DNA from: Pelagibacteraceae bacterium
GTDB taxonomy: Bacteria; Pseudomonadota; Alphaproteobacteria; HIMB59; GCA-002718135
Length of the DNA: 64,000 nucleotides
Assembly (NCBI GenBank): GCA_002718135.1
Contig: PBDN01000002.1
Coordinates: forward strand, 23,678-87,677
Direction of reading: 5' to 3'
Positions 1 to 64,000 of the stretch are shown piece by piece. A program made the position numbers and the translations under genes. A model generated the notes under the pieces. It did no database searches. It was not told the origin of the DNA and saw only the letters and a list, made by a program, of their open reading frames with translations. Each line of letters starts with the position of its first letter. The first letter of the stretch is position 1.

Positions 1-48
1 TGGAAAATACTATCTTGACCAATGCTATTAAGCCTAATGGTCAAATTC

Positions 49-549
49 ATGAATAATAAATTTATAAATTTTATTGTTATTTTAATATCTTTTTTTTTAT
101 TTAATAATTTAAATGCTCAAGATGAAATTATTAAAGGAAAAGCAAGAGCTGTAAATAGTGATTATATTAAAATTGATAAACAAACAATCATCCTATTTGG
201 TGTTGAAGCTATGGAGAGACCTCAAAAATGCTATATTAATAATGAGTTGTGGCCTTGCTGGGAAGCTGGGGTTCGTAAATTAGAAGAAATTGTCGATTTA
301 GGTGAAACAATATGTTTTATTAAAGGTAAAGCTAAGATGAATAGAGTTTTTGCTATTTGCAAAACAGAAAATATAGAATTAAATAAAGAACTTGTAAGAT
401 CTGGTCTTGCATTAGCTAGAATAAAACAGACAGATTTATATTTAGAAGATGAAAAATATGCAAAAGAAAACAATAATGGTATCTGGAGAGGAAAATTTGT
501 GGAACCATGGGTGTGGAGAATGCGGAACTTTACCCCTGATGATCCTTAA
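49..549 (+). CDS. Secreted thermonuclease (SNase)-like protein
   Basis: A small exported protein with a staphylococcal-nuclease (OB-fold) type domain. The first ~24 residues are a signal peptide (basic MNNK, a hydrophobic stretch rich in I/F/L, then NLNAQ). The rest has the SNase layout: a KGKARAVNSD opening strand, IILFGVEAMERPQKC where the family usually has RLxGIDAPE, and later ELVRSGLALAR and a GIWRG-type ending. The catalytic Arg/Asp/Glu set is not obvious: the usual D of GIDAPE reads E in GVEAMERP. Nuclease activity is therefore unproven. I start at the internal ATG because it begins the signal peptide; an upstream ATG at 22 would add nine residues before it. The product probably acts in the periplasm. 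Confidence 0.65.
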   Translation: MNNKFINFIVILISFFLFNNLNAQDEIIKGKARAVNSDYIKIDKQTIILFGVEAMERPQKCYINNELWPCWEAGVRKLEEIVDLGETICFIKGKAKMNRVFAICKTENIELNKELVRSGLALARIKQTDLYLEDEKYAKENNNGIWRGKFVEPWVWRMRNFTPDDP

Positions 550-581
550 TTGAAATTATAAAAGAATTGTTATCTTATTTC

Positions 582-1010
582 TTAAACTTGTTTTTGTAAA
601 TTAAAAAAATTTTTTAAGTTATCATAATAGTTTTCAAACCAATTAGAAAATGAATTAATGGTAATATCAGTGGGTTTTATAACTCTTTTTCTGTTATCAA
701 CTAATGAAGGTAAAATTATAACAAATTTTTTTGTTTCTGCATCATCAATATATTTTATTTCAGTAGTAACAGTTTTTTTACCTTCTAAAGGAATATGTTT
801 ATTAATTTCTTCAACTAATAATTGCTTTGATAACTCTTCATTTGTAAAATAGTATCTCATTATAAAGAGGCCTGACATCCAATGTATAGAAGACTGCTGA
901 AACCAGTTAATAACTTCATCAGTTATCGATTGTTTTGAAATGTCTAAAAGATGATTATCAATTTGTGCAATTTTAAGTTTAGTATCTATATTCCAAATTT
1001 TATTTTCCAT
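582..1010 (-). CDS. Hypothetical protein, 142 aa
   Basis: Not recognised. The protein is soluble, with no signal peptide or membrane segment, mixed charge, and several W/F-rich stretches (VINWFQQSSIHWMSG, FSNWFENYYDNLKNFF). It stands alone, convergent with the SNase-like gene and divergent from the SDR gene. Balanced composition, rather than pure Lys/Asn/Ile/Phe, supports a real gene. The overlapping plus-strand reading frame has poor composition and is taken as a shadow. Confidence 0.55.
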   Translation of the reverse strand: MENKIWNIDTKLKIAQIDNHLLDISKQSITDEVINWFQQSSIHWMSGLFIMRYYFTNEELSKQLLVEEINKHIPLEGKKTVTTEIKYIDDAETKKFVIILPSLVDNRKRVIKPTDITINSFSNWFENYYDNLKNFFNLQKQV

Positions 1011-1193
1011 ACGCTAAAGATCTTAAATTTTCTTTTATTTTATTATTTTTTAGATTTATTTTCTATATTTAATGTAATTATTATGATGAAATACCTTTAT
1101 AAAAAAACTATAATTTTTTTCTTGAAAATCAGCGATAAATTTCAAAAAGATTAAATGTTTTATATATTTTTAAAGCTGTGATATTTAGCAACA

Positions 1194-1892
1194 ATGGATA
1201 AAGTTGCGCTATTTATTGCTTCAGGAACTGGCATTGGTGCAGATGCAGCAAAATGTTTATCATCTAAAGGATTTAAAATTGCTATAATGTCTTCTTCTGG
1301 AAAAGGTGAAGAATTAGCTAAATCTATGAATGGAATTGGTTATACTGGTTCAAATCTCTCAGCAGAAGACATAAGTAATTTTATTGATAAAGTTATAAAC
1401 CAGTTTGGTAGAATTGATGTACTTGTTAACAGCGCAGGTCATGGGCCAAAAGGTGCTATATTAGAAATATCAGATGAACAATGGGTTGAAGGAATGGAAG
1501 TTTATTTTCTTAATGTCGTAAGAGCTGTAAGATATGTTACACCAACAATGACAAAACAGAATAATGGATCTATTATAAATATATCTACTTTTGCTGCATT
1601 TGAACCTGACTCTCACTTTCCTACATCAAGTGTCTTTAGATCAGGACTTGCTTCTTTTGTTAAATTATATTCTGATGAATATGCAAAAAATAATATCCGA
1701 ATAAATAATATATTACCTGGTTTTATTGACAGCTTACCAGAAAAAGAAAGTTTCACAAAAAAAATACCTCTAAAAAGATATGGGAAAGTTCATGAAATTT
1801 CTTCTGTTGTAGAATTACTTGCATCTGATGGAGGGGCTTACATCACTGGCCAAAATATAAGAGTAGATGGAGGAATTACAAGATCTGTATAA
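1194..1892 (+). CDS. Atypical short-chain dehydrogenase/reductase
   Basis: A Rossmann-fold protein of the SDR superfamily, 232 aa, close to the usual ~250. It keeps GTGIG (11-15), VLVNSAG (76-82), the catalytic-type Ser of NIST (131) and a C-terminal YITGQNIRVDGG. However, the cofactor motif TGxxxGIG begins IA instead of TG, and the YxxxK pair is replaced by Ser145-x-x-x-Arg149 (in FPTSSVFRSG). From general knowledge, a group of alphaproteobacterial SDRs shares the phrase FPTSxVFRxGLA, so this is likely a family trait rather than decay. Substrate is unknown, and normal Tyr-Lys chemistry is not expected. It stands as a single gene ahead of dusA. Confidence 0.8.
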   Translation: MDKVALFIASGTGIGADAAKCLSSKGFKIAIMSSSGKGEELAKSMNGIGYTGSNLSAEDISNFIDKVINQFGRIDVLVNSAGHGPKGAILEISDEQWVEGMEVYFLNVVRAVRYVTPTMTKQNNGSIINISTFAAFEPDSHFPTSSVFRSGLASFVKLYSDEYAKNNIRINNILPGFIDSLPEKESFTKKIPLKRYGKVHEISSVVELLASDGGAYITGQNIRVDGGITRSV

Positions 1893-1988
1893 AAAATCAA
1901 AAAAAAATATTTTAGCTACTCAATTTTGAATTAGTAATTTAGAAATTTAATTGTACATTATTTATTTTTTGTTATTTATTTAAAAAAA

Positions 1989-2978
1989 ATGTCTTATACT
2001 TTTAATGATAGAAAATTTTGTATAGCTCCAATGATGGGCTACACCACTCCTTATGCAAGAAATTTGTATAGAATATTATCTAAAAAAGCATTTATATTTA
2101 CTGAAATGATTGCAGCAAACACTATGATTTATTCAAAAAATACTGATTCAATTATAGCAAATATTAATCACAATCCAATAGCATTACAAGTAGGGGGATC
2201 TAAAATACAAGATCTAAAAAAATGTTCAAAGATAGCTTATGAATTAGATTATAATGAAATAAATTTAAATGTAGGTTGTCCTAGTAAAGCAGTTCAAAAA
2301 GGTTGTTTTGGAGTTAGGTTAATGGAAAACAAAACATTAGTAAGAGAATGCTTAGAGTCTATGCAAATAAACAAAAATATTGAAGTGTCTATAAAATGTA
2401 GAATTGGGATAGGGGAAAAATTTAACTACGATTATTTTGAGGAGTTCATTGATGAAATTATAAAAAGTGGTGTAAAAATTATATATATACATGCAAGAAA
2501 TGCGATTTTAACTGGAATTAATCCAAAGGGAAATAGAACTATACCTCCTTTAAATTATGATTTTGTAAAAGAAATTAAAGTTAAATATCCAAATATTACT
2601 TTTATATTAAATGGTGGCATTAATAGTATCGATGAAGCATTTACACTTTCAAAAGAATATGATGGGGTAATGCTGGGTAGATTAATACAAAATAATCCAT
2701 TTTGTTTAAAAGATGTTGATCGTCGTTTTTTTGGAACTCGAACAAGTTACAAAGTTGATGAAGATACAATCCATCAATATTTTCAATATATACAACCAAA
2801 AATTGGCAAAGAATCTATTTTTAGACTTCTAAGTCCGTTATTAAACATTTTTTTTGGAGTGCCAAAAAGCAAAGAATATAAAATAAAAATTCATCAGAAT
2901 ATGAAGTCACAAAAACTTGATTTTTTAGAAAAAATTTTTATCGACTTTATTAGAAAAAAAAATGCAATTATTAACTAA
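1989..2978 (+). CDS. dusA: tRNA-dihydrouridine synthase A
   Basis: FMN-dependent enzyme that reduces uridine to dihydrouridine in the tRNA D-loop. The 329-aa protein has the Dus TIM-barrel N-terminus: CIAPMMGYTT opening, FTEMIAANTM, LQVGGS, and INLNVGCPSKAVQKGCFGV with the catalytic Cys in GCPS. The DusA subgroup signature ARNAILTGINPKGNRTIPPL follows, then ILNGGI and GVMLGR for phosphate binding. The A-type phrase (KGxNRTIPPL) separates it from DusB and DusC. It converges with the PagL-like gene, the two 3' ends overlapping by 4 nt. Confidence 0.93.
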   Translation: MSYTFNDRKFCIAPMMGYTTPYARNLYRILSKKAFIFTEMIAANTMIYSKNTDSIIANINHNPIALQVGGSKIQDLKKCSKIAYELDYNEINLNVGCPSKAVQKGCFGVRLMENKTLVRECLESMQINKNIEVSIKCRIGIGEKFNYDYFEEFIDEIIKSGVKIIYIHARNAILTGINPKGNRTIPPLNYDFVKEIKVKYPNITFILNGGINSIDEAFTLSKEYDGVMLGRLIQNNPFCLKDVDRRFFGTRTSYKVDEDTIHQYFQYIQPKIGKESIFRLLSPLLNIFFGVPKSKEYKIKIHQNMKSQKLDFLEKIFIDFIRKKNAIIN

Positions 2979-3502
2979 AAAGGCACTTGGTAAGATAAAC
3001 TTAAAATTTCTACTCCTGGATTTTTTTCTCCAATATTAGCATTAGATATATGACTGAATCCCAAACCAATTCTATTACTATTTTTTAAATTATAACTGAC
3101 TTCAAAACTAGTTCTAAATTCTATTTCATTGCCTAATTTTTTTCCATCCCCATCATCATAGTACCCAGCTCCAAAACTTGGTGTAAAAATAAATTGATTC
3201 TTTTTGCCTCTAAATAGTTCACCTATGTTATCTTCTAAATATATACCAGTGATAAAATAACTTGCAGAGTCTGAGGTAAATTCAACTCCAAAAAATGGCT
3301 TTAAATAAAAAAAATTATCTTCTTCTGGTCCAATATCAAATAAAGTTTTGTCCAACCTAGTTTCAAATCTAAAATCAGTTGCAGTGTTCTCTTCAGATCC
3401 ATCAAATTTAATATCATAAAATCCAATTCCAAAAACATTATAGCCTTTTGCATATGAAGAAAATGAAAAAAAAAGTGTTAAAAATAAAATTATATATCTC
3501 AC
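2975..3502 (-). CDS. PagL-type lipid A 3-O-deacylase (acyloxyacyl hydrolase family)
   Basis: An outer-membrane beta-barrel of the PagL family, which removes the 3-O acyl chain from lipid A. A signal peptide (MRYIILFLTLFFSFSSYAKG) is followed by alternating beta strands. The C-terminal signature SHISNANIGEKNPGVE gives His151, Ser153 and Glu165. The spacing 2 and 12 is the same as in the Pseudomonas PagL triad (126/128/140). The protein ends in Phe, as outer-membrane barrels commonly do. At 175 aa it matches family length. Function is inferred from the triad; lipid A remodelling in this organism is not shown here. Confidence 0.8.
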   Translation of the reverse strand: MRYIILFLTLFFSFSSYAKGYNVFGIGFYDIKFDGSEENTATDFRFETRLDKTLFDIGPEEDNFFYLKPFFGVEFTSDSASYFITGIYLEDNIGELFRGKKNQFIFTPSFGAGYYDDGDGKKLGNEIEFRTSFEVSYNLKNSNRIGLGFSHISNANIGEKNPGVEILSLSYQVPF

Positions 3503-3614
3503 AAAACATACAATATTAAAAAATAAGAAATTATCAAATAAAAAATTATTATTATTAAGAAAAAATTTTAATAGTTTATAATTAGTATGATTTAAAAATA
3601 GATATTAATAATGC

Positions 3615-4427
3615 TTATTTTGATTCAAATAAGTCTAAAATTTCACCATTGTCTAAAAATAGCCCGGCGTAGATTTTTTTATTTGTCAGCGGTTGATTAA
3701 ACAATGTGCAAATTATATGGCTTTTAGCGTTTTCAATATTATTTTTATGAGTAGATTGATACCCTCTAACAATTCTTAAGAATGTGTTATAAGGCTTATT
3801 TATTAGGGAAAAGTTCTGATATCCCCACCAAAAACAATCGTTTTGTGCTGACAAAGGGCGTGAAACATCAACACCTCTATTAACAAAAAGTATTTTCTTT
3901 GACTCCGAATATGCTGCATGCTTTAAATTAGCTAAATATTCTTTATGTCCAAGGATATTTGCAACTGCCATGTTTAATTTTGATGTCCATTTTGAAATTG
4001 CAATTGTTCCTTGAAGCGAAATATTTTCAGCTTCACTTAAATCAAAACCATAAGATTTAAGAGTCTTATCAACTCCATGTGCAAACATCCATTTAAGAAT
4101 TTCTTGTGGATTAGGTGCAATTTGAAGTTGTAATAATTTATGAAACATTTCTTCTTGCGCACCTCTTAAAAAAACTACATCATCTGCATTTAACAGATAT
4201 TTTGCCATTAACTTAAATCGTAAATCAAGTACGCTAGTAATTGTTTCTTTAGCATGATCTCCTAAACCAACTATATTTCCTAGAAATACAATTTTGTCTC
4301 CTTGTTTAAAATTTTTTAAAATATGTTTTTTTAAAATAACAAATGATTCTAAATTTGAATGTATTGATCCTATTGCCCAAATACGTTGAACGTTTTTAAA
4401 TGATATAAAGTTAGATTTTATAGTCAA
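3615..4427 (-). CDS. Degenerate metallophosphoesterase-like protein
   Basis: It has the calcineurin-like phosphoesterase layout, but most metal-ligand positions have changed. The GDxHG motif reads G20-S-I-H-S (Asp to Ser, His kept). GDxVxRG reads G50-N-I-V-G (Asp to Asn). GNHE reads R88-G-A-Q-E (Asn to Ala, His to Gln). VHAG reads V182-N-R-G (His to Asn). GHT reads G222-Y-Q-S-T. The frame is otherwise intact at 270 aa, so this looks like a conserved pseudoenzyme rather than a pseudogene. It is the last gene of the fdxA-carD run, 3 nt after carD. A binding or regulatory role is an inference from the lost ligands. Confidence 0.75.
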   Translation of the reverse strand: MTIKSNFISFKNVQRIWAIGSIHSNLESFVILKKHILKNFKQGDKIVFLGNIVGLGDHAKETITSVLDLRFKLMAKYLLNADDVVFLRGAQEEMFHKLLQLQIAPNPQEILKWMFAHGVDKTLKSYGFDLSEAENISLQGTIAISKWTSKLNMAVANILGHKEYLANLKHAAYSESKKILFVNRGVDVSRPLSAQNDCFWWGYQNFSLINKPYNTFLRIVRGYQSTHKNNIENAKSHIICTLFNQPLTNKKIYAGLFLDNGEILDLFESK

Positions 4428-4430
4428 AAT

Positions 4431-4934
4431 TTATTTATTTTGTAATATTTTTTCAATTTTTTCAGTTGATTGAAAATAATCTGTTTTTTCTACAGCCGCC
4501 ACTTCTCTTGCTAACCTCTCAATAGCACTTTGAAACATTTGTCTCTCACTATATGATTGTTCAGATTGAGTATTCTTTCTAAATAAATCTCGAACTACTT
4601 CAGCTATTTTTATAGGGTCTCCTGAAAAAATCTTTGTATCATATTCTTGAGCTCTTCTACTCCACATAATTCTTCTAATTTTGGGCTTAAGTTTAAGAAC
4701 TCCAAAAACTTCTTCAACAATTTTTTTAGAAGATATTTTTCTTAAACCTACATCTTTTTCTTTATCCAATGGAACACGTATTGTTAGTTTTGATTGTTCC
4801 ATTTTAACAACATAAAATTTATTTTTTATTCCAGATATTTCCATATTTTCAATTTTAATAATTTCTCCCACTCCATGCTTTGGATAAACTACTATTTCGC
4901 CTATTTTAAATTCATTATTTTTTTTTTGATTCAC
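4431..4934 (-). CDS. carD: CarD/CdnL-family transcription regulator
   Basis: RNA-polymerase-binding regulator that stabilises open promoter complexes, especially at rRNA promoters in bacteria that have it. The N-terminal Tudor-like RNAP interaction domain is clear: FKIGEIVVYPKHGVGEI, then YVVKMEQSKLTIRVPLDK. A helical C-terminal domain carries RIMWSRRAQEYDTKIFSGDP and ends in the alphaproteobacterial ERLAREVAAVE stretch. Length (167 aa) is normal. It abuts fdxA on the upstream side, the stop of fdxA adjoining the carD start. The fdxA-carD pairing is common in alphaproteobacteria. Confidence 0.93.
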   Translation of the reverse strand: MNQKKNNEFKIGEIVVYPKHGVGEIIKIENMEISGIKNKFYVVKMEQSKLTIRVPLDKEKDVGLRKISSKKIVEEVFGVLKLKPKIRRIMWSRRAQEYDTKIFSGDPIKIAEVVRDLFRKNTQSEQSYSERQMFQSAIERLAREVAAVEKTDYFQSTEKIEKILQNK

Positions 4935-5267
4935 TTAGCCTCCAGGTTTATCAATAAAATGATCATTAAATTTATTTTTAACATCTTTCCAGTCTTCAGC
5001 ATCTTCGGGTGGTTCTTTCTTTTCAGTAATAACAGGCCAAATATTTGAATATTTTCTATTAATCTCAGCCCATTTTTCCATACCGTCCTCAGTATCAGCA
5101 TGAATTGCATCAACGGGACACTCTGGTTCACAAACTCCACAATCAATACATTCATCTGGATGAATTACAAGCATATTCTCTCCCTCATAAAAGCAATCAA
5201 CGGGACACACTTCTACACAATCCATATGTTTACATTTAATACATTTCTCATCAACTACATAAGTCAT
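4935..5267 (-). CDS. fdxA: Seven-iron ferredoxin FdxA
   Basis: Small cytosolic electron carrier with one 3Fe-4S and one 4Fe-4S cluster. Cys9, Cys17 and Cys50 fit the 3Fe site, and Cys21, Cys40, Cys43 and Cys46 the 4Fe site ([18 protein letters not shown], then [13 protein letters not shown]). The C-terminal tail with [19 protein letters not shown] is the FdxA-specific extension. At 110 aa it has the usual length. Its start overlaps the stop of the TerB-like gene by 4 nt, so the two are probably co-translated. Confidence 0.95.
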
Positions 5268-5728
5268 ATATTATTACTAGATTTATTGATTTTATTTAAA
5301 GCTCTTGATTTAGCAATACCAGATTTTACATCTGAAATATATAATAGTCCTGCTAAACGTCTAATCATATTTGATTCAAAATCATGAATCTTACCATCAA
5401 TCAAAATAATTTCCCATAATATTTCAAGCAAAATAAGTTTTTGCTCGTCTGAATAATTTTTATTTATTTGGGAAGTATAAAAATATAATGATTTTGATTG
5501 ATCAAAATTTTCTTTAGCTATTTCTATATATTGAGATGCTTCTTTTGGATCTATTTTAAATACATCTAATAAAGATGAATGTATTTTTTTCATTTCTTCA
5601 TCACTGATGTTGCCATCTGTATTGGCAGCCTCAATCATTAATCCACATAAAATTACTTCAATACTCTTACTATCATTGACAGCTGAGGATTGAGATTTTT
5701 CAAAAAAATTTTTTAGAGATTTAAACAA
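5264..5728 (-). CDS. TerB-like (tellurite resistance family) helical protein
   Basis: A 154-aa helical protein matching the TerB-like fold. It has two equivalent acidic turn regions, [19 protein letters not shown] (about 32-50) and [19 protein letters not shown] (about 104-122), with the family hallmark D-G-x-I followed by E. There is no signal peptide. Such proteins occur widely without tellurite and have no settled biochemical role. It sits between the SUV3-like helicase and fdxA. In related genomes I recall an S4 RNA-binding gene at this place, so its position is notable. Confidence 0.8.
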
Positions 5729-5754
5729 TTATCTTCCTTAAATTATAAATATTA

Positions 5755-8307
5755 TTAAAGTAGTTTTTCTAAAACTGCAAAAGGAGAATTAGGATCTGCT
5801 TCTGATTTCTTATTTTTTTGTTTTGTTTTTTTTCTTTTAATTGTATTTTTTTTAATTTTAATACTTGAATCTTTGGTTTTTTTCTTAGAATTTAAATAAA
5901 ATAATCTTTTTCCTTCATTTAATAGAATAGAATCAAAACCACAAAATAATAGTATATTTTTAAGTTCATCGCTATTACAACCAACTGGATTCATTAAATC
6001 CGACGATTCTAAAAAAGGTCCATATTTAATTTTTTTCCTTGCGATAAAAAAAACCCTTTCAAAAACATCAATTCTTAGTAAAAAATTGTTTAAGTTTAGA
6101 TGTCCTATTGACGCCCAATATGATTCTGGCATTTTCAAATCACTTGTAAAAGATACTCTCCCATTTTTTGGAAGAGGTAATATTTCAAATTTAGTAAAAT
6201 TGTAGTAAACTTTCCACAATATTGAACATAGTTCCATAGATGATTTTTTTATAAAATTAGGCATAAAAAAAAATTTGGCTCCTGACCTAATCCCCATTTT
6301 TGACAATGCAGCTTTATCTTTTTCATTTATGTTTTTTAAAAAAGAAAGAAATTTTGCATTTGATAATGTGCCTAAATTTTCAAAAATATTAAATGCTATA
6401 GCTCTAACTTGTGAAGACATTTCATTTTCAATATTATACTTTATTGGTTTTAGCTCAGTTTCTATTTTATTATCAATCCAATTTTGTAATTTAGATGAAA
6501 TAAGCAATTTATTTTTTGAATCAATAAATTCTGAATTAAAAGATTCTGCAATTGGTGAAAAAATATTATTGCCTTTTTTAATTATGCCAACTTTTTCAGT
6601 GCCCCATAATATATTAATATCATCTTTAAAATTAATATTAGTAACTTCTCCTAAGCTCAATGAGTCATTAGGGGCATTTAAAAAAGTAGATATTTTTTCA
6701 GCAATCATATTTCTTATCGATTTTTTAACATGAGAAAGTGCAAAAAGAGAATTAGAAAGTTTTTTTTGTTCAAATTTTAAATCAAATCCGTTAACATTTG
6801 CATATTTTATCCCATTTATTAGAATACTTCTATCATTATTTATTTCAATAACTGATTTAATATTTTCTTTTGAAACGTTATTAAAATATACACTTGAGCT
6901 ATCAACAAATTTATTAGTAAGACCAATATGTAAGTTGTCGGACAAAATATTTTCAATTTTCTGTGTTTTATCTTGCCAATACTCTTGATTTGAAACCCAA
7001 TTATTATGGTTAGCTATGTATGTCCAAGTTCTAATTTGAGAAATCTTCATCATTAATTGCTCTACATCCCCATTAAAAGTTTGTAATTTATTTATTTTAT
7101 TTGATATCCACTCTTCAGGTATTTTATTCTTCTGCACAAGAAGTAAAAAAATTGTTTTTAAAAAATTAACATAATTATCATTAAATATTTTTTGAAAATC
7201 AGGAATTCTACAAACTTCCCAAAGCAATTTAATTCTATTTTCTGTATTTAAAATTTTTTTTATTTCAATATCTTCAATTAATATTTTAAAATTAATTTCA
7301 TCCTCAGCGTTTTTTTTTCTAATAAAAATACTTTTAACAGGGAATTGTTTTAAACAATTTAATACACTATTTATTGAAAAAAAATCAATTTTTGAATTTC
7401 TCCAATAAATTTTTTGTATTTGCATAAAATTGTGATTCTCTATTGATTGAATTATAAATGGATCTAACATTCCGGCGTCATTGGTATATCCGAAGGTCCC
7501 ATCATTTTTATAGCGCCCTGCTCTACCTGCTATTTGACCGATTTCAGCAGGTGTTAAGTTTCTTTTATATCTTCCATCAAATTTTTCAAAAGATGAAAAT
7601 GCTACATGATTTATATTTAAATTTAAACCCATACCTATTGCATCAGTAGCAACTAAATAATCCACCTTTTTATCTTCATATACCTCCACTTGAGAATTTC
7701 TTGTTCTGGGGCTAAGTGATCCAAGAACAATAGCTGCGCCACCTTTATGAATTCTTAAACTTTCTGCAATTTCATATACTTTGTTAATGTTAAAAGCTAT
7801 AACAGCAGATCTGGGTTTTAATTTAGACAAATTTTTTTTTGGTAAATAATCTAATTTTGAAAATCTATTTAATTGTTGAATTTTTATATTAGGAAATAAT
7901 TGCAACAATATGTTTTTTATTGTTAAAGATCCAAGAAAAATAGTTTCAAAACTACCTCTGGCATTTAATATTCGATCGGTAAAAATATGGCCTCTTTCAT
8001 AATCAGCAGCCAATTGAATTTCATCAACAACAATACATTCTACTTCTAAATTTGTTGGCATTGATTCTACTGTACAAAAAAAATATTTTGCCTCTTTGGG
8101 TATTATTTTTTCTTCACCAGTAATTAAAGCAACTAAATTAAGACCTAATTTTTTAACAGCTTTATCATAATTTTCCCTTGCTAAAAGTCTTAAGGGGAAA
8201 CCAAAAATTCCAGATTTATAAGAAATGAGTTTTTCAAAAGCTAAAAATGTTTTACCAGTATTGGTTGGTCCAAGAATAGCGGATAAATTAGCATAATCAT
8301 AATTCAT
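5755..8307 (-). CDS. SUV3-like superfamily II RNA helicase
   Basis: ATP-dependent helicase related to mitochondrial SUV3, the partner of RNA-degrading exonucleases in mitochondria and probably an RNA helicase here. Walker A is GPTNTGKT (13-20), the DExH-type box is VVDEIQ, and motif VI is QIAGRAGR. The long helical and SUV3 C-terminal regions follow. The tail is very Lys-rich (IKIKKNTIKRKKTKQKNKK) and ends SPFAVLEKLL, an ending common in alphaproteobacterial homologues. At 850 aa the length is in range. Its start overlaps the acnA stop by 4 nt, so it is read from the acnA side. Confidence 0.88.
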   Translation of the reverse strand: MNYDYANLSAILGPTNTGKTFLAFEKLISYKSGIFGFPLRLLARENYDKAVKKLGLNLVALITGEEKIIPKEAKYFFCTVESMPTNLEVECIVVDEIQLAADYERGHIFTDRILNARGSFETIFLGSLTIKNILLQLFPNIKIQQLNRFSKLDYLPKKNLSKLKPRSAVIAFNINKVYEIAESLRIHKGGAAIVLGSLSPRTRNSQVEVYEDKKVDYLVATDAIGMGLNLNINHVAFSSFEKFDGRYKRNLTPAEIGQIAGRAGRYKNDGTFGYTNDAGMLDPFIIQSIENHNFMQIQKIYWRNSKIDFFSINSVLNCLKQFPVKSIFIRKKNAEDEINFKILIEDIEIKKILNTENRIKLLWEVCRIPDFQKIFNDNYVNFLKTIFLLLVQKNKIPEEWISNKINKLQTFNGDVEQLMMKISQIRTWTYIANHNNWVSNQEYWQDKTQKIENILSDNLHIGLTNKFVDSSSVYFNNVSKENIKSVIEINNDRSILINGIKYANVNGFDLKFEQKKLSNSLFALSHVKKSIRNMIAEKISTFLNAPNDSLSLGEVTNINFKDDINILWGTEKVGIIKKGNNIFSPIAESFNSEFIDSKNKLLISSKLQNWIDNKIETELKPIKYNIENEMSSQVRAIAFNIFENLGTLSNAKFLSFLKNINEKDKAALSKMGIRSGAKFFFMPNFIKKSSMELCSILWKVYYNFTKFEILPLPKNGRVSFTSDLKMPESYWASIGHLNLNNFLLRIDVFERVFFIARKKIKYGPFLESSDLMNPVGCNSDELKNILLFCGFDSILLNEGKRLFYLNSKKKTKDSSIKIKKNTIKRKKTKQKNKKSEADPNSPFAVLEKLL

Positions 8308-10952
8308 TCATTTTTAATAGGTTTATTAATTAAAGATTTTAAAACATATTGTAATATGCCACCTGATTTATAATAATCTAGTTCTTTATTAGTATCAATT
8401 CTACATTGTAACTTAATTTTATAAGTTACATCAGAAATAATATGACAATCCAATATTTTATTAGGCTCTAATTTATCAATTCCTAAAATTGAAATTTTTT
8501 CATTTCCATTTAAGTTAAAAGTATTTTTATTTTCATTATTTAAAAATTGAAGTGGTAATACTCCCATTCCTACTAAATTAGATCGATGTATTCTCTCAAA
8601 GCTCTCAGCTATGACAGCATTTACACCTAGTAATTTTGTTCCTTTTGCAGCCCAATCCCTTGATGAACCTGTTCCATATTCTTTACCTGCAATAACTATT
8701 AATTTAACATTATTTTTTTTGTATTCCATTGCAGCATCATAAATTGACATCTTTCTATTGGATATGAATGACGTTGTAAAACCACCTTCAGTACCTGGTA
8801 ACATTTTATTTTTTATTCTTATGTTGGAAAAAGTTCCTCTCATCATAATTTCGTGATTACCTCTTCTGGATCCGTATGAATTAAAATCATTTTTGCTAAT
8901 TTGTCTTTCAGCTAAATAATTTCCTGCTGGACTTTCTGGTTTTATAGCACCTGCAGGTGAAATATGGTCTGTTGTTATACTGTCACCAAAAATAGCCAAA
9001 ATATTGGCATTTTTAATATTTTCTATGTGTTCTTTTGTTGAATCTTTAAAGAAAGGGGGGTGTTTTATATAAGTGCTTGAAGGTTGCCAATCATAAGTCG
9101 TATTGGATGAGCTTTTTATTGTTGCCCAATTTTTATCACCTTCATAAATCTTACTATATCTATTTATAAATATATCTGAAGTTAATGTTTTATTTATCAA
9201 ATCGTTTACTTCCTCAGAAGACGGCCATATATCATTTAAATAGATTAAATCACCTTTTTTATTTTTGCCAATAGGATCTTTCAAAATATTAATACTTATA
9301 TTTCCAGCTAATGCATAAGCTACAACTAAAGGAGGTGAGGCTAAAAAGTTTGATTTAATTTCCTGATGAATTCTGCCTTCAAAATTTCTGTTACCAGATA
9401 AAATTGAACAAACATTTAAATTTTTACTTTTGATTTCATTTGTAACCCAGTCTTCTAAGGGTCCAGAATTACCTATACAAGTTGTACAACCATATCCAAC
9501 CAAATTAAATCCAATTTCATCCAAATAAAAATTAAGACCGGCCTTAACTAAATAGTCATTTACTACTTGACTCCCTGGAGCTAAACTTGTTTTGACCCAA
9601 GGTTTAACAGTTAGACCTTTTTCTACAGCTTTTTTTGCAACTAACCCCGCAGCAATCATAACATTGGGATTTGAGGTATTTGTACAGCTAGTGATTGCAG
9701 CTATAACAATATCTCCAGTTTGAATTTCATTAGTCGTTTTATTTTTATCTAATTTATATGATTCTATTTTTTTAAAAATGTAAGGAACTTCTTTTAATAA
9801 TATTTTGTCTTGTGGTCTTTTTGGTCCCGCCACTGTAGCCTCAATATCACTTAAATTTAATTTCAAATTTTCATCAAATTTAGGATTATAATTTTCAGAT
9901 AACCATAAATTTTGAATTTTTGAATATTTTTCAACAATTTTTAAATGATGATTATTTTTTCCTGACAATTTTAAATAATTTATAGTTTCTGCATCAGTTG
10001 GAAAAAAACCACAAGTAGCACCGTACTCAGGCGCCATATTTGATATTGTTGCCCTATCTGGTAAAGATAAATTTGCTAAGCCATCTCCATAGAATTCAAC
10101 AAACTTTCCAACAACATTGTGAGCTCTTAATATATTTGTTATTGTTAATACTAAATCAGTAGCAGTAATACCTTCACTTAATTTACCTATTAAATTAAAA
10201 CCCACGACCTTTGGAAAATTCATTGATATAGGTTGGCCTAACATAGCCGCCTCGGCCTCAATACCTCCAACACCCCATCCTAATACTGATAAAGCATTAA
10301 CCATAGTAGTATGACTATCTGTACCAACAACTGAATCTGGAAAAAGATATTCTTGTTGATTAATTTTTTTAATCCATACTGTTTTTGAAATATTTTCTAG
10401 ATTTATTTGATGACATATACCCGCACCTGGAGGAACTAAAAAAAAATTATTAAAAGAGTCTTGTCCCCATTTTAAAAACTCGTATCTTTCTTTATTTCTC
10501 TCGAATTCCCTAAATACATTTTTTTGGTAAGCTTGAGCACTACCATAATTATCAACCATAACTGAATGGTCAATAATCAGATCAACTCTTGATATAGGAT
10601 TAACTATTTTAGGATTAATACCCTTTTCTTGTAATGCATTCCTCATAGCTGCTAAATCTGCAACGGCAGGAACACCTGTAAAATCTTGCATTAAAACTCT
10701 TGTAGGATAAAATAAAATTTCTTTGCTGGTATTATTATTAATATTTTCACATATATTTGATATCATTTCTTTATTAATAGTTTCACCATCTTCATTGCGT
10801 AGAAGATTTTCTAATATAATTTTTTTTGAAATAGGAACTCTAGAAAGATCAAAATTAAAATGATTGGCAATTAAATTTAGATCGAAATATTTATAATTTT
10901 CTCCTAAAATAGACAAATTTTGCTTTGTTTTGAAAGAATTTATTGAATTCAT
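8304..10952 (-). CDS. acnA: Aconitate hydratase A
   Basis: TCA-cycle enzyme interconverting citrate and isocitrate through a 4Fe-4S cluster. The 882-aa protein is collinear with AcnA/IRP1: ILFYPTRVLMQDFTGVPAVADLAAMR, GTDSHTTMVNALSVLGWGVGGIEAEAAMLG, the first cluster Cys in AAITSCTNTSNP, the other two in YGCTTCIGNSGPL, and the swivel-domain phrase EYGTGSSRDWAAKG with the active-site Ser. It heads the minus-strand run acnA-helicase and is divergent from the histone-like gene, so its promoter must lie in 10953-11180. Confidence 0.96.
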   Translation of the reverse strand: MNSINSFKTKQNLSILGENYKYFDLNLIANHFNFDLSRVPISKKIILENLLRNEDGETINKEMISNICENINNNTSKEILFYPTRVLMQDFTGVPAVADLAAMRNALQEKGINPKIVNPISRVDLIIDHSVMVDNYGSAQAYQKNVFREFERNKERYEFLKWGQDSFNNFFLVPPGAGICHQINLENISKTVWIKKINQQEYLFPDSVVGTDSHTTMVNALSVLGWGVGGIEAEAAMLGQPISMNFPKVVGFNLIGKLSEGITATDLVLTITNILRAHNVVGKFVEFYGDGLANLSLPDRATISNMAPEYGATCGFFPTDAETINYLKLSGKNNHHLKIVEKYSKIQNLWLSENYNPKFDENLKLNLSDIEATVAGPKRPQDKILLKEVPYIFKKIESYKLDKNKTTNEIQTGDIVIAAITSCTNTSNPNVMIAAGLVAKKAVEKGLTVKPWVKTSLAPGSQVVNDYLVKAGLNFYLDEIGFNLVGYGCTTCIGNSGPLEDWVTNEIKSKNLNVCSILSGNRNFEGRIHQEIKSNFLASPPLVVAYALAGNISINILKDPIGKNKKGDLIYLNDIWPSSEEVNDLINKTLTSDIFINRYSKIYEGDKNWATIKSSSNTTYDWQPSSTYIKHPPFFKDSTKEHIENIKNANILAIFGDSITTDHISPAGAIKPESPAGNYLAERQISKNDFNSYGSRRGNHEIMMRGTFSNIRIKNKMLPGTEGGFTTSFISNRKMSIYDAAMEYKKNNVKLIVIAGKEYGTGSSRDWAAKGTKLLGVNAVIAESFERIHRSNLVGMGVLPLQFLNNENKNTFNLNGNEKISILGIDKLEPNKILDCHIISDVTYKIKLQCRIDTNKELDYYKSGGILQYVLKSLINKPIKNE

Positions 10953-11182
10953 ATAATTAATTTTAAAAAAATTTGATATTACAAATAATATGTAGTGATA
11001 TTTTTGTATAGTAGAAATGCTAATTTATTATTAGATTTCTGCCAAAATAAACTATTATTATATATTTTTATTAATTTAACTTAAATAAAAAAATTTTATA
11101 AAATTTAAAATAAAAAACATAACCGCATCTATTGTTGACTTTAAGCGTAAGTTTTGGGAAAAAAAGACAGCCTTTTATGTTT
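10953..11182. promoter_or_regulatory. Divergent intergenic region acnA / histone-like gene
   Basis: This very A+T-rich stretch must carry promoters for both acnA (leftward) and the histone-like gene (rightward). A TTGACT near 11134 is a possible -35 element, but I see no convincing -10 at the right distance. No ORF of believable composition is present. Confidence 0.4.
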
Positions 11183-11229
11183 ATCACTTTTTAAAGTGAT
11201 GATGGAGGGGGGTTCCTCCACTTTAACCC
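11183..11229 (+). promoter_or_regulatory. Structured 5' leader with candidate H-type pseudoknot
   Basis: Two elements precede the histone-like gene. First is a perfect hairpin, ATCACTTT / AAAGTGAT (11183-11190 with 11193-11200). Second is a GC-rich stem TGGAGG / CCTCCA (11203-11208 with 11215-11220). Its loop GGGTT (11210-11214) can pair with AACCC (11225-11229), which makes an H-type pseudoknot. This lies about 5 nt before the ribosome binding site AAGGAG. The CTCC of stem 1 could instead pair with GGAG of that site, an alternative fold that would hide it. The pairings are seen in sequence; a regulatory role is inferred. Confidence 0.5.
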
Positions 11230-11246
11230 ATTACAAGGAGCATTAA

Positions 11247-11435
11247 ATGGCAAAGAAGAAAAAGAAAGCTGCTAAAAAGAAAAAAGCAGCACCTAGAAGA
11301 AGAAAAGCGGCAAAAAGAAAAGCTGCTCCTAAGAAAAAGAAAAAAGCAGCAAAGAAAAAGAAAAAAGCTGCTCCTAAGAAAAAGAAAAAAGCAGCAAAGA
11401 AAAAGAAAAAAGCTGCTAAAAAGAGAAGAAGATAA
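11247..11435 (+). CDS. Lys/Ala-rich histone H1-like DNA-binding protein
   Basis: A 62-aa protein made almost entirely of Lys, Ala, Arg and a few Pro (MAKKKKKAAKKKKAAPRRRK onward), ending in KKRRR. It resembles the C-terminal tail of eukaryotic H1 and the bacterial Hc1/AlgP-type nucleoid proteins. It very probably binds nucleic acid non-specifically through charge; a precise role is not known. The second half is a 15-residue repeat (AAPKKKKKAAKKKKK) encoded by a perfect 45-bp tandem duplication. A strong ribosome binding site (AAGGAG, 11235-11240) sits 6 nt before the ATG. The gene is monocistronic, bounded by its own leader and terminator. Confidence 0.85.
   Translation: MAKKKKKAAKKKKAAPRRRKAAKRKAAPKKKKKAAKKKKKAAPKKKKKAAKKKKKAAKKRRR
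11322..11411 (+). repeat. Perfect 45-bp tandem repeat, two copies
   Basis: Two exact copies (11322-11366 and 11367-11411) lie inside the histone-like gene, plus the first few bases of a third. Each encodes AAPKKKKKAAKKKKK. Identity at the DNA level indicates a recent in-frame duplication, so copy number may vary between strains. Confidence 0.85.
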
Positions 11436-11455
11436 TAATTATTTTATTTTTTCTC

Positions 11456-11480
11456 GAAAACTTAAATTAAGTTTTCTTTT
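11456..11480 (+). terminator. AT-rich hairpin after the histone-like gene
   Basis: A ten-base-pair inverted repeat GAAAACTTAA / TTAAGTTTTC with a one-base centre, followed by TTTT. It may be a first, weak terminator or a 3'-end stabiliser, because a stronger hairpin follows 24 nt later. Confidence 0.45.
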
Positions 11481-11499
11481 CCTTAGCTTTTCTAAGCAT

Positions 11500-11525
11500 A
11501 AAAACGGGGTTCGCCCCGTTTTTTT
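11500..11525 (+). terminator. Intrinsic terminator of the histone-like gene
   Basis: A GC stem AACGGGG / CCCCGTT with a TTCG tetraloop, flanked by A and T runs and followed by seven or more T. It is a textbook Rho-independent terminator and lies 25 nt before ccmA. Confidence 0.92.
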
Positions 11526-11550
11526 ATTATTTAAAAAATAAATAAATAAA

Positions 11551-12159
11551 ATGTTACTGATCAACAAACTTGAATTTAAAAGATTAAACACAGTTATTTT
11601 TAGCGATATTAATATTTCTTTAAATCCAGGAAAGATACTTTTTATAAAAGGTACAAACGGTTCAGGAAAAACAACATTATTAAAAACAATATTAAATATA
11701 TTGAACCCAACTGATGGAGAAATTTACTGGATGAGTAAAAATATAAAAAAAAATATTTTTAAATTTTATAACAATGTAACTTTCATAATGGACAAACCCA
11801 CAGCAATAAAAGAGATGACATTAATTGAAAATATTAATATTTGGAAAAAATTTTCCAACTCTAAAATAAATGATGAAGAAATAAATAATTTAATTAAAAT
11901 TTTAAATCTTGAAAAATATTTAAATAAGCAAGTTAACAATTTATCATTAGGAGAAATAAAAAAGTTAGAACTATCAAGACTTATAATAGAACAAAAAAAA
12001 TTATGGTTTTTAGATGAACCATTTAGCCATTTAGATAAAATATCATTAGATCTAATAGTACAAACATTTATTGACCATACAAATAACAATGGATCAATAA
12101 TTTTTTCTTCACATTTAGACCCAGATATAAAAAATATTGAAACTTTAAATCTTAGCTGA
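11551..12159 (+). CDS. ccmA: Heme exporter ATP-binding protein CcmA
   Basis: ATPase of the CcmABCD complex, which releases holo-CcmE in System I cytochrome c maturation. Walker A is GTNGSGKTT (about 34-42), the signature is LSLGE, and Walker B is LWFLDEPF followed by the D-loop SHLD; the switch His is in SSHLD. At 202 aa it matches the short CcmA family. No clear Shine-Dalgarno site precedes the ATG. It is the first gene of a complete ccm operon, and its last base is the first of ccmB. Confidence 0.93.
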   Translation: MLLINKLEFKRLNTVIFSDINISLNPGKILFIKGTNGSGKTTLLKTILNILNPTDGEIYWMSKNIKKNIFKFYNNVTFIMDKPTAIKEMTLIENINIWKKFSNSKINDEEINNLIKILNLEKYLNKQVNNLSLGEIKKLELSRLIIEQKKLWFLDEPFSHLDKISLDLIVQTFIDHTNNNGSIIFSSHLDPDIKNIETLNLS

Positions 12160-12833
12160 TGTTTATTTTCATTAAAAAAATATTTTTCTTTTTTTATAGA
12201 GAATATAAATATTCAATTATAAATCTAAATGAATTATTTATAAATATAACTTTCTTTTTTTTATCTATCTTTATATTTATTTTTGCAATCGGTCCTGACA
12301 AAGAAGTTTTAGAAACTATTGGAATAGGAATAATTTGGTCTTTGCTGCTCTTAAGCTCAACTTTATCTTTAAAAAAATATTATTATGATGATTTTAATAA
12401 TAATAACCTTATTTTAATGCATATGAGTGGATTCAGTTTTGAGGTTATTGCTATATTAAAAATATTATGTCATTTTCTTTTTGTACAAATACCTTTCCTA
12501 ATTTCTATTCCAATAGCTTCTTTGTTTGTTAATATCAGTTTAGAAAAAATTTATATGTTAATAACTAGTTTCTTAATAGGTTCATTAATATTATCATGTC
12601 TTGGTTCCATTTCATCATCAATGAACTTACTTAATAACAAAAGTTATTCTTTAGGAAGTATAATTGTGATGGTTTTTAGTATACCTGTAATAATTTTTTC
12701 TGTTGGCATAATTAACGCTCAAGAAAACTTTCTTTACTTGATAAATATTTTATTAGGAATATTATTTATTTTTATAGCAATTTCACCATGGGTGAGTTCA
12801 ATATGTATAAAATTGGCTTTACAAAATAACTAA
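12159..12833 (+). CDS. ccmB: Heme exporter membrane protein CcmB
   Basis: Six-helix membrane subunit of CcmABCD, 224 aa, a typical length. The N-terminus is FFYREYKYSIINLNELFINITFFFLSIFIF, then FAIGP, matching the family. Later helices contain SSTLSLKKYYYDDFNNNNL and ISPWVSSICIKLAL near the end. Its start overlaps ccmA by one base and its stop is 1 nt before ccmC, so translation is coupled. Confidence 0.9.
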   Translation: MFIFIKKIFFFFYREYKYSIINLNELFINITFFFLSIFIFIFAIGPDKEVLETIGIGIIWSLLLLSSTLSLKKYYYDDFNNNNLILMHMSGFSFEVIAILKILCHFLFVQIPFLISIPIASLFVNISLEKIYMLITSFLIGSLILSCLGSISSSMNLLNNKSYSLGSIIVMVFSIPVIIFSVGIINAQENFLYLINILLGILFIFIAISPWVSSICIKLALQNN

Positions 12834-12834
12834 A

Positions 12835-13530
12835 ATGAAATTTTTAATTAACCCCAATCAATTTAATAGATTAGCAGATATTTTAATTAAGCCTATTTTT
12901 ATAATCTCATTAGTAGTTTTGGCTATTGGTTTAATTTATTCTCTTTTTCTGTCTCCAAATGATTATCAACAAGGTGCAACTGTCAGAATCATGTATATAC
13001 ATGTTCCGTCTGCCTGGCTTGCTCTATTAACTTACTCAGTAATGACAATTTATAGTTTAATTGCATTAATCTTTAAAATTCCATTTGGCTATATAATCAA
13101 TACTGCTTTAGCTCCTATTGGCGCCGTCTTTACATTAATTTGCATTGTAAGTGGATCTATGTGGGGAAAACCAATGTGGGGCACATGGTGGGTGTGGGAT
13201 GCACGATTAACTTCAGTGGCTATTTTATTAATAGTTTATTTAATAATTATCTACTTAAATCATGCTTTAGAAAACAGGAATGTTAAAGAAAAAGTAGTCG
13301 CCGTTTTTGTTTTAGTTGGATCTATCAACCTACCAATTATAAAATTTTCTGTAGATTGGTGGAATACACTTCATCAACCGGCTAGTATTAGCAAGCTGTC
13401 TTCACCATCTATTGATAATAGTATGCTAATACCTCTTATAATTATGACAATAGCATTCACACTTATAGGTATATTAATTGCGTTAATTAGGATAAAAACT
13501 GAGGTTATACAAAGAAAAATAAACTTATAG
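12835..13530 (+). CDS. ccmC: Heme handling protein CcmC
   Basis: Membrane protein of the heme-handling family that loads heme onto CcmE. It has six predicted helices and the tryptophan-rich signature GKPMWGTWWVWDARLTS. The two conserved periplasmic His that would ligate heme are in IMYIHVPSAW and WWNTLHQPAS. Length 231 aa is normal. It is followed after 65 nt by the tiny ccmD. Confidence 0.94.
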   Translation: MKFLINPNQFNRLADILIKPIFIISLVVLAIGLIYSLFLSPNDYQQGATVRIMYIHVPSAWLALLTYSVMTIYSLIALIFKIPFGYIINTALAPIGAVFTLICIVSGSMWGKPMWGTWWVWDARLTSVAILLIVYLIIIYLNHALENRNVKEKVVAVFVLVGSINLPIIKFSVDWWNTLHQPASISKLSSPSIDNSMLIPLIIMTIAFTLIGILIALIRIKTEVIQRKINL

Positions 13531-13595
13531 ATATTTGTGACTTTTAGTCTCTCTTCATGAGTGTAAAAAAAATTTTTTTTTGTTATTAGGATTAA

Positions 13596-13703
13596 ATGTA
13601 TTTTTGGTTTATTACAATATCTTACGCCTTTGCTTTAATCTCCATATTCATATTACTAACAATAAGTTATTTAAAATACAAAAATATTGTTAAAAATAAA
13701 TGA
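13596..13703 (+). CDS. ccmD: Heme exporter protein CcmD (35 aa)
   Basis: A small single-helix protein that binds CcmC/CcmE and helps release holo-CcmE. The sequence starts MYFWFITISYAFALISIF and ends LKYKNIVKNK. The W then SYAFAL phrase, one hydrophobic helix and a basic cytoplasmic tail are the CcmD pattern. Its stop overlaps the ccmE start in ATGA. Position between ccmC and ccmE fixes the identity. Confidence 0.85.
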   Translation: MYFWFITISYAFALISIFILLTISYLKYKNIVKNK

Positions 13704-14140
13704 GTCTAAGATTCCAACGCTTATTAGTAATTTTGGTTTCAATGATTTTATTAATGTCTGCAGTTTTGTTAATTTTATTTAACTCAAAACAAAACATAAT
13801 TTTTTTTTATACTCCTTCAGAAATACCATTAGAGAATTTAGCATTAAATTCGGAATTAAGATTAGGCGGTTTAATAGAAAAAGGAACTTATAAAAAAATA
13901 TCCAAAAATAATTATGAATTTAATATTACAGACAATAAAAATTCAATTAAAATTTTATATACTGGTATATTGCCAGATCTATTTAGAGAAGAACAGGGTG
14001 TAGTAATAGAGGGAATTATTATAAATGAAAATTTAATAAAAGCTAAAACAGTTTATGCAAAACATGACGAAAATTATATGCCATCAACTGTTAAAAAAAG
14101 TTTAGAAAAAAATCAATATTGGAAAAAAAATTATAAATGA
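13700..14140 (+). CDS. ccmE: Periplasmic heme chaperone CcmE
   Basis: Membrane-anchored OB-fold protein that carries heme covalently. It has an N-terminal anchor (about residues 8-27), the strand phrase LRLGGLIEKGTY, GILPDLFREEQGVVIEG, and the heme-attaching His122 in KHDENYMP (HxxxY, Tyr126). This is the classical His form, not the CXXXY variant. At 146 aa it is normal. Start and stop overlap ccmD and ccmF by 4 nt each. Confidence 0.95.
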   Translation: MSLRFQRLLVILVSMILLMSAVLLILFNSKQNIIFFYTPSEIPLENLALNSELRLGGLIEKGTYKKISKNNYEFNITDNKNSIKILYTGILPDLFREEQGVVIEGIIINENLIKAKTVYAKHDENYMPSTVKKSLEKNQYWKKNYK

Positions 14141-16002
14141 TTACTTTAGTTGGCTTCTTATGTTTAATTTTATCTAGTTTTGTAAGTTTTATATTAATTA
14201 CATCAGAAATTATTAAAAAATTAACAATTAAATATTTTATTTTATTAAATAAAATTTCAACTAGTTTAACACTGTTATCTTTTTTTATATTAATGTATTC
14301 TTACATAATTTCAGATTTTTCTAATTTTAATGTATTTCAAAATTCACATACTGACAAACCACTAATTTATAAAATATCTGGAACATGGGGAAATCATGAA
14401 GGGTCAATGCTTTTATGGATATCTATTATGTCATTATATAGCTTTTTTTTCTTAATTAATAAAAATATAAATGAAAGATTTAAAAGAAAATCATTAACTA
14501 TCCAAAATACCTTATTTTTATTCTTTTGTTTATTTATAATTTTTACCTCAAATCCTTTTTTAAAAACCACAATAAATGTTGAACAGGGACTGGGTTTAAA
14601 CCCAATACTGCAAGATCCTTCTCTGGCTTTCCATCCACCAATTTTATATGCTGGATATGTAGGTTATTCTTTGATTTTTAGTTTTGCAATAGCAGGTTTA
14701 TTAGAAAAAAAAATAAATGTAGAATGGATCATTTTAGTTAGAAAGTGGTCTTTAATTTGTTGGACATTTCTAACAGCTGGAATCGCCTTAGGTTCTTATT
14801 GGGCATATTATGAATTAGGATGGGGAGGATGGTGGTTTTGGGATCCTGTTGAAAATGTATCTTTGATGCCTTGGATTGCTGGACTAGCATTAGTTCATTC
14901 ACTTTTTTTAGCAAAAGGAGAATATATTTTACAAAAATGGATAATATTTCTATCAATTTTATGTTTTTCACTCAGTATATTTGGAACATTTTTAGTAAGA
15001 TCAGGAATCTTGATAAGTGTACATTCTTTTTCATCTGACTCCTCTAGGGGTTTATTTATATTATTGATATTTTTTTTAGTAACAGGTTTTGGTTTTTTAA
15101 TATTTTTAATAAATCAACCTAAAAACGAAAAACCAATACAACTTCTCTTCATAAATAAAACCTCTGCTCTAGTAATTAATAATATTTTAATGATAATTGC
15201 TGTTGCCACAATACTTCTTGGAACAATATATCCGATTATTGTAGAGGTAATCTCTAACACAAGAATTTCTGTAGGTGGTCCATATTTTAATTCAACAGTT
15301 ATACCTATTATGTTGCCTGGGTTTTTGCTTATGAGTATTGCTCCTGCTCTTTCTTGGCAAAGCAATAAAGTTAAAAAAATTAAATATTATATAATTGTAT
15401 TTATTGTCTTAAGTTTTCTAATATTGGTTCAGTCCCTTTTTACATCTTTTAATACTTGGGGATTTTTAGGAATACTGTTAGGAACATGGATAATTTTAGC
15501 TTCATTATTATCTGTTTTTTTATCATTTCCTTTTCACTTAAACTATAACTACGTTAAAAATATCAATTCATTAATTGCCCACATAGGTGTAGGAATAGCA
15601 ATTATTGGAATTACTAGTTCTAGTATATTTAAATCTGAAAATAATTATTTCTTATCCAAAGGTGATGAAATCAATTACGGCAATACTATTATTAAATTTG
15701 AAAACACTACTATAAATAATATAAAAAATTATGAATCACTAAGACTTAATTTCTTAATTATAAAAAACAATAAAATAGTTTCAAAAATAGAAGCAGGGAA
15801 AAATTATTATCCAATATCAAAAACTGTTACAACTGAAGTGGGAATTTATCATGATTGGTTTCGCGATATTTATATTGTTGTAGGAAACAAAGATGACAAT
15901 AAATGGCTGGTTAAAATACACAATAATCCCTTGGTAAGTTTAATTTGGTTAGGTATTATTATTATGATATTTTCCGGATTAATTGGAATAACTAAAAAAT
16001 GA
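14137..16002 (+). CDS. ccmF: Cytochrome c heme lyase subunit CcmF
   Basis: Large membrane protein that transfers heme from CcmE to apocytochrome c with CcmH. It has more than a dozen helices and the WWD-type signature GWGGWWFWDPVENVSLMPW. Conserved His lie in WGNHEGSMLLW, AFHPPILYAGY, LALVHSLFLAKG and FLVRSGILISVHSF. Length 621 aa is within the family range (~620-660). Its stop overlaps the ccmG start by 4 nt. Confidence 0.95.
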   Translation: MITLVGFLCLILSSFVSFILITSEIIKKLTIKYFILLNKISTSLTLLSFFILMYSYIISDFSNFNVFQNSHTDKPLIYKISGTWGNHEGSMLLWISIMSLYSFFFLINKNINERFKRKSLTIQNTLFLFFCLFIIFTSNPFLKTTINVEQGLGLNPILQDPSLAFHPPILYAGYVGYSLIFSFAIAGLLEKKINVEWIILVRKWSLICWTFLTAGIALGSYWAYYELGWGGWWFWDPVENVSLMPWIAGLALVHSLFLAKGEYILQKWIIFLSILCFSLSIFGTFLVRSGILISVHSFSSDSSRGLFILLIFFLVTGFGFLIFLINQPKNEKPIQLLFINKTSALVINNILMIIAVATILLGTIYPIIVEVISNTRISVGGPYFNSTVIPIMLPGFLLMSIAPALSWQSNKVKKIKYYIIVFIVLSFLILVQSLFTSFNTWGFLGILLGTWIILASLLSVFLSFPFHLNYNYVKNINSLIAHIGVGIAIIGITSSSIFKSENNYFLSKGDEINYGNTIIKFENTTINNIKNYESLRLNFLIIKNNKIVSKIEAGKNYYPISKTVTTEVGIYHDWFRDIYIVVGNKDDNKWLVKIHNNPLVSLIWLGIIIMIFSGLIGITKK

Positions 16003-16523
16003 AAAAAATAATACTTCTTGCTCCTTTAGTTTTATTAATTGCTATTACCTCATTTGTTTTTATTTATCTTATTTCCGACAAAAAACCCTCTCAAACACCA
16101 AGTGCTTTTTTGAATAAAGATATGCCGTATTTTGAAACTAAAAATTTACAAAATGCAAATGAATTGTTTTCAAAATCTGATTTAAATAATAAATTTGTTT
16201 TAATTAATTTTTTTGCTTCCTGGTGCACACCGTGCAAAGCAGAGCATCATCTTTTTTTTGAAATAAAAGAAATGTTCCCAAACTTATTTATGTTGGGATT
16301 TAATTATAAAGATAAAGAGAATGATGCAATAAATTACCTTTATCAATATGGAGATCCTTACTCATTTGTTGGAAAAGATTCTGATGGAATGATTGGTTTT
16401 GAATTTGGTGTGTTTGGTTTACCTGAAACTTTTTTAGTTAATGATCAAGGTAAGGTAATTTTTAAGCATATAGGACCTTTAACAACAGAGATTATCAATG
16501 AAAAAATCAAACCTCTTTTATAA
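15999..16523 (+). CDS. ccmG: Thiol:disulfide interchange protein CcmG/DsbE
   Basis: Membrane-anchored periplasmic thioredoxin-like protein that keeps apocytochrome CXXCH cysteines reduced. An N-terminal helix (about 4-25) is followed by the thioredoxin domain with Cys76 and Cys79 in ASWCTPCKAEH. It also has the CcmG-type acidic segment NYKDKENDAINYL and GVFGLPETFLVN with the cis-Pro. Its last 26 nt overlap the start of ccmH. Confidence 0.93.
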   Translation: MKKIILLAPLVLLIAITSFVFIYLISDKKPSQTPSAFLNKDMPYFETKNLQNANELFSKSDLNNKFVLINFFASWCTPCKAEHHLFFEIKEMFPNLFMLGFNYKDKENDAINYLYQYGDPYSFVGKDSDGMIGFEFGVFGLPETFLVNDQGKVIFKHIGPLTTEIINEKIKPLL

Positions 16524-16887
16524 AATTATTTTATCCTTAACTTTATTTTTTATAATACCATCAAATATTGCTGCAGATGAAAAAAATATAGAAAAAAAAG
16601 TTAAACTTTTAACTCAAAAACTAAGATGTATGACCTGTCAAAATCAAAGCATATATGATTCTGATAGTGATTTTGCTGTAAAAATTTCCAATATAATCAA
16701 AGATAAATTTCAAGAAGGAAAGAGTGAGGACGAAATAATCTTTTTTTTAACCAAGAGATATGGAGAATATATCCTTTTTCAACCACTATTTAATATGAAA
16801 AATCTATTACTTTGGGGTTTCCCATTCATTTTATTGGTAATTTCTATTATATTTTTTGCCATCCGTATTAAAAAAAGAACTTCGTAA
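16498..16887 (+). CDS. ccmH: Cytochrome c biogenesis protein CcmH (CcmL type)
   Basis: Periplasm-facing thiol protein that works with CcmF. A signal peptide is followed by the signature LRCMTCQNQS (Cys44, Cys47) and one C-terminal helix (LLLWGFPFILLVISIIFFAI). At 129 aa it is the short form with no TPR half. No CcmI gene follows in the window, so that function is encoded elsewhere or absent. It is the last gene of the operon. Confidence 0.92.
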   Translation: MKKSNLFYKIILSLTLFFIIPSNIAADEKNIEKKVKLLTQKLRCMTCQNQSIYDSDSDFAVKISNIIKDKFQEGKSEDEIIFFLTKRYGEYILFQPLFNMKNLLLWGFPFILLVISIIFFAIRIKKRTS

Positions 16888-16992
16888 CAGTATTTATTTT
16901 GTTTTTCTTAAATAAGAATATATGAGATAATTAATAATTATAATTATATGAATAATAATTTACTTTCTTTAAGTAATGCATAAGGAGGAAAT

Positions 16993-17838
16993 GTGAAAAA
17001 ATTTATACTAGTATTGTTGTCTTTAAGTTTTATAAGCTTAACAACTATTGGTAATTCTAAATCAATTAGAATTGGTACCGAGGGCGCTTACCCACCATGG
17101 AATAATTTAAATCCTGCTGGAGAATTAGAAGGTGCAGAGATTGATTTTGGTAATGAAGCCTGCAAAAGAATGAATGTCGACTGTGAATGGGTAACACAAG
17201 ATTGGGATGGGATCATTCCAGCTTTACTTCAGGGTAAATATGATATTATTATTGCCGGTATGTCTATAACTGAAGAAAGAAAAGAAAAAGTTAATTTTAC
17301 AAATGGTTATATGACAGATGGTGCTCGCTTTGCTGTACTTAGCAATAGTGGTTTAGCAGATTTATCCGTAGCTAATTTTACTGGTGGAGTTAATAAAGTT
17401 AATCTCAATAATGCTGGTGGAAAAGAATTAGCTGCTATTGGTCAGTTAATAGCTGCTATGGATGGAAAAACTGTTTGTGTACAATCTTCAACTATTCATC
17501 AAAATTTTATAGAAAAATATATGGCTGGAGCTGTTGAAATGAAATTATACCAAAGTGTAGATGATCATAATTTGGATCTAGCAGCAGGTAGATGTGATGC
17601 AATATTAGCTGATGTTGGATCTATTATTGATTTTATGGGATCTGATGGAGGTGTAGATGTTGCATTTACGGGTCCAACTTTTTCAGGTGGTGTTTTTGGA
17701 GATGGTGTAGGTGGTGCTATTAGAAAAGAAGACACTGATATTTTAGAGATGTGGAATAAAGTTATTGCTGAAATGTCTGAAGATGGCACGACGGCCGAAA
17801 TTACAAAAAAATGGTTTGGTAGAGATATTTCTATGTAA
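16993..17838 (+). CDS. Amino-acid ABC transporter periplasmic binding protein
   Basis: Solute-binding protein of family 3 (polar/basic amino acids, HisJ/ArgT-like). A signal peptide of about 23 aa precedes SIRIGTEGAYPPWNNLNPAGELEGAEIDFGNEAC. The ligand site phrase IIAGMSITEERKEKVNFTNGY and the ending WFGRDISM are typical. Specificity cannot be set from the sequence. The strong AAGGAGG site at 16982-16988 points to the GTG start 4 nt later; an ATG two bases before it is stopped at once by TGA. No permease or ATPase gene adjoins it, so it is an orphan here. Good ribosome binding, its own terminator and balanced codon use suggest high expression. Confidence 0.9.
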   Translation: MKKFILVLLSLSFISLTTIGNSKSIRIGTEGAYPPWNNLNPAGELEGAEIDFGNEACKRMNVDCEWVTQDWDGIIPALLQGKYDIIIAGMSITEERKEKVNFTNGYMTDGARFAVLSNSGLADLSVANFTGGVNKVNLNNAGGKELAAIGQLIAAMDGKTVCVQSSTIHQNFIEKYMAGAVEMKLYQSVDDHNLDLAAGRCDAILADVGSIIDFMGSDGGVDVAFTGPTFSGGVFGDGVGGAIRKEDTDILEMWNKVIAEMSEDGTTAEITKKWFGRDISM

Positions 17839-17858
17839 AAACTACTTTTCTATTTGTT

Positions 17859-17890
17859 AAAAGCGGTCTAAAATTAAGACCGCTTTTTTT
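17859..17890 (+). terminator. Intrinsic terminator of the binding-protein gene
   Basis: An 11-bp stem AAAAGCGGTCT / AGACCGCTTTT with loop AAAATTA, running into seven T. The next gene's ATG begins at the first base after the T run. Confidence 0.95.
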
Positions 17891-18556
17891 ATGCCAAATT
17901 TTCAACCTTCAAAAGAATACTTGGAAAATCTTGAACACTACAAAAAAATGCATGTTGAAGGTTATAAATTATCCAATGGAAAAATAAGAGTACCTGATGA
18001 AGCATACAATGGAAAAAGCACTCTCATTTTTGCAAAATTAATTAAACAAATAATAATAAAAAATAAAATAAATACTATGCTGGACTATGGTTGCGGAAAA
18101 GGATTTTTCTATAAAAATCCATCTAATCAACATGGTCTTAAATTGAAATCTCTAAAAAACTATTGGGATATAAAAATAGATTTGTATGACCCATGTTTTA
18201 AGGAAAATTCTAACTTAGATGAAAATAAAATTTATGATTTAGTTATTTGTATAGATGTTTTAGAGCACATTCCCTCTGATGATATAAATTGGGTTTTAGA
18301 AAAATTACTCATGAAAGCAAAAAAATATTTATTTATAAATGTTGCTTGTCACCCAGCCATCGCATTACTTCCAAATGGAAACAATGCCCACGTTAATATT
18401 AAAACTCCTAAGTGGTGGCATGAGAAAATTTTAAATTTTCAAGATAAGTTGAAACATATCAAGGTTATATGTATTTGTACAGTTAAGGAAAATGGAAAAT
18501 ATCAATATTTCCCTTTGCAATATAATGATAAATTATCTAATTACTCTTACAAATGA
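17891..18556 (+). CDS. Class I SAM-dependent methyltransferase
   Basis: A Rossmann-fold methyltransferase of 221 aa. Motif I is MLDYGCGKGFFY, followed by a DLYDP acidic end of strand 2 and LVICIDVLEHIPSDD (motif IV region). Later WWHEKI and the C-terminal strand are consistent. Substrate is unknown; the LEHIP phrase is common in small-molecule and sugar methyltransferases. The ATG abuts the upstream terminator T run with no ribosome binding site. An internal ATG at 17948 is possible but would remove a plausible N-terminus. Its stop overlaps the yggT-like start by 4 nt. Confidence 0.8.
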   Translation: MPNFQPSKEYLENLEHYKKMHVEGYKLSNGKIRVPDEAYNGKSTLIFAKLIKQIIIKNKINTMLDYGCGKGFFYKNPSNQHGLKLKSLKNYWDIKIDLYDPCFKENSNLDENKIYDLVICIDVLEHIPSDDINWVLEKLLMKAKKYLFINVACHPAIALLPNGNNAHVNIKTPKWWHEKILNFQDKLKHIKVICICTVKENGKYQYFPLQYNDKLSNYSYK

Positions 18557-18834
18557 ATTCTCTTCTAGGACTAATAATACAAATAATAAACCTTTATCAA
18601 TTTATTTTATTAATTTACATAATTGCAACTTGGTTGTTAAATTTTAATATAATAAATGCATCAAATCGTTTTGTTTACAGTGCAATGGAAGCTATGTATC
18701 GTTTATGTGAACCAAGTTTAAATCTTGTTAGAAGGTATATTCCTAACTTTGGAAATATAGATATGTCACCGATAATTGTTTATTTGGGATTATGGTTTTT
18801 AAAAAGTTTATTAATTGAATATTGGCCGAGGTAA
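18553..18834 (+). CDS. YggT-family membrane protein
   Basis: A 93-aa membrane protein with two hydrophobic regions flanking a conserved loop. The family pattern is LYQFILLIYIIATWLLNFNIINASN, then MYRLCEPSLNLVRRYIPNFGNIDMSPIIVYL. YggT proteins are linked with envelope and osmotic functions, but the biochemistry is unsettled. It overlaps the methyltransferase stop and ends 1 nt before the folD start, so it is probably co-translated with folD. Confidence 0.9.
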   Translation: MNSLLGLIIQIINLYQFILLIYIIATWLLNFNIINASNRFVYSAMEAMYRLCEPSLNLVRRYIPNFGNIDMSPIIVYLGLWFLKSLLIEYWPR

Positions 18835-18835
18835 T

Positions 18836-19723
18836 ATGACAATTGTAATAAATGGAAAAGAAATTGCTCAAAATTTAAAAAATAATATTAAAAAGCAATT
18901 AGATGAAATAAAAATCAAAATAGGTAAAGTACCTGGATTAGCTGTTGTTCAAGTAGGTAATGACGCCGCAAGCAGCGTTTATGTTAAAGCTAAAAGTAAA
19001 AGCGCAAAAGAGGTTGGGATAGAAATTATTGACCATCACCTACCTGAAGAGACAACTCAAGAAAAGTTGTTAAGTTTAGTGAAATCTCTCAATATAGAAA
19101 ATAATGTAAGTGGTATACTGGTGCAACTCCCACTACCCAAACATATTAATGAACAAATAATATTGGATTCTATTAATCCTGAAAAAGATGCTGATGGTTT
19201 TCATCCATTAAATGTTGGTAAATTATCCATTGCAGATTTTAATGATGAGAATCTGCTTATTCCCTGCACACCTTATGGTTGCTTAATTATGATAAAAAAT
19301 CTTGGAGTTAAACTATCTGGGAAAAATGCAGTTGTCATTGGTAGATCAAACATTGTAGGCAAACCTATGGCTCAACTTTTATTAAAAGAATCTTGTACAG
19401 TAACAATTGTTCATTCAAAAACACAAAACATCGAAGATATTTGCAGTAAAGCTGATATAATTGTAGCTGCTGCTGGAAAACCAAAGATGGTTAAGAGTAA
19501 TTGGATAAAAAAAGATGCAATAGTTATTGATGTGGGGATAAACAGAATTGATAAAAAAATAGAGGGCTCTTCAAAAAAAATACTTGTTGGTGACGTTGAT
19601 TTTGAACATGCAAAAAAAAAGGCATCCGTAATTACACCTGTTCCTGGAGGAGTGGGACCAATGACTATAGCTTGTTTATTAAGAAATACTGCTATTGCCT
19701 TTAAAAATAAAGAATTAAAATAA
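18836..19723 (+). CDS. folD: Bifunctional methylenetetrahydrofolate dehydrogenase/cyclohydrolase FolD
   Basis: One-carbon metabolism enzyme converting methylene-THF to formyl-THF. Signatures are VGNDAASSVYVKAKSKSAKEVGI (with the catalytic Lys region), VQLPLPKHINEQ, PEKDADGFHPLNVGKL, PCTPYGC, VVIGRSNIVGKPMAQLLL and VTPVPGGVGPMTIACLL. I start at the ATG 1 nt after the yggT stop, because an upstream in-frame start would add seven residues inside yggT. Length is about 295 aa, normal. Confidence 0.96.
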   Translation: MTIVINGKEIAQNLKNNIKKQLDEIKIKIGKVPGLAVVQVGNDAASSVYVKAKSKSAKEVGIEIIDHHLPEETTQEKLLSLVKSLNIENNVSGILVQLPLPKHINEQIILDSINPEKDADGFHPLNVGKLSIADFNDENLLIPCTPYGCLIMIKNLGVKLSGKNAVVIGRSNIVGKPMAQLLLKESCTVTIVHSKTQNIEDICSKADIIVAAAGKPKMVKSNWIKKDAIVIDVGINRIDKKIEGSSKKILVGDVDFEHAKKKASVITPVPGGVGPMTIACLLRNTAIAFKNKELK

Positions 19724-20908
19724 TTAGTTATTTTTTAATCTTAATGAGGTAATTTTTATAAATCCTTCGGCATCTTTTTGATCATAATCACCTTGCTCAT
19801 CAAAAGATACTAATGAAAGTTTATATTTACTAAATGGTGATCTTCTTCCAGAAACAATAACATTGCCTTTAAATAGCTTTAACTTTATGTCTCCAGTTAC
19901 CTGAGATTGAGTAGAATCAATCATTTTTTGCATAGCCTGTCTCTCTGATGAAAACCATAATCCATTGTAAATTGTTTCAGCATATTTTGGCATAATTTCA
20001 TCTTTTAAATGCGCTTCTCCTTTGTCTAAAGTTATACTTTCTATTGCTCTATGCGCTTTATACAATATGGTACCGCCTGGAGTTTCATATATACCTCTAG
20101 ATTTCATTCCTACAAAACGATTTTCAACAACATCTTCTCTTCCAATACCATGTATAAAACCATATTCATTGAGTTTGTTTAAAAGCTCATGTGGTTTTAA
20201 TTTTTTTTCATTGATCGCAACTGCATTTCCTCTTTCAAAAGAAATTATTAATTCATCTGGTGAAGATTTAGAGTCTTCAAGAGATTTTGTTCTAGAGTAA
20301 ACATATTCAGGTGCTTCTTCCCATGGATCTTCTAAGATTTTTCCTTCAGAAGAAGTATGAAGTAAATTAGAATCTGTACTAAAAGGGGCTTCTCCTCTTT
20401 TATCTTTAGCTATTGGTATTTGATATTTTTCTGCAAAATTAATTAAATCATTTCTTGAATTTAATTCCCATTCTCTCCAAGGTGAAATAACTTTTATTTT
20501 AGAATTATTTGAATAATAACCTAACTCAAACCTTACTTGATCATTCCCTTTACCGGTTGCACCATGGGCCACAGTATCTGCACCTACTTGTTTTGCTATT
20601 TCGATTTGTCTTTTTGCTATTAATGGCCTTGCTATAGCTGTGCCTAAAAAATAAACACCCTCATAAATTGCATTAGCTCTAAAAATAGGAAAGACATAAT
20701 CTCTAACAAACTCTTCTTGTAAATCTTCAATAAAAATTTCATCAACACCTAAAGATTTAGCTTTTTCTTTAACTGAATTTAATTCTTCGCCCTGCCCAAC
20801 ATTAGCAGTAAATGTAACTACGGGACATTGGTATTTAATTTGTAACCATTTTAAAATTACACTTGTATCCAAGCCTCCTGAATAAGCTAAAACAATTTTA
20901 CTTGTCAT
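19724..20908 (-). CDS. argG: Argininosuccinate synthase
   Basis: Arginine biosynthesis: joins citrulline and aspartate with ATP. The N-type ATP motif [15 protein letters not shown] starts at residue 8. [49 protein letters not shown] and [17 protein letters not shown] follow. At 394 aa it is normal. It begins immediately at the stop of the IalB-like gene upstream and converges tightly on folD (stop codons adjoin). Confidence 0.97.
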
Positions 20909-21376
20909 TTAACAGTCTTTGTTTAATTTATTTAATTCTGCAGTAAAACCTCTTAAGGAATATTTATCATTTATCAATGTCCCCCTAGAAGATTTAGCTG
21001 AAATAGTTAATTCAAGACCTTTTTTCATAGCAAATATTACTTTGGAATCTTCGTTTGTCCAAGCTGCATCCGACACATCTTCGGTTGTATAAAATATAAA
21101 ATTGGTATTATCAATTTTTACATTAATATCTTGATTTAAATCGTAGTTAAAACCTGCTTCAATCTGAATTATTGTTTCTGGATTACCTATATATTTATAA
21201 ACAATTATATAATTATCACCCCTCTTCTTTTCCTCAGGAAGATCTGTTTCTACTGGAAGACTGCCTATAAAGCAATATTCGTCTTCTTTAATTATACTCC
21301 ATTTTCCTTTTTCAAGTGCTTTAATCGCACTAGGAAATATAGTTAATAGTAAAAAAATTGCTAAGAAAAATTTCAT
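20909..21376 (-). CDS. Invasion-associated locus B (IalB)-family exported protein
   Basis: A 155-aa periplasmic protein with a signal peptide (MKFFLAIFLLLTIFPSAIKA). The mature part follows the IalB-type pattern: W then a short strand, CFIGSLPVET, RGDNYIIVYK, a central strand set, AWTNEDSKVIFAMKKG, SAKSSRGTLINDKYSLRGFTAELNKLNKDC with the terminal Cys. Such proteins are common in free-living alphaproteobacteria, where invasion has no meaning and the function is not established. It is immediately upstream of argG, probably co-transcribed. Confidence 0.8.
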   Translation of the reverse strand: MKFFLAIFLLLTIFPSAIKALEKGKWSIIKEDEYCFIGSLPVETDLPEEKKRGDNYIIVYKYIGNPETIIQIEAGFNYDLNQDINVKIDNTNFIFYTTEDVSDAAWTNEDSKVIFAMKKGLELTISAKSSRGTLINDKYSLRGFTAELNKLNKDC

Positions 21377-21433
21377 AAAATATGTTTTGTTTTGTTAAAA
21401 ATGTATTTCTATTATATGTTAAAAGATCAAGAA

Positions 21434-22432
21434 ATGATACAAATTTTAACAAATGTTTATAGGGGAAAAAGTTTAGAAAGTTTTCATAATTCAATTAGCC
21501 TTGTAATTGATTCAAAAGAAAAAAAACTATTTTCAACTAATGATGAACAAAAATATATATACCCCAGATCTTCAATTAAAATTTTTCAAGCAATACCTTT
21601 TGCAGAAAGTTTAGCTATTGAAAAATATAATTTAAATCAAAGACAAGTTGCATTAGCATGTTCTTCTCATTGTGGGCAAATTTTTCACATAAGAGAATTA
21701 AAAGATTGGATAAAAAAAACTAATATAAAAATAAATCATTTAAAATGTGGTGTACACAATCCTTTGGATAAAGAATCATCAAATAAATTACTTATTCAAG
21801 GAAACAAACCTAATCAATTGCACAATAATTGTTCGGGGAAACATTTAGCAATGCTGACATCAACAAAAATTCAAAATACTAATATGGAAAAATATTTGAA
21901 TTTTAATCATCCTCATCAAATTAAAATTAGAGAGATTATTGAAAAATTTAGTGAGTCAAAAATATACAAAAAAAATTATGGAACAGATGGGTGCAGTGCG
22001 CCACAATACAATTTAAAAATATTAAATATATGTAAAGCATTATTAAATTTAGTTAGAAGCTATGATTCTAATTTTTATAATACTCAATCAACAAAAACAC
22101 TTATAAATTCTATTCTAGAAAACCCAAATTATATTGGAGGTACTAATAACTTAGATACAAATTTAATAAAAATATCAGACAAAAAAATATTTTGTAAAGG
22201 TGGGGCAGAAGGAGTGTTGTTATTTGCACATTTAGAAAAAAAAATTGTAGGAGTAATCAAAGTAAAAGATGGCAATGAAAGAGCTTTACCTTCTGTTGTT
22301 CAATACATCTTTAAAAAATTAAAAATACTAAATAAAAAACAATTAATAAAATATCAGAATTGGTATTCTGGTTCATTATATAATCATGCCAAAATTAAAG
22401 TTGGAAAAATTACCACCACTATAAAAACATAA
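21434..22432 (+). CDS. Rhizobium etli-type L-asparaginase
   Basis: Hydrolyses asparagine to aspartate and ammonia; class 3 asparaginase of the serine-hydrolase-like fold. From the chosen ATG, the R. etli active-site residues are all found at a constant offset of two: Ser46-x-x-Lys49 (RSSIK), Ser78 (CSSHCG), Cys133/Lys136 (NNCSGKH) and Cys187 (GTDGCSAP). The second Lys is in CKGGAEG. This match and the family start (MxxxLxxVxRG) support the internal ATG over an upstream one at 21392. It opens a same-strand run with a fructosamine-kinase-like gene and asnB. Confidence 0.88.
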   Translation: MIQILTNVYRGKSLESFHNSISLVIDSKEKKLFSTNDEQKYIYPRSSIKIFQAIPFAESLAIEKYNLNQRQVALACSSHCGQIFHIRELKDWIKKTNIKINHLKCGVHNPLDKESSNKLLIQGNKPNQLHNNCSGKHLAMLTSTKIQNTNMEKYLNFNHPHQIKIREIIEKFSESKIYKKNYGTDGCSAPQYNLKILNICKALLNLVRSYDSNFYNTQSTKTLINSILENPNYIGGTNNLDTNLIKISDKKIFCKGGAEGVLLFAHLEKKIVGVIKVKDGNERALPSVVQYIFKKLKILNKKQLIKYQNWYSGSLYNHAKIKVGKITTTIKT

Positions 22433-22455
22433 ATATAAATTAAGTTAACAAAAAT

Positions 22456-23328
22456 ATGAATAATGAAATTAATAATATTTTAAAAAAAGTATTTAAATCA
22501 AAAAATAATTTAAAAAGGCAAGTATTGCAAATTTCTTTTGGTATAATTTGTGAAAAAATTAAAACAGTTAACAATGATGAATTTATTATAAAATATTATA
22601 AAAATTATAATAATTATTACAACTTTAATGCAATTAAAGCAGAAGCATTTGCATTAATTTATTTAGAAAAAAATAAATATACAATTTTTCCAAAAGTAAA
22701 GTATTTTAATAATAAAATTTTAATTATAGAATATATTAAACATAATAAAAAAATATCTAATTTAAAAAAATCTAATTTTCTTGATATACTAATTAAACTG
22801 CATAAAAAAAAATCTAAAAAATTTGGATTTGTGTTCGATACCCAAATAGGGGGAATGAAACAACCAAATGATCAAACCGCTAATTGGGTTGATTTTTTTT
22901 GTAAAAATAGATTAATAAATGTTTATGATGCAATTTGTAAAAATGATCCAATGCCAAAAGAAATAAATACAAAAATTGAGAGTTTAATAAAAAACATTAA
23001 TAATTATATTCCAAAGAATGTAACCCCATCTTTATTGCATGGTGACATGTGGGAGGGAAATATTTTATTTAATAACAATAAAGTGATTGGATTAATCGAC
23101 CCTGGTATTTTTTTTGGACATAATGAAATGGAACTAGCATATTTAAGATTTTTTAATTTTATCAATAAAAAATTTGTCAATGATTACAACAATTTTATCA
23201 AAATTGATACAGAGTATTATTTATATGAACCAGTATATCAGTTATACTATGCATTATTAAATGTACATTTGTGGAGTTATAAATATGTTAAAAATACATA
23301 TAAATTATTAAATCAATTAAAAGTTTGA
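22456..23328 (+). CDS. Fructosamine-3-kinase-family protein
   Basis: An ATP-dependent kinase of the protein-kinase-like fold, in the family that phosphorylates sugars attached to amines (Amadori products). Family marks are FDTQIGGMKQPNDQTANWVDFFCKNRL in the middle, the catalytic loop LLHGDMWEGNILF (Asp and Asn) and LIDPGIFFGHNEMELAYL with the metal-binding Asp. Length 290 aa is typical. It lies 23 nt after the asparaginase gene and 7 nt before asnB. Substrate is not determined; a low-molecular-weight glycated amine fits the neighbours. Confidence 0.88.
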   Translation: MNNEINNILKKVFKSKNNLKRQVLQISFGIICEKIKTVNNDEFIIKYYKNYNNYYNFNAIKAEAFALIYLEKNKYTIFPKVKYFNNKILIIEYIKHNKKISNLKKSNFLDILIKLHKKKSKKFGFVFDTQIGGMKQPNDQTANWVDFFCKNRLINVYDAICKNDPMPKEINTKIESLIKNINNYIPKNVTPSLLHGDMWEGNILFNNNKVIGLIDPGIFFGHNEMELAYLRFFNFINKKFVNDYNNFIKIDTEYYLYEPVYQLYYALLNVHLWSYKYVKNTYKLLNQLKV

Positions 23329-23335
23329 ATGTAAT

Positions 23336-25225
23336 ATGTGCGGTATAAATGGAATTATATTTAAAAAAAATGATGTAGATATATCAAAAATAAAAATGAT
23401 GAATTCTATGTTACATCATAGAGGTCCCGATAAATCTGGATTCCTAAAACACAAAAATATTTTACTTGGGCATACACGATTATCCATTATCGACTTAACT
23501 AAAAATGGTTATCAACCTATGTCTAATAATGGGCGACATTGGATAATTTATAATGGAGAAATTTATAATTATAAAGAAATAAAAAAAGAGTTAATTAATA
23601 AAAACTACAAATTCTATAGTGAAACAGATACAGAAGTAATTCTTACAGCATTTATTGAATGGGGGGCAAAATGTTTTGAAAAATTTAACGGGGAATGGTC
23701 TTTAGCGATACTAGATACGGTTAATAATGATTTAATAATTTCACGTGATGGAATTGGATATAAACCATGCTATATATACGAAGATGATAAATATTTTGCA
23801 TTTAGTTCAGAATTAAAATCTTTTTATTCAATAAATTCCTCACTCGAAATTGATAAAGCAAATTTTGGAATTGCCTCTGAATCATTATTTTATAGTTCAA
23901 AAACAATTTTTAAAAATATTGAACACTTAACTCAAGGTCGCTTTATTAAATATAATATAAATTCAAATAAAAAAACAATTACTAGATGGGATTTTCCTTT
24001 AAATAATTTGCCAAAAATTAGTGTAAATTATAAAGAAAATGTAGAAAATTATTTTTCCTTACTTCACGAAGCAACTAAAATTCGTCTAAATAGTGATGTA
24101 AAAATTGGTACATCATTAAGTGGCGGACTAGATTCTTCAGCAATATTTTCCTTATTAAATGTGATAAATTCGAAAAGTAAATCCAATGACAAATTAGATC
24201 TTAATCCAATTATAATGAATTACAAAGGGATGAGGTCAAAAAATGAAGCAATAGAATTAGCAAAAAAATATAATAAAAAATTTTTAATTATAGAAGATCA
24301 AGATGAAAAAATAGAAAGTACAAAAAAAATTTTAGCCAAATTGGAAACTGCAGAAGAGTTTTTTATGCAATATAACTTATACAAAAATCAAAAAGACAGA
24401 GGATTAAAAATTAGTATAGATGGTCACGGATCCGATGAGTTTCTTGGTTATCCTAATTTTTTTCCAGAATTATCAGTAGATACCTACAACAACTTAATTC
24501 AATTAAACAATGCAGTTGAAACATTTGGGGGTCAAAATACTAATACTAAATTTAAAAAGTTGTTTGGGATCGGTACAAATTTAAGCAAAATAATTGATTT
24601 TAAAACAAATGTGAATTCATTAAATTATTTTTCTAATTACATTGAGGCAGACCCATATGATAGTAGCTACCAGATAATCAATGATGATTTAGAAAACCTT
24701 AAATATTTTTCTTATTCATTAAATTTTACTTATTTAATTTCATACTGCGGATGGTTTCAGTTTTTTTTAAATAAATGGGATAGGGCATCTATGTCTAATT
24801 CTATTGAAGTAAGAATGCCATTTCTAGACAATAATGTGAGATTATTTGGATTAGCATTAAATTCTGAACATAAAATCAGAAATTCAATGTCAAAATCTAT
24901 TTTAAGAGATGCATTTTCAAAACATTTACCAAAATCAATTATTGAACAAAAATTCAAACAAGGTCTTTCACAACATAGATTTGATATAAATTCTTTAAAA
25001 TATAAGGAATATTTAAAATTAATTATTGAAGAAAAAAATTTTAAAGAAAACAACACATGGGATGTTAAAAAAATAAAAAAAGATTTTGATCAAAATTTAA
25101 ATATTAATAAAATATGGAGATTGGGTAAATATTATTTGATGATTGAAGGTTTTAAAGATAACTACAATTCTATAACAATAAATAATGATCAGGAAAATCA
25201 ACTTAACAATCTTACAAAATTATAA
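23336..25225 (+). CDS. asnB: Glutamine-hydrolysing asparagine synthase family protein
   Basis: An Ntn glutaminase domain is followed by an ATP-pyrophosphatase synthetase domain. Cys2 is the nucleophile (MCGINGIIF). HHRGPDKSG, TRLSIIDL, YNGEIYNY and SETDTEVIL mark the glutaminase site. SLSGGLDSSAIFSLL is the PP-loop, and SIDGHGSDEFLGYP and SIEVRMPFLDN lie further on. At 629 aa it belongs to the long AsnB group, which includes enzymes that amidate substrates other than aspartate. The asparaginase and kinase genes upstream make the physiological role uncertain. Confidence 0.88.
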   Translation: MCGINGIIFKKNDVDISKIKMMNSMLHHRGPDKSGFLKHKNILLGHTRLSIIDLTKNGYQPMSNNGRHWIIYNGEIYNYKEIKKELINKNYKFYSETDTEVILTAFIEWGAKCFEKFNGEWSLAILDTVNNDLIISRDGIGYKPCYIYEDDKYFAFSSELKSFYSINSSLEIDKANFGIASESLFYSSKTIFKNIEHLTQGRFIKYNINSNKKTITRWDFPLNNLPKISVNYKENVENYFSLLHEATKIRLNSDVKIGTSLSGGLDSSAIFSLLNVINSKSKSNDKLDLNPIIMNYKGMRSKNEAIELAKKYNKKFLIIEDQDEKIESTKKILAKLETAEEFFMQYNLYKNQKDRGLKISIDGHGSDEFLGYPNFFPELSVDTYNNLIQLNNAVETFGGQNTNTKFKKLFGIGTNLSKIIDFKTNVNSLNYFSNYIEADPYDSSYQIINDDLENLKYFSYSLNFTYLISYCGWFQFFLNKWDRASMSNSIEVRMPFLDNNVRLFGLALNSEHKIRNSMSKSILRDAFSKHLPKSIIEQKFKQGLSQHRFDINSLKYKEYLKLIIEEKNFKENNTWDVKKIKKDFDQNLNINKIWRLGKYYLMIEGFKDNYNSITINNDQENQLNNLTKL

Positions 25226-25227
25226 AT

Positions 25228-26280
25228 TTAAACGCATGGATTGGGATCTGCTAAATGTACTGCTTCAATCTCAGTTAAAATTTCCTTAGAAAGAGAATAA
25301 TTTTCACTATTTAAATTTTCTTTTAATTGATCAATACTGGTTGCACCAATAATATTACTAGTTACAAAAGGTCGATCATTTACAAATGAGTTAGCAAGGA
25401 TACTTGGCGAGATATTATATTTTTTAGCAATATTGACATATTTTTTAATTGCAATTTCACCTCTCGGAGTATTGTGTCTTGAAAATCTATCACCCCAAAG
25501 TGTATATCTAGCATTAGGAGGTTGTTTGCCTAATAGGTACTTGCCAGTTAATCGACCACCTGCTAATGGTGAATAAGCTAATAACCCTACGTTTTCTCTA
25601 ATTGCCACTTCTGAATTAGCAATATCAAAAATTCTATTCACCAGATTATAAACATTTTGAATAGATACAATAATGGGTAATTTTTTTTGTCTTGCGATTT
25701 CTAAAAATTTCATCAAACCCCAAGGAGTTTCATTTGAAACTCCAATATATTTAACCTTACCTTTTTTTATTAAATCATTTAAATTTAATAAAACTTCTTC
25801 AAAACCAGTCCATTCGTCATCATTTGAATCAAATTTAAAATCAGCTACTCCAAACTTTGGTACATTTCTTTCTGGCCAATGTATTTGATACAAATCAATA
25901 TAGTCTGTTTGTAATCTTTTCAAACTTGCATCAATGGCGGCATTAATATTTTTCTTATCAATTTTTAATTCTTTACCACCATCTCTTATCCATTCTAAAC
26001 CATCTGATTTTGAAGCAATTTTTGTAGCAAGGATTATTTTTGATCTATTATTATTTATTTTTAGCCAGTTTCCAATAATTTCTTCAGTTCTTCCATATGT
26101 GTTCGAACTTGTAGGAACTGAATATAATTCAGCAGTATCAAAGAAATTGACACCTTTTTCGAATGCATAATTCATTTGATGAAACGCTTCTTCTTGAGAA
26201 TTTTGTTGGCCCCAAGTCATTGTTCCTAAACAAATTACACTAACTTTAGTATCCGTATTGCCTAATTTTCTATACTTCAT
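25228..26280 (-). CDS. Aldo/keto reductase, Tas type
   Basis: NADPH-dependent aldo/keto reductase (TIM barrel), 350 aa. The start MKYRKLGNTDTKVSVICLGTMTWG and FFDTAELYSVPTSSNTYGRTEEIIGNWL match the E. coli Tas group. The catalytic tetrad is Asp/Tyr in FDTAELY, Lys in ILATKIAS and His in YQIHWPER. The NADP-binding end NIIGATSIDQLKENL is present. It converges with asnB, the stops being 2 nt apart. Substrate unknown. Confidence 0.88.
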   Translation of the reverse strand: MKYRKLGNTDTKVSVICLGTMTWGQQNSQEEAFHQMNYAFEKGVNFFDTAELYSVPTSSNTYGRTEEIIGNWLKINNNRSKIILATKIASKSDGLEWIRDGGKELKIDKKNINAAIDASLKRLQTDYIDLYQIHWPERNVPKFGVADFKFDSNDDEWTGFEEVLLNLNDLIKKGKVKYIGVSNETPWGLMKFLEIARQKKLPIIVSIQNVYNLVNRIFDIANSEVAIRENVGLLAYSPLAGGRLTGKYLLGKQPPNARYTLWGDRFSRHNTPRGEIAIKKYVNIAKKYNISPSILANSFVNDRPFVTSNIIGATSIDQLKENLNSENYSLSKEILTEIEAVHLADPNPCV

Positions 26281-26351
26281 AAATATTTATTTAAAATAAC
26301 TTGAAATTATAAGATTTATAGCGATATTAGTTCTAATTAAAAGGAGAATTT

Positions 26352-27104
26352 ATGGCTTTAGACTTTAATCAAAGATCTTATACTAAAACAGCGGATCAAA
26401 CAGCCATTGATCAAGGCTTGAGAGCTTATATGCTAAAAGTCTACAATTATATGACTATTGGTTTACTTATAACGGGTCTGGTTTCTTATTTTTTTGGCAA
26501 GGCTTCGATAATAACAAATGAATTTGGTCAAATAATTGGCTTAACTTCAATTGGTAATACTTTATTTAATTCACCTCTCCAGTGGTTAGTAATGTTAGCC
26601 CCATTGGGAATGGTGTTTTATTTGAGTTTTCGAATCAACAAAATAAGCCTAGCTGCCGCGCAATCAACATTTTGGATTTTTGCTACATTGATGGGCTTAT
26701 CTCTTGCTTCAATTTTCATTGTTTATACAGGTGCATCAATTGCGAGAGTTTTTTTTATTTGCTCTGCTACTTTTGCAGCTATGAGCTTATATGGATATAC
26801 AACCAAAAGAGATTTAACTGCAATGGGTGGTTTTTTAATAATGGGATTATTTGGGATAATTATTGCAAGTATAGTTAATATTTTTATGCAAAGTCCAGCT
26901 ATGTATTTTGCAATATCTATAATAGGAGTAATTATTTTTGTTGGCCTTACAGCATACGATACTCAAAAGATCAAAAATATGTATTATGCAGCAGATTCCG
27001 AAACAATAAGTGGAAAAAAAGCAATAATGGGAGCATTAACACTATATTTAGACTTTATTAATTTATTTATTATGTTGCTAAGATTATTTGGACAAAGAAG
27101 ATAA
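26352..27104 (+). CDS. Bax inhibitor-1/YccA-family membrane protein
   Basis: A seven-helix membrane protein of the BI-1/TMBIM family, 250 aa. Signatures are LRAYMLKVYNYMTIGLLITGLVSYF at the N-terminus, IFATLMGLSLASIFIVYTG, and the conserved ending VGLTAYDTQKIK, then LTLYLDFINLFIMLLRLFG. Bacterial members are proposed calcium/proton leak channels or FtsH-modulating proteins; which applies is open. A good AAGGAG site (26341-26346) precedes the ATG, and the gene has its own terminator. Confidence 0.93.
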   Translation: MALDFNQRSYTKTADQTAIDQGLRAYMLKVYNYMTIGLLITGLVSYFFGKASIITNEFGQIIGLTSIGNTLFNSPLQWLVMLAPLGMVFYLSFRINKISLAAAQSTFWIFATLMGLSLASIFIVYTGASIARVFFICSATFAAMSLYGYTTKRDLTAMGGFLIMGLFGIIIASIVNIFMQSPAMYFAISIIGVIIFVGLTAYDTQKIKNMYYAADSETISGKKAIMGALTLYLDFINLFIMLLRLFGQRR

Positions 27105-27137
27105 TTTTCTTCCAAATTATTAAATAATTTTTATATT

Positions 27138-27167
27138 ACCCAGTCTATAGTTAGACTGGGTTTTTTT
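27138..27167 (+). terminator. Intrinsic terminator of the BI-1 gene
   Basis: A ten-base-pair stem ACCCAGTCTA / TAGACTGGGT with a TAGT loop, followed by seven T. As with the terminator at 17859-17890, the next gene's ATG starts directly at the end of the T run. Confidence 0.95.
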
Positions 27168-28964
27168 ATGTTAATTGAAGAAAATAAAATAAAAGAAATT
27201 TTAAAAAAATTTAACTCTGGAAAGTTTCAAGAGTCATTTATTGAAATTGAAAAATTAATTAATAAAAATAAATATAATATTGATCTCATACGAACTTATG
27301 GATTGATGGCGAAAAAAATTGGAAATGTAGATAAGGCAATAAAAAGTTTTGAATATATTATACAAAAAAATCCAAAAGATTTAATCGCACTTCATAATTT
27401 ATATTCAATTTTTATGCAAAAAAAAATTTATCATAAAGCTAATAAATTAATCGACATCATTATTGGTATAGATAAAAATCATTATGAAGCTAACAGAGAT
27501 AAAGCATATTTGGCATATCTAAAAAAAGATAATAATCTAGCATTAAAATTTATTCAAAAAGCTATGCAAATTAATAGAAATGATGTTTTTGGTATAAATA
27601 TTCATGGATTGATTGAAATGCATAAAAATGAATATCAAAAAGCTATTGAAATTTTTACAAAAGCCATTTTGATAAATAAAAATTACTTTGATAGTTATAA
27701 CAACATAGGTAAATGTTTTTTTGAATTGGACAATTTAAAAGATGCTTTTCTTTATTTTAAAAAAAGTTATAGAATAAATCCTGAGTCACACTTACCAATT
27801 ATTAATATTGGCAATATTCTGAGTTTGAAAGATAAAAATTTTTTCGCTATTAAATTTTATAAAAGAGCATTAGCTATACAACCAAATTCCCCAGATATAC
27901 TATCTAACTTAGCAATTTGCTATTGTCGCGTAAATGATAGGATAAATGCAAAAAAATATTATAAAATGGCAATAAAAACTGACCCAAATAATGCTGATTT
28001 AAAATTAGCATACTCTTATTTCTTAATTAAATTATCAGACTTTGAAAAAGGCTGGGATTTATTTAACTCAAGATTATATGTAACTAAAAACTTTAAAGTA
28101 ATTAAAAATTTGCAAAACGTAAAGAACAAATTAATCAAATCAAAAAAATCTTTATATAAAAATAAAATTTTAGTGACAAGAGAGCAAGGTCTTGGTGATG
28201 AAATATTATTTAGTTCTGTTTATAAAGACTTATTAAAAATTAATTCTAATATAAAAATAGAGGCTGACAAAAGACTAAAGAAAATATTTAAAAGATCTTT
28301 TAAGAAAGATGTTTTTTACGATGAAGGTTTTTTTTCACAAAATAAAAATAAATTAAATGAATTTGATTATATTATATATGCTGGTACGCTTCCTATGTAT
28401 TTTAGAAATAAAAAAAATGACTTTAAGACATCTAATTATTTAACTGCAGATCAAAAAAAAGTTGATGAATACAAATCAGTAATGCAAAAAAATACCTCGC
28501 TATCTAAAATTGGCATATCATGGAAAAGTATAGTTAATGTATATGGAAAACTAAAGTCTTTAACAATTGAAGATTTTGAGCCAATATTTCAAAAAAATAG
28601 AATAGTGTTTAGTCTTCAATATGGTGATGTAAAAAATGAAATAAAAAATGCAAGAAGTAAAAATTTTAATATAGTTTCATTTGATAAAACTGATTTATAT
28701 AATGATATTGAAGCATGTATGGCTATATTGCAAAACTTGGATATTTTAGTAACTGTGAGTAGTTCTATAGCACATATTGCTGGAGCAATGGGTATTCGTA
28801 CAATTATATTATGTCCAAAAAAATCATCAACTTTTTATTATTGGGATGCTGAAAACAAGACTTCGATTTGGTATAATAATGTTAAAGTAATACCGATTAA
28901 TGAATCAATTCAAAAAACTTTTTATGAAGTTAATGTTTTAATTAATAATTTAATATGCAAATAG
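27168..28964 (+). CDS. TPR protein with GT9-like glycosyltransferase domain (copy 1)
   Basis: About 290 residues of tetratricopeptide repeats (34-residue units such as ALAIQPNSPDILSNLAICYCRVNDRINAKKYYKMAIKTDPNNA) are followed by a GT-B-like C-terminal domain. That domain opens with ILVTREQGLGDEILFSSVY and closes with VSSSIAHIAGAMGIRTIILCPK, the nucleotide-sugar-binding pattern of GT9-type enzymes. There is no membrane segment. It probably glycosylates or scaffolds a surface or appendage component; acceptor unknown. It overlaps the next gene, a paralogue of the same architecture, by 10 nt. No ribosome binding site is visible. Confidence 0.8.
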   Translation: MLIEENKIKEILKKFNSGKFQESFIEIEKLINKNKYNIDLIRTYGLMAKKIGNVDKAIKSFEYIIQKNPKDLIALHNLYSIFMQKKIYHKANKLIDIIIGIDKNHYEANRDKAYLAYLKKDNNLALKFIQKAMQINRNDVFGINIHGLIEMHKNEYQKAIEIFTKAILINKNYFDSYNNIGKCFFELDNLKDAFLYFKKSYRINPESHLPIINIGNILSLKDKNFFAIKFYKRALAIQPNSPDILSNLAICYCRVNDRINAKKYYKMAIKTDPNNADLKLAYSYFLIKLSDFEKGWDLFNSRLYVTKNFKVIKNLQNVKNKLIKSKKSLYKNKILVTREQGLGDEILFSSVYKDLLKINSNIKIEADKRLKKIFKRSFKKDVFYDEGFFSQNKNKLNEFDYIIYAGTLPMYFRNKKNDFKTSNYLTADQKKVDEYKSVMQKNTSLSKIGISWKSIVNVYGKLKSLTIEDFEPIFQKNRIVFSLQYGDVKNEIKNARSKNFNIVSFDKTDLYNDIEACMAILQNLDILVTVSSSIAHIAGAMGIRTIILCPKKSSTFYYWDAENKTSIWYNNVKVIPINESIQKTFYEVNVLINNLICK

Positions 28965-30745
28965 AAAAAAAAATTAATTCATTATTAAAAGATTATTCAT
29001 CAGGCAAAAAAGAAATATCTTATGAAAAATTAAATAAAATTTTTCTTAAAAACAAATTAAACAACAAATTAAGATACAATATTGCTGTTATTGAACAAGA
29101 CTTAAATTTAAATGATAAAGCTAGAGAAAACTATACATATCTTATTAAGTCAGAACAAAATACTAAAGCAATGATCAATTTATATCTTCTCGAAATGAAA
29201 GAAGAGAAATTTTTAGAAGCATTAAAAATAATTGAAATGTTTTTAAAAATAGATATTAACAACAAAAATGTATTAATTGATAAAGCTTTTATTTATTATA
29301 AATTAAATAGTTTTGACAAATCGATAACTATATCAAAACAAATTCTAAAATCAGATAACAAAGATCTACGTGCTTTTAATTTACTTGGACTTTGTTATTC
29401 AGCTAGAGAAAATTTTTTTCAAGCAGAAGAAATTTTTAAAAAAGGACTTTCATTAAATCCAAACTTTTTACCCATACTAAACTCTATTGGTATGCTTTAT
29501 CATGAGCAAAGAAAATCTCAAAATGCAGAAAGATATTTTTTAAAAGCTTTGAGCCTAGATCCTGACTCATATCATTTAATTAATAATATAGCTGGGTTTT
29601 ATTTAGAGGAATGTAAGTATCTAGATGCAATCAATTATTATAAAAAAGCATTATCAAAAAACCCTAATAATCCATCAATTTTAAATAATTTAGGTAAAGC
29701 ATATTTTAGTATAAACAAAATTGAAGAGGCTGAAAAAACCTGCTTATTAGCTAAACAACTAAATGACAATGATAGTGATATTTTTAAAACTTTATCTCAA
29801 ATCTATTTTAAAAAAAATGAACTTGATAAAGCTTGGAAATTTTTTGATGGTCGACTTGGTTTATCAGATTTTATTATTAAAAACGCATCAATCAATAGAA
29901 TAAAAGATAAGATTTTTCGTGGAAATATAATAAGTACAAACTCTAAAATTTTAATATTAAGAGAACAGGGGGTGGGTGATGAAATTTTATATGGAACAAT
30001 GTATAAAGATTTATTAAATGAGTTTGATGATGTACAAATTGAATGTGATCCAAGACTTATAGAAATTTTTAAACAATCTTTTGATAAAAAACATCATAAA
30101 AAATTTATTAAATTAGGAACATATTCAAATCAAAATAGTAAGTTGAAAGATTTTGATATTGTAATGTATGCAGGAAGTCTGGGAAGATTTTATAGAAATA
30201 AAATTAATAATTTTTCAACTGAATCATATTTAAATACTGAAATACAATCTGTAAAAAGATACAAAACAAAATTAAAAGAATTTAAAAATAAGATTAATAT
30301 AGGTATATCATGGAAAAGTTTTAATAACAGGTACTCGGGTGAGAAATCTTTAAGCTTAGATGATTTTTCTGATATTTTTGCAACACCAAATTGTAATTTT
30401 ATCAATTTACAGTACGGTGATATAAATGATGAATTGGAATTTTTTTGTAAAAAGCGCAACGTAAAAATTATAACATTAAAAAATCTAGATTTGTTCAATG
30501 ACTTAATTGGAGTATCTGGATTATTAAAAAATTTGGATTTGTTTATTTCTGTAAGTAATAGCACAGCTCATATTGCTGGAGCTATGGGAGTTAAAACTAT
30601 TTTGATAAAACCATTTAATCATGCGACATATCACTATTGGAATCATGAGGGCTCCAAAACTCCCTGGTATAATTCAGTTACCATGATTGAAAAAAATGAA
30701 ATAACAAATAAAAAAAATTTTTTATCTAATTTTATTTCAATCTAA
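28955..30745 (+). CDS. TPR protein with GT9-like glycosyltransferase domain (copy 2)
   Basis: A paralogue of the preceding gene with the same layout and nearly the same length (596 aa versus 598). The C-terminal domain begins ILILREQGVGDEILYGTMY and ends VSNSTAHIAGAMGVKTILIKP. Sequence divergence outside the motifs is large, so the duplication is old. The first repeats are diverged and the clearest TPR units lie in the middle (ALSLDPDSYHLINNIAGFYLEECKYLDAINYYKKALSKNPNN). It converges on a glycosyltransferase gene with a 9-nt 3' overlap. Confidence 0.8.
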   Translation: MQIEKKINSLLKDYSSGKKEISYEKLNKIFLKNKLNNKLRYNIAVIEQDLNLNDKARENYTYLIKSEQNTKAMINLYLLEMKEEKFLEALKIIEMFLKIDINNKNVLIDKAFIYYKLNSFDKSITISKQILKSDNKDLRAFNLLGLCYSARENFFQAEEIFKKGLSLNPNFLPILNSIGMLYHEQRKSQNAERYFLKALSLDPDSYHLINNIAGFYLEECKYLDAINYYKKALSKNPNNPSILNNLGKAYFSINKIEEAEKTCLLAKQLNDNDSDIFKTLSQIYFKKNELDKAWKFFDGRLGLSDFIIKNASINRIKDKIFRGNIISTNSKILILREQGVGDEILYGTMYKDLLNEFDDVQIECDPRLIEIFKQSFDKKHHKKFIKLGTYSNQNSKLKDFDIVMYAGSLGRFYRNKINNFSTESYLNTEIQSVKRYKTKLKEFKNKINIGISWKSFNNRYSGEKSLSLDDFSDIFATPNCNFINLQYGDINDELEFFCKKRNVKIITLKNLDLFNDLIGVSGLLKNLDLFISVSNSTAHIAGAMGVKTILIKPFNHATYHYWNHEGSKTPWYNSVTMIEKNEITNKKNFLSNFISI

Positions 30746-31438
30746 ATTGAATTTTTTCGATAAATATTCATCTCTTTCTTGAATCCACTCCTTAGCAAAC
30801 TCAACATCTTGCCATTCATTAAACCATGGCCCTCCTCTTGTATAATGAACGGCGTAGGGATCAGATTGTTTACTATTTTTGGAAGACCATCCTTCAAGCC
30901 AATTCCATCTTTCATCTAGTGAACCAATTTCTTCGTCCCTTAACCACTTAAATTGATGAAGGAATGCACCTGATTCAGTATTAGCTATTTCAGTAGTTAA
31001 CTTTTTTACACTTGGATGAGAGCAATTATAAACAATAAAACTTGACCAATTTTTTCTTGGATAAATAGTTTGTTGTTGTCCATCCATTTTGTGCTTTTCT
31101 TTAGGTGTATAATCATGTTTTACACAATAAATTGCTTTTGAACTGTCTAAAGAATTTAATAACTTTGATACATCTTCTAAAAAAATAAAATCACAATCAC
31201 AAAACACAGCCCATCCATCAAATGACATTAATTTTGGAACTAAAAATCTGGAATAGGTAAATTGTGTAGAAGCAAGTGGATCAATATTTCTATAATATAA
31301 TTTTTTAGCAACTAATTCATCTAGCTTTAATGAAAAAACTTTTACATTTATTGATGATCTTTTTAATAAAGAGTACTTACATACTCTGTAAGCAATATCT
31401 TCTTTTGGATCATATCCGATAAAAAAATGTAAATCCAT
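30737..31438 (-). CDS. Glycosyltransferase with DxD motif (GT-A type)
   Basis: A protein of 233 aa from the chosen ATG, opening MDLHFFIGYDPKEDIAYRVC, a start shared by small nucleotide-sugar glycosyltransferases of the GT8-like kind. The metal-binding DxD is in WAVFCDCDFIFLED. Later ERWNWLEGW and AVHYTRGGPWF fit acceptor and donor binding. I prefer the ATG 2 nt after the hemY stop, because an upstream ATG at 31477 would overlap hemY by 37 nt and add an uncharacteristic segment. It is co-directional with hemY and mic60. Acceptor unknown. Confidence 0.75.
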   Translation of the reverse strand: MDLHFFIGYDPKEDIAYRVCKYSLLKRSSINVKVFSLKLDELVAKKLYYRNIDPLASTQFTYSRFLVPKLMSFDGWAVFCDCDFIFLEDVSKLLNSLDSSKAIYCVKHDYTPKEKHKMDGQQQTIYPRKNWSSFIVYNCSHPSVKKLTTEIANTESGAFLHQFKWLRDEEIGSLDERWNWLEGWSSKNSKQSDPYAVHYTRGGPWFNEWQDVEFAKEWIQERDEYLSKKFNLD

Positions 31439-31440
31439 AT

Positions 31441-32739
31441 TCAGCTTAATTGGTTTAACATTTTTGGCTGTTTCCATTCAAGAGAATTAAAATATCCAGA
31501 AATTGATAAGGGCTCCCACTCTGTTTGAGTTTTATTAGTAATTCTGCATATCCATAGGTTTTCTAAAGGTGCGTTTTGAGCCCTTAATTTCCATGCATCA
31601 CTTTTTTGCATATCATTGAATTCACCAATTTCTATATCAGACATAAAGTTACAAATCTCTTTACTTGGATTAGTACCTATTAATCCCTTAATTGTATTCC
31701 TAGCCAAATCCCAATTTTCATTTTTTATAGCAAAATAAATAAGTAATTTTTTTGATTCTTCCTTGCTATAATTATGCTTTACTAAATTTTGCACAAAATC
31801 TATAGAACCTAAATTATTTTTTTGGATAATTTCTATTAATATATTTCTTAAAGATGAATTAGGGTACTCAAACCAATACTTCTTTACAAACTTTGTTAAC
31901 CTTGAGGAATTTTCTTGTTTTGCAATAATTTCTAAATATAATTTTATATATGGGGTAAAATTTTTCTTTAGGTGTAATGCTTTTTGTATTAATTTTGAGG
32001 AATCGTTAATATCACTATCAAATTTAATTTTGGACATTTCATAATAAGCAATAGATTTATTTTCATTTAAAGTAAATTTATCAATAATTTTTTTATTATA
32101 CGCATGATCAGATATTGAGATCATTTGATTCCAGTTTTTTGTTCGAACGATTATATTGATCAAGGTATCATATAGTTTTTCAATTTTAGGATTTAAAAAA
32201 AATAATCTTTCACCATATAAAAATGCATGGTGATAATCTTGATTATTAAGATTTTGTTCCATTAAGCCTCTGAGTCCAAGAGCTTCAGTATTTTTTGACT
32301 TAATCATTACTTCATAAACTTTGCTTAATGCCTCATTATTTTTTTCTATTTTTAAAACTTCAGATTTTAGTAATAATGACAATGAGACCCCATCTTTTAA
32401 ATAGTTGTTCATTTTTTTATGATAAATTACTGCATTTTTATTGTCTTTGTTTGCCAAAGCGATCATTGCCTCAACAAAATAAGAATAACCTTTTTCAATT
32501 TTTTTATATTTGGTATTCAAAAGATAATTACTAATTTTATATCGAGATTTAAAAAATATATATTGAATTAAATATAAAAAAAATAAGATGGCAATAATTG
32601 AGCCAATTAATAGATTTGAATTGAATGAATATTTAAAATCACCAATATCAAAAGATACAATAAATTCATTGGAAAATAAAAAAGATAGTATTATTAATAA
32701 TAATAAAGCCTGAAATATAAATATTGTTACTTTAAACAA
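31441..32739 (-). CDS. hemY: HemY-like membrane-anchored TPR protein
   Basis: Alphaproteobacterial HemY-domain protein: two N-terminal helices (about 5-23 and 42-62) and a helical TPR region in the cytoplasm or periplasm. Typical features are SYFVEAMIALANKDNKNAVIYHKKM, ALGLRGLMEQNLNNQDYHHAFLYGERLFFLNP and WICRITNKTQTEWEPLSISGYFNSLEW at the end. Despite the name it is not protoporphyrinogen oxidase; its role in heme synthesis or membrane organisation is not settled. It follows mic60 by 1 nt, an arrangement conserved in alphaproteobacteria. Confidence 0.85.
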   Translation of the reverse strand: MFKVTIFIFQALLLLIILSFLFSNEFIVSFDIGDFKYSFNSNLLIGSIIAILFFLYLIQYIFFKSRYKISNYLLNTKYKKIEKGYSYFVEAMIALANKDNKNAVIYHKKMNNYLKDGVSLSLLLKSEVLKIEKNNEALSKVYEVMIKSKNTEALGLRGLMEQNLNNQDYHHAFLYGERLFFLNPKIEKLYDTLINIIVRTKNWNQMISISDHAYNKKIIDKFTLNENKSIAYYEMSKIKFDSDINDSSKLIQKALHLKKNFTPYIKLYLEIIAKQENSSRLTKFVKKYWFEYPNSSLRNILIEIIQKNNLGSIDFVQNLVKHNYSKEESKKLLIYFAIKNENWDLARNTIKGLIGTNPSKEICNFMSDIEIGEFNDMQKSDAWKLRAQNAPLENLWICRITNKTQTEWEPLSISGYFNSLEWKQPKMLNQLS

Positions 32740-32740
32740 T

Positions 32741-33640
32741 TTAACCTAACTCCAAAATATTTTTTTTGAAATTTAAAAAAATTTTTATTTCATCAATACT
32801 TTTATCAAAATATTTATTAGAATTTTTTACATTTTGCAATTCTTGAAATGCCTTTAATATTTTATTATTAAATATATTTTGCTCAACTTTATTAATTAAA
32901 ATAATATTATTATTTTGAATTTTGTTTTCAGAAGTTGGTGTAATTTCAACATAAGAAAAAATTATTTTTGTAAATAAATTTTTACTTTGAGCAACTTGTG
33001 TTTTCTTAATATAACTTTTCATTTCCGCATCAAATATTTTTTTTAATGTATCATGTCCTTTATATGGATTTAGCAAGTCTATTCTTATTTTTTCAATTTT
33101 GGTAATATCTTGCGAATTTAGTATTTGAGCAAGCATATCTAATTCTTGTTGTATATTACTACCATTTTCATATTTAAGTAAAATCAGATTAATTAAATTT
33201 TTTTTAGTTTTGTTATTTGTGTTATTTTGATTTAATTCAGATTTTAGAATTACATTTTTAGAAGTGTCATCATTTTTTAATTTGTTAATTTCTAATGACA
33301 AATCCTGAATATCTTGAGACAAAATATTTAATTTTTTATTTATTTCTTGATTAACTGGATCATTATTTTTTTGTAAAATAATTTTATTAATTGAATTTTC
33401 AATCTCGTTAAGTGATTTTTCATTTGCTATTAATTTATTAGATATATCAGAAATTTGATCAATGTTACTTTTTATATTTTCTTTAAAAATATCTCCTAAA
33501 ACATTTTGATTGTTTGTAATATTTTTTTGATTTGTATAACTTTTATAGAATATGTATCCCATAACTAATAAGCAAGAAAAAAGTAATAGACTGGTTGACA
33601 ACTTTGAAAATAGGTAAAAATTCTCTAATAATCTTTTCAT
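32741..33640 (-). CDS. Mitofilin-family (Mic60-like) inner membrane protein
   Basis: A homologue of the alphaproteobacterial mitofilin protein, related to mitochondrial Mic60, which shapes inner-membrane invaginations. There is a short N-terminal region, one helix (about 12-32), a long coiled coil rich in Asn/Lys/Ile/Glu, and a helical C-terminal mitofilin-like domain (about 165-299). It is short (299 aa) and of low sequence conservation; the assignment rests on architecture and on position between tsaD and hemY. The hemC/hemD genes I expect at this locus from other alphaproteobacteria are missing. Confidence 0.65.
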   Translation of the reverse strand: MKRLLENFYLFSKLSTSLLLFSCLLVMGYIFYKSYTNQKNITNNQNVLGDIFKENIKSNIDQISDISNKLIANEKSLNEIENSINKIILQKNNDPVNQEINKKLNILSQDIQDLSLEINKLKNDDTSKNVILKSELNQNNTNNKTKKNLINLILLKYENGSNIQQELDMLAQILNSQDITKIEKIRIDLLNPYKGHDTLKKIFDAEMKSYIKKTQVAQSKNLFTKIIFSYVEITPTSENKIQNNNIILINKVEQNIFNNKILKAFQELQNVKNSNKYFDKSIDEIKIFLNFKKNILELG

Positions 33641-33701
33641 AAAAACATTTTATCATTATTAGTTAGTTGTTTCCCAGAAGAAATTGATATACGAAAAAAA
33701 T

Positions 33702-34661
33702 ATGCTTGTTTTTGCTATAGAAAGTTCATGTGATGAAACCTCAGTTTGTATAATGAGGAATGATAAAAAGATATTTAGCCATATAGTTTATTCGCAACAT
33801 ATTCATAATTTGCATGGGGGGGTTGTTCCTGAGTTAGCCTCAAGGGCGCATTTAGAAGTATTGCAATTAATTACTAAACAAGCATTTAGGGAATCAAATA
33901 TTAATCTTGATAGTATTGATGCTTTTGCTGCAACCTGTGGACCCGGGTTAATTGGCGGCCTTTTAGTAGGATCAACATATGCCAAATCTATGTCAATTGG
34001 AGCGGGTAAACCTTTCATTCCTATTAATCATTTAGAAGCACATATATCTTCTACTTCATATAATAATGAAATCAGGTTTCCTCATCTTATTGCACTATTG
34101 ACAGGGGGACATACACAAATATATTTAATGTTAAATCAAAATAAAATGGAATTAATTAGTGAAAGTGTAGATGACGCTATTGGTGAAGCCTTTGATAAAG
34201 TTGCTAAGATGTTGGGCTTAAAGTACCCTGGTGGGGCGGAAATTGAAAAAAAAGCAAAAAATGGAAATGAAAATTTTTTTAATTTTCCAAAACCTGTAAT
34301 TAAAAAAAATAATTTAAATTTTTCATTTTCAGGATTAAAAACTAGTGCAAATATTTTAATAAAAAAAAATAAATTAGAAAAAAAATTTGTAAACAATGTA
34401 TGTGCTGGATTTCAAAAAACAGTAAGTGATATTTTGTCTGAAAAGTTAATTTATATTTTAAAACATTTGTCTAATAAATATTTAAAAATTGCTTCGTTGT
34501 CTGTAGTTGGAGGTGTTGCAAACAATGTATATATAAAAAATAAATTAGAAAATATAACAAAAAAAAATAATATTCTTTTGTACTATCCAATAAAAGAAAT
34601 GCTTAGTGATAATGCTGCCATGATAGCATGGAATTGTATTGAAAAAAAAAAATATTTATAA
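33702..34661 (+). CDS. tsaD: tRNA threonylcarbamoyltransferase TsaD
   Basis: Catalytic subunit of the complex making t6A37 on ANN-decoding tRNAs. Family marks are AIESSCDETSVCI at the N-terminus, GGVVPELASRAH, CGPGLIGGLLVG, the metal His pair in NHLEAH (110, 114), LLTGGHTQI, DDAIGEAFDKVAKMLGL and YPGGAEIEK. A TTG 18 nt upstream could also start the gene and has the better AGAAG site. The ATG gives the standard MLVxAIESSCDE N-terminus. Divergent from mic60. Confidence 0.94.
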   Translation: MLVFAIESSCDETSVCIMRNDKKIFSHIVYSQHIHNLHGGVVPELASRAHLEVLQLITKQAFRESNINLDSIDAFAATCGPGLIGGLLVGSTYAKSMSIGAGKPFIPINHLEAHISSTSYNNEIRFPHLIALLTGGHTQIYLMLNQNKMELISESVDDAIGEAFDKVAKMLGLKYPGGAEIEKKAKNGNENFFNFPKPVIKKNNLNFSFSGLKTSANILIKKNKLEKKFVNNVCAGFQKTVSDILSEKLIYILKHLSNKYLKIASLSVVGGVANNVYIKNKLENITKKNNILLYYPIKEMLSDNAAMIAWNCIEKKKYL

Positions 34662-34717
34662 AAATTCTAATTTGAATTTTAAACCAAAACCAAGGTTGGA
34701 AGTGGGGGAAATACTAT

Positions 34718-35131
34718 ATGAGTAAAAATTATTGGCTTATTAAATCAGAACCTTCAACTTGGTCATGGAATGACCAACTTAAAGATAAAATATCAATGTG
34801 GGATGGTGTAAGAAATTACCAAGCAAGAAATAATATTATGCAAATGAAAAAAAATGATCTTTGTTTTTTTTATCATTCAGTAAATGAAAAATCTATTGTG
34901 GGAATTGTAGAAGTTGTAAAAGAATATTATCCTGATCCAACAGATGAAAGTGGGAAGTTTGCTGCAATAGATGTAAAAGCAAAATCATCATTAAAAAAAC
35001 CTGTAACATTAGAAAAAATAAAACAAAATCCAAAATTAAAAAATATTCCTCTAGTAAAACAAAGCAGATTATCTGTAATGCCAATTACAAAAAAACAATG
35101 GGATATAATATTAAAAGAATCAATTTCTTAA
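34718..35131 (+). CDS. EVE-domain protein
   Basis: A PUA-like fold protein of 137 aa. MSKNYWLIKSEPSTWSWNDQLKDKISMWDGVRNYQARNN, NDLCFFYHSVNEKSIVGIVEVV and a Pro-rich middle are the canonical EVE signature, which binds modified bases in RNA or DNA. No partner gene for modified-base restriction adjoins it. In alphaproteobacteria it is a common stand-alone housekeeping gene. The sulfotransferase start is 1 nt after its stop. Confidence 0.92.
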   Translation: MSKNYWLIKSEPSTWSWNDQLKDKISMWDGVRNYQARNNIMQMKKNDLCFFYHSVNEKSIVGIVEVVKEYYPDPTDESGKFAAIDVKAKSSLKKPVTLEKIKQNPKLKNIPLVKQSRLSVMPITKKQWDIILKESIS

Positions 35132-35132
35132 C

Positions 35133-36023
35133 ATGTCCAAACATATTTTTTTTATAGCTTCATATCCAAAAAGTGGGAATACTTTGATGAGACTGATATT
35201 GTCTGCTTTGTTTTTTTCTCAAGATGGAATTGTTAATTTTAAAATTTTAAGAAATATTAATCAATTAGAAAATAGAAAATTATTAGATTTTATAAAAGAA
35301 AAAAATGAAGATGATTTTTTAAGCTTAAATAAGACACCAATTCTTTTTAAGTATTTTTTAAAAATACAAGAAAAAATAAACTTAGGGTTTAAAGAGGATT
35401 TCTGTTTTTTTAAAACTCACATGGCGGCATTATCAGTTGGTGGTCACCCCTACACTGTCGAAAATAATATTAAAGGTATAATATATTTAGTTAGAGATCC
35501 AAGAGATGTCGCAATTTCTTGGGCAAAACATGCAAATATTGATATTAATAAAAGCATAAATTTTATTTTAAATGATGTCGCTCGAATTAACTGGGAAGAA
35601 AATAAAAATGCAATATTGCCACCAGAAATCAAACCAGATGTTTTAATATCTAGCTGGGAAAAGCATGTTATATCATGGACAAAAAATAAATGGTCAGTCC
35701 CCGAGTTAGTTATAAAATTTGAGGATCTAATAGAAGATAAAGAAAAAGTAATTCATAACTTAATTAATTTTTTCCAAAAAAATTATAATATTAAAGTACT
35801 AAATGTTGAAGAAAAAATTAAAAATATAGTTAACACTACAGATTTTAAATATTTAAAATCAGAAGAAGAAAAAATTGGTTTTGAAGAATCAAAAAATGGA
35901 CCTTTTTTTCGGACTGGAAAAAAAAATCAATGGATAAATAAATTAAATAATGTACAAATAAAAATTATAGAAGAACAATTTAGTAAAACAATGAAAGATT
36001 TTAATTATAAATTAACAGATTGA
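35133..36023 (+). CDS. Sulfotransferase-domain protein
   Basis: A 296-aa protein of the cytosolic-type sulfotransferase family, using PAPS as donor. The 5'-phosphosulfate loop is YPKSGNT (11-17), the 3'-phosphate motif is [17 protein letters not shown], and the dimer or end motif [19 protein letters not shown] follows, with a late FRTGKKNQW (RKGxxGDWK-like). Acceptor unknown. It is one of three sulfotransferase-family genes in the window. It lies between EVE and acs in a same-strand run. Confidence 0.85.
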
Positions 36024-36033
36024 TTTAATTTTT

Positions 36034-37956
36034 ATGGATATTAAAGAAGATTGGATTAAACAAGCAAAAGTCTCTAAAGAGAAATACGCTGAGATGTACA
36101 AAGAATCTATTGAAAACAATGATAGTTTTTGGAATCAACATGGTAATAGAATAGATTGGATCAAAAAATATTCAAAAATAAAAAAAATAAAATATTCAAA
36201 TAAAGAAGTTGATATTAATTGGTTTTATGATGGCTCATTAAATGTTTCATATAACTGTATTGACAGACATGCAAATGAGAACCCTAACAAAGTGGCAATT
36301 ATATGGGAAGGTGACAATCCAAATGAAAGTAAAAAAATTACTTACCAAGATTTAAAATTAAATGTTTGCAAAACAGCTAATGCACTAAAAAAAATCGGGA
36401 TCAAAAAAGGGGATAGGGTCACAATTTATTTAACAATGATCCCCGAATTAGCTTATGTAATGCTTGCATGTGCAAGAATTGGTGCCATTCATTCTATTAT
36501 ATTTGGAGGTTTTTCATCTGATTCAATTGCTGGTAGAATTCAGGATTGTAATTCAGAATTCGTTATAACTGCCGATGAAGGTATTAGAGGTGGTAAAATT
36601 ATTCCTCTTAAAAAAATTACAGATAAAGCTTTGGAAAATTGTAAAAATATTAAAAAGTGCATTGTTATCAAGAGAACAGGAAATAAAATAAATTTTGTAG
36701 ACGAAAGAGATGTTTATTTAGAAAATATATTAAAAGATGTTGATGATTATTGTGAGCCTGAAGAAATGTTAGCTGAAGATCCTTTGTTTATATTATACAC
36801 TTCTGGATCCACTGGAAAACCTAAAGGCGTTTTACATACTTCTGGTGGTTATTTAGTTTATGCATCTATGACACATGAATATATTTTCAATTATAATAAT
36901 GAAGATATTTATTGGTGTACTGCAGATATTGGATGGGTCACAGGTCATAGCTATATAATTTATGGACCTCTATCAAATGGTGCGACAACTCTAATGTTCG
37001 AAGGAGTTCCAAATTACCCTGATTTTTCAAGATTTTGGCAAATAGTAGATAAGCACAAAGTAAATATATTTTATACTGCTCCAACTGCTATTAGGGCTCT
37101 TATGCGAGAAGGTGACGAATATGTAAAAAAAACTAAAAGATCTTCTCTTAAATTATTAGGTACAGTTGGAGAACCAATAAACCCTGAAGCATGGAAATGG
37201 TATTTTGAAATACCAGGAGATTCTAAATGTCCTATCGTGGATACCTGGTGGCAAACAGAAACTGGAGGCATATTGATTGCGCCACAGACTGGTGCAATAA
37301 AATTAAAACCAGGCAGTGCAACAAAACCATTTTATGGAATTGAACCTTGTATTGTTGACAAAGATGGTAATGAATTAAAAGGAGAATGTGAAGGGATGCT
37401 ATGTATAAAAGAATCGTGGCCTGGTCAAATGAGAAGTGTATACGGTGATCACAATAGATTTATTAAAACATATTTCTCCCAATTTGATGGAAAATATTTT
37501 ACTGGAGACGGGTGTAGAAGAGATGAAGACGGTTATTACTGGATTACTGGTCGTGTTGATGATGTTATAATTGTTTCAGGTCACAACCTAGGTACTGCAG
37601 AAATAGAGAGTGCATTTGTATCACATCCAAAAGTTTCAGAATCTGCAGTAGTTGGATACCCACATGAAATTAAAGGAAATGGTTTATATTGTTATGTTTC
37701 ATTAAATGCAGATACTGAAGCATCAGAAACAATAAAAAAAGAACTTGTTCAAACTTTGAGAAATAAAATTGGTCCCATAGCAACTCCTGATTTTATTCAT
37801 TTTACTTCAGGTCTGCCTAAGACTAGGTCTGGAAAAATAATGCGAAGAATACTTAGAAAAATTGCAGCAAATGAACATGATCAATTGGGAGATACTTCAA
37901 CATTAGCTGATCCAAGTGTGGTTGAAGATTTAATTAAAAATAGGCTTAACAAATAA
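36034..37956 (+). CDS. acs: Acetyl-CoA synthetase
   Basis: Activates acetate to acetyl-CoA via acetyl-AMP. At 640 aa it matches family length. It has [23 protein letters not shown] opening text, [25 protein letters not shown] and the A10 motif [12 protein letters not shown] with the acetylatable Lys; the P-loop [11 protein letters not shown] is intact. The gene carries noticeably more conventional codon content than the neighbouring sugar genes. It converges on tdk. Confidence 0.96.
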
Positions 37957-37967
37957 TATTAATCAAT

Positions 37968-38519
37968 TTATCTTGCTTCCCAATGTTTTAGACATCTTGG
38001 TTCATAAATATTTGCTGCACCTACTTGTGTCCTGCCCCCTCCTGTAGTTTTTCTATAAGTTTTTGTTGCTTCCATACCGCAAACATTACAAAATCCATAT
38101 ATTTTAATAATTTTATCTGACAAACCCAATACCATTGATGATGTTTCCCATGGCTTACCTCTTGAATCCTGATCTAAACCAGAACACACAACATCAATAC
38201 CTTGATTTAGTATTTTTTCTATATTTTCAATAGTTTCATCTGTGTCCATAAATTGAATTTCATCTAAAAAAACTATATCAACATTCTTATTATTAAATTT
38301 GAAGTTGCTATTGATATGTTGCCAATTTTTCATAGCAAAACATTCATGACTTAAATCATTATGAGTAATAATTTTAGTTTCAGAATATCGATCATCTATT
38401 TGTGGTTTTATTACAATGATTTGTCTATTTTGATGTTTGGCCCATAATATTCTTTTTAAAAGTTCACTAGTTTTACCAGCAAACATAGCTCCTACAATTG
38501 TCTCTAAAGTACCTCTCAT
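37968..38519 (-). CDS. tdk: Thymidine kinase
   Basis: Type II thymidine kinase for pyrimidine salvage, 183 aa. P-loop is GAMFAGKT (10-17), Walker B is IVFLDEIQFM, and the lasso region KTYRKTTGGGRTQVGAANIYEPRC follows. The zinc-binding Cys are in CNVCGMEA plus a late Cys. It is 1 nt after the stop of the upstream GT9-like gene, so the two are probably co-transcribed. Confidence 0.95.
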   Translation of the reverse strand: MRGTLETIVGAMFAGKTSELLKRILWAKHQNRQIIVIKPQIDDRYSETKIITHNDLSHECFAMKNWQHINSNFKFNNKNVDIVFLDEIQFMDTDETIENIEKILNQGIDVVCSGLDQDSRGKPWETSSMVLGLSDKIIKIYGFCNVCGMEATKTYRKTTGGGRTQVGAANIYEPRCLKHWEAR

Positions 38520-38520
38520 G

Positions 38521-39681
38521 TTATAAAATTATCTTACTTAAATGATTATTAATTTGATAGATTGCTTTTTCACTTTCAAGATATTTTACACAACCAACAG
38601 GTTGAAATAAATAATTAATTAAGTTGTTCTTCACGCTTCCTCTTTGGAGACTGTTAAAATTTTTTAAATCCAATATATTTTTCTTTTTTAATTTCAAAGT
38701 ATCATAACATCCATTAGAATTATTGTAAGAAAAAATATCAATAAGTCCACAGGGAGCAGTACAATATTTTGAATAATATTTATTATTAATAGTATTTATT
38801 GAATTATAATTTTTTAACAAAACCTTATGCGATACACTTGTTTCTATAAAAGATCCTAATTTACTAAAAATTTTAGCTACATGCAGTGGTCCAGAGTCTA
38901 CGAAAATTCCATATTGAATTTTTTTAATATAAGAAATTAAAGATTTAACGTTAGGTGGATCTACTATTTTATATTTATCATTAATTATACGAGATTTAAT
39001 ATATTGTGATATATTTGATTTATCATATAACAAAATTTCAATTTCATATTTTTTACTTAAATTTTTAATTAAATTATTTAATAAATTAACAGACATTGAT
39101 CTCAGAGGTGATGTTGATATGGGAAATATTGAAATTTTATTTATTTTTTTTATATAATTGTGTTTATTTTTTAAAATTGTTTTGTGATTTAATACACCAA
39201 AATATTTACATATTTCATTAGCAATATCTGACCTTAAATATTTTTGTTGTTTTAATTTTTGTATCTGTAATGTTAAATGAAAAACATTATCAAAATTTAA
39301 AAAATCATCTTCAGAAACAACATCTGGATAAATATTGTCAATATGAAAAAAATTTTTTAAAATAAACGAATTTTTTCCAGAAAAAGCCACTGAAACATTT
39401 TCGAATTTATTTGAACGTTTTATATTGTTAACTGCAGATCCATATTCAATAATATCACCTAAGCCAATATTTGGTGGTAAGCAGAACAAAATTTTAAAAC
39501 CCAATTTATTGCATTCAATTCTTTTTTCAAATTTAACAAAATTTACAGAATTACTTATGTTTTTTGATTTAAGACTATTATAAATTTTTATATCTTTAGA
39601 ATAATATTTTTTATTAAGCGTAATATTTTTATTTTTAAAAATATTTATCACTCTTTTTATTGAAAAACTAAAATATGGCAT
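38521..39681 (-). CDS. GT9-like (heptosyltransferase-type) protein
   Basis: A 386-aa protein of GT-B type. The first Rossmann half has FKILFCLPPNIGLGDIIEYGSAVNNIKR. The second has ISIFPISTSPLRSMSVNLLNNLI and the donor-site phrase YGIFVDSGPLHVAKIFSKLG, typical of ADP-heptose:LPS heptosyltransferases. A Cys-containing stretch KYCTAPCGLIDIF near residue 305 resembles that family's C-terminal part. Donor and acceptor are unknown; a lipopolysaccharide core role is likely. Its start is 14 nt from the divergent rsmB. Confidence 0.65.
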   Translation of the reverse strand: MPYFSFSIKRVINIFKNKNITLNKKYYSKDIKIYNSLKSKNISNSVNFVKFEKRIECNKLGFKILFCLPPNIGLGDIIEYGSAVNNIKRSNKFENVSVAFSGKNSFILKNFFHIDNIYPDVVSEDDFLNFDNVFHLTLQIQKLKQQKYLRSDIANEICKYFGVLNHKTILKNKHNYIKKINKISIFPISTSPLRSMSVNLLNNLIKNLSKKYEIEILLYDKSNISQYIKSRIINDKYKIVDPPNVKSLISYIKKIQYGIFVDSGPLHVAKIFSKLGSFIETSVSHKVLLKNYNSINTINNKYYSKYCTAPCGLIDIFSYNNSNGCYDTLKLKKKNILDLKNFNSLQRGSVKNNLINYLFQPVGCVKYLESEKAIYQINNHLSKIIL

Positions 39682-39694
39682 TTAAGAACAACAT

Positions 39695-40966
39695 ATGGAA
39701 ACTGGTATTAAATTAAGGCTTATCATTTTTAATATATTAATTAAAATTTATAAAAACAATTTAAACTTTGAAAACTTATTTATCAATAAATATGAATCTA
39801 ATAGGCTTTCACGCAGAGATAGGGCATTTATACAGACAGTTTGTTTAACAACCATGCGCTACCAATTTCATACAAAAAAAATATTAAATCAATTTTTAAA
39901 AAAAAAGTACAAATCCAATCAGTATATTTTATTAATTTCGGCAATTACCCAGATATTATTTCTAGAATTTAAAGACTATGCCGTTATACATAGCTCTGTA
40001 GAACTAGCAAAAAAATTAAAAATTTATCCTGGATTAATAAATGCAGTTTTAAACAAAATATCTAATCAAAAAAAATTATTAATTAAAACTAAAGTTGACT
40101 ACGAGGACTTACCTTATTGGTTTAAAGAAAAAAATTATCTTTTAAGCTCAGATCAAAAAAAAAAATTTTTAAATAATTTTTTTCAAAAACCATCAATACA
40201 TATAGTTTTTAAAGATAAAAAAGATTTAGCAAATAATAAAGATGAAATTATCAATACATCTGAAAAATCTGGATTTCTTGTATCAAATAAAAAAATTGAA
40301 GACGTTGATGGATATATTTTAGGAAAGTGGTGGGTGCAAGATTTTTCTACAATGTTACCAATAGCGGCTTTAAAAAATTTAAAAAATAAAAAGGTTTTAG
40401 ATTTATGTGCCGCACCTGGAGGTAAAACATTTCAACTATTATCCGCTAAAGCAAATGTAGATATAAATGATATAAATAATAAAAGACTAGTAAAATTAAA
40501 TAGTAACTTAAAAAGATTAGGTTATCATAAAAAAGTTACAAATATGAATGCATTAAATTTTCCTACTCAAAAAAAATATGATTATGTAATTATTGACTCT
40601 CCATGCTCAGGAATTGGAACCATTAGAAGAAATCCTGAAATTTTTTTCAAACAAAATCCACCAAATTTTAAATCATTAATCAATCTCCAAAAAAAATTAT
40701 TAATAAAAGGATCAGAATTACTAAATAAAAATGGTATTTTGATTTATATGGTCTGCTCTTTTTTTCCAGAAGAAACAATTAATCAAATGAATTTTTTCAT
40801 AAAAAAAAATAAAAATTTTTCTATTCTTAAATTTCCATTAATAAATAAAAAAATCAACAATGAAAAATTTTTTGATAAAGAAGGTTTTTTTTTCACTTTA
40901 CCAAGTTTATATGTGAATTCACCTATCGATGGTTTTTTTGCCGTAATGTTTTTAAAAAATGATTAA
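39695..40966 (+). CDS. rsmB: RsmB-family rRNA cytosine-C5 methyltransferase
   Basis: 16S rRNA m5C methyltransferase type. It has an N-terminal NusB-like helical domain (about 1-135), then a SAM-dependent domain with motif I KVLDLCAAPGGKTFQLL. Motif IV is VIIDSPCSGIGTIRRNPEI, and the motif VI catalytic Cys lies in YMVCSFFPEE. Length 423 aa fits RsmB. It overlaps the heparinase-like gene by 8 nt; the order rsmB-heparinase-purH recurs in alphaproteobacteria. Confidence 0.9.
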   Translation: METGIKLRLIIFNILIKIYKNNLNFENLFINKYESNRLSRRDRAFIQTVCLTTMRYQFHTKKILNQFLKKKYKSNQYILLISAITQILFLEFKDYAVIHSSVELAKKLKIYPGLINAVLNKISNQKKLLIKTKVDYEDLPYWFKEKNYLLSSDQKKKFLNNFFQKPSIHIVFKDKKDLANNKDEIINTSEKSGFLVSNKKIEDVDGYILGKWWVQDFSTMLPIAALKNLKNKKVLDLCAAPGGKTFQLLSAKANVDINDINNKRLVKLNSNLKRLGYHKKVTNMNALNFPTQKKYDYVIIDSPCSGIGTIRRNPEIFFKQNPPNFKSLINLQKKLLIKGSELLNKNGILIYMVCSFFPEETINQMNFFIKKNKNFSILKFPLINKKINNEKFFDKEGFFFTLPSLYVNSPIDGFFAVMFLKND

Positions 40967-42515
40967 TTTTGTAATTTATAATATTTGCAATTTTATACTT
41001 TCATATTATTGGGTATTATTTCCAAAAAAAATAAATAATAATAATTTACAAGATATAAATTTTATTAATATTGATTTTACAAATTACAAAAGAGTTAGAT
41101 CATATGTTTTTAAAGATAATTTTGTTTATCAAAAAAAAAATATAAGCATAGGTACTTTTGAATTTCTAAATTACCTCAAAAAAACAGGGGGAGGAAATGG
41201 AATTGACCTTTCTAAAAAAAATATATTTAAATGGTATAAGGTCAATAAATTTAAAAAAAACTATTTGTGGAAAAATGAATATATTACAAAAAGAGTATTA
41301 AACATTTTATATAATTATGAATTTATAACTTCCGCTTCATCTAAAGAAGAGAAACTCTTAATTAATAAAATTGTATATATTCATTTAAAAAGATTTTTAT
41401 TTGAAATAAATAATAAAAAAATAAATCAAATTACCTGTTTGGAATTAAAAACTTTAATACTCTCAAGTTTTATTTTAAGTAAAAAACTCCATAAATATAT
41501 TTATGAAGTTGAAAAAATTTTATTAAAACAAATTGATGAAAATGGAATGCATAAAAGTTACAATATTTTAGAGCATGCAAAATGCATAAATAACATACAA
41601 GAAATTAAAAAAATTTTACTTTATTACAAACTCTCATTACCTGAATCAATTAATTATATTATAATAAACATGACCTCAACATTAAATAATTATATTCATG
41701 AAGATAAATCAATTGCACTTTTTAATGGAGCAAATAATAATTATAATAAAAAGATTTTTGAATTAATCAATCAGGCCGAATTCATAAAATCAAAAACTTA
41801 CATAAATAATGTTAATGGAATTGCATTTTATTTTGATAAAGAAAAAAAATTTTTTTTTGAAGTCGTTCAACCGAGTTCGAAAGAGTTTAGCAATAGCTTG
41901 AGCGCTGGCACTTTATCAGTTGAGTTTAGTGCTGATGGTGAAAAAATTATTACGAATTGTGGAGCTTCTGAAAGCACTGGTGCTAATCCAGAATATTTAA
42001 GGTTTACTGCAGCTCATTCAACTATAATACTAAATAATACCAATGTTAGTGAAATTAAACAAAAACTTCCTCATGCAAAGTTTCCGGGCAATGTATCATT
42101 TAATAAAATTGATGAAAGTCAAAATATTTTATTTGAAGGAGCTCACAATGGATATCAAAAAAGGATGAAAAAAATTATTAAAAGAAAAATTAATATTAAT
42201 AAGAAAAATATAAATATCTTAGGAGAAGATACAATTATTTCATTAAATTCAAATAAATCAGATACAGTCTTTCACATAAGGTTTCACTTAATGCCCGGAA
42301 TCATAACAAATATTACTAATAATAAAAAAAGTGTTATATTAAAAACAAAAAAAGGTAATGTTTTTTTATTCGAATCAAACTCAGAAATTTCACTAGAAAA
42401 TAGTATATATGTTGATAATAATTTAACAAAACAAACTCAACAAATAGTAATTAAAGGAATAGTATCTAAACAAAAAGAAACAAGAAAGTGGTCAATAGTA
42501 AAATATGCAAAATAA
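40959..42515 (+). CDS. Heparinase II/III-family protein
   Basis: A 518-aa protein with an alpha/alpha toroid N-terminal half and a beta-sandwich C-terminal half. Recognisable phrases are ALFNGANNN, FFEVVQPSSKEFSNSLSAGTLSVEFSADGEKIITNCGAS and RFTAAHSTIILNNTN, the last with the His-Ser-Thr text typical of this family. There is no signal peptide of note. Polysaccharide lyase activity is a family inference, not shown here. It is wedged between rsmB and purH with overlaps on both sides. Confidence 0.82.
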   Translation: MINFVIYNICNFILSYYWVLFPKKINNNNLQDINFINIDFTNYKRVRSYVFKDNFVYQKKNISIGTFEFLNYLKKTGGGNGIDLSKKNIFKWYKVNKFKKNYLWKNEYITKRVLNILYNYEFITSASSKEEKLLINKIVYIHLKRFLFEINNKKINQITCLELKTLILSSFILSKKLHKYIYEVEKILLKQIDENGMHKSYNILEHAKCINNIQEIKKILLYYKLSLPESINYIIINMTSTLNNYIHEDKSIALFNGANNNYNKKIFELINQAEFIKSKTYINNVNGIAFYFDKEKKFFFEVVQPSSKEFSNSLSAGTLSVEFSADGEKIITNCGASESTGANPEYLRFTAAHSTIILNNTNVSEIKQKLPHAKFPGNVSFNKIDESQNILFEGAHNGYQKRMKKIIKRKININKKNINILGEDTIISLNSNKSDTVFHIRFHLMPGIITNITNNKKSVILKTKKGNVFLFESNSEISLENSIYVDNNLTKQTQQIVIKGIVSKQKETRKWSIVKYAK

Positions 42516-44010
42516 TTATGCCCTTATATCTGTATATAATAAAAAAAATTTAAAATTTTTATGTAAAACATTAACATCTTTTAATATTAAAATTATTGCT
42601 AGTGGTAACACAAAAAAGGAAATCAATAAAATTGGCTATAAGTGCGCTGAGCTTTCAAAATTTACAGGATTTAAAGAAATACTCAACGGTAGAGTAAAAA
42701 CTCTGCATCCTAAAGTTCATGCCTCTCTACTTTATAAAAGAAGTAGTACACAAGATACCAATGAATTTAAAAGATTAAATTTTCCAAATATTATTTACTT
42801 AATTGTTAATCTCTATCCATTTAAAAAAATAATTAAATCAACATATGATATAGATAATATTATAGAAATGATTGATATTGGTGGCACAACATTATTAAGA
42901 GCAGCAGCAAAAAACTATAAATATTTAACACCTATACCAGACGTAAATTATTATAAAACACTTATTCAAGAATTAAATAAGTACAACGGCAAAACAAGTT
43001 TGGAATTTAGACGATTTATGGCATTAAAAACTTTTAAGCTTACTGCAGATTATGACACTAACATATTTAAATGGTTTAATAAATCAAACAATAAAAAAGA
43101 TAATAAAAAAATTAAATTAAAATATGGTGAAAATAATAACCAAAAATCATTTTTTCTAAAAACAAATTTATCAAACATAATTGATAATCAGATTAATGGT
43201 AAAAAAATTGGATACAATAATATTTTAGATATTAGTGATGGATTATCTTGTATTAATGAATTTAAAACCCCTACATGTGTTATTATAAAGCACAATAATC
43301 CTTGCGGTGTTGCAACTGATCAAAATATTGAAAAAAGTTTCATTAAAGCTTTCAATAGTGATCCAACCAGTGCATTTGGCGGTATAATATTGTTTAATAG
43401 GAAAATTGACAAAAAAATTTCTAAAAAATTATTTGATTATTTTTTTGAGGCTATAGTTGCACCTTCTTTTGATAAAAAATCTTTAGATATATTAAAAAAC
43501 AATAAAAAATTAATTTTAATTAAATCATCCAACCTACCTAAAAAAATTGTTAATAATAAAAAATCTGTAATTTCAGGTACTCTTTTTCAAAAATTTAATG
43601 ACAGTATAATAAATCACAAAAATATAAAACAAGTAACATCAAAAAAATGTTCTAGTAAATTGATAAATGATCTTATATTTGCATTAAAAGTCGCTAAGCA
43701 TGTAAAATCTAATGCAATAGTTTTGGCACATAACTATCAAACATTGGGTATTGGCGCAGGACAAATGAATAGGTATGATGCCTTAAAATTAGCCTTATCC
43801 AAATATAAGAAAAAGTTTTCAAATAAAAAATTTGTTTGCGCATCTGATGCTTTTTTTCCTTTTTTAGATAGTATAAAGTTATTAAAAAAAAATAATTGTG
43901 AAGCTATTGTACAACCACATGGGTCAATAAATGATAATAAAATAGTTGACTATGCAAAAAAAAATAAGTTAACATTATTTTTTTCAAAAAATAGATATTT
44001 TAAACATTGA
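42505..44010 (+). CDS. purH: Bifunctional AICAR transformylase / IMP cyclohydrolase PurH
   Basis: Final two steps of purine biosynthesis. The N-terminal IMP cyclohydrolase domain has YALISVYNKKNLKFL, ASGNTKKEI, LNGRVKTLHPKVHASLL and IDIGGTTLLRAAAKN. The AICARFT domain has IIKHNNPCGVATDQ, DPTSAFGGII, SNAIVLAHNYQTLGIGAGQMNR and CASDAFFPFLDSI, with the catalytic Lys-His in KHNNPCG. At 501 aa it is slightly short but complete, and very Lys/Asn-rich compared with acs. Its TGA overlaps a TTG that opens a small ORF. Confidence 0.95.
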   Translation: MQNNYALISVYNKKNLKFLCKTLTSFNIKIIASGNTKKEINKIGYKCAELSKFTGFKEILNGRVKTLHPKVHASLLYKRSSTQDTNEFKRLNFPNIIYLIVNLYPFKKIIKSTYDIDNIIEMIDIGGTTLLRAAAKNYKYLTPIPDVNYYKTLIQELNKYNGKTSLEFRRFMALKTFKLTADYDTNIFKWFNKSNNKKDNKKIKLKYGENNNQKSFFLKTNLSNIIDNQINGKKIGYNNILDISDGLSCINEFKTPTCVIIKHNNPCGVATDQNIEKSFIKAFNSDPTSAFGGIILFNRKIDKKISKKLFDYFFEAIVAPSFDKKSLDILKNNKKLILIKSSNLPKKIVNNKKSVISGTLFQKFNDSIINHKNIKQVTSKKCSSKLINDLIFALKVAKHVKSNAIVLAHNYQTLGIGAGQMNRYDALKLALSKYKKKFSNKKFVCASDAFFPFLDSIKLLKKNNCEAIVQPHGSINDNKIVDYAKKNKLTLFFSKNRYFKH

Positions 44011-44168
44011 ATAAATATAGAAAAAAAGAGAATTATTTAATAGAATTGGCTAAACTTTATCCAAGTTTAACAAGTGGTAGAAAAAATATTAAAACATATA
44101 TAAAAAAACTTAACATAAATATTAAAATCACAAAAAAATATTTTAATAATAAATTTAAAAATATTTAA
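44007..44168 (+). CDS. Possible small protein coupled to purH (53 aa)
   Basis: A short frame begins at a TTG that overlaps the purH stop as TTGA, the same geometry as the ATGA couplings seen in the ccm operon. It encodes MNKYRKKENYLIELAKLYPS, then LTSGRKNIKTYIKKLNIN, a basic, amphipathic, likely helical peptide. It ends 14 nt inside the 3' end of the convergent TPR-sulfotransferase gene. I do not recognise it. Lys/Asn-rich text arises easily in such AT-rich DNA, so it may be chance. Confidence 0.35.
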   Translation: MNKYRKKENYLIELAKLYPSLTSGRKNIKTYIKKLNINIKITKKYFNNKFKNI

Positions 44169-45774
44169 ATTTTTTCATCCAATAATCTAATTCATTTTTA
44201 ATAAATTTTGCCTCTTTGTATCTTTGCCATCTATTAATAGAAGATATGTACAAGGGTTCAATAACTTGATTATAACTGGGTGTTTTGATTATATCTCTTT
44301 TTTTAGCAGTTTTAAAAAACTGACTTAAATTTGGTTCATTTTTTAGATTCAAATATTTAAGCAATTTTTTTAACGTAGTATCAAAATTATATACAATTTC
44401 TTCATATTTAATTAAATGAAATTTTATTGAGAATTCACGTTCCAAATGTGTAAACAAATCAAATGTCATATTATACAAATTGATAGTTTTTGATAAATCA
44501 AGAAAATTTATCATTGCTTCATTAGTTTTAAAGTAACTAAAAAAACAACTAATAACAACATCACAAGGGTTTCTTACTAGTAATATTATTTTAGACTGAG
44601 GAAAGATTTTTTTGATAAAGCCTAGCTCAATAATACTTAATGGAAATTTATCTATAATAATTTTATTATAGTTATCTTTATTTATATTTATTTGCTCAAA
44701 ATATTGTTTTTGCAATTTAAAAATATTTTCTGAAGAAATTTTTGCTAGAGATTCAATTTTATTGTTGTTTTGTTGAAAGAATTTATGTCTTATATTTATT
44801 AAATATGGTTTTTCTTCAAGAACTAAAGTTTTTGAATGAGTTCTAAGAATAGAGTCTAGAAGAGTTGTACCAGATCTGGGAAACCCCAATAGGAATACTA
44901 ATTTTTCATCTGTATTTAGATCATTCTGAATTTTTAAATTTTGCTTTGTATAAAAATTTTTATAAATATTTATTGTATTTGTTAGTAAATTTTTGTTTAT
45001 TTTTTTATTTTTGGGCAAACCTAATATAAAAATATTTCTTTGATTAATTTTTTTAAAAGCTAAATCATGATTTCCAATTTTATCATTATTTTTTGAAATT
45101 ATATCTAATAGCACTGGATAAAGATTTATATCATGTTTTAAATTTTCACTTAAATTATTTTGCTGAATTAGGTTAAGAGACTTTTTATAATTATGCTTTC
45201 TAAATAACAATAAAGATTCAAAAAATTTTATTTTTGGATTATTCTTAAAACGATTATTTGCCGATTTAATTAAAATATTAAATTTGTTTATATTATTATT
45301 TTTTTCAAAAAGATTAAATAAAGCCATGTATGAATTTACATAATTTTTTTTAATATTAATTGATAATTCATAAAATTTAATTGCTTGTTTAATTTTATTA
45401 TTTTTTTCAAAATATTTACCAGCAATATAATAAATAAAAAAAATATTTTTGTGTTTATGTTTTTTATTTGATAATTTTTTTAAATCAAAAATTTTATTTA
45501 TTTTTTTAGAATACCTAATTTGATTAGTTAAACTTAAAAGATGTCTTGCTATATTTTCATCATATTTAATATTAAGTATATAATTAATTAATACAGATAG
45601 TGCCTCTCTATGTTTTTTTTGAATAAAGTATAGATTTGATAAATTTATATATGCTTGATTTTTTTTAAAATTTAATTTTATTGCATTTTCAAAGTGTAAT
45701 TTGGAAGAAATAAAATTATTATTTTTTGCTTCTCTTATTCCATTATTTATTATTTTTGAGTAATTTTCTGACAT
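44155..45774 (-). CDS. TPR-containing sulfotransferase
   Basis: A 539-aa fusion of N-terminal TPR-like repeats (about 1-240) with a C-terminal sulfotransferase domain. The PAPS 5'-phosphosulfate loop is FLLGFPRSGTTLLDSIL, and the 3'-phosphate motif is IILLVRNPCDVVISCFFSYF. Family end text PSYNQVIEPLYISSINRWQRY is present. Acceptor unknown; TPR-sulfotransferases are common in marine alphaproteobacteria and cyanobacteria near surface-modification genes. Composition is very Asn/Lys/Ile-rich. Confidence 0.85.
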   Translation of the reverse strand: MSENYSKIINNGIREAKNNNFISSKLHFENAIKLNFKKNQAYINLSNLYFIQKKHREALSVLINYILNIKYDENIARHLLSLTNQIRYSKKINKIFDLKKLSNKKHKHKNIFFIYYIAGKYFEKNNKIKQAIKFYELSINIKKNYVNSYMALFNLFEKNNNINKFNILIKSANNRFKNNPKIKFFESLLLFRKHNYKKSLNLIQQNNLSENLKHDINLYPVLLDIISKNNDKIGNHDLAFKKINQRNIFILGLPKNKKINKNLLTNTINIYKNFYTKQNLKIQNDLNTDEKLVFLLGFPRSGTTLLDSILRTHSKTLVLEEKPYLINIRHKFFQQNNNKIESLAKISSENIFKLQKQYFEQININKDNYNKIIIDKFPLSIIELGFIKKIFPQSKIILLVRNPCDVVISCFFSYFKTNEAMINFLDLSKTINLYNMTFDLFTHLEREFSIKFHLIKYEEIVYNFDTTLKKLLKYLNLKNEPNLSQFFKTAKKRDIIKTPSYNQVIEPLYISSINRWQRYKEAKFIKNELDYWMKKFKYF

Positions 45775-45856
45775 TCTTTATCAATTTGAAAATTATTTTT
45801 TCATATTATTAATGATTATTATATTATTGAGCTAATTAATGTAATATATATTTTAT

Positions 45857-46471
45857 ATGAATGATGCATCTTTAAACCTATTTTTTTCTACTCCAGTATG
45901 GGTATCAACGATTGATAATTATCAAAAAATTAATAATGAATTATATGACTATATTAATAACATGAGGATTAATGATCCAGATGGAGTTAAAATAAGTAAT
46001 GTAAATGGATGGCACTCTAAAAATTTTAATGCAAACGAAGGTGCTCCAAAAGAATTTATTCAACAAATTAAAAATAGTTTAAGCGTTGCTATGGAATCTA
46101 TGCGTTGGGATTTAAATAGGCAAACTGTAAAAATTTCTAACATGTGGGCAATTATTAATAATAAAAATGCACATAATGCTAGGCATCATCATGGTAATAG
46201 CTCGCTCAGTGCAGCTTATTATGTAAAAGCACCAGAAAATTGCGGTAATATTGTTTTTTATGATCCAAGACCAGCTCCTGTTTATAGTCATCCCATAGCT
46301 ACAGAACCTAATAGGTTAAATTCGACTGTTCATTCTATCAAACCAAAAGATGGTTCATTGATATTATTTCCTAGTTATCTTGATCACTCTGTTGATCCTA
46401 ATACTTCTTCTGAAGAAAGAGTTGTTATAAGTTTTAATGTAATATTATTAAACAAAAATCATTTTAATTAA
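45857..46471 (+). CDS. Putative 2OG-Fe(II) oxygenase (TIGR02466-like)
   Basis: A 204-aa double-stranded beta-helix protein similar to the TIGR02466 group: LFFSTPVWV near the start, NMWAIINNKNAHNARHHHGNSSLSAAYYVKAPENCGNIVFYDPR, then ILFPSYLDHSVDPNTSSEERVVISFNV. The metal ligands are likely one of His110-112, Asp136 and His177, with Arg188 for oxoglutarate; this assignment is by pattern. These proteins occur widely in marine bacteria and phages with no known substrate. It lies between two sulfotransferase-family genes and overlaps the next by 4 nt, convergently. Confidence 0.8.
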   Translation: MNDASLNLFFSTPVWVSTIDNYQKINNELYDYINNMRINDPDGVKISNVNGWHSKNFNANEGAPKEFIQQIKNSLSVAMESMRWDLNRQTVKISNMWAIINNKNAHNARHHHGNSSLSAAYYVKAPENCGNIVFYDPRPAPVYSHPIATEPNRLNSTVHSIKPKDGSLILFPSYLDHSVDPNTSSEERVVISFNVILLNKNHFN

Positions 46472-47100
46472 TTTTTTTTGTTTATCATTTCATAATCTTT
46501 CTTATAAATTTCTTTTATCTTATTTACTTGTAAATTTGACAAATTTATTTCAAATTTATTTCCACCAGTTTGAATTTGAGGGAATACTATTTTATTTCCA
46601 AAAAAATCATTAACCTTGTCTTGAAATATTTTTATTTTATTTAAGTCGGTATAAAATGAGTAATAATTAATATCATTTCCCAAAAAAAAACTTTGGGGTA
46701 AGAAATGCTTGTTTTCAAATAAATTATTTTCTAATTTTTCCAAAATTTGATCAATGCTATTTCCATTAAATTCCTTATCTTTGTGAAAAAGTACTCTGTT
46801 TTTATACGCAGATAAAAATCTTTTTACTGGATCTCTAATTATACAACATTTAATATCAGCATTAATTTTTTGAAATGGCTGCTTAGACGGTAAAAAATTT
46901 ACTAAATTTTTTTTTCCCATAAAATCACTTTCTTTATGTGCACTTTCAGAAATTTTATCACTTAAGAAAATAAAATTATTTTCAATTTTAAGTTGCTTTA
47001 CTAAAAAAAGTTTAACGGAAGAGTTTCCATTTTTTGGACAGGGATAATAAACTAGAGTTTTATTAAATTTATTTTTAAAAATTCCATAATAAGAAGTCAT
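46468..47100 (-). CDS. Sulfotransferase family 2-type protein
   Basis: A 210-aa protein resembling Golgi-type (family 2) carbohydrate sulfotransferases. The 5'-phosphosulfate loop is YYPCPKNGNSSVKLFL (PKNGNSS) and the 3'-phosphate site is CCIIRDPVKRFLSAYKNRV. Short C-terminal half. No membrane anchor is present, as usual for bacterial members. It converges on the 2OG oxygenase gene with a 4-nt overlap. The acceptor is probably a surface sugar. Confidence 0.78.
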   Translation of the reverse strand: MTSYYGIFKNKFNKTLVYYPCPKNGNSSVKLFLVKQLKIENNFIFLSDKISESAHKESDFMGKKNLVNFLPSKQPFQKINADIKCCIIRDPVKRFLSAYKNRVLFHKDKEFNGNSIDQILEKLENNLFENKHFLPQSFFLGNDINYYSFYTDLNKIKIFQDKVNDFFGNKIVFPQIQTGGNKFEINLSNLQVNKIKEIYKKDYEMINKKN

Positions 47101-47152
47101 TACTTGTAATATCTAATTATGTATAGCATTAATTTATTAATATATAATTAAT

Positions 47153-48373
47153 TTATTTTTTATTAAAATTTTTTATAAAAAAATATATATAAGAAAAAAA
47201 AGAAGTAAATAAAACAAAAGAAAAACCAGCTTTAAAACCTGCTATTTCTGAAAAACCAATATAAATTGTAAAATCTATTATGATGCCTATCATCCATTGC
47301 ATAAAAAAAGCCCCAATAAATACAAGTAGATTGAAAGAGGTTAATGCTTTACCAACATTATAAAGTGGAAAAGCTAATCCCACTGCTGGTTGAGCCAAAG
47401 ATAAAAATATACAACTAACTACAAATATTGAGAGTTGAAAAGCACCAGCTTTAGAGCCTAAATAAATAATAAAAAATAAAATTATTAAATTTAAAGGGGC
47501 TCCAAGCTTTAATAATCTTATTGCATCAGTTATATTTTTTGAAATTCTAGGAACTATATAACCCCAGCACAAAAAAGATAATAAAAGGGACATATAAATC
47601 ATAAAAAGACCATTTGCACTTTCTTTAGGTGTGTATCCAGAAACTCTAACCATCCAGGGAGCAGCCCAAAGAGTTTGTATCGCGTATAAACCTCCAAAAC
47701 TAAAAAAACCAATTGGTACTAAACTTTTAAAAAATTTATTTTGCCATATTTCTTTTAAAGATCCTTTGTGCTCTAAACCGCCTCTAGTTTCCCTTAAGTT
47801 CCAGCTGGGTATAAAAATAATAGTTAAAATAATACATAATAAAGTTAATAAAGCTAAAATTACAAATATGAATCTCCAGCCTATAACTGGTAATAATAAT
47901 TGCACTGGTAGACTTGATGAGAGCAATCCCACTGCACCTGTCATTAACATCCATGAATTTGTTCTTTGTTGAACTTCATCTTTAAACCATACTCTATAAG
48001 CAGTTAATGGTCCCATTAAGCAAGCACCAACACCTACACCTATTAATATTCTAGAAATTAAAAGAGTAGTAAAATTTGATGAAAGAGAAAATGCAATAAT
48101 TCCTAGTGTTGCTATAAATAAAAAAATTGAAACAATTTTTTTTGGACCCTTGTTATCTAAAAGATATCCCAATGGTATTTGCACTAATGCAAAACCTAAA
48201 AAATATCCTCCCCCCAAAAGTCCCAATTCAGAAGCTGAAAGATTAAATTCTAATAAAAGTTTTGGAGATATTGTTGCTGTAATTGCTCTTAGTACATTAG
48301 AAATATAATATCCAAAAGCAAATATCAGAAAAATTGTTATTGCTTTATGTTTTGGTAAAATAGTATTTTTCAT
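47153..48373 (-). CDS. MFS transporter
   Basis: A twelve-helix major facilitator with an N-terminal FGYYISNVLRAITATISPKL, the loop 2-3 signature GYFLGFALVQIPLGYLLDNKGPKK and ISRILIGVGVGACLMGPL in helix 4. Substrate cannot be told from the sequence. I start at the internal ATG (MKNTILPKHKAITIFLIF); the longer frame would add ten residues (MILICKANIK) before a good start. Single gene. Confidence 0.85.
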   Translation of the reverse strand: MKNTILPKHKAITIFLIFAFGYYISNVLRAITATISPKLLLEFNLSASELGLLGGGYFLGFALVQIPLGYLLDNKGPKKIVSIFLFIATLGIIAFSLSSNFTTLLISRILIGVGVGACLMGPLTAYRVWFKDEVQQRTNSWMLMTGAVGLLSSSLPVQLLLPVIGWRFIFVILALLTLLCIILTIIFIPSWNLRETRGGLEHKGSLKEIWQNKFFKSLVPIGFFSFGGLYAIQTLWAAPWMVRVSGYTPKESANGLFMIYMSLLLSFLCWGYIVPRISKNITDAIRLLKLGAPLNLIILFFIIYLGSKAGAFQLSIFVVSCIFLSLAQPAVGLAFPLYNVGKALTSFNLLVFIGAFFMQWMIGIIIDFTIYIGFSEIAGFKAGFSFVLFTSFFSYIYFFIKNFNKK

Positions 48374-48460
48374 TTTTATATTGGCTTTACAAATCAATAT
48401 CATCTAATAAATAATTTTAAATGTAAAATTACATTTTTTTCATAGAGTGGTTATTTATTT

Positions 48461-48820
48461 TTAGTTTATAGTACAACCACCACTTATGAATTCATTTTTA
48501 AAATTACTATTTGGGAATTTAATTTTATTAGAAGTAAATAAATTTTTATTTTTATCAAGAATTATTATTTTAAAACTATTTAAATTTTTTTCTTTTTTTA
48601 TCACGTCTCCAAAAATTAAACTATCATTGTCTGCGTATATAACCATATACAGTTTATCGTCACAGTTTTTTGCATAACATATTTTAAAATGAGAATGATT
48701 CACTCTATCAAAAGTAATGATTTTTTCACTTCCTGCTTGATTATATTTACAAGAGTAAATTTCTGTAACAGCTGAAGAAGAAAATAAAACTAATGCTAAA
48801 AATAAAACTTTATAAAACAT
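48461..48820 (-). CDS. Small exported protein of unknown function
   Basis: Not recognised. A signal peptide (MFYKVLFLALVLFSSSAVTE) precedes about 100 residues with four Cys (YSCKY, KICYAKNCDD, GGCTIN) that could form two disulfides in the periplasm. Beta-rich text (IITFDRVNHSHFKICYA, LYMVIYADNDSLIFGDVI) suggests a small beta-barrel or sandwich. Confidence 0.6.
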   Translation of the reverse strand: MFYKVLFLALVLFSSSAVTEIYSCKYNQAGSEKIITFDRVNHSHFKICYAKNCDDKLYMVIYADNDSLIFGDVIKKEKNLNSFKIIILDKNKNLFTSNKIKFPNSNFKNEFISGGCTIN

Positions 48821-48846
48821 TTTTAATTTTTTTAAATATTAAAATT

Positions 48847-49323
48847 TTAAATCCTATATTCAAAATTTTGGGTTGTTGGATTAATTTTTATTAATTTTGC
48901 ACCATTTCTAATATGATAATGAGTTGCCATAGGTGTCAAAGGAGACAATGTCATAATACTATCAATATTATTATTTTCTTTCATATATTTTAATAGTTCT
49001 TTCATTATTTTTTTACCAGCTCCTTTTTTCAATGACCACAATGTGTATGCTATAGCAATTTTACTATCTTCTTCAATCACACTCATAAGATCTAATTCTT
49101 TTACAGTAGCTGGAAGGTCATTAGTAAAAGCAATACAAACTACCCCTTCAATTTCATTATTATATTTTAGTCCAAATATTTTTCTACCGTTAGCGGTTCT
49201 AAAATTATTATCTAATTCTGGTCTTACAGGGTCGTCTTCAGGATTAATTTCATTTAATTCAACTAATTCTGTTTTTTTTATCCATTTAAAAAAATCAAAA
49301 TTATATCTATATTTTGTTATCAC
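48847..49323 (-). CDS. GNAT-like N-acetyltransferase
   Basis: A 158-aa protein with the GNAT layout. A mid-strand FGLKYNNEIEGVVCIAFTND is followed by IAIAYTLWSLKKGAGKKIMKELLKYM, where KKGAGKKI fills the acetyl-CoA-binding loop. THYHIRNGAKLIKI near the end is the usual late strand. Substrate unknown, but related marine proteins carry the phrase LSPLTPMATHYHIRNGA, which suggests a conserved family. Confidence 0.7.
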   Translation of the reverse strand: MITKYRYNFDFFKWIKKTELVELNEINPEDDPVRPELDNNFRTANGRKIFGLKYNNEIEGVVCIAFTNDLPATVKELDLMSVIEEDSKIAIAYTLWSLKKGAGKKIMKELLKYMKENNNIDSIMTLSPLTPMATHYHIRNGAKLIKINPTTQNFEYRI

Positions 49324-49459
49324 TGTTGCTTTCTATATGTTTATAAAATAAAAAAAACCAGTTAAAAATAAAATTTTCTTTGAAAGTATGGAAACAGCTA
49401 TTTTTGTAAAAGAATAAAAAAACCGATAAACTAAAAATATTTCAACCTAACCATCTTTA

Positions 49460-50146
49460 TTATAGTTTTTTTTGATTTATTACAACGTCTACAAGAATAG
49501 CAATAAGCAAATTCAACATTGTAATACCACAAATAATTATAAAGCTAAAAAAATAAATCCATGACCACCAGTATATTTCTTGAAGTGGCAACATTACTTG
49601 CTCCCAAGAAGACAAGGTTAATACTTGAAAAAGTGTTATCATTGCAACACCCACGTCACTCCATCTTTGTGGAATATCATTGCTAAATAAAATTGAACCA
49701 ATGGTCGCATAAATATAAAGTATTATGAAAAGCAATAAGCCAACATAAAAAACTCTTTTTATTGAGCTTAATAAGGCTTCAATTATCAATTTAAGTTCAG
49801 GAATTACCGAAATTATTCTAAGCACCCTAAAAACTCTAAGAAGTCTCAATAAAAGATAACTTGAATTATTGGGAATTGGAATCAAAGATATTAAAACAAT
49901 AATACTATCAAATAAATTCCAACCATTTTTAAAAAAATTAATTTTTTTTGGTTCGCCTATAAAACGTATTACAATTTCTATAACAAAAAAAATAGTAATG
50001 GAATAATCTAGAAAGTTTATAATATTTTTTGTAAATTCACTTAAATCATAAGTATTAAAACCAATTGTAAATGCATTAAAAATTATTATTGAAATTACTA
50101 AATTTTGAAATAATCTACTTTCTTTTAAATTATAAAAAATTGTCAT
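49460..50146 (-). CDS. Voltage-gated-type ion channel (NavBac-like)
   Basis: Six-helix cation channel subunit, 228 aa. The S4 voltage sensor LLRLLRVFRVLRIISV has Arg101, 104, 107 and 110 at three-residue steps. The pore segment is FQVLTLSSWEQVM (T177-L-S-S-W-E-Q183). Bacterial sodium channels normally have TLESWS here. The selectivity Glu position is Ser179 and a Glu appears three residues later (Glu182), so ion preference may differ. The S6 helix is IIICGITMLNLLIAILVDVVINQ. The short C-terminus lacks a long coiled coil. Stand-alone gene. Confidence 0.88.
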   Translation of the reverse strand: MTIFYNLKESRLFQNLVISIIIFNAFTIGFNTYDLSEFTKNIINFLDYSITIFFVIEIVIRFIGEPKKINFFKNGWNLFDSIIVLISLIPIPNNSSYLLLRLLRVFRVLRIISVIPELKLIIEALLSSIKRVFYVGLLLFIILYIYATIGSILFSNDIPQRWSDVGVAMITLFQVLTLSSWEQVMLPLQEIYWWSWIYFFSFIIICGITMLNLLIAILVDVVINQKKL

Positions 50147-50210
50147 AATTTCCTATACTATAAAAATATAACCTAAGTGCATTGAAAAAGGCTTCTAAAT
50201 AAAAGTAAAA

Positions 50211-50257
50211 TTTGTAGAAAAATGTAAAGCCTTAAACCATGGGTTTCAACCTTGGCA
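50211..50257. repeat. Possible eroded attachment-site copy
   Basis: Contains TTTGTAGAAAAAT (from 50211) and TTCAACCTTGGCA (from 50245), two 13-base stretches that occur in the same order and strand next to and within the partial tRNA-Gly copy at 55622-55679. The spacer is 11 nt shorter here and does not match. It could be a decayed third copy of the tRNA-Gly attachment sequence, or coincidence. Confidence 0.3.
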
Positions 50258-50284
50258 CTGTTTCCAACAAGTGAATAGTTTAAT

Positions 50285-50554
50285 TTATTCAACTAAGAAA
50301 ACAAGCTCTTGAGTATCCAAATTAACCCCTGCATCTGTTCTTGCCTTTGCTATTTCTGGATCTTGCATAGCTTCTTGCATTTTCTCCATAGATTCTACTT
50401 CTAAAACTTGGTAAATTTTGTTTTCATTATCTTTGGGATGCCCATATGCTAGAACTTTGATTCCATACTTTTCTCTTGCAGAATCTGCACTTAAGAAAAG
50501 TTCTTTCCATTTTTCATAACCCTCGTTAATTTTTACATTCATAATTATTTTCAT
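50285..50554 (-). CDS. Small alpha/beta protein of unknown function (89 aa)
   Basis: Compact soluble protein: MKIIMNVKINEGYEKWKELF, a helix, KVLAYGHPKDNENKIYQVLEV, a second helix with MQEAMQDPEIAKARTDAG, and a final strand ELVFLVE. The strand-helix-strand-strand-helix-strand plan is that of ferredoxin-like dimeric alpha/beta-barrel proteins (DUF3764 or antibiotic-monooxygenase-like). It has a well-balanced composition, a good AGGGAG site (50566-50571) and is stand-alone. Function unknown. Confidence 0.65.
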   Translation of the reverse strand: MKIIMNVKINEGYEKWKELFLSADSAREKYGIKVLAYGHPKDNENKIYQVLEVESMEKMQEAMQDPEIAKARTDAGVNLDTQELVFLVE

Positions 50555-50701
50555 AAAAATTCTCCCTTTAAATTATTTAATAACACCTAATTTGATTTTA
50601 TTAAATTTCAACAAAAGAGTATATAAAAACTGGTAAAAATAAGAAATTTATTTGATCTAAATTATAAATGTGTTAGTTTTAATACATCAGATGATTATAT
50701 A

Positions 50702-51100
50702 ATGAGTCAGTTTTTATCAAAAATACTAATTATTTTCTTAACATTAGTTGGCATTGTAATTTTGTTAGGCGAGCTAATAAACGTTCATATATATTTCCCT
50801 CTTAGCGTAAGTGAAAATGAGAAAATACCTTATCACAGAATGCAATCTGTTCGATTATCTGCAGTTATAAGCTTTGTCTATTTTGGTATTCGTTACTTGT
50901 TTTGGAATTCAGTGAAAATGTACCCTATTCAATTTTTAAATGTTATTTTAAAAAGTTTAGCAATAAGTTCACTGTTTATTTATTATACTTTTCAAATGGA
51001 GCTTAGAGAATATTGGTTTGTGCTGTTTTTCTTTATAGTAGCAATAATATTACATTTTGCCTCTCGTCCAGAAATTAGAAGATATTTTAAAAACAACTAA
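50702..51100 (+). CDS. Four-helix membrane protein of unknown function
   Basis: Not recognised. 132 aa with about four hydrophobic segments (about 6-25, 53-70, 78-95 and 106-121) and a short basic end (ASRPEIRRYFKNN). A loop, SENEKIPYHRMQSVRLS, follows the first helix. Stand-alone gene between two minus-strand genes. Confidence 0.6.
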   Translation: MSQFLSKILIIFLTLVGIVILLGELINVHIYFPLSVSENEKIPYHRMQSVRLSAVISFVYFGIRYLFWNSVKMYPIQFLNVILKSLAISSLFIYYTFQMELREYWFVLFFFIVAIILHFASRPEIRRYFKNN

Positions 51101-51166
51101 TAATTAATATTATTTATCTAAAGTGCCGATATATTGCCGATAAAAATTAAAAAAATTAATCGTATG

Positions 51167-51928
51167 TTACTTCCGAGATACCAAAGGGTACATATCAAAA
51201 TTTTGTTCATCAAAAAACTTCAAACGATTAGGTATTGTATTTAGAATTATTTCGTTATTTTCTTTTGATATTCTGTCTAAACGATAACGCACAGCTATCC
51301 ATGTCAAAATACTCTCAGCCACGTCTTCTCTACGAGGAAATTCTTTGGCATAATCGGAAATATGTTCTTTGTCTTTTCTTTTTGCTTTTTGCCATTGTGT
51401 TTTACTTAGTAATCCTCCAAAATCCCAATCTAAAGACGTATGACCTGCTTCATGGATAAACACTTCTTCAAGAATTCCTTTAGAAATATATTCTTTACTT
51501 CTACCAGTGTGAATCAATAAATTTTCATTACCGCCACCATAGTTTTTTTTTCCTTTATGGATCCATACAGTTTTTACATTGGTTAGTAAAAAATTTGGCA
51601 ATCTTCCAATCACTTCAGAGTAGTAAAACGCTTCCTTAAATGCATTATCAACATTTTTAAATTCAGGATTTACCTGTATTTCAATTATTCTTTCCTCGTA
51701 TACTGCATTAAACAAAAATGCTTCTTTATTTAACCATCTACCACCTCTTCTTCGATCAAACATTTCGCGATAATCTTTACCAATATAAATTAGTTCCTTA
51801 AATGTTGTTGGATCATTAGAATTAATTACATCTGGAAAGTACCAAATGGTTCCATCGTATGGTGGTTTAGCATATACATTCATAAAAGAATAAAAAACTA
51901 AGAAAAGTAAAATTAAGATAAATTTCAT
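51167..51928 (-). CDS. Exported HExxH protein (putative zinc metallopeptidase)
   Basis: A signal peptide (MKFILILLFLVFYSFMNVYA) precedes a 233-aa mature protein with His159-Glu-x-x-His163 in EVFIHEAGHTSLDWDF, the zincin metal motif. A third ligand could be Asp168 or another residue further on. The text before it (LPNFLLTNVKTVWIHKGKKNYGGGNENLLIHT) reads as beta strands ahead of the active-site helix. The role is unknown. Its start overlaps the stop of the PseI-like gene by 4 nt, which ties it to the sugar cluster. Confidence 0.6.
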   Translation of the reverse strand: MKFILILLFLVFYSFMNVYAKPPYDGTIWYFPDVINSNDPTTFKELIYIGKDYREMFDRRRGGRWLNKEAFLFNAVYEERIIEIQVNPEFKNVDNAFKEAFYYSEVIGRLPNFLLTNVKTVWIHKGKKNYGGGNENLLIHTGRSKEYISKGILEEVFIHEAGHTSLDWDFGGLLSKTQWQKAKRKDKEHISDYAKEFPRREDVAESILTWIAVRYRLDRISKENNEIILNTIPNRLKFFDEQNFDMYPLVSRK

Positions 51929-52974
51929 AACTTAATCATTTTGAAATTAAGAGGTGTACCTTTTTTTTGTTTAGATTGAAATTTTTTACCTATCACCTGT
52001 TTATAAAATTTTGGGTGAAGACCATTATTCGGTCTAATGATTTTAATATTATTTTTATTTATTTTATCATTTTTATTTACATCCTTTGAAATAAATATTG
52101 AACGTTTAAACATTAATGAATTTTTTTCATTTTTTGAAATTAATTGACTTTTTTTACCTATAGCAACATATGCAGATTTTATTGAATCAGTATATTTTTT
52201 AAAATCATTAATATTCAATGAAAATTTGCTATCTAAAGTTTTAACTTTATTGTTTAATTTAACATGTTTCTCAAAAATTCTCACACCCAAACCAATAGAT
52301 GTAATTGCAGCTATATTTTCAAGTGTATGATCAGATAAACCTATTGCACATTTATATTTTTCTTTCAAAAACGTTATTGTACTTAAATTCGCATCAGATA
52401 ATTTGGCTGGGTAATTACTTGTGCATTTTAATAAGCAAAAATTATTATTATTATTTTTTTTAAATATCTTAACTAATTCATCAAGATCATCGTATTCTGC
52501 TAAACCCGTTGAGATAATTACAGGTTTATTTGTTTGAGCCACTTTTTCAATTAAAGGAAAATGATTATTTTCAAAGGATGCAATTTTGTATGCAGGAACA
52601 TTTAGTTTTTCAAGAAATTCAAATGATAGATCATCAAATACAGAACTAAAACAAATGATTCCATTTTTTTTTGCACGGTTAAAAATTTTTTCGTGCCAAT
52701 CTAGAGGGGTTTTTGCTTCTTCATACAAATCTATTAAATATTTACCATTCCAAAGGCTATTTTTATCATTTATTTTAAAATATTTATTTTTAATATTTAA
52801 GGTAATTTCATTAGGTATAAAAGTTTGAATTTTAATTGCATCGGCTCCATTTTTTGCAACTTGATCAATTATTTTTAAAGCACGTTGAAGTGATTGTTTA
52901 TGATTAGATGACATTTCAGCTATAAAAAAAGGTTTAGTATTTGAATTTTTGAATTTCTGTAAATTAAACTTCAT
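51925..52974 (-). CDS. pseI: Pseudaminic acid synthase (PseI/NeuB family)
   Basis: Condenses an altrose-type 6-deoxy sugar with PEP to give pseudaminic acid. The TIM-barrel text follows the PseI subgroup: FFIAEMSSNHKQSLQRALKI, DAIKIQTFIPNEITLNIKN, SLWNGKYLIDLYEEAKTPLDWHE, FSSVFDDLSFEFLEKLNVPAYKIASFE, VIISTGLAEYDDL, CTSNYPAKLSDANL, IGLSDHTLEN, FEKHVKL and DSKFSLN. A C-terminal SAF (antifreeze-like) domain ends the 349 aa. Its start overlaps the PseH-like gene by 11 nt. Confidence 0.85.
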   Translation of the reverse strand: MKFNLQKFKNSNTKPFFIAEMSSNHKQSLQRALKIIDQVAKNGADAIKIQTFIPNEITLNIKNKYFKINDKNSLWNGKYLIDLYEEAKTPLDWHEKIFNRAKKNGIICFSSVFDDLSFEFLEKLNVPAYKIASFENNHFPLIEKVAQTNKPVIISTGLAEYDDLDELVKIFKKNNNNNFCLLKCTSNYPAKLSDANLSTITFLKEKYKCAIGLSDHTLENIAAITSIGLGVRIFEKHVKLNNKVKTLDSKFSLNINDFKKYTDSIKSAYVAIGKKSQLISKNEKNSLMFKRSIFISKDVNKNDKINKNNIKIIRPNNGLHPKFYKQVIGKKFQSKQKKGTPLNFKMIKL

Positions 52975-53485
52975 TTGATTTGTAAATAAATTTTATAAGT
53001 TTATTATTTTTTTCATTAATTACTTGCTTAAATCCACATTTTAACAAAACTTTTTTTGAGACTTGATTATTCTCCATCACTTCTGCAACTATTGGCTTTG
53101 TAAAATTCTTAAAATTATCTTCTAAAGACATATTTATCATAATACTAGAAAAATTTTTACCACGATAATTTTTTTCTATTAAATAATTCAATTTGAAATA
53201 ATCTCCACAATCATCATATCTAATTAAACCAATTTTTTTATTTAAAATAAAAAAAAATTTAAAATAATCATTTTTGCTATTAACTTTTTTTCTTAACCAA
53301 TTTTTATGAGTTTCAATAGATATTTTTTTTTTATTGATAGAGTTTTCTCTAGTTGTTGTATCATTTATCCAATTAAATATAATTAAATAATCTTTAAATT
53401 TTACTTTTTTTAAAGAAAATTTCTTTTCAGAATTATTTCTTTGAGAGTGAGTTGAGTAATTTTGAGATATTTTTGTCTTTTTCAT
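52964..53485 (-). CDS. PseH-like N-acetyltransferase (GNAT)
   Basis: A 173-aa GNAT that fits UDP-4-amino-sugar N-acetyltransferase PseH: IFNWINDTTTRENSINKKKISIETHKNWLRKKV (the W-N, R, H-x-x-W pattern), FILNKKIGLIRYDD, LNYLIEKNYRGKNFSSIMI for acetyl-CoA and VAEVMENNQVSKKVLLKCGFKQV. It overlaps the PseI-like gene and, at its 5' end, the upstream 68-aa gene by 53 nt. Adjacent PseI and nearby PseC make a role in pseudaminic acid synthesis likely. Confidence 0.75.
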   Translation of the reverse strand: MKKTKISQNYSTHSQRNNSEKKFSLKKVKFKDYLIIFNWINDTTTRENSINKKKISIETHKNWLRKKVNSKNDYFKFFFILNKKIGLIRYDDCGDYFKLNYLIEKNYRGKNFSSIMINMSLEDNFKNFTKPIVAEVMENNQVSKKVLLKCGFKQVINEKNNKLIKFIYKSNEV

Positions 53486-53639
53486 TAATATTTCTTAAAA
53501 TTAATTTAGTTTCTCTAGGTGAATGTTTCATTGCTATCCTAAGTATATCCATCCAATTAATATTATTTTTTGATCGTATTTTTTCTATTTTATCTATTAC
53601 ATTTAATTCATTATTTAGATTTAATTTTTTTTTATTCAT
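53433..53639 (-). CDS. Small conserved-looking protein (68 aa) upstream of PseH
   Basis: Helical, soluble: MNKKKLNLNNELNVIDKIEK, then IRSKNNINWMDILRIAMKHS and PRETKLILRNINEKDKNISK. The IRSKNNxNWMDxLRxAxKHxP stretch has the balanced look of a real gene, and I recall similar small proteins in marine surface-sugar clusters, though the name is not known to me. It overlaps the PseH-like gene by 53 nt in another frame. Role unknown; an accessory or regulator of the sugar pathway is a guess. Confidence 0.6.
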   Translation of the reverse strand: MNKKKLNLNNELNVIDKIEKIRSKNNINWMDILRIAMKHSPRETKLILRNINEKDKNISKLLNSLSKK

Positions 53640-53654
53640 ATTTATCTTCTCCGC

Positions 53655-53811
53655 TTATTCACAATTGTAAATATTACCATTATCAACAAAATTACATTCT
53701 GTAATATCAACTGGATAAGAATTTGAAAGATATATGTTTTTTTTTATTTTTCCAACTTAAAGTTGTTCCTAAATAAAAATAGTAGTATCTATAAATTTTT
53801 CTTCCATGTCC
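53655..53811 (-). pseudogene. Frameshifted gene remnant
   Basis: Reading leftwards, an open frame gives GHGRKIYRYYYFYLGTTLSW, then KNKKK, and runs into a nine-base A tract. Shifting frame there continues IYLSNSYPVDITECNFVDNG, NIYNCE and a stop. The balanced, Cys/Pro-containing second part looks like a true protein end. It lies directly upstream of the 68-aa gene. The family is not recognised; it could also be random open frame. Confidence 0.3.
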
Positions 53812-53982
53812 TTAGTTGTAGCTTATTTTATAAACAATTACACTGCATTTGTTTTTTAATGTTGATTAATTAAAATTAGTTTATCTAGATAAAAATTGAT
53901 TTTGGATATATGCAAAATTTAAATTTTAAATTTTGATTTTTTATTCTTCTGCATCTTGTTCTAGCTGGAATATTTAGAATAT
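53812..53982. other. Noncoding spacer between PseH and PseC blocks
   Basis: Together with the remnant above this forms a 343-nt gap between the 68-aa gene and the aminotransferase. It is AT-rich, with no start codon giving a believable product and no clear hairpin terminator. Confidence 0.4.
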
Positions 53983-55149
53983 TTATATTCTATTTAAAAA
54001 ATATTTTTTAATTTCAAATGAAACATACTCAATTTGTTTATTTGTTATTTCATAAAAATTAGGAATTGAAAATGCAGACTTATAAAATTTTTCACAATTT
54101 TTATAATTTTTTTTATTAAATTTAAATTTATTTTTAAAGTATGTAAATTTATATAATGGGACATAATGAACTTGTAGTTTAATATTTTTTTTCAACATAT
54201 ATTCAAAAAAATGTTTTTTTGAAATTTTATATTTTTCAAAGTCAAATTTTAAAACATAAAGATGATACGAATGTTTATAATTATGCTTTTCAACTGGTAA
54301 ATCAAAAAAATCTAGATCTTTAAATAATTTATTATATTTTTTCGCAACAAGTCTTCTTTTGTTAATAGTTTGTTTTAATTTATTCAATTGAGATATTCCC
54401 AAAGCAGCATTTATTTCTGATAATCTATAATTATATCCAATTGATTTAATGTCATAATACCATGAACCATTGCTTTTTTGAGCTTTATAATCTCTTACTA
54501 TTCCATGAGAGCGAGCTTTTTTTAAAAATTCATAATATTTTTTATTATTTGTTAAAATACTCCCACCTTCTCCAGTAGTAAAAGCTTTTACAGGATGATA
54601 ACTGTGAACCACCATATCAGAATATTTTACTGCATAGCCTATATTCCTATTTATTGTAGATCCAATAGAATGACAATTGTCATTTACTAATTTAAATTTA
54701 TATTTTTTCTTTAAATTGTTTAATTCTTGCCAATAACAAGGATGTCCTCCATAGTCGGTAGCAACCACAGCACTTATATTTATTCCTTTTTTTTTATTTC
54801 TTTTTATTTCTTTTTCTAATTTATAAACATCAATATTATTTGTTTCAGGATCTATATCAATTAAATTGATTTTTGCTTTTGAGTAAATTGCAGCATTTGC
54901 AGTTGCTACGAAAGTATTAGCTGATAATAGAATTAAATCATCTTTATTCCATCCTAAAGCCATTCCAGATAAATGCAACCCTGCAGTTCCAGAGCTTACT
55001 GCAATACAATAATTTGATTTAAAAAATTTACATAATTTTTTTTCAAATTTTTCAATAAGAGGCCCTTGAGTTATAAAATCTTTATCAAGACTTCTTTTTA
55101 CGTAATCTACATCACTTTTATCTATGAATTGTTTTGAATAACTAATCAC
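53983..55149 (-). CDS. pseC: PseC-like UDP-4-keto-sugar aminotransferase
   Basis: PLP aminotransferase of the DegT/DnrJ/EryC1/StrS family, 388 aa, closest in text to PseC, which aminates C4 of the altrose intermediate. Family text: FITQGPLIEKFEKKLCKFF, AVSSGTAGLHLSGMALGW, SANTFVATANAAIYSKAKINLIDID, VNDNCHSIGST and VVHSYHPVKAFTTGEGGSI with the Schiff-base Lys in HPVK. It is 343 nt from the PseH block on the same strand. The matching dehydratase PseB and hydrolase PseG are not in the window. Confidence 0.85.
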   Translation of the reverse strand: MISYSKQFIDKSDVDYVKRSLDKDFITQGPLIEKFEKKLCKFFKSNYCIAVSSGTAGLHLSGMALGWNKDDLILLSANTFVATANAAIYSKAKINLIDIDPETNNIDVYKLEKEIKRNKKKGINISAVVATDYGGHPCYWQELNNLKKKYKFKLVNDNCHSIGSTINRNIGYAVKYSDMVVHSYHPVKAFTTGEGGSILTNNKKYYEFLKKARSHGIVRDYKAQKSNGSWYYDIKSIGYNYRLSEINAALGISQLNKLKQTINKRRLVAKKYNKLFKDLDFFDLPVEKHNYKHSYHLYVLKFDFEKYKISKKHFFEYMLKKNIKLQVHYVPLYKFTYFKNKFKFNKKNYKNCEKFYKSAFSIPNFYEITNKQIEYVSFEIKKYFLNRI

Positions 55150-55176
55150 TTACAAATTTTCTACAATCCTTTTAAT

Positions 55177-55296
55177 TTAAGCTTCATCTAAAATCATTCC
55201 ACTAACAAAATCACATATTTGATCAGCTATAAATCCTTCAACTAGTTTATCACGATTTATTGTTAATACGTAGCCTAAATACCACTGAAAAAACAT
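55177..55296 (-). CDS. Possible small protein (39 aa)
   Basis: A short frame of unusually balanced composition: MFFQWYLGYVLTINRDKLVE, then GFIADQICDFVSGMILDEA and TAA, 27 nt before the PseC-like start. It reads like the C-terminal part of a longer helical protein, so it may be a remnant. Not recognised. Confidence 0.35.
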   Translation of the reverse strand: MFFQWYLGYVLTINRDKLVEGFIADQICDFVSGMILDEA

Positions 55297-55629
55297 ATCA
55301 AATTATAAATATAAATTCAGTAAGCGGTAAATAAATACCACTATTTACAATAATTTTTCAATGAATTTCTTAAGAATATTAGCAAAAACTTTATCAAAAT
55401 AATCTTGAAACATATACCACTATTCCCCCAAAGGTTAAGAGGGTTATTTTTAGGTTAACATATGGGTTTAATGGGGATGGGGGTAATAAAAAACATTTAT
55501 TCATAATTGGGACCCAATACAAATCTAAATTAATATTTTAAAAAAACTTGTCACACTGGTGTCACATTGAAAATATTTATAACACAATTTATAAGTAAAA
55601 CTTAAAAGACAAAAGAGAGGGTTTGTAGA
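55297..55629. other. Noncoding stretch beside the partial tRNA copy
   Basis: Contains TACCACT three times in or beside it (about 55280-55425), GT-rich text around 55435-55490 that includes runs of G and a direct repeat TGTCACA-CTGG-TGTCACA near 55550. No convincing ORF. Its base composition differs from the coding neighbours, as expected for decayed mobile-element DNA. Confidence 0.4.
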
Positions 55630-55685
55630 AAAATTTGGAGCGGGCGAAGGGATTCGAACCCTCGACTTCAACCTTGGCAAGGTTG
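55630..55685 (-). repeat. Partial tRNA-Gly copy: 56-bp direct repeat (att-like site)
   Basis: Identical base for base to 56484-56539. It covers the tRNA-Gly(GCC) 3' half from the anticodon stem through CCA plus seven flanking bases (AAAATTT). The 5' half of the tRNA is missing here (sequence diverges to TTTAGTACC), so it cannot make a tRNA. This is the signature left by integration at a tRNA 3' end. Confidence 0.85.
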
Positions 55686-55827
55686 TTTAGTACCAATAGC
55701 GTAAAAATACATTAAGTATTACGCGGATTTTAAAATTAGAAAATTGATTTTTTGAGTCTCAAATGAATCTCTAGTGAATCCAATTATTTTCTTAATTTTG
55801 ACGACTTCGATAGATACTATTTAATAC

Positions 55828-55929
55828 ATGACAATTTATGAAATTGCTTTTGCTTATCTTCTTATAATTCTTTTTAAAAGACTAAAACAATTCATAATAT
55901 ACTTAAAAAAGAAATACCTATTAAATTAA
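55828..55929 (+). CDS. Tiny membrane-peptide ORF A (33 aa)
   Basis: MTIYEIAFAYLLIILFKRLK and a basic tail QFIIYLKKKYLLN. One hydrophobic helix then Lys/Arg-rich end. Lies inside the 56-bp repeat interval. Similar in plan to the next ORF. Translation unproven. Confidence 0.3.
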   Translation: MTIYEIAFAYLLIILFKRLKQFIIYLKKKYLLN

Positions 55930-55937
55930 TTATATTT

Positions 55938-56045
55938 ATGATTACCGAAATTTTAATATTTTACTTATTACCAATGTATTTTGTAGTTTTGATTTTAAAG
56001 AATATAAGAAGAATTATAGTTAAGATAAAAAATAAATACTTTTAA
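55938..56045 (+). CDS. Tiny membrane-peptide ORF B (35 aa)
   Basis: MITEILIFYLLPMYFVVLIL followed by KNIRRIIVKIKNKYF. One helix plus basic tail, beginning 8 nt after ORF A. The plan resembles small hydrophobic peptides of type I toxin systems, but no antisense RNA or other support is visible. Confidence 0.3.
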   Translation: MITEILIFYLLPMYFVVLILKNIRRIIVKIKNKYF

Positions 56046-56073
56046 TTTTAGTTAAATTTGTTATTCTAAATAT

Positions 56074-56247
56074 ATGTTATCAAATATGTTTTGGAATATA
56101 CTTGGAGTTGCAATAGTTATTGGCTTTGTAATATTTAGTGGCCTTGATTGGTATTGGGCGCTTCCTATAGGTATTGTAGTTGCTCTTTTGGTTGTGTTTT
56201 TTGGTGGTTATTTACTTGGAAAGAGTGGTCGCTCTTCTAGATTTTAA
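56074..56247 (+). CDS. Small two-helix membrane protein (57 aa)
   Basis: MLSNMFWNILGVAIVIGFVI, FSGLDWYWALPIGIVVALLV, VFFGGYLLGKSGRSSRF. Two hydrophobic helices separated by the polar turn SGLDWYW and a basic end. Trp, Gly and Pro content is unlike chance AT-rich text, and codons are GC-richer than the neighbours. Located in the repeat-bounded interval. Not recognised. Confidence 0.6.
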   Translation: MLSNMFWNILGVAIVIGFVIFSGLDWYWALPIGIVVALLVVFFGGYLLGKSGRSSRF

Positions 56248-56390
56248 TTTCTAAATACAAAGAGAGAGAAAAACGCTAAAAAATAAAATAAAAAACCGAT
56301 GATTTTAAAATCATTATTGATAAAGCCAAATCCAATACTTCCAAAAATTAGAAGTAAACAAATTCTATAAAACCAACGGTTAATATTCAT
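56244..56390 (-). CDS. Small two-helix membrane protein (48 aa)
   Basis: MNINRWFYRICLLLIFGSIG, FGFINNDFKIIGFLFYFLAF, FSLFVFRN. Two hydrophobic stretches and a charged turn. Converges on the 57-aa protein with a 4-nt 3' overlap. Unrecognised; plausible but could be chance. Confidence 0.4.
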   Translation of the reverse strand: MNINRWFYRICLLLIFGSIGFGFINNDFKIIGFLFYFLAFFSLFVFRN

Positions 56391-56483
56391 AAAAATTAAT
56401 TAATTAAGATTATACTAACACCAACGAAGCGATTATTAAATATGAAGTGCAACTATATTACAACTAAAAGAGGTAAGGGGGTT

Positions 56484-56539
56484 AAAATTTGGAGCGGGCG
56501 AAGGGATTCGAACCCTCGACTTCAACCTTGGCAAGGTTG
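56484..56539 (-). repeat. 56-bp direct repeat within the intact tRNA-Gly
   Basis: Second copy of the repeat at 55630-55685, here as part of the complete tRNA gene. The two copies start 854 bp apart and enclose 798 bp. Confidence 0.85.
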
Positions 56540-56564
56540 CGCTCTACCCCTGAGCTACGCCCGC
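56490..56564 (-). tRNA. tRNA-Gly (anticodon GCC)
   Basis: Read on the minus strand the cloverleaf is complete: acceptor GCGGGCG / CGCCCGC, D-arm GCTC-AGGGGTAGA-GC, anticodon stem CAACC / GGTTG with loop TTGCCAA (anticodon GCC), T-arm GAGGG-TTCGAAT-CCCTT, discriminator T and encoded CCA. It is the only tRNA in the window. Confidence 0.97.
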
Positions 56565-56636
56565 ATTTGTGCTATAATTAATAAATCTTTAAACCTTTAA
56601 GTCAATAACTACAAAATAAATATATAAAATTGACTT

Positions 56637-57209
56637 TTAGATTCTTTTTTTTATAAATTTAGCAGGGTTGCCTCCCCATATTTCAAATGATGGTATACTT
56701 TTTGTAACAATAGATCCTGCTGCAATAACTGATCCATCACCGATATTAACTCCTTTTAAAATAGTTGAACCCACACCTATCCAACAATCACTTCCAATAT
56801 TTATATCATCTACTATCGATTGTTGGTTTAATATTATATTATTTTTGTCTTTATTATGGTCTTGATCATAAATATTACAATTAGGAGCTATCAAAGTATA
56901 GTTACCTATTGATATATTACCTTTGGCAGAAATAATAGATCCTCTACCTATTGAAACATGGTTGCCTATTTTTAAGTTTGGCTTTGGTTTAGTTAACAAA
57001 ATTAATGAATATGATTCAATAACAACATAATCACCAATACTAATTTTAGAATTATCTGTTAATCTAAATTCAACTTTTTTTTCAATATTAATATTGTTGC
57101 CGTATTTAATTCCATGATAATTACAAATAATTTTTGATCTTAAGTTTTTTAAAAAAGTAAAGCTTGATGAACTGGCTTTATCCTTAAATTTATAACGAGT
57201 AACTTCCAT
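56637..57209 (-). CDS. Hexapeptide-repeat acyltransferase
   Basis: Left-handed beta-helix acyltransferase of 190 aa, with repeats such as IGDYVVIESYSLIL, IGNHVSIGRGSIISAKGNISIGNYTLIAPNC and the catalytic-type His in DQDHNKDKNNI. The ending SDCWIGVGSTILKGVNIGDGSVIAAGSIVTKSIPSFEIWGGNPAKFIKK is that of O-acetyltransferases acting on sugars. Substrate is unknown but probably a surface polysaccharide. It is the first gene beyond the tRNA on that side. Confidence 0.85.
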   Translation of the reverse strand: MEVTRYKFKDKASSSSFTFLKNLRSKIICNYHGIKYGNNINIEKKVEFRLTDNSKISIGDYVVIESYSLILLTKPKPNLKIGNHVSIGRGSIISAKGNISIGNYTLIAPNCNIYDQDHNKDKNNIILNQQSIVDDINIGSDCWIGVGSTILKGVNIGDGSVIAAGSIVTKSIPSFEIWGGNPAKFIKKRI

Positions 57210-57318
57210 AGTTTGATTAAAATAATATATACTAGTGATACTATAACAAAAAATTGATTTAACTTAATAAAATATTTAAATAAGAATGAATATTCTTTAA
57301 ATTTGGGAAATTACCAAT

Positions 57319-58953
57319 TTATTTTAGTTTTACAATTTTATTATATTTTATTTCTAAATCTTTTTTTCCAGAAACTAAATCAATGCCCCCAAGAGCTGGA
57401 TCATCTTTTGCTATCAATTTTAATGGATCATAAAAAAAAGTTTTTACTAAATAATCTTTAGCAATCAAAGAAGTTGAAGTGAAAGGCATTGAAATAACGA
57501 TGTCGCTATTTTTAATTATTTGAAAAGGCGATATCTTATTATCAACTATTTGAAAATTTTTTCTTTGATCAATATTTTTAATTAAATTAAAGTATCTTTT
57601 ATCAGTATATAAATGTTTTCTTTTTGTTTTAAAAATAATATTAAATTGATTGCCGCTAAATATATTTACAATATCATTTAAGAAATATTTTGACAATTCA
57701 TAGGTATAATACTCATAATCCATACCTAACGAGCAAAAAACAAACCTTCTAAGAGGTTGCACATCAAATACGCTAATATTAATTTTTTTTGTAAATTTTG
57801 AAAATGATATGGTGTGGAAATCAGACCACCAAATAGGTCCTGTTATTTCCTTGGTATGTAAATTATTCTTGTCATATTTTTCTATCGTTGTTTTTTGATT
57901 TTTGTCCCAAAGAAGATAATGAGGCCAACTGATGAGATGCCAACGATCAGAATTCTTATACTTAGATTTAGATCTACTGTCCCTATAATGTAAAATATTA
58001 GTTGAATAAAAAAATAAAATTATTTTAATATTTTTTTTAGAGGTATCTAGGTGGGTCCATATCGGTCTATAAAACCAGTTAATGTTGGAAAAAAGAATTT
58101 TCTTTGGTAGATTGTTCTCATTTTTAATATTTATAATTTTTCTTCTTAAACCTTCACTTAACATAAAAGGACTCCACCAATGACCTCTTAATAACTCATA
58201 AAAAGAATATAAAATTATTTTGATTCCATAAATTAAAAAAGACCAAAATTGATAGAAGTTATTAAGTTGAAATAAGTATTTTTCGTACGAACCTATAATC
58301 TTTACTTTTCCTAAATTTTTTTCAACTATATTTAAGTTATGATAGATCGTATCTAATTTTTCTTTTTTATAATAGTTAATTAACCAATTAAAAAAATTAT
58401 AATTTGATTTATTTATTGAATTAATAGGTTCTAAAGTAATATTTGCTAAAACAATCGAGTGATTTGTACAAATATTTTTTTTAAATAAAAAAGAAAACAA
58501 TATCTTAAAATAATAAAGTATTCCCTTAAAATAAAAAAAAGTTAAAATTAAATACCAAATAGACAAGCTTAAAACATAATTCACTTTAATGTTTTGTTTT
58601 GACAGCTTGTTTAAAAATTCAGCCGGCATTGGATAAAATATTTTTTTATTTTTTTTACTGTAAAAATTTAACAAAGCTTGATTAAAAGCTATTTTGCCAA
58701 AAATACTAGAAACGAATTGCTTTATAGAAAGTTCGGGATTATCTATATCATAAAATATTGGATGGTTTTTTTTTATATTTGCAGAAAGTTTTGTTTCAAC
58801 AAATACAATATTTTTAATATCATTTATTAAGAAAAATTTATTTTTTTTTTTTAAATAGGAAGATCCTTTCAATATAGATCTGGCAAAACTTTTATTATGA
58901 TTAATTAAGTTAAAAATAGCATTGGAAAAAGGGTTAAAATTAAAGCCAAACAC
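57319..58953 (-). CDS. Polysaccharide-biosynthesis PFTS-motif-type protein
   Basis: A 544-aa protein with a membrane-associated stretch (about 132-166) and a GT-B-like C-terminal half. The phrase DIVISMPFTSTSLIAKDYLVKTFFYDP carries the PFTS motif of a family found in surface-sugar clusters of marine bacteria. It lies in the donor-site region, and reads SGNQFNIIFKTKRKHLYTDKRYF before it. Enzymatic role is not established; a glycosyl- or glycerol-phosphate-type transferase is possible. Divergent from the second NeuB gene. Confidence 0.65.
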   Translation of the reverse strand: MFGFNFNPFSNAIFNLINHNKSFARSILKGSSYLKKKNKFFLINDIKNIVFVETKLSANIKKNHPIFYDIDNPELSIKQFVSSIFGKIAFNQALLNFYSKKNKKIFYPMPAEFLNKLSKQNIKVNYVLSLSIWYLILTFFYFKGILYYFKILFSFLFKKNICTNHSIVLANITLEPINSINKSNYNFFNWLINYYKKEKLDTIYHNLNIVEKNLGKVKIIGSYEKYLFQLNNFYQFWSFLIYGIKIILYSFYELLRGHWWSPFMLSEGLRRKIINIKNENNLPKKILFSNINWFYRPIWTHLDTSKKNIKIILFFYSTNILHYRDSRSKSKYKNSDRWHLISWPHYLLWDKNQKTTIEKYDKNNLHTKEITGPIWWSDFHTISFSKFTKKINISVFDVQPLRRFVFCSLGMDYEYYTYELSKYFLNDIVNIFSGNQFNIIFKTKRKHLYTDKRYFNLIKNIDQRKNFQIVDNKISPFQIIKNSDIVISMPFTSTSLIAKDYLVKTFFYDPLKLIAKDDPALGGIDLVSGKKDLEIKYNKIVKLK

Positions 58954-59135
58954 AAAAACCGTTTATTTTTTATTATTTTATAAAATATATTTGTGAATAA
59001 TATTAATTAATTAGTAACTTAATAGCAAATGAATATTTTAAGACAGCCAATGTTTAAAAACATAAGAAGAAAAAATGATTTAAATCCTTTGATTTCTTGA
59101 ATTTTATTGATAATAAAATCTTCCTTAAAAAATAT

Positions 59136-60206
59136 ATGAATGAACAATCAATTAAAATTGGAGGTACTTCAATTTCAAGTAAATCAAATACATATTTTAT
59201 AGCTGACATTGCTGCAAACTGGGATGGTAGTTTGGACAGAGCTAAAAAATTGATAGAGTTATGTGCCAAAGCAGGTGCAAATGCTGCAAAATTCCAAAAT
59301 TTTAAAGCATCAACAATTGTAAGCAAATATGGATTTGATAATTTGGGTAATGTAGCGCATCAAGCAAAATGGAAAAAGTCAGTTTATGAAGTTTATAAAG
59401 ATGCTTCTTTACCAATTGAATGGACCAAAGAATTAAAAGAGGTGTGTGCTGAATCAGGAATTGATTATTTTACTACACCTTATGATATTGATGATGTGGA
59501 TATATTATCAAAATATGTTGCTGCATGGAAAATTGGCTCTGGAGATATAACATGGCATGAGTTAGTTGAAAAATTGTCTAAAGATAATAAGCCATTAATT
59601 ATAGCAACAGGAGCATCTAACTTCAATGAGGTAGAAATGGCAATGCAAATAGCTAAAAAAAACAACAACAATGTTGTTTTGATGCAATGTAATACAAACT
59701 ACACAGGCAGTATAGATAATTTCAAATATATAAATTTAAATGTTTTAAATTTATATAAACAAAAATTTCCTAATACTATTCTGGGCTTATCTGATCATAC
59801 TCCTGGGGATACTACTGTACTTGGTGCAGTAGCATTAGGGGCAAAAGTTATTGAAAAACATTTTACTGATGACAATAACAGGGAAGGCCCTGATCATCAA
59901 TTTTCTATGACTCCATCAACTTGGAAAAATATGGTTTTAAAAACAAGAGAATTAGAATTAGCATTAGGATATGAAAATAAAAAAATTGAAGAAAATGAAA
60001 AAGAATCGGTAATAGTTCAAAGAAGAGCAATAAGAGCATTTAAGGATTTAAGCAAAGATCATGTTATATCATATGATGATCTTATTGTGCTAAGGCCAAT
60101 TTCTGAGAAAGGTTTGGCTCCTTATAAAATACAAGATGTAATTGGAAAAAAGGTAAAAAAAAATATAGTTGAGGGAGAAGAAATAAATTTTGAAAACATT
60201 GAATAG
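59136..60206 (+). CDS. NeuB-family nonulosonic acid synthase (second copy)
   Basis: A PEP-dependent sugar-acid synthase with TIM barrel and C-terminal SAF domain, 356 aa from this ATG. Text: YFIADIAANWDGSLDRAKKLIELCAKAGANAAKFQNF, YFTTPYDIDDVDILSKYVAAWKIGSGDI, LIIATGASNFNEV, MQCNTNYTG, LGLSDHTPGDTTVLGAVALGAKVIEKHFTDDNNREGPDHQFSM, QRRAIRAFKDLSKDHVISYDDLIVLRP. The lack of the PseI text and the EKHFTDD phrase place it apart from both other NeuB copies. An earlier TTG frame start is possible, but the ATG fits better. Product sugar not determined. Confidence 0.85.
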   Translation: MNEQSIKIGGTSISSKSNTYFIADIAANWDGSLDRAKKLIELCAKAGANAAKFQNFKASTIVSKYGFDNLGNVAHQAKWKKSVYEVYKDASLPIEWTKELKEVCAESGIDYFTTPYDIDDVDILSKYVAAWKIGSGDITWHELVEKLSKDNKPLIIATGASNFNEVEMAMQIAKKNNNNVVLMQCNTNYTGSIDNFKYINLNVLNLYKQKFPNTILGLSDHTPGDTTVLGAVALGAKVIEKHFTDDNNREGPDHQFSMTPSTWKNMVLKTRELELALGYENKKIEENEKESVIVQRRAIRAFKDLSKDHVISYDDLIVLRPISEKGLAPYKIQDVIGKKVKKNIVEGEEINFENIE

Positions 60207-60909
60207 TATTCCTCATATTTCTATAATTATCACATCATATAATTACGAAAGTTTTATATGTGATGCAGTTGATTCCTGTTTCGTTTCTGGACAAAATTTA
60301 AAAAAGGAAATAATAGTAATTGATGATGGTAGTACGGATAAAACTTTAGATAAGCTTAAAAAATATAAAGATAAAATAAAGGTTATAGAGAAAAAAAACG
60401 AAGGTTTAGAAAAAGCAGTGAATCTTGGTATTACAAACTCTAATGGCTTATATTGGGTAAGACTAGATGCCGATGATTACTTTACAGATAACTATTTTGA
60501 AATTGTTTCTGAATATTTACACTTAGATTATAGTTTTTATTATGGTGATCATTTTTTAGTTGATAAAAATAAAAATTATTTGAAAACGATTGTTATGCCT
60601 GATTGTGATGTTCAAACAATAAGATCAATGGGTGACTTTTTACCAGGTGCAGTAATGTACAAAAAAGATATAGTTAACATAATTGGCTTATACAATGAAA
60701 AATTTAAAAATAGTGGATATGAAAATTATGATTATATTTTAAGAATAATTGAAAAAAATTATAAAGGATTAAAAATTAATAAACCATTATTGAATTATAG
60801 AATGCATAATAATAACATGTCTAAAAATAGAAATGTAAATAATAGATTTATTGATCATTTAGTTGATAGATTTAATTTAGATAAAAATATTTTTTATAAA
60901 AAATTTTAA
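60190..60909 (+). CDS. Family 2 glycosyltransferase
   Basis: GT-A inverting glycosyltransferase, 239 aa. ISIIITSYNYESFICDAVDSCFVSG, EIIVIDDGSTDKTLDKL, ITNSNGLYWVRLDADDYFTDNYF with the DxD (RLDADD) and LLNYRMHNNNMSKN are classical. The start is a TTG that overlaps the NeuB 3' end by 17 nt and has the purine-rich GAGGGAGAAG ahead of it. Likely transfers the sugar made by the neighbouring synthase; acceptor unknown. Confidence 0.85.
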   Translation: MKTLNSIPHISIIITSYNYESFICDAVDSCFVSGQNLKKEIIVIDDGSTDKTLDKLKKYKDKIKVIEKKNEGLEKAVNLGITNSNGLYWVRLDADDYFTDNYFEIVSEYLHLDYSFYYGDHFLVDKNKNYLKTIVMPDCDVQTIRSMGDFLPGAVMYKKDIVNIIGLYNEKFKNSGYENYDYILRIIEKNYKGLKINKPLLNYRMHNNNMSKNRNVNNRFIDHLVDRFNLDKNIFYKKF

Positions 60910-61655
60910 ATGTACATTGTTGTTATCCCATCAGATACATATTTGTTCACTAAATTTTTTATTTCATTATTATGATCCAAATAATCAATAATTAAATTTA
61001 CAGGAATATTTGGACTCAATTTTTTAAATTTTTCATAAACACTTCTTAACAAAACAAGATCCTCTGGATAATCAGCAGTTAAACGAATATCTTCTCTTTG
61101 TAATTTATTTTCTGTACTGACAAAGTTTATTTTAAAATCTTTTTTGTTTTCTCTTATGTAAAGAGTGCATAATTCTGATCTGTGTTTTGCCGATCCATTG
61201 TTCCATGATTTTTCTAAAGAGTTTAAATTTATTATTTCAAAACCACTTCCATTTGGAACGTTATCTATTGTAGATAAATCAAAATTTTTTTCTCTATGAT
61301 TAAGCCAAACATTATCGATATACTCGTATAAACAAAATGGGGATTCAGATGTTACCCTAAACACATCTGTTCCATTAACGTGTTTACAGCATTTTATTAG
61401 CCTAAATAAAACATCTTTTTCGTCTCCACTTATTGAAGAAATATTGTGTTTTTTTGCTATTGAGTGATAGACATCATTTTCAGCACCCTCTGCAACACCT
61501 AATACAATCTCATCTATTGATTTAGATTTTTTTAAATAAGAAATTATGTAATCAAGAATTGAAATATTATTTTTTATATCTAAGTTTTGAAGAGGCTTGC
61601 CATACAATCTTGAACCACTGTTCCGACAGGCTAAACAAGCTATTAATTTTTTCAA
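60906..61655 (-). CDS. Cytidylyltransferase (SpsF/NeuA-like)
   Basis: A sugar-nucleotidyltransferase of the SpsF/CMP-sugar group, 249 aa. The nucleotide loop is ACLACRNSGSRLYGKPLQNL; SGDEKDVLFRLIKCC and VFRVTSESPFC mark the CTP-site strand. RLTADYPEDLVLLRSVYEKF is the usual end. It should activate a nonulosonic acid as its CMP derivative. It overlaps the GT2 gene by 4 nt at its 3' end and the third NeuB gene by 4 nt at its 5' end. Confidence 0.82.
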   Translation of the reverse strand: MKKLIACLACRNSGSRLYGKPLQNLDIKNNISILDYIISYLKKSKSIDEIVLGVAEGAENDVYHSIAKKHNISSISGDEKDVLFRLIKCCKHVNGTDVFRVTSESPFCLYEYIDNVWLNHREKNFDLSTIDNVPNGSGFEIINLNSLEKSWNNGSAKHRSELCTLYIRENKKDFKINFVSTENKLQREDIRLTADYPEDLVLLRSVYEKFKKLSPNIPVNLIIDYLDHNNEIKNLVNKYVSDGITTMYI

Positions 61656-62656
61656 TTTAAGTCCTTTGTTAAAATAGGTAAACCTTTCTTTATACTTTTA
61701 TTCAAAGTCTTACCAAAAACCATATCTGGATTAAAAATTACATGCTTTAATGACATTACTTTAGTTCTTTTGAAATTAATATGTTGTTTATTTATAATTG
61801 TTTTTCTTGATAAATTCTTTTTAGCCAATATAATTTTACTTGATTTGTTTACATATTCTGTTTCTTTTTTTGAAACATTTAGACTTTTAACACCTAAAGA
61901 TTTCTCCATATTTCTAATTGATTTAACAAAATTAGTAAACTCACCTACATCTAAAGCAGAAATATAATCTTCTATTTTTAATTCTCTATCTAACGTAAGA
62001 TGTTTTTCAATAGCATCAGCCCCAGCACCAATAGCAACCAATGGTAATAATTTAGAGGCATCAGAGTTACCCAAAGAGTGATCCATAAAACCTACATTTG
62101 TATTTGGGTATTTTTCTTTGTATTCATTAATTTTTAACAAATTGTTGTCTTTCAATAAAGTTGGCTCTGATTGTATTCCATGTAAAATTGTTACATTGTT
62201 TTTATAAATATTTAAACTTAGTAATTTATCAATATCTTCAATCTTTCTTCCAGAAACAGATATTAATATATTCTTAAAATTTTTAAAAGATTCTTTGATT
62301 AATGAATAGTTAAAAAAATCTGCAGTAGATATTTTTACTCCATCAGCACCTATTTGTTTTGCAATTTTAAAACTTTTTGGACCATAAATATCAAAAAAAA
62401 TTTTTTTGTTATGTTTATGTGTTGTTTTTACTAAATTTAACCATACGGCTGTGCTCATTTCTAAACTTTTAAATAATTTGTAGTGTTCATATAAGTTAGT
62501 GCATAACTCATCAGCAAAAACTAGTTGAAATTTCACAATGTCTGCATTGGTTTTTAAAAAAGCATCTAATAAAAGATTTGCTAAGTACGGATTGCCTTCA
62601 AAGCCCTGAGCAATTTCTGCAATAATTTGAACTTTTTTTTTGTTTTTATTTTTCAT
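61652..62656 (-). CDS. NeuB-family nonulosonic acid synthase (third copy)
   Basis: Sugar-acid synthase of 334 aa. VQIIAEIAQGFEGNPYLANLLLDAFLKTNADIVKFQLVF, IFFDIYGPKSFKIAKQIGADGVKIST, ILISVSGRKIEDIDK, GFMDHSLGNSDASKLLPLVAIGAGADAIEKHLTLDR and a C-terminal SAF domain (IILAKKNLSRKTIINKQHINFKR) are present. The barrel text differs clearly from the other two copies, reading ISVSGR where they read STG. It is 4 nt overlapping with the cytidylyltransferase and 58 nt from the class III aminotransferase. Product sugar unknown. Confidence 0.82.
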   Translation of the reverse strand: MKNKNKKKVQIIAEIAQGFEGNPYLANLLLDAFLKTNADIVKFQLVFADELCTNLYEHYKLFKSLEMSTAVWLNLVKTTHKHNKKIFFDIYGPKSFKIAKQIGADGVKISTADFFNYSLIKESFKNFKNILISVSGRKIEDIDKLLSLNIYKNNVTILHGIQSEPTLLKDNNLLKINEYKEKYPNTNVGFMDHSLGNSDASKLLPLVAIGAGADAIEKHLTLDRELKIEDYISALDVGEFTNFVKSIRNMEKSLGVKSLNVSKKETEYVNKSSKIILAKKNLSRKTIINKQHINFKRTKVMSLKHVIFNPDMVFGKTLNKSIKKGLPILTKDLN

Positions 62657-62714
62657 AAAATTAATTTACCTATCTTTATACAATTTAAATAAAAATTATA
62701 TAATTTAAAAAAAA

Positions 62715-64000
62715 TTAATTAAATCTTTTAAATCCCGCCTGGCAAACAGGGACTTCTAATATTTTATTAACATCTCTCCCCTCTTCACATTCCTTTATTT
62801 TTTTGAAAATTAAATTTAAATTTTCTATATATTCATCTACTAACTTTTTTGTATGACCTATAGATACAAAAATCATATTTGATGCAAGATAGCCTTCTTT
62901 TAGCATTTCTTGAGCTATCAGTGTTTTGTATTCTAAATTTTTTTTAGAAATAAAATTTATACTTGGTATTGCGTCAATTCCTTCAATTACTACTTCTAAT
63001 TCATTTTTATCAGCAATATTTTTCCATTGATCTTTAATGTACCTTCCAGTACTGGAAATTATTTCCCATGATTTAATTCTTTTCATAACCTCTAATGATT
63101 TAAGAGCCGCTACAGATCCAAGTCTTTCTGTCCAAAATGTACTACTTATAAATGTTTGTTCTGCGCAAGACATTATATCTTTTTTTCCAACAACTGCAGT
63201 AATTGGGTAGCCGTTACCAAGTGCTTTACCAAACATAACCATATCTGGTTCTACATCACAGACTTTATATAAACCTCCTAATGTTTGCCTAAATCCAGAT
63301 GTGCATTCATCAAAAATAAGTATAATATTATGTTTATTACAAATTTTTCTTATATTTTTTAGAAAAGTAATATCAATCTTCTTTGTTCTAGCAACTTCCA
63401 TTTTTATAATACCAATAGATTTGTTAATAATAAGATTTTCCAATTCATCTATGAATCCATACTTGAATGTAAAAATTGTTTCTGAGAGATTTTTAGGCAC
63501 ACCATTCGATTTAAGTCCTGACATCAAGTGACCATCTAAATTATTTGAACTTGAAATATTAGCTGCGATATACCAATCATGCCAGCCATGATAACCACAT
63601 ACAGCAATATTAGTTTTATTCGTAGCGGCCCTCGCAATTCTAACTGCAATAGAATTTGCCTCTCCTCCTGTTCGAGCAAATCTTACCATATGTGACCAAT
63701 TATTAATTTCTATTAATTCATTTGCTAAATCTACTTCTTCATATGAATTTAAAGTAGAAATATTTCCTAAGGATATTGTCTTTTTAACTTCATCATCTAT
63801 TTCTTCATTTGAATATCCTAAAATGTTTGTGCCAACAGCAAAAAGAAAGTCTTTGTATCTATTATCATTTAGGTCCCAAATATTAATATCTTTAGATTTT
63901 TTAAAATAAGTAGGCCATCTATCTGGCAGCCAAAGTTCCGCTTTTTTTGAAAACAGCATTGATCCACCAGGTATAATTTTTTTCGCTTTAGACCAAAGTT
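62715..64000 (-). CDS. Class III aminotransferase (5' end beyond the window)
   Basis: PLP enzyme of the glutamate-1-semialdehyde aminomutase type. WDLNDNRYKDFLFAVGTNILGYSNEEIDDEV, RFARTGGEANSIAVRIARAAT, CGYHGWHDW, LIFDECTSGFR and VMFGKALGNGYPITAVVGKK with the PLP Lys of GKALG are clear. An internal ATG at 63959 is not the true start: upstream codons continue in frame (LWSKAKKIIPGGS) to the edge with the family's usual IPGG phrase. So the gene is truncated by the window. Probably aminates a sugar intermediate for the adjacent NeuB. Confidence 0.85.
   Translation of the reverse strand, partial: LWSKAKKIIPGGSMLFSKKAELWLPDRWPTYFKKSKDINIWDLNDNRYKDFLFAVGTNILGYSNEEIDDEVKKTISLGNISTLNSYEEVDLANELIEINNWSHMVRFARTGGEANSIAVRIARAATNKTNIAVCGYHGWHDWYIAANISSSNNLDGHLMSGLKSNGVPKNLSETIFTFKYGFIDELENLIINKSIGIIKMEVARTKKIDITFLKNIRKICNKHNIILIFDECTSGFRQTLGGLYKVCDVEPDMVMFGKALGNGYPITAVVGKKDIMSCAEQTFISSTFWTERLGSVAALKSLEVMKRIKSWEIISSTGRYIKDQWKNIADKNELEVVIEGIDAIPSINFISKKNLEYKTLIAQEMLKEGYLASNMIFVSIGHTKKLVDEYIENLNLIFKKIKECEEGRDVNKILEVPVCQAGFKRFN

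Follow-up and report, generated by a model that had tools for sequence, protein, structure and literature searches.

Several described systems come close to parts of the locus presented here. According to a passage of PMC7439481, B. subtilis uses SpsF as the cytidylyltransferase of legionaminic acid synthesis, while the part of PMC7371886 concerned with a Vibrio pseudaminic acid (Pse) cluster reports a fusion of an SpsF-like protein with an aldo-keto reductase. The same paper places the PEP contacts of the synthases at positions 110, 129, 131, 132, 182 and 184 (132, 182 and 184 being less conserved among known synthases) and names Phe, instead of Gly, after the pocket Ser as the Pse-type residue (PMC7371886). 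Finally, an excerpt of PMC3765264 describes SfmA, a NeuB-domain protein required for flagellin modification in Shewanella oneidensis, whose modification system is based on nonulosonic acid (NulO) and is said there to be without clear PseI/PseF orthologues.

Within the 64-kb stretch of DNA that we analysed (the window), we find three NeuB-family genes (Syn1, Syn2 and Syn3) as well as a cytidylyltransferase, CTP3, of the same kind as SpsF and the Vibrio SpsF-like fusion protein; CTP3 is often located in clusters without classical PseF. In contrast to both, CTP3 pairs with Syn3 and with an aminotransferase, AT3; no such pair is mentioned in the available passages of PMC7439481 and PMC7371886. Like SfmA, Syn3 is a NeuB paralogue, but SfmA is set apart by its description, i.e., 290 residues and a TPP enzyme, a methyltransferase and an ATP-grasp protein as neighbours. 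We read the region, with a probability of about 60%, as a variable cluster for surface glycans in which two canonical NulO synthases stand beside one paralogue that has been retooled, with CTP3 as the probable CMP-activating enzyme and Syn3 acting, less surely, next to that step.

Three NeuB-family genes and their neighbours

A sequence-only reading of this DNA had claimed three complete NeuB-family genes of distinct lineage, and both points hold. The frames of Syn1 (51925..52974, minus strand), Syn2 (59136..60206, plus strand; alternative TTG start at 59097) and Syn3 (61652..62656, minus strand) are all intact and score 247.9, 243.7 and 113.0 bits, respectively, against the Pfam NeuB model (PF03102, cut-off 22.1). 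Both Syn1 and Syn2 are 25% identical to Syn3. In a tree of the three proteins and their relatives, they fall into three separate clades, which rules out a recent triplication.

Judged by its NCBIfam score, tree position and diagnostic residue, Syn1 is a pseudaminic acid synthase (PseI). It passes the PseI equivalog cut-off (TIGR03586, 417.3 vs. 340.25 bits), while Syn2 (248.0) and Syn3 (95.0) stay below, the latter also being without the PEP-pocket residues. Syn1 groups with the C. jejuni PseI (PDB 8h2c) in a clade of 35 sequences (support 1.0) and shows Phe at the Pse-diagnostic site (KIASFE), as do 29 of these 35; the site is Gly in Syn2 and Ala in Syn3.

The neighbouring genes are as had been claimed, with a close match to PseC and a weak one to PseH. 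That is, the DegT aminotransferase (53983..55149, minus strand; PF01041) narrowly misses the PseC cut-off (TIGR03588, 401.8 vs. 423.5 bits), and a GNAT acetyltransferase (52964..53485, minus strand; PF13302, 39.9 bits), whose gene overlaps the Syn1 start by 11 bases, is only weakly PseH-like (TIGR03585, 26.6 vs. 93.1 bits). A hexapeptide-repeat acetyltransferase (56637..57209, minus strand; PF00132) and a PFTS polysaccharide biosynthesis protein (57319..58953, minus strand; TIGR04417, 155 bits, cut-off 100) follow; a homologue of the latter (30% identical) is carried by the Syn3 cluster of a Pelagibacteraceae locus (L003). The Syn1 part is separated from the Syn2/Syn3 part by an att-like tRNA-Gly scar.

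Syn2 reaches neither of the two NCBIfam equivalog cut-offs (TIGR03586, TIGR03569); the NeuB/NnaB cut-off of the latter (399.65 bits) is missed by all three proteins (Syn1 249.0, Syn2 276.7, Syn3 134.9). With NeuB/SpsE-type synthases (NmNeuB, PDB 1xuu; BsSpsE, PDB 1vli), Syn2 shares residues 132, 186 and 213, the metal ligands and the diagnostic Gly, i.e., the residue of Neu/Leg-type enzymes. In contrast to them, it carries Asp in position 25 and Ala in position 154 and belongs to its own clade beside PseI (12 sequences, support 1.0), the tree having been built without a LegI reference sequence. By its sequence, Syn2 is a canonical synthase of a clade other than that of Syn1. The end of its gene overlaps the start of a GT2 glycosyltransferase gene (60190..60909, plus strand; PF00535, 87.3 bits).

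The altered PEP pocket of Syn3

With regard to Syn3, we depart from the claim that all three genes encode NulO synthases, since Syn3 is without most of the side chains around PEP, though fold, metal ligands and two lysines are kept. At the PEP-region positions 110 (S/T), 132 (S), 182 (C), 186 (Y) and 213 (S), Syn1 and Syn2 carry the residues of other NeuB proteins, while Syn3 has D, T, G, E and M (altered pocket residues D89, G160, Q162, E164 and M191). Syn3 belongs to a clade of 56 sequences (support 1.0) apart from the other NeuB-fold clades. Within this clade, S/T at 110 is replaced by D/E in 55/56 sequences and S213 by A, M or L in 53/56, while Q184 and G182 (replacing C182) are found in all 56. 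Among the 154 sequences outside the clade, S132, Y186 and S213 are invariant and 151 have S/T at 110. The Syn3 clade keeps E25, K129, H215, H236 and D247 without exception, K53 and Q55 in 55/56 and R314 in 53/56 sequences. Glu25, Lys129, His215 and His236 are all present in Syn1 and Syn3, with Asp at 25 in Syn2; we take the two histidines to be metal-binding and Glu25 and Lys129 to be catalytic.

The predicted model of Syn3 (pLDDT 90.7) has the same fold as PseI (PDB 8h2c, TM 0.82-0.84). A Foldseek search for a relation of Syn3 to another fold gave NeuB and PseI as best solved matches, followed by DAHP and KDO8P synthases. The sequence places Syn3 in a NeuB-fold family of its own; the PEP pocket of this family appears rebuilt, with the metal ligands, the residues on the sugar side and two lysines kept. 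A 97% identical Syn3 is present on another contig. Searches of the open-access literature listed no description of a Syn3-type family, and we know of no activity for any member of the clade. Genes with a NeuB domain often bear the annotation of a sialic-acid-type synthase, and several Syn3 relatives are named accordingly. If the clade does not consist of such synthases, NulO pathways would be overcounted, and a tailoring or activation step of wide distribution would have been missed.

Pairing of Syn3 with CTP3 and AT3

CTP3 (60906..61655, minus strand), which overlaps Syn3 by 4 bases, is an SpsF-type cytidylyltransferase. It passes PF02348 (CTP_transf_3, 51.6 vs. 22.6 bits), and the PseF model is absent from its NCBIfam matches. 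Its residues R11, R16 and K20, in the N-terminal nucleotide-binding motif, are kept in 35/35 aligned sequences. AT3 (62715..63998, minus strand), the 5' end of which lies beyond the window, is a class III (GSA-aminomutase-like) aminotransferase (PF00202, 132.7 bits for 62715-63959) and 49-56% identical to the AT3 adjoining Syn3 in four other loci (L003, L020, L022, L025). In Kiloniella laminariae, a single locus (L015) carries a Syn2-type gene along with Syn3, CTP3 and AT3.

Elsewhere, CTP3 is located directly 3' of Syn3 in 35/36 loci of a sample that was gathered by searching for Syn3, such that all frequencies given here are valid for this sample only. Syn3 and CTP3 are fused in one frame in four Pelagibacterales-order genomes (L106, L108, L109, L111), and CTP3 and AT3 in another locus (L008). 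In L195, a Pelagibacterales-order region, a Syn3 with Phe at 110 adjoins a PseF-like protein instead of CTP3. Gene order thus shows Syn3 and CTP3 as an almost invariable pair that is, by its predicted frames, sometimes one protein.

Another NeuB of more than 190 bits is found in 32/34 Syn3 genomes. The PseF model is matched over its cut-off in 1/33 and shows no full-length match in 20/33 of these genomes, many of which are MAGs or otherwise incomplete. Given these 20 genomes, CTP3 is probably a shared CMP-activator, so that shared activation, as had been suggested earlier, is plausible. Also the count of one cytidylyltransferase for three NeuB genes stands, i.e., tblastn searches of the window with relatives from 45 loci (E 1e-4) found neither a second one nor PseB or PseG; the aldo-keto reductase of the Syn3-cluster group was likewise not found there by tblastn with relatives from the 45 loci. 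CTP3 is not always a substitute for PseF, since one locus (L021) carries both CTP3 and a true PseF and 12 further Syn3 genomes show NeuA-like matches of 77-142 bits. The Syn3-CTP3 pair would point to a CMP-activating enzyme in Pse-type clusters that apparently are without one.

Possible roles of Syn3 and its cluster

Given the replaced PEP-pocket residues, the pairing and fusion with an SpsF-type cytidylyltransferase and the co-occurrence with another NeuB, Syn3 seems to be an auxiliary enzyme, retooled for NulO activation or tailoring, and not a third ordinary synthase. CTP3 would make CMP-NulO for the canonical synthases. Less surely, Syn3 would act next to the CMP-activation step, with AT3 and a redox enzyme of variable type (aldo-keto reductase, MocA-type or radical SAM) as its partners. 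At its metal site, Syn3 may take up the sugar or the completed NulO and, ahead of CMP transfer, modify this substrate or condense it with a donor other than PEP. With two lysines kept, Syn3 may also still react with PEP through changed contacts. More speculatively, and rather as a possibility than as an expectation, Syn3 could found a metal-dependent, non-PEP activity of the NeuB superfamily that acts on NulO or its sugar precursor before CMP activation. Redox enzyme, Syn3, SpsF-type cytidylyltransferase and class III aminotransferase would then form an exchangeable module of NulO pathways across phyla, leading to an undescribed NulO class.

The retained E25, K53, K129, D247, R314 and both metal histidines would also suit a synthase that does depend on PEP and makes an unusual 3-deoxy-ulosonic acid. 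Here, the altered pocket would reflect a different acceptor or PEP orientation, CTP3 and AT3 would activate and aminate the product, and the cell would have three ulosonic acids, in line with the sequence-only reading. The tight Syn3-CTP3-AT3 unit with its two kinds of fusion is in accordance with this, as is the separate PseF that L021 has for its Pse. We nevertheless consider it unlikely, since nearly all of the clade lacks the hydroxyl contacts near PEP and has an acidic residue at 110, and since Syn3 almost never occurs without another NeuB. The lost PEP contacts, along with CTP3 being a nearly constant and at times naturally fused partner, would also fit a NeuB-fold subunit of little or no catalytic activity that aids CTP3 in binding or releasing NulO. 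Such a scaffold would not need the metal ligands and the catalytic Glu, Lys and Asp, which are kept across phyla, and we give this idea little credence.

Just as improbable to us is that swapping of surface-glycan islands left these clusters behind as remnants, with at least one of the three genes being unused. The window's lack of PseB, PseG and classical PseF, the tRNA-Gly scar and the absence of a close CTP3 from 162 genomes in the window's nearest order speak for such remnants. On the other hand, the intact frames, the conserved active-site residues and the near-identical Syn3 on the other contig speak against them, and the absent genes may lie outside the window.

Of the reading as three synthases, the distinct lineages and the plausible shared activation are thus retained, but neither Syn3 as a synthase nor the weight given to the pathway. 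For the latter, even one sialic-acid-like pathway had been called notable in a streamlined genome. The main text of a paper on Pelagibacterales O-chains (PMC11898729) contains none of the terms neuB, sialic, pseudaminic, nonulosonic, legionaminic and CMP. A composite glycan carrying several NulOs is possible. With its chosen threshold, a profile search (A2) that matched 137/397 genomes failed to tell Syn3 apart from canonical synthases, many of the loci retrieved being canonical in the tree, and its count was not used. NeuB genes above the cut-off are found in 295/397 sampled genomes from the order of a Pelagibacteraceae relative and, with a few reaching only 22-32 bits, in 90/162 genomes in the order closest to the window. 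These counts speak against the pathway being notable and against NulO genes being a rarity among small marine genomes.

NeuB-family genes and layout of the region

Both the open reading frames and the Pfam NeuB scores (cut-off 22.1 bits) confirm that the region holds three complete NeuB-family genes, i.e., Syn1 (51925-52974, minus strand, 247.9 bits), Syn2 (59136-60206, plus strand, 243.7 bits) and Syn3 (61652-62656, minus strand, 113.0 bits). The genes of the region fall into two units. Unit A, on the minus strand, combines Syn1 with a GNAT and a PseC-like aminotransferase gene. Unit B comprises minus-strand genes for a hexapeptide acetyltransferase and a PFTS polysaccharide protein, a plus-strand part with Syn2 and an overlapping GT2 gene, and a second minus-strand part with the SpsF-type cytidylyltransferase CTP3 (60906-61655), Syn3 and the class III aminotransferase AT3 (62715-63998), which continues beyond the window. 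As a whole, this is a variable surface-glycan region with nonulosonic acid (NulO) genes, which is an ordinary setting.

The two units are separated by a tRNA-Gly (gcc) gene (56490-56564, minus strand) and a 56-base partial copy. The latter perfectly repeats the 3' part of the tRNA plus 6 bases (55630-55685 vs 56484-56564) at a distance of 854 bases, with small ORFs only in the separating segment; the pair looks like an integration scar. Two stretches of the glycan region, each about 500 bases long (53486-53982, 55150-55629), lack convincing genes.

Identity of the three proteins

We placed the proteins in a midpoint-rooted FastTree phylogeny (n=210) in which four solved structures serve as references, none of them a LegI. 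The three fall apart: Syn1 groups with the pseudaminic acid synthase (PseI) of C. jejuni (clade of 35, support 1.0), Syn2 lies in its own clade of 12 (1.0), which adjoins the PseI clade (0.908), and Syn3 is part of a separate clade of 56 (1.0) that contains none of the four solved references. Syn1 also passes the PseI equivalog cut-off (417.3 vs 340.25). One position is reported to separate Pse-type enzymes, with Phe, from Neu- and Leg-type enzymes, with Gly (PMC7371886, in excerpt); here, Syn1 carries Phe and Syn2 Gly. Syn2 retains the pocket serines 132 and 213 and has Asp in place of Glu25 and Ala in place of Ser154.

For Syn3, we compared alignment columns (NmNeuB numbering) between the 56 clade members and the 154 other sequences. 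Outside the clade, position 110 is S/T in 151/154, while 55/56 members show D/E. Members and outside sequences likewise differ at position 182 (C in 152/154 outside, G in 56/56 inside), 184 (S/T in 144/154, Q in 56/56) and 213 (S in 154/154, A/M/L in 53/56). Ser132 is found in all 154 outside sequences and in 25/56 members, and the otherwise invariant Tyr186 (154/154) is replaced within the clade by E (32), F (11) or D (1) and kept in 12. Retained are E25, K129, H215, H236 and D247 (56/56), K53 and Q55 (55/56) as well as R314 (53/56). PEP is surrounded by positions 110, 129, 131, 132, 182 and 184, of which 132, 182 and 184 are less conserved (PMC7371886, in excerpt).

A misalignment at position 110 seems unlikely, because in a separate alignment the stretch from there to the conserved Lys129 is equally long in Syn3 and Syn1. 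The AlphaFold model of Syn3 (pLDDT 90.7) finds its best matches in NeuB and PseI (TM 0.82-0.84). Residue columns and model therefore indicate that the donor pocket of Syn3 is changed while fold, metal site and sugar side are retained. Conservation is seen in loci from several phyla (according to locus titles) and favours a new or altered function over decay. Given tree and residues, the sequence-only reading of three nonulosonic-acid synthases is supported for Syn1 and Syn2 only, and the region becomes one of two synthases and one probably retooled relative. Open-access literature searches found no description of the Syn3 family, which is the interesting part of the region. One clade protein (locus L195, genome G167) carries Phe at position 110.

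Genomic context and proposed role of Syn3

A scan of genome contigs gave 65 loci, of which 35 belong to the Syn3 clade (L001-L033, L056, L064; three via identical sequence); the remaining 30 carry distant NeuB genes and were set aside. Adding L066 from viral contigs results in 36 Syn3 loci. In 34/36, CTP3 directly follows Syn3 on its strand, at most 48 bases away; L029, whose CTP3 is truncated or disrupted close to the end of the contig, is counted as a 35th, and in L007 CTP3 is found 2.1 kb away on the opposite strand. Within the locus DNA examined, 27/36 loci (L008 included) encode a class III aminotransferase, four of which are at least 49% identical to AT3 and the rest 21-31%. Directly upstream of Syn3, we find an aldo-keto reductase in 17 and a MocA-type enzyme in 4 of 39 Syn3 frames (300-400 residues, from 45 loci, two genomes counted twice). 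A typical order (L056) is PseB, PseC, aldo-keto reductase, Syn3, CTP3, AT3, PseG, canonical synthase and GNAT, where neighbours are named by clusters of relatives and reading of representative sequences rather than per-gene family scans. A single open frame encodes both Syn3 and CTP3 in L106, L108, L109 and L111, and both CTP3 and AT3 in L008.

An order that we name Pelagibacterales after the label of L020 supplied 12 Syn3 regions (two being L003 and L020 again). In 11 of them, Syn3 has a CTP3-like gene or domain as its neighbour, several only 28-36% identical to known CTP3; the sole exception, L195, has a PseF-like protein instead. In 7/12, a radical SAM gene lies next to Syn3 (upstream in 4, downstream in 3). 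In L108, L109 and L111, a protein of 343-351 residues (cluster c33), perhaps an oxidoreductase, lies between canonical synthase and Syn3-CTP3 fusion. Of the 36 loci above, L066 (an IMG/VR contig of 102,655 bases listed as viral) has, besides Syn3 and CTP3, a stretch resembling PseF and two more NeuB-like genes.

A further NeuB above 190 bits is present in 32/34 Syn3 genomes (L011 and L066 outside the sample). The two exceptions are MAG contigs, i.e., L014 (3.4 kb) and L028 (ending 1.9 kb past Syn3), whose genomes may be incomplete. We also searched 33 Syn3 genomes (L011, L014 and L066 outside the sample) with the PseF model TIGR03584 at E 1e-10. It scores at least 77 bits in 13, including the only one above cut-off; 8 show partial matches below 65 bits only and 12 have none. 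So, judged by TIGR03584 alone, the leading candidate for CMP-NulO synthesis in 20/33 genomes is CTP3.

CTP3 would act as the CMP-NulO synthetase of the cluster. This is in line with the putative cytidylyltransferase SpsF of B. subtilis, required for legionaminic acid transfer to the forespore surface (PMC7439481, in excerpt), and with a Vibrio Pse cluster in which an aldo-keto reductase carries a fused SpsF-like domain, proposed as a NeuA replacement (PMC7371886, in excerpt). Syn3, which accompanies CTP3 almost everywhere, may alter the NulO or its precursor via a metal-bound aldehyde or keto intermediate, to which AT3 and a redox enzyme could contribute further steps. NulO-based modification involving a NeuB paralogue has been described before, for SfmA of Shewanella (PMC3765264, in excerpt).

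NeuB genes in related genomes

For the aconitase encoded in the window, identity is 70% to that of G557 and at most 60% to those of the other genomes listed in a class sample (n=240); the best aconitase matches in the G557 family (110 genomes) reach 71%. We therefore place the host near this family, whose genomes span 0.9-1.6 Mb. Within the order of G557, 94/162 genomes have a NeuB match (90 above cut-off, a few at 22-32 bits only), and in Pelagibacterales, the order of a Pelagibacteraceae relative, 295/397 sampled genomes carry NeuB genes. That a NulO pathway is notable in such a streamlined-looking genome is thus not borne out. Counted from the matches listed, 21 of these Pelagibacterales genomes have three matches, and L003 and L020 (labelled Pelagibacteraceae) show three NeuB genes each; a genome with three copies is thus unusual, though not the only one of its kind. 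The 162 genomes of the window's own order yielded no close CTP3 (best match 32% identical), which suggests that unit B was acquired or varies between strains.

G744, from the order of G557, has nine NeuB matches in 1.3 Mb. In L183 (6988-9429), a canonical NeuB follows a fused domain that, judged by reading the sequence, resembles an FAD-dependent oxidoreductase; NeuB frames of 790-820 residues also occur elsewhere in the Pelagibacterales sample.
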